Positions 1-35,050 of a stretch of 35,050 bases of DNA are shown here, one piece after another; the first letter of the stretch is position 1, and every line of letters starts with the position of its first letter. Below the pieces are notes generated by a model. The model was not told where the DNA came from. It was given only the letters and a program-made list of their open reading frames with translations, and did no database searches. The DNA lies in assembly GCA_013388855.1 (NCBI GenBank), contig JACAEM010000030.1:1-35050 (forward strand). Reading direction: 5' to 3'. The position numbers were made by a program, and so were the translations under genes. The stretch is from Chloroflexota bacterium (GTDB lineage: Bacteria; Chloroflexota; Anaerolineae; Anaerolineales; Villigracilaceae).

Positions 1-2
1 AA

Positions 3-2346
3 GTTTCAGTCCCTTTTGGAGGGATTGTTTATTTCTAGCATGGTCAGTATGGCACGCTAATCAACATCCTCACGGCAGACATCTTTCAGTCCCTTTTGGA
101 GGGATTGTTTATTTCTAGCCAGCGCGTAGTTAGCGGAACTTTTGTCGAGTTCGGAGTTTCAGTCCCTTTTGGAGGGATTGTTTATTTCTAGCTGTCTCAT
201 CGTTTGCTTGCTACTTTGCTCGTTGTTTGTTTCAGTCCCTTTTGGAGGGATTGTTTATTTCTAGCAAGTGGACCTGGGGTCTGGTTTTCCTGGTGCCTAC
301 CGTCTTTGTTTCAGTCCCTTTTGGAGGGATTGTTTATTTCTAGCAAAATACGGCTCTTCTCGGCGATTTCCAGCTATATTGTTTCAGTCCCTTTTGGAGG
401 GATTGTTTATTTCTAGCAGCCCTTATCTTCATTGCAATCTCACTGGTCATCCATCTGGGATGTAAAGGTTTCAGTCCCTTTTGGAGGGATTGTTTATTTC
501 TAGCACCGCAACCGTGCCGGACATCATCATGGCGAACTCTGGGTTTCAGTCCCTTTTGGAGGGATTGTTTATTTCTAGCTCGTGCTGAATCAGCAACCTG
601 TTGCCACGGTCGACAGTTTCAGTCCCTTTTGGAGGGATTGTTTATTTCTAGCTCAGAACGACGATGACGATCAGAACGACGATGACAAGTTTCAGTCCCT
701 TTTGGAGGGATTGTTTATTTCTAGCTCCCGGAAATCACCAACACCCCGGAAATCACCAATACCGTTTCAGTCCCTTTTGGAGGGATTGTTTATTTCTAGC
801 CCATGAAAGCAACTCTAAGTTTCTTAAAAGGGAGGTTGTTTCAGTCCCTTTTGGAGGGATTGTTTATTTCTAGCCCAACCCGGTCAGATCGTCTGGCTGC
901 AAGGCTACTGTTTCAGTCCCTTTTGGAGGGATTGTTTATTTCTAGCCTGTTCGCCGCTATCTTCCTGATAGCCGCCTTCAGTTCAGTTTCAGTCCCTTTT
1001 GGAGGGATTGTTTATTTCTAGCGAACAATGGGCGCTGGAATGTCCATTTCTGCATCGTCTCGGGTTTCAGTCCCTTTTGGAGGGATTGTTTATTTCTAGC
1101 TCGAATGAGGTACAGCTACAGTAGAACCTCGACTCACCGTTTCAGTCCCTTTTGGAGGGATTGTTTATTTCTAGCGGGTATCCGCTTTTCGGATATCGTG
1201 ACAGACGGTCGCCCGGGGTTTCAGTCCCTTTTGGAGGGATTGTTTATTTCTAGCCAATATGATGACGCTGTTACTCGTCGGCGCGGGCGTGGCTCGTTTC
1301 AGTCCCTTTTGGAGGGATTGTTTATTTCTAGCTTCATTGATGACCGGATGACCGTGCAGTTCCTGAAAGGGTTTCAGTCCCTTTTGGAGGGATTGTTTAT
1401 TTCTAGCCCTTCTGGGTGCTTCCTTGTTTCTGTCTGCCTGCGGTAGTAGTTTCAGTCCCTTTTGGAGGGATTGTTTATTTCTAGCTCTACTCGTCATTCG
1501 CCTATATGAACGATGCGCTCGGGTTTCAGTCCCTTTTGGAGGGATTGTTTATTTCTAGCATTCGGGTTTGCAAAGGCTGCCACGACTTCGGCATCCCGTG
1601 ATGGGTTTCAGTCCCTTTTGGAGGGATTGTTTATTTCTAGCTTGGAAGAACTTAAGACCAAGCCCAACTCAAAAGAAGCCAAGGTTTCAGTCCCTTTTGG
1701 AGGGATTGTTTATTTCTAGCTTGCCTATCAAGGCAATGTCATACCAAGAGAGGTATCTTACACATACAGTTTCAGTCCCTTTTGGAGGGATTGTTTATTT
1801 CTAGCGGAAGATGTTCGGGTTTTGCGTCGTGTCGGAGGCCCTGGTTTCAGTCCCTTTTGGAGGGATTGTTTATTTCTAGCTGTTTTGCTCGCTTACCCGC
1901 ATCTCGCCAAGATGATCCCGGTTTCAGTCCCTTTTGGAGGGATTGTTTATTTCTAGCGTGTGTGTAATGTTAACAGATTTCGGTAAGTCAATGCTGGTGT
2001 TTCAGTCCCTTTTGGAGGGATTGTTTATTTCTAGCAAGTTCTTGATCGGTTATATGTGTCCGGTTCTGTGCGGGACATTGAGTTTCAGTCCCTTTTGGAG
2101 GGATTGTTTATTTCTAGCCCTGAACCTTCGCTGGTTCGAGTGGGTCAACACGATCCTCGGTTTCAGTCCCTTTTGGAGGGATTGTTTATTTCTAGCAAGC
2201 CATCAACTTTGGTGACGTCGAAACGCCGAAAAAGTTTCAGTCCCTTTTGGAGGGATTGTTTATTTCTAGCACTGTCAGGAAGGTGTGTATCTGCGCCAAG
2301 GAAATGCTCGTTTCAGTCCCTTTTGGAGGGATTGTTTATTTCTAGC
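3..2346 (-). CRISPR. CRISPR array, at least 31 repeats, 30 spacers, truncated by window edge
   Basis: Thirty-one copies of a 37-nt repeat begin at positions 3, 83, 156, 229, 308 and so on to 2310. They are essentially identical; the only variant I saw is the first base of the second copy (C instead of G at 83). Spacers are 35-50 nt, the wide range usual for type III. The first repeat starts at base 3, so the array very probably continues to the left. Each repeat contains a 5-bp stem (TCCCT/AGGGA, 5-nt loop). Read on the minus strand the repeat ends in ACTGAAAC, the typical 8-nt 5' handle of type III crRNAs, so transcription is right to left and the leader lies after 2346. The newest spacers are therefore those near 2300; the variant repeat is at the distal end, as expected. 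Confidence 0.98.
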
Positions 2347-2359
2347 TCTTCCCATAGTT

Positions 2360-2425
2360 TCATTTTTGTTCCCGGTTTTGAAGAAACTTCAACTTCTGAT
2401 CAAGTTCCTTCAAAAAAACGCTCAT
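2360..2425 (-). CDS. possible 21-codon ORF inside the CRISPR leader
   Basis: On the minus strand a perfect Shine-Dalgarno sequence AAGGAGG (2430-2436) sits 4 nt before an ATG at 2425, opening a 21-codon frame that ends 13 nt before the first repeat. The peptide starts MSVFLKELDQKLKF and is rich in Lys, Leu and Gln, as expected of an amphipathic helix. I recognise no family. It may be a real small protein, a remnant of an older gene, or a chance ORF behind a purine-rich leader motif; the strong ribosome site is the only support. Confidence 0.3.
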   Translation of the reverse strand: MSVFLKELDQKLKFLQNREQK

Positions 2426-2477
2426 TTTGCCTCCTTTTTTCATTTCCGAGCATCGCATAGTCCGGTTCCATAGGCTT

Positions 2478-2612
2478 GGATGCTCGGTTTTCCATCGTCA
2501 GGGGTGGCTGGAGGGGCTTCCACCAGCCTGCCAAGCCACAGGTTGCCGGTCTTCCAAGCCGGTTTCCGAGAGCCTCCCGGAGCGCCCCCACCCCCCTGGA
2601 TGCTCGGTTTTT
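2478..2612. repeat. 15-bp direct repeat, 120 bp apart, in the CRISPR leader
   Basis: The sequence TGGATGCTCGGTTTT occurs at 2478-2492 and again at 2598-2612, exactly 120 bp apart; the second copy ends two bases before the cas2 stop codon. An inverted copy of its core (CCGAGCATC, 2446-2454) lies 24 nt from the first direct copy and could form a 9-bp hairpin with 2479-2487. Confidence 0.7.
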
Positions 2613-2614
2613 TA

Positions 2615-2905
2615 CTACACGACCATCGTCTGCGGCGGCTCCGATTTGGTCACCTCCTCGGGGCGGGAGGATTCGATCCTATCCACGCAATCGGCGCAAA
2701 GCGAATAGTACCGCACATTATCCTTGCGCCGGCGGATGATGCGCCCGGCAGCCTTTTTCAACTTGAGAAGGTTTGCCTCATCGAGATGACATTCGAAGGC
2801 GGAATATTGCACGGGTGTGCCATAATCGAGCAGCAGGTTGTGCAGTTTGGTGCGGCGCCTGTCGTTCGAAATATCGTACACGATGAGGATGAATTGTGTC
2901 TTCAT
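2615..2905 (-). CDS. cas2: CRISPR-associated endonuclease Cas2
   Basis: A 96-aa protein of normal Cas2 length. The N-terminal strand ends in VYDISNDRRR, with the conserved Asp of the ferredoxin-like fold and the following Arg run; the segment GTPVQYSAFECHL is the usual second block. Cas2 forms the core of the Cas1-Cas2 integrase that inserts spacers at the leader end of the array; its own nuclease activity is not needed for that. It follows cas1 by 21 nt on the same strand and is the last gene before the leader. Confidence 0.97.
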   Translation of the reverse strand: MKTQFILIVYDISNDRRRTKLHNLLLDYGTPVQYSAFECHLDEANLLKLKKAAGRIIRRRKDNVRYYSLCADCVDRIESSRPEEVTKSEPPQTMVV

Positions 2906-2926
2906 TATACACCTGCCGATGCCATG

Positions 2927-3961
2927 TCATTTCGTCAAAAACGGCTCGTACACGTCGATCTTTCCTTCGATCAGGCGGCGCAACTGCCAGGCTTGCGCCT
3001 CAAAACATTTCTGGTACGTGATGGCACGCCCAGCCTGCGGGTGGATCACCGCCGTCTGCAGCCGGGCGTTATAGGCGCGCAGGAACCTTTTCAGGGCATG
3101 CTGTTTCATATAAAAACCGCCTTCCTCCTGTGGGAATTTTGCGGGTTGCGCCTCGCCCATCGGAGCCGGGGCAAACTCATCGGGCGTCAGGATGCGTTTA
3201 TTGATCACGGTCAACACCACCGAATCCACGATCAATGCGCGGAATTCCTCCACCAGATCGAGCGCCAGGGCGGGGCGTCCATACACATCGGCGTGAAAAA
3301 AGCCGTCGTAGGGGTCCAGCCCAGCCACTTCCAGCGCGGTCATGATGTTTTGGGTCAGCAGGCTGTAGCCGAAACTGAGCAGGGCATTGGCAGGGTCGCC
3401 GGGCGGACGGCGCGAACGCTTCTCGAACTCCCACCCCGCCCGCAGGGCAGACCGGAAGATGCGGAAGTAGGCTTTTGCCCCTGTGCCTTCCTGCCCGCGC
3501 AGCCCGTCCATGTCGGTTTCCCGTTCCGCCCCCTGAATGGCGCGGCTGATGCGCTCGATATCCTCCGGCGGGATGTTGGGATGGGCACGGCAGATGCGGC
3601 GGGCAAAGGCGCGCTGGTTCTTCAGCTTGCCGAGTGCAATGGCGCGGGCGACCTCGAGACAGAATGCCGGGTCTGCCGCACGCCGGTACTGCTCCCGCCG
3701 GAGGAAGATATTCCCCTCTGCGGGCGGCACCAGCCTGCCGAGCAGCCTGCCCGAACGGCTGATGATCGAAAAACTCACCCCCGCCGCGAGCAGTGAAAGC
3801 ATGGCTTGTGTGGTGACCCCCACGCTCCCCACGATGACCACATCGGTCACGTGCACCAGCGGCGCGCTGAACAGCGCCTCCCCGTCTGCATTCACCACGA
3901 GGATGCGGTGATACTCCTTCTCGATGCGCGCACCGGGTTCGGTAATATAGAGTGTGGGCAT
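2927..3961 (-). CDS. cas1: CRISPR-associated integrase Cas1
   Basis: A 344-aa Cas1 with an N-terminal beta-rich domain and a C-terminal helical catalytic domain. Expected metal ligands are visible: E158 in GQEGTGAKAYF, H223 in GFFHADVYGRP, and D235/E238 in ALDLVEEFR. It catalyses the two transesterifications that join a prespacer to the leader-repeat junction. Here it is a separate protein, not fused to the neighbouring reverse transcriptase as in many type III loci. The start ATG is preceded by ATAGGA, which lies directly against a dispersed repeat shared with the cas6 upstream region. Confidence 0.97.
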   Translation of the reverse strand: MPTLYITEPGARIEKEYHRILVVNADGEALFSAPLVHVTDVVIVGSVGVTTQAMLSLLAAGVSFSIISRSGRLLGRLVPPAEGNIFLRREQYRRAADPAFCLEVARAIALGKLKNQRAFARRICRAHPNIPPEDIERISRAIQGAERETDMDGLRGQEGTGAKAYFRIFRSALRAGWEFEKRSRRPPGDPANALLSFGYSLLTQNIMTALEVAGLDPYDGFFHADVYGRPALALDLVEEFRALIVDSVVLTVINKRILTPDEFAPAPMGEAQPAKFPQEEGGFYMKQHALKRFLRAYNARLQTAVIHPQAGRAITYQKCFEAQAWQLRRLIEGKIDVYEPFLTK

Positions 3962-3968
3962 ATCATAG

Positions 3969-4098
3969 TCCTATGTCATTGCGAGCCGTTCATTGGCGAC
4001 ACAATCTCCTCGCGCCAGTGTCATTGCGAGTGGCGCTTACAGCGCCACGACGCAATCTCCTGTTATGAGGGGGTTGCTTCCCGAAGGTCGCAACGACA
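3969..4098. repeat. dispersed intergenic repeat between RT and cas1
   Basis: The 137-nt gap between the RT stop and the cas1 start holds several imperfect copies of the widespread TGTCATTGCGAG motif and inverted partners (for example TCGCAACGACA near 4087-4097), with an 8-bp hairpin GTGGCGCT/AGCGCCAC at about 4030-4048. The first 20 bases, 3969-3988, recur exactly at 5824-5843 upstream of cas6. This is a REP/MITE-type element, not coding. Confidence 0.7.
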
Positions 4099-5007
4099 TT
4101 ACGCATACCCCTCCGGCACATAATCGTAGAACAGTTCCGGGTCGAATGCTCCCTTCACCTCGATCTTCTTATCCTCCGCCTCGAAACCATAGGTATCGCG
4201 GTAGAAATGCACGCCCAGGAAATCGAAGCCGTTATTGAAGTGGGTAATGGCGGTCTTGTTCGGCTCGAGCGCCAGGTGCAGTTTCTTCAGGATGAACGCC
4301 GTCCGGTTACGGGCTTTCTCTGCCTGAGCCTCCGTTTCACAAAAGACGCAAAAATCATCGGCGTAGCGCACCGGGGCATAGCCAGCCTCGCTCAGGCGCA
4401 CATCCAATTGGTGGAGCAGGATGTTGCACAACAGCGGCGAGATCACCCCGCCGAGAGAAATGCCCACCCCCGGGGATGTTTCGCCCTGTGCCATCCATTG
4501 CTTGAGCAAGCCCGAAACCACAGGATCATTCACCTTTTGTTGAAAATAGCGCAGGATCAAATGGTGTTTCAAACTGGGGAAGCAATTGTCGATATCGGCA
4601 TCCAGCACCCAGTCCCTGCCTGCATCGCGATGGGCAAGGATGGCTGGCACGGCGTCCCGCACACCGCGCCCGGGGCGGTACCCATAGCTGCATTCCATGA
4701 AACCACGGTCGAACACATCGTCCACTACACGCAGAACAGCGCGTTGCAACACCCGGTCTGTCACCGTGAGAATGGAGATGGTCCTCATCGTCCCGTCTTT
4801 TTTGGGGATTTCGAACTGGCGCAATTTGCGGGCGCAGTAGGTATTGGCGCGCACCTGCTCCGCCAGCGCAGCAAGCCTCTCCTCCCAATTCTTCCCCCAG
4901 CGCTCGATGCTCACGCGGTCGATGCCCGCCGCGCCCTTTTTCCGTTCCACTTCCTCCCAGGCGGCGCGCAGGTTATCCCTGCTCAGAATCCCTTCGATCC
5001 ATTTCAT
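4099..5007 (-). CDS. CRISPR-associated reverse transcriptase, group II intron-like, stand-alone
   Basis: A 302-aa reverse transcriptase counted from the ATG at 5007 (an upstream TTG at 5070 is in frame but less likely). Blocks in order: FEIPKKDGTMRTISI (RT2), SYGYRPGRGVRDAV (RT2a/3), the RT3 segment VLDADIDNCFPSL with the first catalytic Asp, SPGVGISLGGVISPLLCNILL (RT4), VRYADDFCVF (RT5, catalytic YADD), LALEPNKTAITH (RT6) and FDFLGVHF (RT7). There is no maturase or endonuclease domain, so it is not an intron ORF. Its start overlaps the end of cas6 by 35 nt and cas1 follows, the order Cas6-RT-Cas1 found as one fused protein in some bacteria. By analogy with RT-Cas1 systems it probably reverse-transcribes RNA-derived prespacers; this is inferred, not seen. 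Confidence 0.93.
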   Translation of the reverse strand: MKWIEGILSRDNLRAAWEEVERKKGAAGIDRVSIERWGKNWEERLAALAEQVRANTYCARKLRQFEIPKKDGTMRTISILTVTDRVLQRAVLRVVDDVFDRGFMECSYGYRPGRGVRDAVPAILAHRDAGRDWVLDADIDNCFPSLKHHLILRYFQQKVNDPVVSGLLKQWMAQGETSPGVGISLGGVISPLLCNILLHQLDVRLSEAGYAPVRYADDFCVFCETEAQAEKARNRTAFILKKLHLALEPNKTAITHFNNGFDFLGVHFYRDTYGFEAEDKKIEVKGAFDPELFYDYVPEGYA

Positions 5008-5818
5008 GGGTGCGCCTCGTCTGCCCCAACCCAAACGAAGTCTTTGCCCCTGTGCCGCAGAAAAAGGCAAAGTCGGTCAGCAGGTTGCACAACCTCAGCC
5101 AGAACTCATCCTCTGCCAGAACGCGGAACCGGCAACTTCCCTCAAAGCCGATCCATGTGGCTTTCTCATAATGCACGGCGCGGGTCTCCAGTTTGTAGCG
5201 GCTCAACACCAGCCGGGCTTCCTCCAACCGGTGCACCTCGCGCGGCAGGCTTGCCGAAGAGCAGGCGTTCCAGCGCTTCAACCACGATCCCAGCACATTT
5301 TCCGGCAGGGGTAAAGGGACATGCACCTTGCCCGCATGGAAGGTGGTCGGCGAGGTGAATTCCACATCCAGCGCCTCCGCAGGGTGTGGGTCAGCCTTGA
5401 AATACTTTTCCACCAGGGATGGATAGGCTGTTTGCCGTGCCCAGGGATGTTCCTCCGCCGCCACCGCCACTTTTTGCACCTGGAAACCGGTGCGGATGAG
5501 CGTAAACTTCCTGCTCCTTATTGCAGGGAACACCGAATCAAGCAACAGGCGCGTTTCTTTCTCCCGCAGGCTGGTCACGCGGAACCAGGCGCTCTGCCCT
5601 GCCTGGATCAACCGGAACCCGCGTTGTGCCTGGAACGACCCTTTCAAGTCCGAGATAGTGTACGGGCGCAGTTCATCGCCATCGTGCAAATGGTCCGAGT
5701 GCCCGGAATCCGCATCGCCGACCCAGTTCAAGAACTCGGCGCGCAAAGCCGGTCCCAGGTCGGCGGGCAGGCTTCCGTTCTCAAGAGCTTTCAGGTGGAT
5801 GACGGCAGAGAGGAGCAT
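4973..5818 (-). CDS. cas6: Cas6 family pre-crRNA endoribonuclease
   Basis: A 281-aa protein with two features of the Cas6 family: an N-terminal segment HDGDELRPYTISDLKG, as in the Cas6 C-terminal-domain (pfam10040-like) group, and a C-terminal glycine-rich loop CGTGAKTSFGLGQ, which ends the second RRM-like fold. Cas6 cuts the repeat RNA to leave the 8-nt 5' handle; it is the only candidate for this step in the locus. The last 35 nt overlap the RT start, suggesting translational coupling. The ATG at 5818 has a modest ribosome site (AGGA) next to a dispersed repeat. Confidence 0.9.
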   Translation of the reverse strand: MLLSAVIHLKALENGSLPADLGPALRAEFLNWVGDADSGHSDHLHDGDELRPYTISDLKGSFQAQRGFRLIQAGQSAWFRVTSLREKETRLLLDSVFPAIRSRKFTLIRTGFQVQKVAVAAEEHPWARQTAYPSLVEKYFKADPHPAEALDVEFTSPTTFHAGKVHVPLPLPENVLGSWLKRWNACSSASLPREVHRLEEARLVLSRYKLETRAVHYEKATWIGFEGSCRFRVLAEDEFWLRLCNLLTDFAFFCGTGAKTSFGLGQTRRTHEMDRRDSEQG

Positions 5819-5823
5819 GATGA

Positions 5824-5880
5824 TCCTATGTCATTGCGAGCCGAAGGCGAAGCAATCCACTTGCGACAGGAGAAATACGG
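5824..5880. repeat. dispersed TGTCATTGCGAG-type repeat upstream of cas6
   Basis: Positions 5824-5843 repeat exactly the 20 bases at 3969-3988 upstream of cas1, continuing into the usual CGAAGGCGAAGCAATCC arm. It fills much of the 98-nt gap between the effector operon and cas6, and places the same ATAGGA ribosome-site context before both cas6 and cas1. Confidence 0.7.
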
Positions 5881-5916
5881 CAATAATTGAGAGTAGGGAA
5901 TAAGGACCAACATTAT

Positions 5917-6399
5917 TTACGGCGCGATGAAAGTCTCAGTGGTCAAAGCCAAATCGAGGTGATATTTTCCATCCCGAAATGCATAGATCTTGACAGGTAC
6001 CCAGTTGTCAAACATCGCACCGAGCGCCATGGCAAATGTAACCGGACCCTGATAGTAAATATTGACCTCGGTCACACCTATATTACTCATTCTGCCTTTG
6101 ATATCTTTTAATTCACGGATGAGTCCAGGATATTCAGTAGCTTTGATAAATCCCTCATGTGCCATGGAAATGACATCCATCTGAATACCGTCATCCTTCA
6201 ATTGCTGGCGGACGGCTCCATCATTGCTCGTTCCCAGTCCAATGGCAAGAGCAACTGGTCGGTTTGTAGGCGTGGACGCCAAAGCTTTCAGACGATCCGC
6301 CAACTGTCTGCCTTTGATAAAAAAGTAGATACCACCCACTGCAAAAGGAATAAACGAAATGATCTGCATGATATTTGCGATCAGACTGAGAGTTTCCAT
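5917..6399 (-). CDS. putative membrane-anchored SAVED-like cyclic oligonucleotide sensor
   Basis: A 160-aa protein. Residues about 8-30 form one hydrophobic helix (MQIISFIPFAVGGIYFFI), followed by a basic linker. From about residue 45 it shows an alpha/beta domain: a first strand with a glycine turn (PVALAIGLGTSNDGAV), then VTEVNIYYQGPVTFAMALG and VPVKIYAF. The latter resembles the C-terminal half of SAVED domains (pattern ...hLfyxGPxxxAxxLG...). At about 110 aa it is only half of a normal SAVED domain, so a ligand pocket would need oligomers. SAVED and CARF proteins sense cyclic oligoadenylates made by Cas10, so this is a plausible membrane effector. It lies 2 nt after crn2, whose last codons contain its ribosome site AAGGAG. 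Family call by eye only. Confidence 0.6.
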   Translation of the reverse strand: METLSLIANIMQIISFIPFAVGGIYFFIKGRQLADRLKALASTPTNRPVALAIGLGTSNDGAVRQQLKDDGIQMDVISMAHEGFIKATEYPGLIRELKDIKGRMSNIGVTEVNIYYQGPVTFAMALGAMFDNWVPVKIYAFRDGKYHLDLALTTETFIAP

Positions 6400-6401
6400 A
6401 C

Positions 6402-6725
6402 TTAACTACTCCTTTTTGTTGTTACACGATAAAACTCAAGCTTTGCACCTGAAGGCAGTTGAGTTTCCCCTGCCGCCAGGCGTGGTCCGCGATATTGAGC
6501 TACAAATAGAATGTCACCTTGCGTCAATGTGACCGACTCTCGGTTCACATACACAACGCGTCCTAAGACTCTGGCGACGAGAGCAGCCATATCTTCATGC
6601 CCAATGATGCTGATTGCATCGGCAGGGATCTCGGCAGGGAGGATGGGACGAATATCAATTTGCAATCCATCTGCCCCAATATCGAACATATTGAGCGATA
6701 AAGCGTTGCCAAGATAGGTGGTCAT
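6402..6725 (-). CDS. crn2: ring nuclease Crn2 (DUF1874, AcrIII-1 family)
   Basis: A 107-aa protein matching the DUF1874/STIV B116 fold: N-terminus TTYLGNALSLNM (compare YLANAFSIN in the viral proteins), the block SIIGHEDMAALVARVLG with H43 equivalent to the catalytic His of AcrIII-1, then ILFVAQYRGPRLAAGE and the final strand LEFYRV. Members of this family cleave cyclic tetra-adenylate. Viruses use them as anti-CRISPRs; cells with type III systems use them to switch signalling off. Its ATG overlaps the cmr6 stop in an ATGA, so it is part of the cmr operon and co-translated. Its presence suggests that cA4 is the messenger here. Confidence 0.88.
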   Translation of the reverse strand: MTTYLGNALSLNMFDIGADGLQIDIRPILPAEIPADAISIIGHEDMAALVARVLGRVVYVNRESVTLTQGDILFVAQYRGPRLAAGETQLPSGAKLEFYRVTTKRSS

Positions 6726-7561
6726 GGCATATCCATTGGTTTAACCTCATGCCAATATCCATACCCTGCGCTGGTCTTTGCTCCTGCGCCAAAGGTTTGC
6801 AAACCGCCTATCAAACATTCCTTTGCCAGTTTGTGAGCATTTTCGCTTATTTTCCCACGCCAGCCAACGGCGAAATAAAATTCCTGGTTCGGGGCGACAG
6901 TGAGAAAATAAGAAGGAATGGGGCTTTGCCAATTGGTGGGCGGGGTTTTTCCGCTGGTATCCTGATAATAATCAGGATAGTGCGGATTGATGATATCGAG
7001 TTTCAATTCAGGGGCATGGGCAGGGATGGCATCAAAGAAGATCGCGTTCCCGATTCCAGATGCACCTTTCTCCTCACCAGATGTGGAGGCAAACCCAAAC
7101 AATTGCTGAAATATTGGGTTGCCCTCGGTCAGTTTCAAAGCTTGCATGGCATACGCCCGCGCGATACCCTTTACGCTGCTCCCCGGCAGGATGGGGAAGC
7201 CATACCGATGAAACGTAAAGCCTGTTTCCAGCGGACCTTTGTGTCCAAGCCCGGTCACAAAGCGCCAGTCGGTTTTCATTTTGATTATCTCGCCCGCATT
7301 GGTTTTTTGGGCAATCTCCGTCCAGCGGGCAATCCATGCCTTCAATAAGAGTTCGTCAACTTTATGGGGAATGTTTGTACCATCCCTGTCTTTGAAAAAG
7401 ACAATCTCTTGCAGGGCAATCTTCTTTATATCTTTCTCTGCATTCCTACTCCAATCCTGCTGAACAAAGCGGTCGAAGATCAAACCGATGTTTTTCGGTT
7501 GCGTCGTTTTTCTAAGACTTTCCCAAGCCTGCGCACTTGTATGTGGAATTGGAATTCTCAT
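6722..7561 (-). CDS. cmr6: type III-B RAMP protein Cmr6
   Basis: A 279-aa RAMP protein. The family signature FVTGLGHKGPLETGFTFHRYG leads into FPILPGSSVKGIARA, the glycine-rich RAMP loop, and a second one near the C-terminus (LQTFGAGAKTSAGYGYW). Cmr6 caps the crRNA 3' end region of the Cmr backbone. The ATG at 7561 overlaps the cmr5 stop (TGATG); a TTG one codon upstream is possible but less likely. The stop overlaps the crn2 start. Confidence 0.95.
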   Translation of the reverse strand: MRIPIPHTSAQAWESLRKTTQPKNIGLIFDRFVQQDWSRNAEKDIKKIALQEIVFFKDRDGTNIPHKVDELLLKAWIARWTEIAQKTNAGEIIKMKTDWRFVTGLGHKGPLETGFTFHRYGFPILPGSSVKGIARAYAMQALKLTEGNPIFQQLFGFASTSGEEKGASGIGNAIFFDAIPAHAPELKLDIINPHYPDYYQDTSGKTPPTNWQSPIPSYFLTVAPNQEFYFAVGWRGKISENAHKLAKECLIGGLQTFGAGAKTSAGYGYWHEVKPMDMP

Positions 7562-7980
7562 CAATCACCTCGCTCGTGAAGTTCGCCTTCAAGATGCCCT
7601 TCCGCAAACCGTTTCAACCATAGCAAATACGCGCTGGCTTCTGCGGTGGCGCGGCGATATTGTTCCGTGGTGGCGGTCGAGATCAGCCATTCGAGCAGTC
7701 CGTTCTTCGGGAACTCAATGCCTTCCTTATTCAATCGCCTCGCAATCCAATCGGATACATGAGAATAAAGGACAGAGTATTGCCTTTGAGGTTTCTTGCT
7801 GTTGGCTTTTGCCAGCCAAAAAGCCAGCGTCTGTCCGAGACCGTTGATTTGAATATCCGCCGCGCTTCCCGCCGCAAGCGGCTTATATTTTTTCTCGAAA
7901 TCCTTGCCTTTCACGCCTTCGATGGCGGTCCAGGCATCGGCGGCGCGCTCCTGTTCAAGAGATTGCTGTCGGCTGGTCAT
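7561..7980 (-). CDS. cmr5: type III-B small subunit Cmr5
   Basis: A 139-aa all-helical protein from the ATG at 7980, which overlaps the cmr4 stop in ATGA and has GGAGGG upstream; a longer frame reaching 8022 lacks such support. The pattern RAADAWTAIEGVKG, KPLAAGSAADIQINGLGQTLAFWLAK and the C-terminal SAYLLWLKRFAEG is typical of Cmr5. It builds the second filament of the Cmr complex along the target RNA. Confidence 0.93.
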   Translation of the reverse strand: MTSRQQSLEQERAADAWTAIEGVKGKDFEKKYKPLAAGSAADIQINGLGQTLAFWLAKANSKKPQRQYSVLYSHVSDWIARRLNKEGIEFPKNGLLEWLISTATTEQYRRATAEASAYLLWLKRFAEGHLEGELHERGD

Positions 7981-8945
7981 GATGCACCCTCCTTTTTGTC
8001 TTCTTTCATACCTGCCCACCAACGTGCCGAAACCCAGCCCTGTCCGGTGGTTTCATCCCCGCCAAGCTGAAGGTGCCTCAAATCAAGGCCGGTAATTTGC
8101 CCAAGCATTTCAGCGGCAACTTCCGTACCAGGTTTGTCGTCTTCCTTATAACGTGCCCCGCTTGCCATGACCGGTGCGTAAAGCAGTGTATCCATTGGCA
8201 GGGATTCCTCCGTCCATAATGCGCCGCCTGATACCGTTTTCGTGTTTGGGTCAAGTCGAATATGGGTTTGCACCTCGGTCGCGTACTTGCAGAAATCCCG
8301 GAAAGCATCCTCATGCAGGATGCATAGCTTCCTTGGCAAGGCGTCAAGCCAATACGAATAATTTTCCGGCAGTGCATACTTTGCCAGCCACGCGCCGATC
8401 TTATTGACCAGATCGTTTGGTTGCGGAGTAAAACTAAACTCCTCCAACACGACACTTGAGCCCGCCTTCAGATCGGTTGTGGGTTTGCCATCCACCCCGG
8501 GTTTGCAGACCCATGCATCATCTTTGCCAACCTCCAATCCGTGCAGATCAGGAAAATCGCCAAGCGCATGCCCACCCAATTCTGCGCTTCGGCGGAAGTT
8601 CGATAAGGCGTGTATACTCGTTGTCCACGCAAACACTCCCGCCAATGATCGTACGGGGAACAACAGCAGGCGCGCATCGCCGGGCGCAATTGAACCAGCG
8701 TAACTCTCACCCGATTCTCCTGCCTTGCCAAACAAACGAGTGACCGCCTCATCATCGTCCTGGAGTTTATGATGAGTTCGATACGCGTCGCGCAGGCGTC
8801 CCTTCAACCCGGTGGATTGCACCATTGGGTAGCCTGTGACGCGTTCGCGCTGGAGCGGTAAATCCACTGCGCCCAGCCCGCGTCCGCTCCCGGCGTGCAG
8901 GGGAGTATCAACATAAAGGAACAGAATACGTTTTTCGGTAAACAT
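7977..8945 (-). CDS. cmr4: type III-B backbone RNase Cmr4
   Basis: A 322-aa RAMP protein from the ATG at 8945, one base after the cmr3 stop, with GGAG upstream; the frame open to 9050 inside cmr3 is not used. The N-terminal block TPLHAGSGRGLGAVDLPLQR holds the conserved Asp (about residue 28) that cuts target RNA at 6-nt intervals in Cmr complexes; TGYPMVQSTGLKGRLRDAY is the RAMP glycine loop. Several copies form the spine of the complex. Confidence 0.96.
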   Translation of the reverse strand: MFTEKRILFLYVDTPLHAGSGRGLGAVDLPLQRERVTGYPMVQSTGLKGRLRDAYRTHHKLQDDDEAVTRLFGKAGESGESYAGSIAPGDARLLLFPVRSLAGVFAWTTSIHALSNFRRSAELGGHALGDFPDLHGLEVGKDDAWVCKPGVDGKPTTDLKAGSSVVLEEFSFTPQPNDLVNKIGAWLAKYALPENYSYWLDALPRKLCILHEDAFRDFCKYATEVQTHIRLDPNTKTVSGGALWTEESLPMDTLLYAPVMASGARYKEDDKPGTEVAAEMLGQITGLDLRHLQLGGDETTGQGWVSARWWAGMKEDKKEGAS

Positions 8946-8946
8946 G

Positions 8947-10038
8947 TTATTTCTCCTTCCACTCTTTGATGATGACTTGTCCGAAACCGATCTTTGCAAT
9001 GTCATCGTGGTTATTGAACGATTCAGTGATTGCGTTCTGAACCAACCCATCTTTCAACTTCGCCGCGCCATGGCTCGAGAAGTAATATACACTTCCGGCT
9101 GGCACAAAGCGATAAGCCGCCTTTTGTTGATTGTTGGCAAGATCATATCCGCCAATCGTTTCATATCCTTTCAATGCAACTGCCTCCAGTAGAACATCGC
9201 CTTCAAAGAAGGTTCCCCATTTTTCCGGTCGCCAGCCCTGAGAAAAGTACGCCGGGGATGCAAAGTAAACCTTGAACAACCTGGGAAGTGGTTTCTCCGG
9301 AACAAGCCAGTCCGATCCGTTCACACTTTGATAACGCCCGCCGCGTCCTTCGCCTGCCATGCGCAAGAGACCTTGATCATCCGCCCAATCATATCCCTCG
9401 AACTCGACGTACAAGCCAACGTCCGGGCAGGGACGGATAAACTCCGCCTGGTAAAGTTGCCCTTCTTTTGTAACCCGCGCCCTGTCCGCTTCGATCTCAA
9501 TCCCCAATCTGCTCTCGCGTTCGAACAACTCATCATCTCTGACAGGTTTGACCGCATTCCCGTTCAGGCAGTCTTGAAGAGCGTCAAAGGTGAGCCAGTT
9601 CCCGTAATCGCGTTTGCCAGGCTCAATACCATTGGCAAAACATAATCGAGGGAGCGTCGCTTTTTCATGGCTGGTGATCACGCCGTCACCGCAAATTCTT
9701 GGCGCAGTGGATTTCACTTCATCGTCTGAACATGGAGTAGCGTCGGCTGGAACAGGAAAGTAAGTTGATAGTTTTCCATCTTTATATTTTGCAACGAACG
9801 GTCCGCGCAAACGCAACCCTTTATACTCGGTTGCAGTTCCTACCGCTTCCATCACCTTGTCCTTCTTAGTTAATGGAATATCCTGCAGGATCAATTGATG
9901 CGAACGAATGATCCCCTGCATCACGTTGGGGTAGGGTGGAAAGAGGCTTCGGGCGCGATGATCACTGCCCGCATCGAAAGGCTTGCCGTCGCGGAACAGC
10001 CACACGTCCTCGGGTTCGATGAAAATCCGCATGCTCAT
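8947..10038 (-). CDS. cmr3: type III-B RAMP protein Cmr3
   Basis: A 363-aa protein. N-terminus MRIFIEPEDVWLFRDGKPFD followed by SLFPPYPNVMQGIIRSH is the Cmr3 signature; IGGYDLANNQQKAAYRFVP and the C-terminal KIGFGQVIIKEW close the second RRM-like fold. The ATG at 10038 overlaps the cas10 stop in ATGA (an internal ATG two codons later is an alternative). With Cas10, Cmr3 binds the crRNA 5' handle and helps sense the protospacer-flanking region. Confidence 0.96.
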   Translation of the reverse strand: MSMRIFIEPEDVWLFRDGKPFDAGSDHRARSLFPPYPNVMQGIIRSHQLILQDIPLTKKDKVMEAVGTATEYKGLRLRGPFVAKYKDGKLSTYFPVPADATPCSDDEVKSTAPRICGDGVITSHEKATLPRLCFANGIEPGKRDYGNWLTFDALQDCLNGNAVKPVRDDELFERESRLGIEIEADRARVTKEGQLYQAEFIRPCPDVGLYVEFEGYDWADDQGLLRMAGEGRGGRYQSVNGSDWLVPEKPLPRLFKVYFASPAYFSQGWRPEKWGTFFEGDVLLEAVALKGYETIGGYDLANNQQKAAYRFVPAGSVYYFSSHGAAKLKDGLVQNAITESFNNHDDIAKIGFGQVIIKEWKEK

Positions 10039-11765
10039 TCTCCGCCTCCTTGTGCGATGAAACGAGCCAGGATCAACCAGTTCGATAATTCCTCTGCAGA
10101 TTGACCTGGAAGGGCTGTTGTCCAATTGTTCAATTGCCCACTCAACTTCAATGGGTCGGGACCGGTCTTATCGTCGCGATGACGGGTGATCAGGCGCTTA
10201 AGCTCAGCCTGCCACATTTCGCCGCCCACAGGGACGGCATAGGCTGATTGTTTTGTATCGTAGGCAAAGCGCGAGGAGAGTTCGTCTGCCTTGAACATCT
10301 TAACCAGCGCATCGAAATTCTCTCTCACTCCATCCCATGCACTGCGGACTTTGAGAGTCTCGCCGCTGCGTTTTAGGGCATGTATACAAACGGCATTCTT
10401 ACCATCCACCTTCTTTGCCTCTTTTTCCGCCTCGCGTGCCGCGCCCAGCGCCGCATCCAATGAAGATTGATGATGCGAAATGGCAATTCCAGCCGAAGCG
10501 TTATTCCCAGTTAGCTTCTTGAACTCATTCGTCAATTTCTGTGCAAGGGGGAGGGCATAAACAAGTGGAAGCAGGCATAGAACATCATCGCCTCCGTTAT
10601 AGATGAGGAATTCACGGGTAATGATGGAAGGCGCTCGATCTGAAAATTTGCCGATGGCAACACTAAAGTCTTTGTGGGCAGTTTTTGGATCGTCCAGTTT
10701 GAGCAGATCGTCAATATGCTTTCCCATGTTATCCCCATCCATTACCAGGATGGCATAATATTTTGGTGGTTCGCCAATTTTCTCTTTGGGGTTCTCCAAA
10801 AGCGGTGCAAAATAGATCTCTCCCAACTTCTTGCGGCACAGGTCGAGTTTGCCTTTGTCCGCTTCCACGCCATAATCATCTTTCAACTTTTTCGTTGTCA
10901 GTGTTTCCATGTAAAGAAGGTCGCCGTCAAAGGGCCAATCCGGATCCGATTCTTCTCGCGGCTCAAAGATTTTATTGCCTTCTGAAAACTGCCCCCGAAG
11001 CTCGTCTCGATATTTCCCGAGTGCGATGGGCGCGTTTGCTTTCACCCGAAGGAGATAATCTGCCGCCGCTATACTGCTCGTGGAAAGGAACGGCTCATTG
11101 TCCGAAAACCGCTTGACCGCGCCGATAGCATCCAGCATCTCTTTGCCAAAGGGGTGCACTTTGCTGGCAAAGATTTTGGTGATTTTAGGATCGGTTTCGT
11201 GCGCCCAGTATTTTCTGGCGTCGGGATAATCCCTGGTGTGCAGAGCGGCGCGTTTCCCGCTCAGGCTATCCTTGCGTCCATCTTCTGCCTTGCCAGCATC
11301 AAATAGGCGGCTTCGTTTGACCGCATCCAATGTGTCGCGCACCGTTGTATAAGCGGCCTTGTAATCATTATCTTTGATCGGAGCAGTGGCCCAATAGACT
11401 TGCCAGAAGGGTTTGGTTTGCCGTTCCCAAATTTCATCCCACGTGTCGTCAGTTTGCATGTTGAATTTTTCGATGGATTTGCGGGCATCGTCAACATATC
11501 TATTCCATACTGCTTCCATCGCAGCATTGACTTTTGTGATAATCGAACTTATCTGGTCTTCCGGAATACAGGCGACCAGCACATTGGGCGCGTCATTGTG
11601 AAGATCGGCAGGATAAACGAGATTTCTCTCTCCTATAGCCTTGCCCGCCGCTTCTGCCAGCCGTGAAAGAATACGGCTTCCCATAAATAAGTCCTGCGCC
11701 CGCCGCGCCTCAGCGATGAAGGACTGAATGGGGGAGAAAGTGAAGATAAGCAGAGAGTCACTCAT
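10035..11765 (-). CDS. cas10: Cas10/Cmr2 with cyclase GGDD motif, HD domain absent
   Basis: A 576-aa Cmr2. It begins directly with LLIFTFSPIQSFIAEARRAQDLFMGSRILS in fragments typical of the first palm-linked segment (FSPIQSFIAEARRAQDLF, residues 9-26), so the N-terminal HD nuclease domain found in many Cas10 proteins is missing. Residues 341-346 (VMDGDN) give the metal-binding Asp residues of the first palm half; IYNGGDDVL places GGDD at 391-394, the cyclase site that makes cyclic oligoadenylates from ATP. I do not see the four-Cys zinc finger common in Cmr2. The protein should signal but not cut ssDNA, fitting the ring nuclease and sensor at the operon end. It overlaps cmr1 by 8 nt. Confidence 0.96.
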   Translation of the reverse strand: MSDSLLIFTFSPIQSFIAEARRAQDLFMGSRILSRLAEAAGKAIGERNLVYPADLHNDAPNVLVACIPEDQISSIITKVNAAMEAVWNRYVDDARKSIEKFNMQTDDTWDEIWERQTKPFWQVYWATAPIKDNDYKAAYTTVRDTLDAVKRSRLFDAGKAEDGRKDSLSGKRAALHTRDYPDARKYWAHETDPKITKIFASKVHPFGKEMLDAIGAVKRFSDNEPFLSTSSIAAADYLLRVKANAPIALGKYRDELRGQFSEGNKIFEPREESDPDWPFDGDLLYMETLTTKKLKDDYGVEADKGKLDLCRKKLGEIYFAPLLENPKEKIGEPPKYYAILVMDGDNMGKHIDDLLKLDDPKTAHKDFSVAIGKFSDRAPSIITREFLIYNGGDDVLCLLPLVYALPLAQKLTNEFKKLTGNNASAGIAISHHQSSLDAALGAAREAEKEAKKVDGKNAVCIHALKRSGETLKVRSAWDGVRENFDALVKMFKADELSSRFAYDTKQSAYAVPVGGEMWQAELKRLITRHRDDKTGPDPLKLSGQLNNWTTALPGQSAEELSNWLILARFIAQGGGE

Positions 11766-12897
11766 AGATCACCTCCGCTTTCAGATCATTTTTTATCCAA
11801 TTCTCAATCAAGGAATAATCAGGTGGAGGCTTGATTGGGGGGGGATTTGAGCGACTTGTCTTTAGATGCAATTTTTCACCTGCGGGTAAAAAGGCGGACT
11901 TGAATAGTGTGGCAACGCCGACGTAATCCCCATTGATCGCCTTTGAAACTTTTAACCATAAGGGCGACGCCCTTCTGTCCAGGTCCTTCCCTTGAATCGT
12001 GCCGGTCTTTCCATTGGCATACTTGAATGTTAGCGGTAATCCAAAAACTGAGCGTTGTACTGTGTCAATATCCTCACCATCGATCCAATGAATAACATTT
12101 TGTTTATCCGGTTTGGAGTAGGTGCGGGCATCGCACAATTTTTCACCGATTTCTTTAACTGCTTCTTCCCATGTTCTCCATTGTCGTTCCCCCTTTATAA
12201 GCCAGACTGAACATGCGCCTGATGCTAAAACATCATAGGCGGGTAAACCTCTGGTGGTGGACGATTCCCCAAGGATGATCCTCAATCCATCGGATAATTC
12301 CCGTCTGGCGAGTTTTCCTGAAGTAAGTGAGAAATTTAGATCATTCACTTGGAACGGCTCAGCCACGGACAGACTTCCGCCTGTGCGACGTGACCGTGAG
12401 CCAACTCCTCCCAGGTGAATCAGTAACCACAAAGCTCTTATTGCCATATCAAATGTAGCTTTGCCTGTTCCAGGTCTGCTGGTAAGGATTAGGTCAAAAC
12501 TTGTTGCAGGAGGGAAGTATTGATGTGTTTTTTTCATTGACCAATAGAGGTAGTCTCTGCCGGTCGGTCGTATTACCGGCTTTCCATTTATCACATCTCG
12601 TCTAGGCTTATCGCCAAAGTAGATACCAATGGTGGGTTTCCTATCATACGAAATTCTCACCCCAACCGCTGACGCGCCGCTTTCATCATTGACACCGCCA
12701 AAGACTTCCGCCTCACGTTGCTGTATGTCTTTTATCCCATCTGGATTGTCTGATACGCCTGTTCCCAACGCCGCCCTCAACCAATATCGCATTGCCCCCC
12801 GAAATGCAGGCGGACGAAGCTCAGGCTCGCCGCGCGGCTCTGCCCCTCCTAAAAACAAGGGTGTAACTGTTTCCAATTTGACCGTGATTTTTGCCAT
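11758..12897 (-). CDS. cmr1: type III-B RAMP protein Cmr1
   Basis: A 379-aa protein with two RAMP folds. KITVKLETVTPLFLGGAEP followed by LRPPAFRGAMRYWLRAALG is the classic Cmr1 N-terminus, and GGVGSRSRRTGGSL the glycine/arginine loop. It is the first gene of the operon and has a good ribosome site (AAAAGGAG) 7 nt before the ATG. Cmr1 sits at the 3' end of the crRNA in the complex. Confidence 0.96.
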   Translation of the reverse strand: MAKITVKLETVTPLFLGGAEPRGEPELRPPAFRGAMRYWLRAALGTGVSDNPDGIKDIQQREAEVFGGVNDESGASAVGVRISYDRKPTIGIYFGDKPRRDVINGKPVIRPTGRDYLYWSMKKTHQYFPPATSFDLILTSRPGTGKATFDMAIRALWLLIHLGGVGSRSRRTGGSLSVAEPFQVNDLNFSLTSGKLARRELSDGLRIILGESSTTRGLPAYDVLASGACSVWLIKGERQWRTWEEAVKEIGEKLCDARTYSKPDKQNVIHWIDGEDIDTVQRSVFGLPLTFKYANGKTGTIQGKDLDRRASPLWLKVSKAINGDYVGVATLFKSAFLPAGEKLHLKTSRSNPPPIKPPPDYSLIENWIKNDLKAEVIYE

Positions 12898-12977
12898 GTA
12901 TCGCTCCTTTTCAATAACCGACTAGGAGACCCATTTGGATAATAAGGAAATTCCCACCCATTTACATATGTTTAAAA

Positions 12978-13006
12978 ATTATATGGCTTTCAGGTTTGAA
13001 AGGCAA
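12978..13006 (-). promoter_or_regulatory. sigma70-type promoter of the cmr operon
   Basis: On the minus strand TTGCCT (13001-13006) and a perfect TATAAT (12978-12983) are separated by exactly 17 nt. The predicted start is near 12971, giving a leader of about 75 nt before cmr1. No other promoter of this quality was seen in the 378-nt gap. Confidence 0.75.
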
Positions 13007-13101
13007 TACCCAGATGTCATACCTTGCAGGTGCATATCCGCCCACGCTGCCATTCGAGCCTTTATCTGCCATACCCCTCAAAGGAATACCTTTGTAACCG
13101 C

Positions 13102-13208
13102 AAATGATGCGCATCATTTCCTCGACTCATGCGCATTATTTGCCTGACTCATGCGCATCATTTGCCCGATTCGTGCGCATGAATCCTGCAAACCAACCGC
13201 ATCATTTA
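13102..13208. promoter_or_regulatory. 22-bp periodic palindromic array, candidate operator
   Basis: GCGCAT occurs at 13109, 13131, 13153 and 13175, each exactly 22 bp after the last, and a degenerate CCGCAT at 13197 keeps the phase. Around the first copy there is a perfect 18-bp palindrome AAATGATGCGCATCATTT (13102-13119); the others keep ATGCGCAT and the CATTATTTG/CATCATTTG arm. Two helical turns per unit would place bound dimers on one face of the DNA. The array lies about 95-200 bp upstream of the cmr promoter and just after the HU-like gene's terminator. The rest of the gap 12898-13275 holds only the promoter and this array. Confidence 0.6.
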
Positions 13209-13213
13209 ATGGC

Positions 13214-13242
13214 AAAAGACCGCCGGAGACCGGCGGTCTTTT
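13214..13242 (-). terminator. rho-independent terminator of the HU-like gene
   Basis: A perfect 13-bp stem (AAAAGACCGCCGG with its complement) and a 3-nt loop, ending in a T run on either strand. It lies 34 nt after the HU-like stop codon on the minus strand and separates that gene from the cmr operon. Confidence 0.9.
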
Positions 13243-13275
13243 GTGTTTTGCAGGGTGCATGAGTCGCTTGGGCGG

Positions 13276-13665
13276 TTAGTTCAGGGACTCCTTTTGGAAT
13301 TCGATGGTATCCAGCATCTGTTTGAAGCGCCTGCCCGGCGTGAAGATGACCCGCGTATCGGTGATGTGACGGGCGGTCAATTCATCGGGCTGGTCTGCGC
13401 CCTCACTCGAAACAGTGACGCGAAAGGTGCCAAAATCGCCCAGTTCCACGATCTTGCCGTCTGCCAGTTTTTCTGGGACGACGTGCAGGAAGGCTGACAG
13501 CACAGCCAGGGTATCCGGCTCGCTGACGGTGGACATGCTGTTGATACTTTTGGCTACGGTCTGGATATCGGCGCGTCCGTCGCTCTTGACGATGGCGTAA
13601 TATTTGGGAGCCGCTTCGAGATTGCGCGGGTCCTTTTTGGGAGAGGGTGAAAATTTTACAGGCAT
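13276..13665 (-). CDS. HU-like DNA-binding protein
   Basis: A 129-aa protein from the ATG at 13665 (preceded by AAGGATG); the longer frame to 13728 is less likely. The central helices (DIQTVAKSINSMSTVSEPDTLAVLSAF) and the C-terminal block VELGDFGTFRVTVSSEGAD...VIFTPGRRFKQML are those of the HU/IHF superfamily, with an N-terminal extension and weaker basic arm as in HU-like (HIG-type) proteins common in Bacteroidota. Such proteins bend or coat DNA; the target is unknown. It is monocistronic with its own terminator. Confidence 0.8.
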   Translation of the reverse strand: MPVKFSPSPKKDPRNLEAAPKYYAIVKSDGRADIQTVAKSINSMSTVSEPDTLAVLSAFLHVVPEKLADGKIVELGDFGTFRVTVSSEGADQPDELTARHITDTRVIFTPGRRFKQMLDTIEFQKESLN

Positions 13666-14003
13666 TTTATATGCATCCTTCACTATTGAGATATGGTTGG
13701 AAAAATGTGACCGGATATCTCCAGCCAATCAACTCCTGCAGGAAGTACAACAGCTTTCCATCTGTTGCCCGCCGATAATACACAATAACACAAGGGATTC
13801 TGTTTACAAATATTTAAGACCCGCCTTCACAACAGAGAATGATGACAAATGTCCCGGCTTGTGGAATAAATGCGGTGATGAACTGCGCGAGACGGGATGA
13901 CATCTCACACTACGTTAACCATGTCGTTCTGAGCCTAAAAGGTGAAGAATCTCCTCACCCAAAATCGTCCCGAAGGTTTTGGAAACCTTGGGACGATTTA
14001 CTT
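13666..14003. other. 338-nt intergenic region with dispersed repeat
   Basis: No gene is supported here. It holds the upstream region of the HU-like gene, a fragment of a dispersed repeat (ATGTCGTTCTGAGCC at about 13921) and, at 13963-13998, the hairpin that probably ends the metallo-hydrolase transcript. I saw no clear promoter for the HU-like gene. Confidence 0.5.
13963..13998 (-). terminator. hairpin downstream of the MBL-fold gene
   Basis: AATCGTCCC (13963-13971) pairs with GGGACGATT (13990-13998) and AAGGTTT with AAACCTT, one base bulged; on the minus strand the stem is followed by TTTTGGG. It lies just after the stop of the MBL-fold gene. It may be a terminator or part of the dispersed repeat next to it. 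Confidence 0.5.
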
Positions 14004-14909
14004 TTACCCCGCGTTTTTCACCTTTTTCCAATACCGCAACAACCCATCGGCGCTCATTCCGGGCGGATTTGCCAGCTCGTAGACTTTGACCGTGTCCGCA
14101 TCCAAGCCAATGCGCTCACCTTCCTTCATCATCCAATCGGTGAAGCTTTGGCGCAATTCCTCCACGGCCGGGGCGGCAGGCATCACTTCTTCAAGCCAGC
14201 GCGAGGCAGAGTCAAGCCCCTTTTCGACCTCACGCAGGTGCCATTCGATATCATCGAAGATGCCGAAGTGCGTCGGCGCAATGCGGGCGGCTTTCTGTCC
14301 ACGAATATGGGTGATGCTCTCGTGCCAGCGTTCAATGTGCAATTCTGGCGGCGGCATGGGGACGCGCAGATATTGATAACCCGGAATGCGGACTCCACCT
14401 ACATCACCGGAAAAAATGACATCCTCGAACAAATACGAAAAATGATGCTCGGCGTGACCGGGCGTATTGAGCGGAATAAATTCCAAATTACCAATGACGA
14501 TTGCCTCCGCATCATTCGGGATCACAAGCCGATTCCCAGGCACAGGCAGGAACTCCCCCCAGAGCATCTGCATCTTATCCCCATAAATGCGCGTGGCGCT
14601 GGCGATGAGTTTTTCCGGGTTCAACATGTGCGGAGCGCCAATGGGGTGAACATAGATTTTTGCACCTTGCCGCGCAAGCCAGCCGGCAGCGCCGGCGTGG
14701 TCGAGGTGAATATGCGTAAGCAGGACGTGGGTTACGTCGCGGGGAGATAAGCCTTCCTTGGCAAGACCAGCCTCGAGTGCGGAAAGAGTCGAGCCTGGTC
14801 CACTTTCAATGAGGACAACCGCATCCCCGCTTCGAATCAAGTAGGACGCGATCGCGTGCAGACGTCTCTGAAAATTCAAGTCAAGTGTGACAATACGGGT
14901 GCTCGCCAT
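14004..14909 (-). CDS. metallo-beta-lactamase fold hydrolase
   Basis: A 301-aa protein from the ATG at 14909. THIHLDHAG gives the HxHxDH zinc motif; later ligands are the His in NTPGHAEHH, the Asp in IFSGDVGG and the His in APTHFG. The C-terminal helical part (SRWLEEVMPAAPAVEELRQSF in pieces) resembles the extension of many uncharacterised MBL-fold hydrolases. Substrate unknown. The start lies 34 nt inside the DUF58 gene, so it is the last gene of a MoxR-DUF58-MBL operon. A longer frame to 14975 is unlikely. Confidence 0.88.
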   Translation of the reverse strand: MASTRIVTLDLNFQRRLHAIASYLIRSGDAVVLIESGPGSTLSALEAGLAKEGLSPRDVTHVLLTHIHLDHAGAAGWLARQGAKIYVHPIGAPHMLNPEKLIASATRIYGDKMQMLWGEFLPVPGNRLVIPNDAEAIVIGNLEFIPLNTPGHAEHHFSYLFEDVIFSGDVGGVRIPGYQYLRVPMPPPELHIERWHESITHIRGQKAARIAPTHFGIFDDIEWHLREVEKGLDSASRWLEEVMPAAPAVEELRQSFTDWMMKEGERIGLDADTVKVYELANPPGMSADGLLRYWKKVKNAG

Positions 14910-16198
14910 ACATGTTCCTGTGAAAAAGTGTTGAAAGTGAATGAGGAAAGGGTCTCGGTGAGGTCGGAATCGCAATAAACTCGGCAGACCGGTACATTGC
15001 GCGCCGCAAGGGACTGGGCAAGTTCTTCGTTGCTTGTACGCCCCCCAAAAGATTGCGCCATCAGCAACACGACCACGGGACGCAAATTCCTGCGTTGAAG
15101 ACTATCGACACCGAGCAATAACTCAGGCCAGACCATCGGCGTGACGAGGATGGCGCTGGAGCCGCGTGGCAACTGCCCCATCTGTGCCGTGACCAGACTC
15201 GGCAGGGTGTAGGTACTCTCCGCCTGCACGAAGGCAAGCGCCTCAAGAATCTTCACTTCCTGCCGATTGCTTCTTTCAGCGGGAATGATGGTGTATTCGC
15301 GTTCCGAGGCGGTGACCAATCCCACCGAGCGGCGCTGCGCCAGAAAATAGTGCGCCAGAGAGGCGGTAATGCTGATCGAATATTCAAGCGTGGACGGAGG
15401 CAGTTTTATTTTCTGCCTGCGGAGCAGGAGAAGATCGTCAACGGGAGGCGCGTCATGCGTCTCCGTCAATTTTGAGACATGCACCCCCAGGTGCATATCC
15501 AAAAACAACCATACCTCTGCCTGTGGGTCTTGCTCGAACTCTTTGACCATGAGGCGCTCGCGGCGGATACTCGTTGGCCAGTGAATGCGTTTCATTGGGT
15601 CACCGGGAACATATTCACGCACACCTGCCGCGTGAGGCGTGATGTCGATGGATTTGCGCTGAATCGCCTTGCCGCCGGGCAACATGCCGGGCGGGGAAAG
15701 GAATTGATTGATTGGAAATTGCAGCGGAAGGACGACCAATTTTTTCGATGCCGGGTAGACTCGCGTAACGCGAAAGATACCAAATGGATCACCGGAGGTG
15801 ATTCGCGTGGGGCCCAAGGAATATCCTCCGCGGCTGGTGAGCCAGGTCCGGGCGGTGTAGAGACGTTTCTGCTTTGCCAGGATCATTGTCAACACGCGCG
15901 AACCGGTCGTTCGCGGGATTGTGGACTCGTTGGCAACCTCCAGCCAAAGTTTGGGAATAAGGCTCGTATTCTGTATCTCAAAATTCTCGTCGAAGATATC
16001 CCCCACACTGCCGCGTTGAACGCGCGAAGTACGTTCCACCTTAATGCCGCGCAGGGCAAAAAACGACATCAGCCACGCGACAAAAAGCAGGAGGGCGCCG
16101 ACATAGAGCAGGCGGACATAAAAGATCGCGCCATCGACCGCCGCGCCAACCGCCCCCACGGCAAAAACCAACAAGACAAAAATACGTCCCTGCGTCAC
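14876..16198 (-). CDS. DUF58 domain membrane protein
   Basis: A 440-aa protein with two N-terminal membrane helices (residues about 6-25 and 28-50), a beta-rich region, and the DUF58 signature VREYVPGDPMKRIHWPTSIRR followed by LMVKEFEQD, then a von Willebrand A-like domain (VWLFLDMHLG). It starts with GTG, overlapping the MoxR stop by 4 nt (GTGA). DUF58 proteins are usually paired with MoxR ATPases, probably in protein assembly or envelope processes; the exact role is unknown. Confidence 0.9.
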   Translation of the reverse strand: MTQGRIFVLLVFAVGAVGAAVDGAIFYVRLLYVGALLLFVAWLMSFFALRGIKVERTSRVQRGSVGDIFDENFEIQNTSLIPKLWLEVANESTIPRTTGSRVLTMILAKQKRLYTARTWLTSRGGYSLGPTRITSGDPFGIFRVTRVYPASKKLVVLPLQFPINQFLSPPGMLPGGKAIQRKSIDITPHAAGVREYVPGDPMKRIHWPTSIRRERLMVKEFEQDPQAEVWLFLDMHLGVHVSKLTETHDAPPVDDLLLLRRQKIKLPPSTLEYSISITASLAHYFLAQRRSVGLVTASEREYTIIPAERSNRQEVKILEALAFVQAESTYTLPSLVTAQMGQLPRGSSAILVTPMVWPELLLGVDSLQRRNLRPVVVLLMAQSFGGRTSNEELAQSLAARNVPVCRVYCDSDLTETLSSFTFNTFSQEHVWRAPVLSHLT

Positions 16199-17178
16199 TT
16201 TGCCTTCACTTTCGCCTTTTCCTTCGCTTCCGCCTGATAGTCTCCGCCAGGTGCGGGCGTGTTGTACAAAATTTCCTGCACAATGCGGTCTGCACTCAAC
16301 TCACGCAGGCGCGCCGCAGGCGAAACAATGATGCGATGTCCAAGTACCGGGACAGCCAATGCCTTGATATCGTCCGGCAGGACATGATCCCTGCCGTGCA
16401 GAGCGGCGCGCGCCTGCCCGGCCCGAAACAAAGACAAACTTCCACGCGGGCTGGCCCCCAAATACACGTCACTGCTCTGACGCGTACGCCCGACGAGGTC
16501 GATGATATATTTCTGGATGATGGGCGACACATAAACTTTACGGATGGCTTCAATGACATTCAACAAGTCTTTGACCTTGACCACGGACTCGAGCGATTCA
16601 ATCGGGTGTCGAAGCTGTTGCTGACCAAGAACTTTCATCTCTTCTGACGCGTTCGGGTATCCCATGCGCACGCGCAGGAGGAAACGATCCAATTGTGCTT
16701 CGGGGAGCGGGAATGTTCCCTCATACTCGATGGGATTCTGGGTGGCAAGCACCATGAATGGTTCCTGGAGCGGATGCGTTTCACCATCCACTGTAACCTG
16801 CCTCTCCTCCATCGCCTCAAGCAAAGCAGCTTGCGTTTTGGGCGTGGCGCGATTGACCTCATCTGCCAGGATGATCTGTCCCATGATTGGTCCGGGGCGA
16901 AACTCAAATTTTCGTTTCTGCTGATTAAAAATGGAAACACCCGTCACATCGCTGGGGAGCATATCAGGCGTAAACTGGATACGGTTGAAGGTACAATCTA
17001 GCGATTTGGCAAGGCTGCGCGCCAGCATGGTCTTGCCCACACCAGGCACATCCTCAATCAATACATGCCCCTGACATAAAAGACCAATGACCACCAACTC
17101 CACAGAGGCGCTTTTCCCAACGATCACTTTCTCAAGGTTCGTGATGATCTTCTCTCCAAACTGTTTCAGGTCGGTCAT
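16195..17178 (-). CDS. moxR: MoxR family AAA+ ATPase
   Basis: A 327-aa ATPase from the ATG at 17178, which has GGAAAGGGA upstream; the frame open to 17325 has no start signal. Walker A EDVPGVGKTMLARSLA, Walker B IILADEVNRATPKTQAALLEAMEE, sensor 1 LATQNPIEYEGTFPLPEAQLDRF, and a C-terminal lid are all present. MoxR proteins act as chaperones for metal or complex assembly, often with the DUF58 partner encoded directly downstream. Confidence 0.94.
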   Translation of the reverse strand: MTDLKQFGEKIITNLEKVIVGKSASVELVVIGLLCQGHVLIEDVPGVGKTMLARSLAKSLDCTFNRIQFTPDMLPSDVTGVSIFNQQKRKFEFRPGPIMGQIILADEVNRATPKTQAALLEAMEERQVTVDGETHPLQEPFMVLATQNPIEYEGTFPLPEAQLDRFLLRVRMGYPNASEEMKVLGQQQLRHPIESLESVVKVKDLLNVIEAIRKVYVSPIIQKYIIDLVGRTRQSSDVYLGASPRGSLSLFRAGQARAALHGRDHVLPDDIKALAVPVLGHRIIVSPAARLRELSADRIVQEILYNTPAPGGDYQAEAKEKAKVKAK

Positions 17179-17221
17179 ATGATGTCCCTTTCCGGCGGTT
17201 TTATACTGATTTGCGGTTTTG

Positions 17222-17250
17222 ATTGTACGAGCAAACCATTTGACGGGCAA
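17222..17250 (-). promoter_or_regulatory. promoter of the MoxR-DUF58-MBL operon
   Basis: On the minus strand TTGCCC (17245-17250) and TACAAT (17222-17227) are 17 nt apart, about 45 nt before the moxR ATG. A small GC hairpin (CCCTCC/GGAGGG, about 17264-17277) lies just upstream, between hisE and this promoter. Confidence 0.6.
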
Positions 17251-17346
17251 GTGCATCGTATCCCTCCGGGGAGGGGTATATTCCCGTTGTTTCGAGCCTC
17301 TTTGGGTATCATTCTTAAAGAGCATCGAATTAAACCAAAAGTTATT

Positions 17347-17622
17347 TCAACGGTGCCGCTTCTCCAACTCTGCAACGACATGCGTCGGAGTCAATCCACG
17401 CGCGGCAAGCAGAACCAGCGTGTGATAGGTCAAATCCGCAATTTCTTCGATCAACCGCTGGTCTTCCTGCGCCAACGCCGCCACGACAACTTCTGTCCCT
17501 TCCTCACCCACCTTCTGCGCGATCTTCGGCAAGCCTTCATTGAACAGACTCGTCGTGTACGACTTCTCGTTGGGATTATTCTTCCGATCTTCGATCACAT
17601 CAAACAACCATTGAATGCCCAT
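17347..17622 (-). CDS. hisE: phosphoribosyl-ATP pyrophosphatase
   Basis: A 91-aa all-alpha NTP-PPase. The motif KVGEEGTEVVVAALAQ followed by EEIADLTYHTLVLLA gives the EExxE...D metal ligands. It removes pyrophosphate from phosphoribosyl-ATP, step 2 of histidine synthesis. It is separate from hisI here and is the last gene of the his operon, 91 nt after hisI with an octamer-type repeat in the gap. Confidence 0.95.
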   Translation of the reverse strand: MGIQWLFDVIEDRKNNPNEKSYTTSLFNEGLPKIAQKVGEEGTEVVVAALAQEDQRLIEEIADLTYHTLVLLAARGLTPTHVVAELEKRHR

Positions 17623-17635
17623 AAGTTCTCCTGTT

Positions 17636-17713
17636 TACAAGTTGAAAAGTCAGAAAGTTGGAACGCCTGCCCTGAGTGTGTCGAAGGGTTCAAACCTGCA
17701 ACTTTCCAACCTC
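17636..17713. repeat. octamer-type inverted intergenic repeat (hisI-hisE gap)
   Basis: Units of 8 bp such as AAGTTGAA, AAGTCAGA, AAGTTGGA on the left face units such as TGCAACTT, TCCAACCT, CTTAACC on the right, around a core CCTGAGTGTGTCGAAGG. The same layout recurs at 18820-18893, 20889-20985, 31843-31902 and 33660-33768. Confidence 0.6.
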
Positions 17714-18037
17714 TTAACCGATTCCCCGATAAAAACACGTCCGCTCGCCCGTATGGCATGCCGGACCTGCAGGCTCGACCAGCACCAACAGCGTATCCGC
17801 ATCACAATCCAAGCGGATCTCCACTACACGTTGTGTATTTCCTGAAGTTTTCCCTTTATTCCAAAGTTCGTTACGACTACGAGACCAGAACCAAGTCTCA
17901 CCAGTTTGCATGGTTAACGAAAATGCATCTGAATTCATATATGCCATCATCAGAACTTCTTTTGTTTCTACATCTTGCACAATCACAGGGATAAGTCCAT
18001 TGTCGTCAAATCTAAGTCCAGTTATTAGTCCTTGCAT
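17714..18037 (-). CDS. hisI: phosphoribosyl-AMP cyclohydrolase
   Basis: A 107-aa enzyme from the ATG at 18037, preceded by AGGAGA (a GTG five codons upstream would place that site inside the gene). [19 protein letters not shown] and the zinc-binding Cys residues in RLDCDAD and [13 protein letters not shown] are the HisI signature. It opens the purine ring of phosphoribosyl-AMP, step 3. It follows hisF by 11 nt. Confidence 0.96.
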
Positions 18038-18048
18038 ATCTTCTCCTA

Positions 18049-18804
18049 TCACAATCTTACAGGTATTCCCTGATCCTTCAGTTCCCGCTTCAATTCTGGA
18101 ATCCTCAACTTCCCATCATGAAACAGCGACGCCGCTAATGCCGCATCTGCCATACCCTTCATGAGCACATTCGCAAAGTGACTTGGCATCCCCGCTCCGC
18201 CTGAAGCAATGACAGGCACAGACACCATATTCGAGATGATGCTTGTCAGTTCCAAGTCATAACCTGCGAGTGTGCCATCAGCGTCCATGCTGGTAAGCAA
18301 GATTTCGCCCGCCCCCAACTCCACACCGCGTACTGCCCACTCGACCGCGTCCATGCCTGTGGGAGTACGTCCACCTGCCACGTACACCTCCCAACTTGAG
18401 CCGTTTCTGCGTGCATCAATCGCCAGCACAATGCACTGCGCCCCAAAACGACTCGCGCCCTCGGAAAGCAACTCAGGTCTCTTCACCGCCGCCGAGTTGA
18501 CACTGACCTTGTCCGCGCCAGCCAGCAGCAGATTCCGCATGTCGTCTACTTCGCGGATTCCGCCGCCAACTGTCAGCGGCATGAAGACAGTCTCTGCCAC
18601 GCGGCTCACCAACTCCAAGGTGGTCTTGCGTCCTTCGTGAGTGGCGGAGATATCGAGAAAGACCAACTCGTCCGCGCCTTGTTCATCGTATAGACGTGCC
18701 TGCTCCACAGGGTCGCCCGCATCGCGCAGGTTCACAAAGTTCACGCCCTTCACCACACGCCCATCTTTGATATCCAAACAAGGGATGATTCGTTTTGCTA
18801 ACAT
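18049..18804 (-). CDS. hisF: imidazole glycerol phosphate synthase, cyclase subunit
   Basis: A 251-aa TIM barrel. [18 protein letters not shown] holds the first catalytic Asp (residue 11) and [14 protein letters not shown] the second; phosphate loops are VGGGIRE and ASGGAG. It works with HisH, using ammonia to form IGP and AICAR. Confidence 0.98.
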
Positions 18805-18819
18805 AAAACTCCTATCGTT

Positions 18820-18893
18820 TGAAAGTTGGCAAGTTGAAAAGTTTTCAAGTTAAGAGCATAACCTTCCAACTTTTGAACCTTCAAACCTGTAAC
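18820..18893. repeat. octamer-type inverted intergenic repeat (hisA-hisF gap)
   Basis: Eight-bp units GAAAGTTG, GCAAGTTG, AAAAGTTT, TCAAGTTA lead to a short core and then TTCCAACT, TTTGAACC, TTCAAACC on the other arm. The last units reach into the 3' end of hisA. Confidence 0.6.
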
Positions 18894-19594
18894 GCCTTTC
18901 CTAAATCAACCGTCCCATCATACAACGCCCGCCCGATGATACAACCCGCCAGCCTCGCATCCTTTGCCGCTTTTACATCATCGATCGTATGCACGCCGCC
19001 TGAAGCGATCACATCAAGTCCGCTCTTCTCGGATAACTCTCGTGTCGCAGGGATGTTCAACCCGCTGCCCAAACCGTCGCGGCTGACATCAGTAAAGATA
19101 ACGGTAGCAAGCCCAAAGTCCCGCATTTGAAGCGCGAGATCAAGCGCAGGCACGCCGCTGTTATCCTTCCAACCGCGAGTCCGGACGAGACCATCCCGCG
19201 CATCGATACCAACTGCAATACGCTCCGCGCCAAAACGACTCAACGCATCGCGCACGATGTCAGGTTGTTCAATCGCAATCGTCCCTAAAATCACGCGGCT
19301 CACACCCAACGACAACGCCGCCTCAATCGACTCCAGCGAACGCATCCCGCCGCCGAACTGCACGCGCACACCAAGTTTCAAAATCGGCTCAAGCGCATCA
19401 CGATTCGCACTGTCGCTTTCACCGAACGCGCCATCGAGATTCACCACATGCAACCAAGCCGCGCCAGCGTCGATCCAACGCTTCGCCGTCTCGGCGGGGT
19501 CGTCGCTATAGGAAGTCATTCGCGCGGGGTCGCCCTCTTTCAAGCGCACCACTTTGCCGCCGCGCAGATCGATCGCGGGATAGATCGTAAACAT
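18881..19594 (-). CDS. hisA: ProFAR isomerase
   Basis: A 237-aa TIM barrel from the ATG at 19594, which shares one base with the hisH stop (TGATG). FTIYPAIDLRGGKVVRLKEGD carries the first catalytic Asp, VIFTDVSRDG the second, with phosphate loops FGGGMRS and ASGGVHT. It performs the Amadori rearrangement of ProFAR to PRFAR, step 4. Confidence 0.97.
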   Translation of the reverse strand: MFTIYPAIDLRGGKVVRLKEGDPARMTSYSDDPAETAKRWIDAGAAWLHVVNLDGAFGESDSANRDALEPILKLGVRVQFGGGMRSLESIEAALSLGVSRVILGTIAIEQPDIVRDALSRFGAERIAVGIDARDGLVRTRGWKDNSGVPALDLALQMRDFGLATVIFTDVSRDGLGSGLNIPATRELSEKSGLDVIASGGVHTIDDVKAAKDARLAGCIIGRALYDGTVDLGKALQV

Positions 19595-20205
19595 CACGCC
19601 TCCACAAAATTTTTCAAAATGCGCAGCCCCACCGCCTGACTTTTCTCAGGATGAAACTGCACGCCAAACACATTCTCGCGCCGTACCGCGCACGCATAGC
19701 GAATGCCGTAATCCACTTCCGCGATCACATCCGATGGATCGCCCGCCTGACAATAATACGAGTGATTGAAATAGACATACGCCCCATCTTGGATTTGATC
19801 GAAGAGCGCCGCCTCTTTCTTGACCTGAACCTGATTCCACCCCGTGTGCGGAATCTTCACCGACAGCGTATCTGCAAACTTCACCACCGTGCCGCGCAGC
19901 AGACCCAAGCCTTCGTGCTCGCCCATCTCTTCGCCAATCTCGAACAAGGCTTGCATCCCAACGCAAATTCCCAGCATCGGCACGCCTCGCGAAACGACTT
20001 GCTTCACGGCGTCGTCGAGTCCTTTGGCTTTCATGCCATCCATAAAATCACCGAACGCGCCCACGCCAGGTAGCACAACCTTCTTTGTTGCTAAAACTTT
20101 CTGCGGGTCATCAGTTCGTTCCACACTCGCACCAACATTCTCCAGCGCCTTCTGCACCGAACGGAGGTTGCCTGTGCCCGCATCAATCAATATGATTTCG
20201 TTCAT
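19594..20205 (-). CDS. hisH: imidazole glycerol phosphate synthase, glutaminase subunit
   Basis: A 203-aa class I glutamine amidotransferase. Nucleophile Cys81 in MLGICVGMQALFE, and His185/Glu187 in VQFHPEKS complete the triad. DAGTGNLRSV is the usual N-terminus. It feeds ammonia to HisF. Confidence 0.98.
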   Translation of the reverse strand: MNEIILIDAGTGNLRSVQKALENVGASVERTDDPQKVLATKKVVLPGVGAFGDFMDGMKAKGLDDAVKQVVSRGVPMLGICVGMQALFEIGEEMGEHEGLGLLRGTVVKFADTLSVKIPHTGWNQVQVKKEAALFDQIQDGAYVYFNHSYYCQAGDPSDVIAEVDYGIRYACAVRRENVFGVQFHPEKSQAVGLRILKNFVEA

Positions 20206-20225
20206 ACGTTCTCCATTTCAACAAT

Positions 20226-20285
20226 GACCGCAGACCGCGGACGATAGACCGTTTGCTTTCAGTCGGCGGTCGGTCGTCTGCGGTC
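20226..20285. repeat. inverted repeat in the hisB-hisH gap
   Basis: GACCGCAGAC (20226-20235) is repeated in inverted form as GTCTGCGGTC (20276-20285), with further GACCG/CGGTC segments between. It is a different family from the octamer repeats. It ends 3 nt before the hisB stop codon. Confidence 0.6.
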
Positions 20286-20288
20286 AAA

Positions 20289-20876
20289 TCAAAGTGTCCC
20301 CTTCGTAGACGGTATCGCCCCGCCCCGCCGCGCATCAAACTGCGTAGACGCATCCAACGCGCGCGCCCAGGCTTTGAACAACGCTTCGGCTTGATGATGG
20401 TCATCGCGCCCGTATAAGACTCGTGCATGGAGATTACAGCGTGCCTGCACCGCAAACGACTCAAAGAAATGCGGAAACAACGTCGCAGGGATGTTGCCAA
20501 CATACGGCGTGTGCCATTCGACCTGCACGACTGCATACGGACGCCCCGACAAGTCCATTGCCACATGCGCGAGGGTCTCATCCATCGGCGCGAAACTATC
20601 ACCCATGCGGGCAATTCCCTTGCGGTCGCCTAACGCCTTATCAAAGGCTTGCCCCAACGCCAGCGCCACATCCTCCACCGTGTGATGGACATCAATATGC
20701 AGATCACCTTGCGCTTTGACGTTCAGGTCAAAGAGTCCGTGAACGGCGAGGTGGGTCAGCATGTGGTCGAGGAATCCCACGCCCGTGGAAATCTCATGCT
20801 TGCCTGTGCCATCCAGATTCAATTTAATTTCGATCTGTGTTTCGTTTGTTTTTCTTGAAACTTCACCAAGTCTCAT
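20289..20876 (-). CDS. hisB: imidazoleglycerol-phosphate dehydratase
   Basis: A 195-aa monofunctional dehydratase. The two-fold repeated metal motifs are visible: [34 protein letters not shown], and later [16 protein letters not shown]. No phosphatase domain is present, so histidinol-phosphate phosphatase must be elsewhere. It removes water from IGP, step 6. Confidence 0.97.
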
Positions 20877-20888
20877 AACATCTCCTTT

Positions 20889-20985
20889 GTTTACAAGTTA
20901 GCAGGTTTACAGGTTTGAACCCTTCGACACGCTCAGGACAGGCGTTCCAACTTGTAAACTTTCCAACTTTCCTGCCTTTACAACT
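20889..20985. repeat. octamer-type inverted intergenic repeat (hisC-hisB gap)
   Basis: Left arm GTTTACAA, GTTAGCAG, GTTTACAG, GTTTGAAC; core CCTTCGACACGCTCAGGACAGG (split in two words here by its inverted halves); right arm TTCCAACT, TGTAAACT, TTCCAACT, TTCCTGCC. The core is the inverse complement of the core at about 17670-17690. Confidence 0.6.
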
Positions 20986-22069
20986 TTTTCAACGCGCTTA
21001 TCAAAACATCTGTATCACTCGGTCTTCCCACACTAATACGAATATGATCTCTCAACCCAGGCTTGTTGAAGTAGCGGATAAAAACACCAAACTCCTGCGC
21101 CAATCTGGCTTTCAACTCGGCGGCGTCACGTCCGTCCACTTGGCAGAGGATGAAGTTCGATTGCGTAGGATACGGCTTGAGGTACGGAATCTCCGTCAGC
21201 GCGGAGAGGAGGCGGGTTCGTTCATCCTTGAGTTTTTCGAGCAATACTTTCAACTCATTCACATTGGCAAGTGACGCTTGCGCGGCAACACTCGCGGCGA
21301 CGTTGACATTGTACGGCTGTTTGGACTTCCACAAGGTGGGCATGAGCCACTTGGGGAACGCACCGTAGCCAATGCGTAGCCCTGCCAGCCCCGCCCATTT
21401 GCTAAACGTGCGCAACACGATAAGATTCTCCCGTTGCGGCACTTCGCGGATTCGGCTGAGGCTTGCGCCGAGATTCTCACCCGCAAATTCAATGTAGGCT
21501 TCATCAAGCACCACCAATAGCGGAAGGGTGAGCAATTCATCCATCACATCCGATGGGATCAACGAACCGTCGGGGTTGTTGGGCGAAGCGATGAAAAGCA
21601 TTTTCGGCTTGTGTTCATCAACTGCTTTTCGTATGCCGTCCATGTTCAAAGAGAAGTCCGCATTGCGCGGCACTTCGATACAACACGCGGCATTCAACTC
21701 CGCGTCGAAGGGATACATGCCGAAGGTCGGCGGGCAGGAGAGAATGCACTCGTTCGGCTCAAGGAAGACGCGCATGAGCAGGTCGAGCAGTTCATCCGCG
21801 CCAGAGCCAGCAAGCAGATAGTCTTCGTCCACGCCTGTGAACTGTGCCAGCGACTGGCGCAAGGCACGCGACTCAGGGTCGGGGTAGATGTGCGGAAAGT
21901 CCATCTCGGCGAGCGCCTTGCGGACAGCGGGCAGAATGCCATAGGGATTTTCGTTCGCGTCGAGTTTGACGATCTGCGACGGCTCACGCCCGATACGAGC
22001 GGAGAGAACTTCGAAGGGTTCGATGGGGGTGTAAGGAGGAAGGGATTCGAGGTGGGTTCGGATTTGCAT
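20978..22069 (-). CDS. hisC: histidinol-phosphate aminotransferase
   Basis: A 363-aa fold-type I PLP enzyme. IVKLDANENPYG is the HisC N-terminal signature, LVVLDEAYIEFAG the Asp/Tyr that bind PLP, and LRTFSKWAGLAGLRIGYG holds the Schiff-base Lys. It transfers the amino group to imidazole acetol phosphate, step 7. Confidence 0.96.
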   Translation of the reverse strand: MQIRTHLESLPPYTPIEPFEVLSARIGREPSQIVKLDANENPYGILPAVRKALAEMDFPHIYPDPESRALRQSLAQFTGVDEDYLLAGSGADELLDLLMRVFLEPNECILSCPPTFGMYPFDAELNAACCIEVPRNADFSLNMDGIRKAVDEHKPKMLFIASPNNPDGSLIPSDVMDELLTLPLLVVLDEAYIEFAGENLGASLSRIREVPQRENLIVLRTFSKWAGLAGLRIGYGAFPKWLMPTLWKSKQPYNVNVAASVAAQASLANVNELKVLLEKLKDERTRLLSALTEIPYLKPYPTQSNFILCQVDGRDAAELKARLAQEFGVFIRYFNKPGLRDHIRISVGRPSDTDVLISALKKL

Positions 22070-22082
22070 AATGATTCCTTTG

Positions 22083-22165
22083 GGATGTCATCCTGAGCGA
22101 TAGCGAAGGATCTCTACGCCAATTACCAGAGACTCTTCGGTCACTGCCGCTCCCTCAGAGTGACA
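22083..22165. repeat. dispersed GTCATCCTGAGC-type repeat (hisD-hisC gap)
   Basis: ATGTCATCCTGAGCGATAGCG at about 22086, cut here to its family core GTCATCCTGAGCG, is followed by GAAGGATCTC and an imperfect inverted arm GAGACTCTTCGG...CTCAGAGTGACA. This is a common bacterial intergenic palindrome; its end reaches into the hisD stop region. Confidence 0.65.
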
Positions 22166-23498
22166 TATCACTCCGCAACAAAGCGGCATTCGCGTGTGCG
22201 TCCAAGCCTTCAGACTGTGCAAGAGTTGCAGCGACAGGACCAACAGCTTGTGCGGTCTTGTCATCCAACGCGACGAGGCTGACGATCTTCACAAAGTCCC
22301 ACACGTTGAGTGGGGAAGCAAAGCGGGCGGATCCGCCTGTAGGCATGACGTGGCTGGGGCCTGCGAGATAGTCGCCGAGCACTTCAAAGGAATGTTCGCC
22401 CATAAAGACGCCGCCCGCGTTATTGACTTTCTCTGCCCAGCGCCACGGTTCCGTGACGGATAATGCCAAGTGTTCGGGCGCGTACTCGTTGGCGAGGTCA
22501 ACGGCTTCGGCGAGGTCGCGGGTGAGGACGGCGCCGCCGCGATTTTCTAATGAAGCGACGATGATATCTGCGCGGCTGCGTTGTTCGATCTGATTCGCAA
22601 CTTCGGCTTGAACTTTTTGAATGAGGGTTTGCGATGGAGTGAGAAGAATGGCAGAGGCAAGCAAATCATGTTCGGCTTGGGCGAGTAAGTCCGCCGCGAC
22701 CCAACTGGGATTTGCCGAGTCGTCTGCGATGACGACTGTTTCAGTGGGACCCGCCAGCCCGTCAATGCCGACCACGCCGTAGACTTGTCGCTTTGCTAAT
22801 GTGACGAAGAGATTGCCGGGTCCAAAAATTTTGTCAACAGGGCGGATGGTTTCGGTGCCATACGCGAGCGCAGCAATGGCTTGTGCGCCGCCAATGGCAT
22901 AGACTTCGTCCACGCCTGCGACGGCGCAGGCAGCAAGAATAATTGGATTGATGGGCGTTTCGGCATTTGCAAAGTCACGGTTGGGCGGCGTAATGATGAC
23001 GATCTCTTTCACACCTGCCACCTTTGCAGGGATGGCACTCATCAACACTGTTGATGGCAATGGAGCCGTGCCGCCTGGGACGTACAAGCCGACGCGTTGA
23101 ATCGGGCGGATGATCTGCCCGACGGTGCCGCCGAGTTCGTTGGTGAACCATGAGGTCAGCGGTTGTTTTTTGTGAAAGGCTTCGACGCGGGCGGCGGCTT
23201 TTTCGAGCGCGTCACGTTGCACAGGCGAGATCGAATCAAGCGCGGACTGAATCAAAGCCGTCGAAACGGGAGCAGGTTTGAAATTAAGAGAATCGAGGCG
23301 TTGTGTCCAATCTTGAAGGGAGGAGTCGCCGCGAGTCCGCACGTCTTTCAAGATGCGCGTCACGGCTTGTTCGGCGGTCAGGCGTTCGCCAAACAATTTT
23401 TCGATATTGTCCATCACACGCGTGCTGACGGGAAATTCATCGGGTGGGGTGCGTTTGAGAATGGTTTGGCGTGCGGTTTGCGGGTCGTATTGTTTCAT
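22155..23498 (-). CDS. hisD: histidinol dehydrogenase
   Basis: A 447-aa enzyme from the ATG at 23498 (GGAATTG upstream is weak; the frame to 23540 runs through a repeat). RVGLYVPGGTAPLPSTVLM, EVYAIGGAQAIAALAYGT, DGLAGPTETVVIAD and LAGPSHVMPTGGSAR are HisD hallmarks. It oxidises histidinol to histidine in two NAD-dependent steps, with zinc. Confidence 0.97.
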   Translation of the reverse strand: MKQYDPQTARQTILKRTPPDEFPVSTRVMDNIEKLFGERLTAEQAVTRILKDVRTRGDSSLQDWTQRLDSLNFKPAPVSTALIQSALDSISPVQRDALEKAAARVEAFHKKQPLTSWFTNELGGTVGQIIRPIQRVGLYVPGGTAPLPSTVLMSAIPAKVAGVKEIVIITPPNRDFANAETPINPIILAACAVAGVDEVYAIGGAQAIAALAYGTETIRPVDKIFGPGNLFVTLAKRQVYGVVGIDGLAGPTETVVIADDSANPSWVAADLLAQAEHDLLASAILLTPSQTLIQKVQAEVANQIEQRSRADIIVASLENRGGAVLTRDLAEAVDLANEYAPEHLALSVTEPWRWAEKVNNAGGVFMGEHSFEVLGDYLAGPSHVMPTGGSARFASPLNVWDFVKIVSLVALDDKTAQAVGPVAATLAQSEGLDAHANAALLRSDMSL

Positions 23499-23507
23499 GG
23501 TCAATTC

Positions 23508-23583
23508 CTTTTCTAAACACAAAGGGCACGAAGTACACAAAGGTTTTAAGGCTTCTCCTTAGTGCCCTTTGTGTCCTTCGTGT
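23508..23583. repeat. inverted repeat in the hisG-hisD gap
   Basis: AAACACAAAGGGCACGAAG on one side faces CCTTTGTGTCCTTCGTGTTT on the other, an imperfect palindrome filling the gap. It is yet another dispersed repeat family. Confidence 0.6.
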
Positions 23584-24585
23584 TTAATATTTTTTCAGCG
23601 TCGCGAGCATGGCGGTATAGCGCGGCGGTTCTTCTTCAAAGATGTAAGTGACGGGCGAGACGACAATGCCACTACCGCCAACGCTGCGAAGTTCGCTGAT
23701 GGCTTGCGGAAGGTGATCGCGACGCACGACGACGGTGACAGAGTGCCAGTCTTGATTCGATTCGCGCGTGATGATGGGGCTGATGGTGGGACCTTGCAGA
23801 CCGCCAACAGATGTTTCATTGAAGAGTTTGGACGCAATCGCTTCGGGACTCCGCCCGCGCATGTTCGCAATGACCAGAAGATTTTCCTTCGCCCGCATGT
23901 GCGCCTCGATGTACTCGAGCAAGCGACGCGCCATTTCCAGCGCCTGTGGATTCGTTTGCAAGGCTTTGCGATTTGCGATGAGCGCGGCTTGTGAAGCTTG
24001 GATGACACCATCGCGTAGCGCTCGCAAGCGATTGTCTTGCAGGGTTTGACCCGATGAAACCAGATCAGAGATGATGTCGGCATAGCCGATGGTAGGCGCG
24101 GTTTCGAGCGTGCCTTCGGCGGTGATGAGCGTGTGGGGAATGTTCTGTGCCTTGAGAAAGCGTTCAGTGAGGACGGGGAATTTGGTCGCCACTCGCAGCG
24201 GACGGTTGAGACTCGCCACATATTTTTTCAGCGAGGAAATGTCGGTGACGTCCGCCCATGCTTCGGGGACGGCTAGCATGAGCGCACAACCACCATAACC
24301 GAGTTCGTCATGCAGGACAATAATCTCGCCGTTGTCGCCGCGATTTTCTTCGATCACGTCGATGCCGGTAATGCCAAAGTCCACGCTGCCCTGGCGGACA
24401 CTGACCACAATGTCACCTGGGCGTTGAAAGAGGACGGTCAACTCAGGTAGGGCGGACATCTTCGCCTGATACTGGCGCGGATTAAGTTTCTGCACGGAGA
24501 GTCCGCACTCGGCAAGGAAGTCGAGCGTGTCGTCCATGAGGCGTCCTTTGGAGGGGAGGGAGAGACGGAGGGTGGGTTGGGTCAT
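23584..24585 (-). CDS. hisG: ATP phosphoribosyltransferase, long form
   Basis: A 333-aa HisG of the long type with a C-terminal ACT-like regulatory domain, so no HisZ is needed. LRLSLPSKGRLMDDTLDFL is the N-terminal signature; VDFGITGIDVIEEN and VATKFPVLTERFL are typical, as is the segment TAPTIGYADIISDLVSSG with the PRPP loop. It is step 1 and the feedback-inhibited point of the pathway. It is the first structural gene after the attenuator. Confidence 0.96.
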   Translation of the reverse strand: MTQPTLRLSLPSKGRLMDDTLDFLAECGLSVQKLNPRQYQAKMSALPELTVLFQRPGDIVVSVRQGSVDFGITGIDVIEENRGDNGEIIVLHDELGYGGCALMLAVPEAWADVTDISSLKKYVASLNRPLRVATKFPVLTERFLKAQNIPHTLITAEGTLETAPTIGYADIISDLVSSGQTLQDNRLRALRDGVIQASQAALIANRKALQTNPQALEMARRLLEYIEAHMRAKENLLVIANMRGRSPEAIASKLFNETSVGGLQGPTISPIITRESNQDWHSVTVVVRRDHLPQAISELRSVGGSGIVVSPVTYIFEEEPPRYTAMLATLKKY

Positions 24586-24615
24586 AGAGTTTCCTTACTA
24601 ATTCTGTATTTAGTA

Positions 24616-24690
24616 GTTACCCCTTCCGCCTGCTTCGCAGGCACCTCCCCCAAATTACAAAATTTGAATTTGGGGGAGGCCAGGTGGGGG
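24616..24690. repeat. GC-rich dispersed hairpin repeat upstream of hisG
   Basis: CCTCCCCCAAATT (24644-24656) and AATTTGGGGGAGG (24667-24679) form a 13-bp stem; GCCTGC/GCAGGC near 24628-24642 forms a second. It lies between the attenuator terminator and hisG in the his leader transcript. Confidence 0.7.
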
Positions 24691-24699
24691 TAAACAAAA

Positions 24700-24724
24700 A
24701 AGCCCCGACGCAGGGTCGGGGCTT
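24700..24724 (-). terminator. his attenuator terminator
   Basis: On the minus strand AAGCCCCGAC and GTCGGGGCTT form a 10-bp stem with a 5-nt loop, followed by a run of six T. It lies between the leader peptide and hisG, so it must be bypassed for the operon to be expressed. Confidence 0.92.
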
Positions 24725-24833
24725 GATGAGGTGAAGTATGGGTATCTGCTATCCGTTCACAGGTACGCGCACATAAACCTCCCGACCATGCGGGGGGTGA
24801 ATGTGATGATGGTGGTGCTTGAGCGCGTACCTG
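24714..24833 (-). promoter_or_regulatory. his operon attenuator, alternative RNA hairpins
   Basis: Segment A (CAGGTACGCGC, complement of 24823-24833) can pair over 11 bp with segment B (GCGCGTACCTG, complement of 24760-24770), enclosing the His codons. Segment X (GGTCGGG, 24787-24781) can pair over 7 bp with CCCGACC at 24720-24714, which is the 5' arm of the terminator. A ribosome stalled at the His codons would cover A, free X, and so block the terminator; without stalling the terminator forms. The pairings are seen; the mechanism is inferred from known his attenuators. Confidence 0.8.
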
Positions 24834-24841
24834 CTGTTCAT
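24749..24841 (-). CDS. hisL: his leader peptide
   Basis: A 30-codon ORF on the minus strand, ATG at 24841 and TAG at 24751-24749. Codons 8-18 read KHHHHHIHPPH: seven His codons in ten positions. This, the downstream terminator and the position ahead of hisG identify it as the ribosome-stalling leader peptide of a histidine attenuator. It has no Shine-Dalgarno sequence, and the promoter predicts a start only about 4 nt before the ATG, so it may be translated from a near-leaderless RNA. Confidence 0.9.
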   Translation of the reverse strand: MNSRYALKHHHHHIHPPHGREVYVRVPVNG

Positions 24842-24851
24842 ATTGAGCGGC

Positions 24852-24880
24852 AGTATATCAAGTTCATCTATTTTTGACAA
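24852..24880 (-). promoter_or_regulatory. promoter of the his operon
   Basis: On the minus strand TTGTCA (24875-24880) and TATACT (24852-24857) are 17 nt apart. The predicted transcription start is about 24845. Confidence 0.8.
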
Positions 24881-24908
24881 GCCTGTAATTTCTCGCCGAA
24901 CAGACTTG

Positions 24909-24917
24909 TGTTAAAAT
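24909..24917 (+). promoter_or_regulatory. extended -10 element before tRNA-Arg
   Basis: TGTTAAAAT gives a TGn extension and TAAAAT, 25 nt before the mature tRNA. No good -35 lies at the right distance (TTTCTC at 24889-24894). It is back to back with the his promoter. Confidence 0.45.
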
Positions 24918-24942
24918 ACCTGCATAGTTTGTAAAGCAGATT

Positions 24943-25015
24943 GCCCCCGTAGCTCAATGGACAGAGTAACAGACTTCGAATCTGGTGGTTGCGCGTTCGA
25001 GCCGCGCCGGGGGCG
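24943..25015 (+). tRNA. tRNA-Arg, anticodon TCG
   Basis: A 73-nt cloverleaf: acceptor GCCCCCG (24943-24949) pairs with CGGGGGC (25008-25014), discriminator G. The anticodon loop CTTCGAA closed by AGA/TCT places TCG at the anticodon; GCGCGTTCGAGCCGCGC is the T arm. CCA is not encoded. Confidence 0.96.
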
Positions 25016-25021
25016 CCTCGT

Positions 25022-25246
25022 ATGCCCGATACACAGCCCGACCTGCAACTGATCCGAATCTTGACCGAACGGCTGGAACGTATCTCCGCCGATTCGGTCT
25101 GGGCGCATAGAGCCAGTGGTGTAAGAGGCAACCTTCTCCATATGTTGGATCAGTTTCAAAATGGGGAATCGCCCGATCAAAGCTCCATCACCAGTATGGT
25201 TTCCATCGCTTTCAACATTTTGTCACATGCCGCGAAACGCGGTTAG
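25022..25246 (+). CDS. small hypothetical protein directly after tRNA-Arg
   Basis: A 74-aa ORF from the ATG at 25022, six bases after the tRNA. It is predicted mostly helical and soluble (LQLIRILTERLERISADSVW and RGNLLHMLDQFQNGE). I recognise no family. There is no ribosome site because the tRNA 3' end lies upstream; it might be expressed from the tRNA transcript after processing. Alternating charged and hydrophobic residues look like a real protein, but support is limited. Confidence 0.5.
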   Translation: MPDTQPDLQLIRILTERLERISADSVWAHRASGVRGNLLHMLDQFQNGESPDQSSITSMVSIAFNILSHAAKRG

Positions 25247-25381
25247 GTTAACGGGCATTTCACAAAACGGCTGTTAACTGTCATACCGGCTAGGATCTTT
25301 AGAGGTTTCATTTGCAAAACACTAAAACCAACCATAAAAAGTATCACATGACTGACCTCTACCCTCACCCCCACCCGGATC

Positions 25382-25612
25382 GTGATGTACACCACCGAAT
25401 ATTGCCCTGATTGCACACGGGCATGCAAGTTCTTCGAAATCAACAATATCCCTCATTTGCGTGTAGGGTTGGAAGGCAACGCTGAAGCGATTGAGTTCGT
25501 CATGCGAGTCAACCACGGCTGCCGAAGTGTTCCCACCATCATTTTCCCCGACGGCTCGATTCTTGTCGAATCCAACATGGAAGAGCTCAAAGCCAAATTT
25601 TCAAATTTATGA
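25382..25612 (+). CDS. glutaredoxin/mycoredoxin-like protein, start uncertain
   Basis: A short thioredoxin-fold protein: VMYTTEYCPDCTRACKFF with the CPDC active site, then the cis-Pro block RSVPTIIFPDG. It probably reduces protein mixed disulfides. The frame is open upstream to CTG at 25352, encoding residues (TSTLTPTRIV) that would complete the first beta strand, but the natural ATG at 25348 is out of frame because of a tandem TGACTGAC (25349-25356). GTG 25382 and ATG 25385 are the first standard in-frame starts. It overlaps the next gene by 4 nt. Confidence 0.82.
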   Translation: MMYTTEYCPDCTRACKFFEINNIPHLRVGLEGNAEAIEFVMRVNHGCRSVPTIIFPDGSILVESNMEELKAKFSNL

Positions 25613-26958
25613 CAAAAACAGCAGATATTATCATTTGCGGCGCGGGCATCACAGGAGTTGCCGCCGCGCATTCTCTTAGCAAGGCTGGCATCCAAAACAT
25701 TCTGCTTGTAGATGAACGCCCTCCCCTTTCTTTCACCAGCGACCGTTCGACCGAATGCTACCGTAACTGGTGGCCCGACCCGGAAATGCTTGCGCTCATC
25801 AATCACTCAATCGATTTGATGGAGGAGCTAGCGGAAGAATCGGGGAATGTCTTCCACATGAATCGGCGCGGCTACCTATACGTGACTGCCGATGAAAGCA
25901 AAGTCACGGGACTGAAATCCGCTTCACGCCGAACATCGGAGCTGGGCGCGGGTCCATTGCGCGTTCACTCGTCTGACAACTCTTCCTACCAACCTGCCCG
26001 TCCTGAGGGGTTTCACGATTCCCCAGAAGGCGCGGATTTGCTCCTCGGCAACGAACTCATCCGCAAATACTTTCCCTATCTCACAGATAGGGCGGTTGCC
26101 GCACTTCACGCACGACGCGCGGGGTGGCTGAGCGCGCAACAGTTAGGCATGTATCTGCTCGAAACAGGACGCAGGCGCGGGGCCCGATTTGAGTCCGCGC
26201 GGGTGACAGGTGTGGATGTGGCGAATGAACGGGTAAACAGCGTCCAGTTGAGTTCGGGGGAACGCGTCGATTCCCCCATCTTTATCAATGCTGCCGGACC
26301 ATTCCTCAAAAATGTGGGAAAGTTACTCGGCGTGGATCTGCCTGTCCATACCGAGTTGCATCTCAAAGCCGCCATCAAGGATCCGTTGGGCGTTGTCGGC
26401 CGGGAAGCACCATTGCTGATCTGGAATGACACGCAGAGACTGCCATGGGCGGAGGACGAACGTGAAGCGCTGGCTGAAGACGACGAGACGCGCTGGCTGA
26501 CAGAGATCTTCCCCGCCGGCGCACACACACGGCCTGAAGGCGCGGGTGACGACATTTTGATGCTGTGGGAATACCAGACCAAGGTGATGGAACCGGTTGA
26601 CCCACCACCGCTGGATGAGCAGTACCCCGAGATCGCTCTGCGTGGACTTGCCGCCATGCTACCGCGCATGGAGGGATATTTCGCAAAAATGCCGCGTCCA
26701 CAACTTGATGGCGGATATTACACCAAGACACGCGAGAACCGGCCGCTGGTGGGGCCGATGGGTGTGGAGGGCGCGTATGTGATCGGCGCGGTATCGGGCT
26801 ATGGAATCATGTCCGCATGCGGCGTTGCCGATTTGTTGACAGCGTACGTTATCCATGCAAAGTTACCCTCCTATGCCGAAGATTTTGCCCTATCAAGGTA
26901 CAGTGATCCAGCATATCAAAGGAAATTGGAAAGCTGGGGAGATAGCGGGCAGTTGTAA
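25609..26958 (+). CDS. FAD-dependent oxidoreductase, DAO/sarcosine oxidase type
   Basis: A 449-aa flavoprotein. IIICGAGITGVAAAHSLSKAG (residues 6-26, GxGxxG Rossmann motif) binds FAD; LLVDERPPLSFTSDRSTECY follows as in the D-amino-acid oxidase/glycine oxidase family. The C-terminal block TRENRPLVGPMGVEGAYVIGAVSGYGIM is the second FAD contact. Substrate not predictable. Its ATG overlaps the glutaredoxin stop (ATGA), so the two are co-translated. Confidence 0.9.
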   Translation: MTKTADIIICGAGITGVAAAHSLSKAGIQNILLVDERPPLSFTSDRSTECYRNWWPDPEMLALINHSIDLMEELAEESGNVFHMNRRGYLYVTADESKVTGLKSASRRTSELGAGPLRVHSSDNSSYQPARPEGFHDSPEGADLLLGNELIRKYFPYLTDRAVAALHARRAGWLSAQQLGMYLLETGRRRGARFESARVTGVDVANERVNSVQLSSGERVDSPIFINAAGPFLKNVGKLLGVDLPVHTELHLKAAIKDPLGVVGREAPLLIWNDTQRLPWAEDEREALAEDDETRWLTEIFPAGAHTRPEGAGDDILMLWEYQTKVMEPVDPPPLDEQYPEIALRGLAAMLPRMEGYFAKMPRPQLDGGYYTKTRENRPLVGPMGVEGAYVIGAVSGYGIMSACGVADLLTAYVIHAKLPSYAEDFALSRYSDPAYQRKLESWGDSGQL

Positions 26959-27043
26959 GTCTTCAGATCGAAGGGTCACACCAAGACTTTTAGGGTCTAT
27001 GCTCAAGTTTGTAAGCGGGATACAATGAAAATGAGGAGAAAAA

Positions 27044-27733
27044 ATGAAAATCATTATTCCTGCTCTCTTGATCATTCTATTATTATCTTCCTGCAATGGC
27101 TGGATCGTCCAACCGCTGCCCCAGCCCACGCCATTCCTGCCGTTTACGCCAACCCCATTCATCTACACACAAACGCCGGTTATCATCGGTGTGACAAGCG
27201 CCTCCTCCACCCCCGCCGTGCTCACATCCACACCAGCGCCGACAAATACATCCTTTCCCACCAACACGAACCAGCCATCCTTCACAGCCTCCATTCCCCC
27301 GTCCATCACGCCGACCACACCAGCAACGGCTACAGACAATCCCAATGGCAAGCCTTCCATTTCTGTCAAAGTATTGGGGTGCAACACCAGCATCGATATT
27401 ACGCACGGCATGGGCGAGGTGACGAACGCCTACGTAACATTGATCAATACGGGCAATGTCCAACTTACCAACCTGAAGGTGACGCTCAACGCATTAGATG
27501 AAGGGCGCGTCCACCCCGACAAAACCGTGGAACTGACCTCCCTCCCTATCGGATATCAGGTGACCATCAAACTGACCGTAGACAGCACCTACAAAAAGGA
27601 GACCCCTATTCAGGTGGAAACGACCAGCGACCAGGGAAAGTTCCCCCTCGAGGGACTCGCCTCCTGCACCGACATTGGCATCTTTGTTCCAAAACCGGAT
27701 GGTCTCAACACTCCTGTGCCAGCCACACCATGA
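27044..27733 (+). CDS. secreted lipoprotein with Thr/Pro-rich linker
   Basis: A 229-aa protein. The signal peptide IIIPALLIILLLSSC ends in a lipobox (LSSC, Cys17). Residues about 25-100 are a Thr/Pro/Ser-rich low-complexity linker, followed by a beta-sandwich-like domain (EVTNAYVTLINTGNVQLTNLKVTLNAL), as in CARDB/DUF11-like extracellular modules. Ribosome site GAGGAG. Likely a cell-surface protein of unknown role. Confidence 0.85.
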   Translation: MKIIIPALLIILLLSSCNGWIVQPLPQPTPFLPFTPTPFIYTQTPVIIGVTSASSTPAVLTSTPAPTNTSFPTNTNQPSFTASIPPSITPTTPATATDNPNGKPSISVKVLGCNTSIDITHGMGEVTNAYVTLINTGNVQLTNLKVTLNALDEGRVHPDKTVELTSLPIGYQVTIKLTVDSTYKKETPIQVETTSDQGKFPLEGLASCTDIGIFVPKPDGLNTPVPATP

Positions 27734-27756
27734 CTCTTCGCCCTGCAATAGAAAGG

Positions 27757-27762
27757 TATAAT
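27757..27762 (+). promoter_or_regulatory. -10 element giving a possible leaderless start for the NYN gene
   Basis: A perfect TATAAT ends 8 nt before the ATG at 27771, so the predicted transcript would begin at or next to the start codon. There is no ribosome site. No good -35 is seen. Confidence 0.45.
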
Positions 27763-27770
27763 TAATTATC

Positions 27771-28538
27771 ATGGCAAATGAAAACCTAAACACACTCCGC
27801 AACAAGATCGCCATCCTCATCGACGGCGATAATGCCCAGTCCTCCCTGCTCCCCCAAATGCTCGTGGAAGCCGGCAGGCACGGGCAAGTTACCGTCCGCC
27901 GCATTTACGGCGATTGGACCACCAACAGTATGAACTCATGGAAGGAGACGCTAAACTATCACGCCTTCCAGCCAATCCAGCAATTTCGCTACACAGTCGG
28001 AAAAAACGCCACCGACAGCGCCATGATCATCGACGCCATGGACATCTTGCATTCCGGTGTGGTGGACGGTTTCTGCCTTGTCTCCTCTGACAGTGATTAC
28101 ACCCGATTGGCTACCCGCATCCGGGAAACCGGTATCTTCGTGATGGGCATTGGCGAGAAAAAAACCCCTAAAGCTTTCGTTAACGCCTGCGATGTCTTCG
28201 TCTACACTGAAAACCTGGTTGCTGAGAAAAAGGCAACACAACAAAAACAGGCTCATGCGAAAAAGACCGCCAAATCCAAGGACGGCAAGGAAGACAAGGA
28301 AGAACTCGATCCAATGCCAATTCTTAGTCAAGCCTTCGAAATGGCGGTGGGACAAGATGGTTGGGCGCGTCTCGATGGTATGGGAAATGCCCTCTACCAA
28401 CTAGACCCCAGCTTTGACCCGCGTACCTACGGTCACAAGCAACTCTCGCGGATGATTGCAAAATTAAAAGATCGTTTTGATATGCGAACCCTGGAGAAGG
28501 ATGGGGCAAACATATTGTATGTGAGGATGAAAGAATAA
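27771..28538 (+). CDS. NYN domain protein with C-terminal OST-HTH/LOTUS domain
   Basis: A 255-aa protein. The NYN (PIN-like RNase) domain covers residues about 10-145: IAILIDGDNAQ, KNATDSAMIIDAMDIL and FCLVSSDSDYTRLATRIRETG hold the acidic residues. A Lys-rich linker (about 150-180) leads to a winged-helix LOTUS domain (WARLDGMGNALYQLDPSFDPRTYG). LabA/DUF88-type proteins of this layout are thought to bind or cut RNA. Function here unknown. Confidence 0.9.
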   Translation: MANENLNTLRNKIAILIDGDNAQSSLLPQMLVEAGRHGQVTVRRIYGDWTTNSMNSWKETLNYHAFQPIQQFRYTVGKNATDSAMIIDAMDILHSGVVDGFCLVSSDSDYTRLATRIRETGIFVMGIGEKKTPKAFVNACDVFVYTENLVAEKKATQQKQAHAKKTAKSKDGKEDKEELDPMPILSQAFEMAVGQDGWARLDGMGNALYQLDPSFDPRTYGHKQLSRMIAKLKDRFDMRTLEKDGANILYVRMKE

Positions 28539-28621
28539 TCCCTTATAAAAACATCCTGGCATTTGCCCAATTACAGAATTCCAAAGTCATTGAAAAACGA
28601 AACCCACCCGGGAGAAAAAAT

Positions 28622-29467
28622 ATGAAAACGTCCACCATCATTTGGAACACAATTAAAAGTAATTGGGATACCATCTTGATCATGGTTATCGTCGGCATGA
28701 TCGCCTTGTTGGGTTTTCTGCAAAAAGTTGATCAGCAGGTCATATCGACAGCAATACTGAGCATCTTGTTTCTACTCGCTTTCAATCTGTTGATCAGCCG
28801 GGAAACCTACAAGCGCCTCCAAAAAACCACTGAAGGCATATTGTCCAAACTGGAAAGACCATCCGCTGATGACGTTATTTTCGAATACAAAGATTGGATC
28901 GATGAAATTGACACCGCCCTGGAAACCGCAAAAGAGGTCTGGCTATTATCCCGTACTTGTGCGACCTTTTGGGAAGATCACATCCAGCAAATGAAAAATA
29001 TTCTAGACAGAAAAGGCTCCATCCGATTAATGCTGGTCGATCCGAGCGATGGAGCATTACGGATGATCGCCAATAGCGCAAGGTTCATGCGGGCGCGCGA
29101 CTTGGGCAATGGTCAATTTTCGAAAGTGACCTTATACGATACTCCCAATCGCCTGGAGAAATTGCGCGAACGGGTTAATGAATTTATTGAATATATTTCC
29201 GATTATAGACTTCAAATTGCAAAAGGTAAACTAAACTTGCGCGTCATTGATTTTTTACCGCCACAAACTCTGGTGATTGTTAATGGGAATAGCAAGAATG
29301 GGGTGATGTTTGTTGAGCTTGGCGCATTCCAATCAAGCAAACGGAATCGACCGACATTTTTCCTGCAGAAAGACAAAAATTCGACGTTATTTTCATTTTA
29401 CATGAATGAGTTCGAAGCAATGTGGGAGGACGCAAAACCGGGTGAAGTTGTTGTCACGCGCTCATAA
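28622..29467 (+). CDS. two-helix membrane protein with phospholipase D-like/DUF5919-like domain
   Basis: A 281-aa protein. Two membrane helices (about residues 17-37 and 42-60) are followed by a short coiled coil and a cytoplasmic domain with SIRLMLVDPSDGALRMIANSA, resembling the PLD-like DUF5919 fold (for example IRILLLDP patterns); I see no HxK catalytic motif. GGGAGA precedes the ATG. Function unknown. Confidence 0.6.
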   Translation: MKTSTIIWNTIKSNWDTILIMVIVGMIALLGFLQKVDQQVISTAILSILFLLAFNLLISRETYKRLQKTTEGILSKLERPSADDVIFEYKDWIDEIDTALETAKEVWLLSRTCATFWEDHIQQMKNILDRKGSIRLMLVDPSDGALRMIANSARFMRARDLGNGQFSKVTLYDTPNRLEKLRERVNEFIEYISDYRLQIAKGKLNLRVIDFLPPQTLVIVNGNSKNGVMFVELGAFQSSKRNRPTFFLQKDKNSTLFSFYMNEFEAMWEDAKPGEVVVTRS

Positions 29468-29535
29468 GCATAAAAACCGGCATGAAATTCGCCGTGGAAC
29501 AGCAATAATGGGGAAAATTGCAGGGAGAATTTAGT

Positions 29536-30405
29536 ATGCGCAACGAAAAAGAAATATTAGACCTGATTCTGGATTTTGCCAGAAAAGATTCAAATATCCG
29601 CGCGGTGGTGATGAACGGCTCACGGGCAAATCCCAATGCGTCAAAGGATATATTTCAAGACTTCGACGTCGCCTGTCTTGTCAAGGATGTGAAACCCTAC
29701 ATAAAAAACAGGGGTATCCCGTCGCAATTTGGCGAGATACTGATTCTGCAGGAGCCGGAAGATATGCAGGAACCGTCTCCCGGCAACGGTGAAACGTACG
29801 CATATCTGATGCAATTCAAGGACGGGAGTCGCATTGACCTAAGCTTTCATTCACCCGAAATATACAAATCGGTGGTTGCTGATAGTCTAACCGTCGTTCT
29901 GCTCGACAAAGATGGACTCTTGAGACATGTCCCACTATCCAGCGATAAAGATTACCTGCCCAAGCTGCCGACCGACAAACAATTTCAGGATTGCTGTAAC
30001 GAGTTCTGGTGGGTCAGCCCCTATGTAGCAAAAGGACTATGGCGCGGCGAACTCACCTATGCCAGGCACATGATGGACATGGTGATCAGGGAAGAACAGT
30101 TAATGAAAATGCTCACATGGTATTTCGGGGCCAAGACGGGTTTCAAAAAATCGCCGGGAAAATTGGGAAAATACATCAAGGCTGATATCGAAGCGGAGAT
30201 TTGGACGGAACTCGAAAATGTCTATTGTGATGCAGACTTCGAGAACATTTGGAGATCTCTTTTCACCGCCGGTAGTCTGTTTCGGAGACTCGCCAAGGCG
30301 GTTGCAGTGCACTTTGGATATCAATATCCACAAAGGGATGACGATAATGTAAGCGAATTTTTGAACCGCATCAAAGAATTGCCCAGAGATGCAAAAGAGA
30401 TTTAG
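29536..30405 (+). CDS. aminoglycoside 6-adenylyltransferase-like nucleotidyltransferase
   Basis: A 289-aa protein from the ATG at 29536 (GGGAG upstream; a TTG at 29518 lies in the ribosome site). VVMNGSRANPNASKDIFQDFDVACLV has the GSR and DxD of nucleotidyltransferases in the ANT(6)/AadK family; GSRIDLSFHS gives the third acidic residue. The C-terminal helical domain ends in the typical KYIKAD...LENVYCDADFENIW. Resistance activity cannot be assumed. Confidence 0.9.
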   Translation: MRNEKEILDLILDFARKDSNIRAVVMNGSRANPNASKDIFQDFDVACLVKDVKPYIKNRGIPSQFGEILILQEPEDMQEPSPGNGETYAYLMQFKDGSRIDLSFHSPEIYKSVVADSLTVVLLDKDGLLRHVPLSSDKDYLPKLPTDKQFQDCCNEFWWVSPYVAKGLWRGELTYARHMMDMVIREEQLMKMLTWYFGAKTGFKKSPGKLGKYIKADIEAEIWTELENVYCDADFENIWRSLFTAGSLFRRLAKAVAVHFGYQYPQRDDDNVSEFLNRIKELPRDAKEI

Positions 30406-30419
30406 CTTCCCTCACATTT

Positions 30420-31661
30420 TTACACCTTGACCAGACTTTTATACACATCCACGATCTGGGTGGCAATCTTGTCCCATGCATAATTTCTGGCATACGCTGC
30501 GGCCTGGATACCCATTTTCGAATGCAACTCCCCGTCATTCAACAGCCAAGACAACTTCTCACATAAAGTTTCCGGCTCCTCCGCAGGGATGGTGAACCCC
30601 GTCTCGCCATCGCGCACCAGATACGCCAGTCCGCCCACTTCTGAAGCGATCACCGGTGTACCGCATGCCATCGCCTCAAGTGCCACCATGCCAAAGGACT
30701 CGTAATGAGACGGCATCACCAGCACGTCTGCGGCAGAATAATAATACGGCAAAGTATCCTGGCCGCGTTTACCCAGAAATACGACTGTCTTTCCCAAACC
30801 AAGGTCATCGCACATTTTTTGCAAACGCGCCATCTCCACCGTCATCTGCTCAGGGCTGGCAGAGGGGTCCCCACCGATGATCGCCAGATGCACCGGTCGA
30901 TTCGTATCCCTCAATTGCAGACAACACATGGCATTGATAAGCGTATCCACGCCCTTAAGCGGTTCGATACGACCCACGAATAGGATCATCCTGTCTTCCG
31001 GCTTTAACCCCACAAATGATTTCGCCTCGTCAGCCGGGATCGGATAAAAGTGACTCACATCCACGCCCGGCGGAACGATGACCATTTTATTGGGATCAGC
31101 CCTGTACAGAAATCGCAACTGGGTCAACTCTGCAAGGGTGGCGACAATAATCCGGTCGGCGCGACGGATAACCTGTCTCTCACCATCGATTCGATATTCG
31201 CCTTCGCGTTCCGCCTCCGTCCGCGCGATGCGATTCTTCATCTCGCCGAGAGTGTGGAACATGTTCACAATCGGAATCCTGCCCCAAGCTTCGGAGAGAG
31301 AGGCGGCGGCAATGCCGCTCATCCAGTAATGGCTGTGGATGATGTCGTAGCGCATCCCCTTTTCGCAGGCAAATGCTTTGACGCCCTCCACGAACTGCGG
31401 GATGTACTCGGACATTTCACGCTTCCCAAGCGGAGTCTCCGGTCCGGCGGGGACATGGACAACGCGGTTGCCGTATCCCAGTTCATGCAGAACATGCGGG
31501 ACGTGATCATCTTGCGAGCGCGTGAAAACATCCACATGGATGCCCATGCGTCCCAATTGACGCGTTAATTCGCGGACATAGACATTCATTCCGCCGGTAT
31601 CCTTGCCGCCCAGCGTTGCCAGCGGGCAGGTGTGATAAGAAAGCATGGCAATTCGATACAT
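30420..31661 (-). CDS. family 4 glycosyltransferase (GT-B)
   Basis: A 413-aa retaining GT from the ATG at 31661; an in-frame ATG at 31676 is possible. GGKDTGGMNVYVRELTRQLG is the N-terminal signature shared by MshA and sucrose-phosphate synthase-like enzymes; VPPGVDVSHFYP, LFVGRIEPLKGVDTLI and HYESFGMVALEAMACGTPVIA (the EX7E motif) follow. Donor and acceptor are not certain. The only minus gene between two plus-strand runs. Confidence 0.9.
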   Translation of the reverse strand: MYRIAMLSYHTCPLATLGGKDTGGMNVYVRELTRQLGRMGIHVDVFTRSQDDHVPHVLHELGYGNRVVHVPAGPETPLGKREMSEYIPQFVEGVKAFACEKGMRYDIIHSHYWMSGIAAASLSEAWGRIPIVNMFHTLGEMKNRIARTEAEREGEYRIDGERQVIRRADRIIVATLAELTQLRFLYRADPNKMVIVPPGVDVSHFYPIPADEAKSFVGLKPEDRMILFVGRIEPLKGVDTLINAMCCLQLRDTNRPVHLAIIGGDPSASPEQMTVEMARLQKMCDDLGLGKTVVFLGKRGQDTLPYYYSAADVLVMPSHYESFGMVALEAMACGTPVIASEVGGLAYLVRDGETGFTIPAEEPETLCEKLSWLLNDGELHSKMGIQAAAYARNYAWDKIATQIVDVYKSLVKV

Positions 31662-31702
31662 AATGTTTTTCGCCATCCTAGACGCAGCGTACCGCTAAAA
31701 AC

Positions 31703-31731
31703 TTGCGTGAAATATTGTAATCCTGTATAAT
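31703..31731 (+). promoter_or_regulatory. promoter of tRNA-Thr
   Basis: TTGCGT (31703-31708) and a perfect TATAAT (31726-31731), spacing 17 nt. A 9-bp inverted repeat (GTAGGGCAA/TTGCCCTAC, 31742-31767) lies between promoter and tRNA. Confidence 0.75.
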
Positions 31732-31769
31732 CCCCGCCGCCGTAGGGCAAAATTAATGTTGCCCTACAT

Positions 31770-31842
31770 GCCACCGTAGCACAGCTGGCAGTGCAGACGA
31801 TTCGTAATCGTCAGGTCATGGGTTCAAATCCCATCGGTGGCT
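31770..31842 (+). tRNA. tRNA-Thr, anticodon CGT
   Basis: A 73-nt cloverleaf: acceptor GCCACCG (31770-31776) with CGGTGGC (31835-31841), discriminator T. Anticodon stem GACGA/TCGTC with loop TTCGTAA gives CGT. T arm ATGGGTTCAAATCCCAT. CCA not encoded. Confidence 0.96.
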
Positions 31843-31902
31843 CAAGTTGGTTGAACGTTGCAGGTTGGAAGGTTTGAAGGCTTTCCAACCTGCAATTTCT
31901 TA
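31843..31902. repeat. octamer-type intergenic repeat between tRNA-Thr and AOR
   Basis: GTTGCAG, GTTGGAAG, GTTTGAAG followed by CTTTCCAACCTGCAA, a partial member of the octamer family with a shorter right arm. Confidence 0.5.
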
Positions 31903-31908
31903 ACTGAA

Positions 31909-33645
31909 TTACTCAATCCCATCAAAAATATGATCGAGCGCGTCTTCGCTCACATCGAAGACGTGGTTGGTTTCGGGCAGGGGTTCTTTCGTCATCCATT
32001 CGGGGATGCGGTCGTCTTTGGCAGTGAACCCCGCGCGGCGGTTGAATTCGCGCTCCATTTTGATGGTCTGCTTGCCGAGTTCCTGCAGGATGTTATCGGG
32101 CAGGTCGTCCCAGCCGTAACGCGCCGCGAGCAGACGCTTCACCACGAAGTCGGGCGTGGCGGCGTAACCGAAGCCCGCGAAGATGCACGCGCCGAGGGTG
32201 TCGTAGCCCGCCATGTTGAACTGCGCGTTGCGCGAGACTTCAATTTGCACATTCGGGTCGAGATGGTTGATTTGCGCGCGGATGGTGAGACCTGCGGTAT
32301 GGTCGGCGCCCTGCGGCGTGGTCGCATAGGTCACGCCCGTGCCTTTGATGGAGCGCGGCTCGTAGGCGGACATCGCCTGTCCCTTCACGGCGGGGACACG
32401 CTCAATGTTGTACTTCTTCCCTGTGGCAACCGCGCCATCGCCGAGGACGCGTCCCAGTTCCGTGCCGCGGCGAATTTCATCAATCAATTTCATTGCATCG
32501 GCTTCACTCCCCCATTTCATCAGTCCTGCCTCTGCCGCGACGCCGAGCGCCGCGCCGATTTCAATCGAGTCGAGCCCCAAATCATTCACCTGCCAGTTCA
32601 GCCGCCCGATGCTGTCGAGCGAGTTGATGTCGAGGTTCGACCCCATCAAGCCGATGGTCTCGTATTCGAGCGGCGAGACGATGACCTTGCCGTCCTCCCC
32701 TCCAAAGACGTTCGAGCATTTGATCGTGCATCCCGCCATGCAGGCATGCGAAGGGTCGGATGGTTTGCCGCGCGTCAGCGTGAACTCGCGCAATTTTTCA
32801 CCGCTGATTTCCTCAACATCCGCGAAGGTACCGCGTGAAAAATTCTTCGCAGGCAATGCTGCGAAATTCTGTGTCATTTGCGCCATGGCAGCGGTGCCAT
32901 AATCGCGATACGTGATTGATTGTGGATGTTCCATCACCGCCTTGGTGTAATCCTTCTGCGCGGATTTGAACGCTTCGGGATTCGCGATGGGCGGCTTCTG
33001 CCCACCGGCGTTATCGAACACGATGGCTTTGATGCGCTTCGAGCCCATGACCGCGCCGAGTCCGCCGCGCGAGGCAATGCGCGACGGGATTTTGTCCTTG
33101 TCGAGATTCTGAATGCCCGCGGCTTTCATCTTCATCTCGCCGCCGGGACCGATGAGCGCGATGGCAACCTTATCGCCGTAGCGTTCAAGCAACTTCTCCG
33201 CCGAAGCGTACACGCCCAAGCCCGCGAGGCTTTGCCCTGAGAAATTCGAAGGGTCGTCCGCCTTTTCCCATTTCGCGCCGTTGAGCGAGAGATGCAACAC
33301 CCACAACGAATCATCTGCGGGCATGTCTTCGATGATGAGCGCATGGATGCCCATGGTCGCCATGTGGAGTCCCGTGCGCCCACCCGCGTTGGCTTCCTTG
33401 ATTCCGCCCGTGAGCGGAGATTTGCCGCCGATAGAGATGCGGTCGGTGGACGAGAGCATGTGACCGACGAGCAGACCAGGCGCGAAGATGAGTTTGTTGC
33501 CCGCGCCGAGGGGATCGGTTTTTGCATCCACTTCGTCGAGCAGAATGCGGGCGATGAGTCCGCGCCCGCCGAGTCGCTGCCAGGAGGCGGGGATGGGTTC
33601 GCGCTTGAGTTCGCGCGTACGGGTGTTGATGCGCCAGATTTGCAT
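31909..33645 (-). CDS. aldehyde ferredoxin oxidoreductase (tungstopterin enzyme)
   Basis: A 578-aa AOR-family protein with the three domains of the family. N-terminal GGRGLIARILLDEV and GGKSPLTGGIKEANAGGRTG bind tungstopterin; Cys302, Cys306 and Cys310 in ACMAGCTIKCSN with a later Cys in LGACIFAGFG are the 4Fe-4S ligands (spacing Cx3Cx3C rather than the Cx2Cx3C of the Pyrococcus enzyme). It probably oxidises aldehydes with ferredoxin. No partner subunit or cofactor gene is in the window. Confidence 0.93.
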   Translation of the reverse strand: MQIWRINTRTRELKREPIPASWQRLGGRGLIARILLDEVDAKTDPLGAGNKLIFAPGLLVGHMLSSTDRISIGGKSPLTGGIKEANAGGRTGLHMATMGIHALIIEDMPADDSLWVLHLSLNGAKWEKADDPSNFSGQSLAGLGVYASAEKLLERYGDKVAIALIGPGGEMKMKAAGIQNLDKDKIPSRIASRGGLGAVMGSKRIKAIVFDNAGGQKPPIANPEAFKSAQKDYTKAVMEHPQSITYRDYGTAAMAQMTQNFAALPAKNFSRGTFADVEEISGEKLREFTLTRGKPSDPSHACMAGCTIKCSNVFGGEDGKVIVSPLEYETIGLMGSNLDINSLDSIGRLNWQVNDLGLDSIEIGAALGVAAEAGLMKWGSEADAMKLIDEIRRGTELGRVLGDGAVATGKKYNIERVPAVKGQAMSAYEPRSIKGTGVTYATTPQGADHTAGLTIRAQINHLDPNVQIEVSRNAQFNMAGYDTLGACIFAGFGYAATPDFVVKRLLAARYGWDDLPDNILQELGKQTIKMEREFNRRAGFTAKDDRIPEWMTKEPLPETNHVFDVSEDALDHIFDGIE

Positions 33646-33659
33646 GGGTGGCTCCTAAT

Positions 33660-33768
33660 TTTTACAGGTTTACAAGTTGGAAAGTTTACAGGTTAGAAAG
33701 TTTACACGCAGCATGTTTTCAACTTTCAAACATCTCAACCTGCCAACCTTCCAACCTTCTAACTCTCG
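33660..33768. repeat. octamer-type inverted intergenic repeat, best example
   Basis: Left arm in 8-bp steps: AGGTTTAC, AAGTTGGA, AAGTTTAC, AGGTTAGA, AAGTTTAC. After a short core, right arm in 8-bp steps: TTTTCAAC, TTTCAAAC, ATCTCAAC, CTGCCAAC, CTTCCAAC, CTTCTAAC, TCTCGAAC. The right units are the complement pattern of the left units. Confidence 0.75.
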
Positions 33769-35050
33769 AACAGACTTACTACCGCTTCTCGAAATACCTT
33801 CGTATGATACTCCACATCTGCTTCGGTGGTGTCGGCGGAGATGAGCGCCATGTTGTGGAAGGGTGTCATGAGGATGCCGCGGTTGAGGGCGAAGAGATGC
33901 ATGTAGCGGTCGAGTTCGGGGTCCACGGCGGCGTGCGCCTCCCCTCCGTTGCGCGGCGGCGTGGGACGGAACCAGTATTCAGAGCGGTTGCCGAGACGTT
34001 TGACGATCCACGGCAGGTTGAATTCCTTGATGACGCCCTCCACGCCTGCGGTGAATTTCTCCTGCAGGGCGATGGCTTTTTTGTAAAAGTCCTCGGTCAG
34101 GACGTTTTGAAGCGTGGCTTTCATCGCGGCGATGGAGAGGGCGTTGCCCGCCAGAGTCCCGCCGATGCCGCCCACGTCGGCGTCGTTGACGTTCAGTTTG
34201 GCGGCGAAGGCGCGGCTCACTTCTTCGGTGAAGCCATAGACCGCGGCGGGGACGCCTCCAGCGAGGGGCTTGCCGAGGGTCAGGAAATCAGGCTGAAGTC
34301 CGAATGAGGCGGTGTATCCGCCAGGACCCGCGCAGATAGTGTGAGTCTCGTCAATGATGAGATAAGTCCCGTACTTGCGCGTCAATTCCCGCAACGCATC
34401 ATGATAGCCAGGTTCGGGATGGATGATGCCGATGTTGGTCATGGCGGGTTCGGCGAGGACGGCAGCGACATCGCGGGCGGAGAGGGCGGTTTCGAGCGCG
34501 GCAACGTCGTTGAACTCGATGACCTTGCTGGTGAGGCGCGGGTCAATTTGCGGACCCATGTTGTTGGGGCGCGGAATGGGCGTGCCTTCCTCGTCGAGCG
34601 AGATGAAGGTCTCGTCCACCGAGCCGTGATAACAATAGTTGAAGACGAGGATTTTGGGGCGTCCCGTGATGAGGCGCGCCATGCGCAGCGCGAATCGGTT
34701 CGCGTCGGTGGCGGTGAGGGCAAACTGCCAGTAGGGCAGACCGAAACGGCGCTGGAGTTCTTCGCCAACCCAGATGACATCCTCATACGGCAGCATGAGC
34801 GTGATGCCTTTTTGAATCTGCTCGTTGATGGCGGCAACGGTCGCGTCGGGGCTGTGACCTGTCATCGCGCCCGTGTCGCCGAGGCAGAAATCAATGTAGG
34901 AGTTGCCGTCCACGTCGGTGAAGCGCGCGCCTTTCGCCTCTTTGACGAAGACGGGGAACGAGCCCGCCCAGCGAATCATCCACAGCATCGGCACGCCGCC
35001 GTGCAGCGACTTGCGCGCCCGCTGGTAGAGTTCGTAGGATTTGGGATGGG
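33759..35050 (-). CDS. class III (PLP) aminotransferase, 5' end outside the window
   Basis: At least 430 aa; a GTG at 34994 is in frame, but the frame stays open to the edge with residues (KSYELYQRARKSLHGGVP) that fit the family, so the start lies beyond 35050. FTDVDGNSYIDFCLGDTGAMTGH is the N-terminal glutamate-1-semialdehyde aminomutase-like block; LIIDETHTICAGPGG binds PLP and TLGKPLAGGVPAAVYGF holds the Schiff-base Lys. Substrate not certain. It lies 113 nt before the AOR gene on the same strand, with an octamer repeat between. Confidence 0.9.
   Translation of the reverse strand, partial: HPKSYELYQRARKSLHGGVPMLWMIRWAGSFPVFVKEAKGARFTDVDGNSYIDFCLGDTGAMTGHSPDATVAAINEQIQKGITLMLPYEDVIWVGEELQRRFGLPYWQFALTATDANRFALRMARLITGRPKILVFNYCYHGSVDETFISLDEEGTPIPRPNNMGPQIDPRLTSKVIEFNDVAALETALSARDVAAVLAEPAMTNIGIIHPEPGYHDALRELTRKYGTYLIIDETHTICAGPGGYTASFGLQPDFLTLGKPLAGGVPAAVYGFTEEVSRAFAAKLNVNDADVGGIGGTLAGNALSIAAMKATLQNVLTEDFYKKAIALQEKFTAGVEGVIKEFNLPWIVKRLGNRSEYWFRPTPPRNGGEAHAAVDPELDRYMHLFALNRGILMTPFHNMALISADTTEADVEYHTKVFREAVVSLFES

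Follow-up and report, generated by a model that had tools for sequence, protein, structure and literature searches.

A probable ribosome-mediated attenuator with a leaderless leader peptide ahead of the histidine operon of Anaerolineales

Introduction

In an uncultured Chloroflexota bacterium, the histidine biosynthetic operon hisGDCBHAF is preceded by what is very probably a ribosome-mediated transcription attenuator, the leader peptide of which would be translated from a leaderless transcript (5′ end of 2–4 nt). From promoter through terminator, the element spans positions 24880 to 24700 on the minus strand of the window, which here means the whole 35,050-nt stretch of DNA analysed (Table 1). 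An earlier reading of the same sequence, the original prediction, had proposed such an attenuator in a likely Chloroflexota genome. The attenuator reading is supported at the sequence level by the his operon, the pairings, the terminator, the retained His codons and the covariation of one helix. The phylum guess also holds, because the closest named relatives of HisG (identity up to 95%) belong to Anaerolineales, Anaerolineae or Chloroflexi MAGs.

Table 1. Features of the his leader and its operon (positions in the window)
Feature	Position	Strand	Basis
−35 hexamer TTGTCA	24875..24880	−	Promoter scan; place conserved among relatives
−10 hexamer TATACT, ending 10 nt upstream of the leader ATG	24852..24857	−	Promoter scan, relatives
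Leader peptide ORF, 30 codons, MNSRYALKHHHHHIHPPHGREVYVRVPVNG, stop TAG, no Shine-Dalgarno core	24749..24841	−	Sequence, relatives
Arm A of the A:B helix, starting 7 nt after the A of ATG	24820..24834	−	Folding, pairing search
Five consecutive His codons (codons 9–13)	24803..24817	−	Sequence
Two further His codons	24797–24799 and 24788–24790	−	Sequence
Small hairpin in the A:B loop, pairing part of X in the minimum-energy fold	24777..24798	−	Folding
Segment X (GGTCGGG), antiterminator 5′ arm, starting 15 nt beyond the five-His run	24781..24787	−	Pairing, covariation
Arm B of the A:B helix	24759..24773	−	Pairing search; RNA sequence kept in three reading frames among relatives
Segment C (CCCGACC), antiterminator 3′ arm, overlapping the terminator 5′ arm	24714..24720	−	Pairing, covariation
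Intrinsic terminator AAGCCCCGAC-CCTGC-GTCGGGGCTT, then TTTTGTTT	24700..24724	−	Terminator scan, relatives
Shine-Dalgarno-like AAGGA of hisG	24592..24596	−	Sequence; tested over relatives
hisG, ATP phosphoribosyltransferase, first gene of the operon	23584..24585	−	PF01634, TIGR00070
hisD, hisC, hisB, hisH, hisA, hisF	18049..23540	−	Downstream of hisG

The leader and its distribution

The leader ORF is short, rich in codons for the amino acid that the operon behind it makes, and kept among relatives. As first described, KHHHHHIHPPH occupies its codons 8–18, and codons 9–18 contain seven His. Between the ORF and hisG lies an intrinsic terminator with a 10-bp stem (24724–24715/24709–24700) followed by a T run, at which the scan returned two overlapping terminator-like matches (0.5 expected). 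The leader transcript folds more stably than dinucleotide shuffles of itself (z = −4.0; 0/200 as good). The spacing between terminator and hisG is 114 nt in the window, which exceeds that of most of 50 relatives, and the interval holds a palindromic element (24611–24692) with partial copies on contigs C32 and C4 that are 75–77% identical.

Conservation was assessed in two sets of loci. The first came from a search of 101 genomes, of which 55 had a match; the best 30 places were taken as loci and 25 loci from GTDB contigs were added. L038, L039 and L052, whose contigs match those of L002, L003 and L011 in length, were dropped as copies of them. L040 and L048, with 238 and 30 nt of upstream sequence, were dropped as too short, a leader being seen in neither. 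All 50 usable HisG loci of the order carried a His-rich leader ORF, and all 50 carried a terminator 19–47 nt past the leader stop codon. For the second set, 20 of the 28 remaining places were fetched; G069, G094 and a further six that were partial or paralogous stayed out. Of the 20 order loci fetched, 19, including L119 with its GTG start, passed an automatic test that asked for a terminator and 3 His within 8 codons; a reverse-strand control over 120 regions gave one hit. Loss of the His codons in close relatives, named at the outset as a result that would count against the attenuator, was thus not seen. The clustered His codons comprise 204 CAT and 96 CAC, and because both occur it is the residue rather than the letters that has been kept.

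Two members of the order depart from the pattern. In L119 (G074) the leader begins with GTG (VAILVCKHHHRQCSTAPRI), which is odd for a leaderless start; such starts prefer AUG. L133 (G082) has hisG and a terminator-like hairpin upstream, and no His-rich ORF was found there, a possible loss or change of sensor. The 70 leaders measured below exclude these two and comprise the 50 of the first set, 18 further leaders of the order, and L147 and L149. The last two are the only His leaders found ahead of hisG among 20 chosen loci from elsewhere in the class. None was found ahead of hisG in 20 chosen phylum loci or in 30 top-scoring class loci; a GTG ORF far upstream in L115, one of 30 top-scoring phylum loci, was judged spurious. 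In these scans L092 and L102 come from class genomes, and only 49 nt were available at L096. Judged by searches anchored on hisG, the switch would be a trait of Anaerolineales and some neighbours; the scans cover the region ahead of hisG and would miss a leader placed before a different first his gene. A covariance model of the leader (R1), run over 201 genomes of the order, found one match in the genome of the window (E 6.6e-40) and matched 76 of the 201 at E ≤ 0.01. Because most of these matches are weak and unchecked, no distribution was drawn from them.

Within the genus of the window (G000–G017), matches to the HisD family occur in 5 of 18 genomes, one being a short piece with a stop codon, and matches to HisG in 4 of 18. 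Only some of these genomes appear in both sets, and the assemblies are incomplete. Histidine synthesis may be absent from many genomes of this genus.

Promoter and leaderless start

The promoter of the window, TTGTCA-17-TATACT, agrees with 10 of 12 consensus positions, has a spacer of 17 nt and is the sole promoter-like match in 24560–25060 (0.3 expected from shuffles). From the usual −10 spacing, the predicted +1 lies 2–4 nt before the leader ATG, in line with the 5′ end about 4 nt upstream that had been proposed; the −10 box thus places +1 at or near the AUG, as in a leaderless mRNA. A TANNNT box about 12 bp upstream of the start codon has been described as the mark of leaderless genes, which the accessible part of the same article reports in 4 of 12 Chloroflexi genomes (4.7% of genes; PMC3160421). 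Here the first T of the −10 box lies 16 bp before the leader ATG, as against about 12 bp in that text, and ‘5′ end of 2–4 nt’ is therefore the better wording.

The same geometry recurs among the relatives. In 68 of the 70 leaders the best promoter ends 6–11 nt upstream of the ATG (exactly 10 nt in 45); in the remaining two it lies 16 and 19 nt away. Where more than one in-frame ATG exists, as in 28 of the leaders, the start was picked by hand. The 42 leaders with a single possible ATG all show the 6–11 nt gap, 25 of them exactly 10 nt. Mechanical rules applied to all 70 leaders give this gap in 56 when the most upstream ATG is taken and in 60 when the most downstream is taken. Requiring in addition a promoter score of at least 9 of 12 leaves 59 of 70 leaders, compared with a mean of 0.3 and a maximum of 2 in shuffles.

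Ribosome-binding sequences differ between the leader and the first gene. A Shine-Dalgarno (SD) core precedes the leader ATG in none of the 70 leaders (11-nt window; 1.6 expected), which is weak evidence on its own because the window is short; a window of −20 to −5, which overlaps the promoter, gives a 4-nt SD match in two. Ahead of hisG, tested at 49 of the first 50 loci (L005 omitted), an SD core stands within 45 nt of the start in 46 (16.5 expected), and in 37 of 49 when a narrow window is used. Given leaders that lack an SD core and a hisG that has one, a single his operon therefore seems to employ both kinds of initiation, leaderless for the leader and SD-led for hisG.

Transcription of the same attenuator could instead begin further upstream, giving the leader ORF a longer 5′ UTR without an SD, in which case the ORF would not be leaderless. 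Promoter matches do not prove use, +1 is only predicted, and the two leaders with gaps of 16 and 19 nt fit such an arrangement. Nevertheless, an upstream start appears unlikely: the distance from −10 box to ATG stays constant while the hexamers vary by subgroup (TTGCCA/TATACT versus TTGACT/TAGAAT), none of the 42 unambiguous leaders departs from the 6–11 nt gap, the SD core is missing from the leaders and present at hisG, and the 19-nt case (L124) has an in-frame ATG 12 nt upstream that brings the gap to 7 nt. Leaderless initiation, as originally proposed, is thus upheld by comparison (the promoter–ATG spacing and the missing SD in relatives), for a start site that is itself predicted.

Paired segments and the sensor

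A terminator-controlled his leader might also be governed by a different sensor, such as a tRNA-binding T-box or a protein like HisR, the His-rich ORF being incidental. T-boxes or HisR do serve his genes in other bacteria, according to the accessible text of PMC9413887. At gathering score, Rfam found only two tRNAs in the whole window; no T-box was found in the window at that score, nor in 24500–25050 at E ≤ 10. The Rfam His leader is likewise absent from the two gathering-level matches and from the 18 matches at E ≤ 10 in 24500–25050. As candidates for a catalogued RNA, the 17 non-tRNA matches at E ≤ 10 in that interval, the rnk leader among them, were rejected, all being below threshold, and those other than the best are weak and far below it. 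The best, Plastid-ycf2 (E 0.0018), corresponds to the tRNA of that interval in reverse, and the Phe leader model is weak (15.3 bits against a threshold of 55, E 9). Moreover, a His run with mixed CAT and CAC codons that is kept across an order is hardly incidental, and control by a different sensor is very improbable.

The attenuator reading requires that the leader RNA can adopt exclusive structures, and the alternative pairings originally named, A:B and X:C, are both present in the sequence (X:C with 7 bp) along with the terminator. Against 60 shuffles, X:C reaches p ≤ 0.05 in 39 of the 70 leaders and A:B in 31. Covariation was sought in alignment A1, which holds 31 of the 70 leaders, all near relatives (L050 and L053 are misaligned at C); the leaders compared are kin and not independent sequences. 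For X:C, 94.9% of cells are paired and 23 are altered on both sides, compared with 10.5 in controls. Its covariation score of 0.278 (0.166 in controls) is reached by 0 of 500 shuffles, and all slid versions of the helix score lower. Neither the 2 double-changed pairs nor the 7 pair types exceed what shuffles give (408 and 500 of 500), and the signal is mainly one two-base switch common to a clade. X:C reads GGTCGGG/CCCGACC in 13 leaders and GACCGGG/CCCGGTC in 7, with rarer forms including GATCGGG/CCCGATC in one; GACCAGG/CCCGGTC, with one X:C mismatch, occurs in 3 of 31. The terminator covaries along with X:C (95.8% paired; both-side changes in 39 cells versus 13.1), and much of this is one between-clade split.

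A:B fared differently in the same alignment, with 74.4% of cells paired versus 73.1%, 23 and 40 of 500 shuffles equal or higher, and a covariation score matched by one slid version. As an argument, its covariation was dropped as too weak. The covariation looked for in the relatives is therefore present for X:C and hardly above controls for A:B, so that A:B rests on its strong pairing in the window and on the conserved arm B. Across A1, arm B is read in three frames (23, 4 and 4 of 31 leaders) with its RNA sequence kept, and thus selection on the ORF tail would seem to act at the level of RNA, not peptide. For this reason, and because distant leaders have little in common besides the His run, it is most improbable of all that a nascent arrest peptide acts in place of His codons read through tRNA charging, even with the tail IQPPHGREVYVRVP almost fixed in the closest relatives.

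The spacing of the elements also suits a ribosome stalled on His codons. In the leaders compared, X begins a median of 15 nt past the His run, just out of reach of a ribosome decoding it. In 45 of the 70 leaders the A:B helix begins within the opening 12 nt of the ORF, a figure that is suggestive because the search was restricted to the stretch before and into the His run.

Folding with a ribosome and the proposed switch

A translating ribosome covers 28 nt of RNA. Folding was computed for the nascent RNA as far as the terminator loop, a footprint of this size being forced to stay unpaired. In the leader of the window, the computed X:C pairing is 0.00 without a ribosome; it rises to 0.94–0.95 whichever of the five His codons the ribosome occupies, and is 0.51 for a ribosome at the stop codon. 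Over the 70 leaders the means are 0.51, 0.76 (stalled on His) and 0.33, respectively. A stalled ribosome raises X:C by more than 0.1 in 30 leaders, lowers it in 2 and changes it by at most 0.1 in 38, and for this reason ‘off without translation’ is not general. These in silico results, in which a stalled ribosome frees an antiterminator exclusive with the terminator, suggest a direction of response that fits the classic attenuation model, with an untranslated state that would not be uniformly off. Because in the leader of the window a ribosome at the stop codon leaves X:C at 0.51, termination there at ample histidine must rely on release or on a moving ribosome.

We propose that a 70S ribosome would start at the AUG once the 5′ end emerges from RNA polymerase. 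When charged tRNA-His is scarce, the ribosome would halt on the His run and mask arm A together with the 5′ half of the small inner hairpin, leaving X free because X starts 15 nt past the run. While the terminator still lacked its 3′ arm, X could then pair with C, and RNA polymerase would continue into hisG. With plentiful histidine, the ribosome would cross X to the stop codon, or depart so that A:B and the inner hairpin re-form; C would then join its terminator partner and transcription would stop. If there is no translation at all, A:B would hide X in the leader of the window and the operon would be off.

Relation to known systems

In the enterobacterial his leader an SD leads the ORF, and the paired segments form a longer chain. 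The Chloroflexota leader differs in having no SD and three main helices, and it gives no match to the Rfam His leader up to E = 10. Both have a short His-run ORF before the his operon and mutually exclusive antiterminator and terminator (E. coli / Salmonella hisL, Rfam His leader; PMC3896937). Such systems had been regarded as classically proteobacterial; they are not confined to that phylum, since his attenuators, established in enteric bacteria, have also been proposed in several Firmicutes (Bacillus cereus group, Eubacteriales, Erysipelotrichales). These resemble the present leader in lying outside the Proteobacteria and in having three to five consecutive His codons with a terminator and an antiterminator, and the accessible text describing them makes no mention of leaderless initiation (PMC9413887).

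Each part of the his leader is already known elsewhere. Canestrari et al. reportedly named mycobacterial polycysteine leaderless short ORFs as attenuators in 2020. In a further article such ORFs are named as translation attenuation of cysteine genes (PMC13236596); they are leaderless, as predicted for the leader here, and likewise carry a run of the sensed amino acid, whereas here transcription termination would be controlled. By description, a likeness in initiation is offered by the ilvBNC leader of Corynebacterium glutamicum, an actinobacterial system for branched-chain amino acids. According to PMC11857589 (citing Morbach et al., 2000), its transcription start and the leader start codon are one nucleotide apart, there is no ribosome binding site for the leader peptide, and shielding of the initiation site is ascribed to the first hairpin. 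In the C. glutamicum hisD leader, the available text of PMC3896937 reports that no ORF with several His codons was found. Our literature searches on attenuators and leader peptides in Chloroflexi, which covered few subscription papers, gave no account of this system among the matches listed. A survey by Lopatovskaya et al. from 2010 may cover part of this ground. The attenuator is well supported and, as far as the literature could be searched, new for its phylum.

A second leader and wider meaning

A second leader of the leaderless type lies in the same genome before a homocitrate-synthase-like gene (L213:1264–1497; G000:C34, upstream of 67542). Its layout is TTGACA-16-TAGAAT-10-ATG, then a 41-codon ORF with a Lys-rich KSKRK, then a terminator, and by eye an antiterminator could form between GTTGTCGG and CCGACAAC of the terminator. 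The downstream gene scores 413.9 bits with TIGR02146 (cut-off 413.55); a 2-isopropylmalate synthase model scores higher, 510.3, yet under its 517 cut-off. Among five close homologues of this gene (73–84% identical), L224–L226 keep the ATG-hugging promoter and a Lys/Arg-rich run, and L223 and L227 keep this type of leader in part. We infer that L213 is likely a lysine attenuator of the same build. A leader-peptide lysine attenuator exists in Thermus.

Two scans for further leaders bear on how widely this build is used. A scan for trp, ilv and leu leaders in five genomes (11/11 PF00425, 6/11 PF02776 and 8/11 PF00682 loci) returned a single match, the lysine-type L213; it required an ATG-hugging promoter and a terminator, so that leaders with a conventional 5′ UTR or ahead of an upstream gene would be missed. 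The leaderless-promoter pattern, run over the genome of the window, gave 10 matches (one in a reversed-pattern control), of which by eye only the his leader resembles an attenuator leader. It missed L213, with its spacer of 16, because the spacer was fixed at 17.

The presence of L213 beside the his leader suggests a general design and not a peculiarity of his. We tentatively suggest that leaderless initiation could quite possibly be the normal mode for ribosome-mediated attenuation in Anaerolineales: with the AUG at the end of the transcript, translation would begin as the RNA appears, and A:B would serve to disable the antiterminator and also to shut the leaderless start. The finding would extend ribosome-mediated his attenuation to a phylum for which no description was found among the matches listed. 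It also offers an order-wide natural experiment, in which dozens of leaders can be compared for promoter–AUG spacing, for the distance from His run to antiterminator and for antiterminator sequence, and it points to a testable connection of leaderless initiation with the timing required for attenuation.
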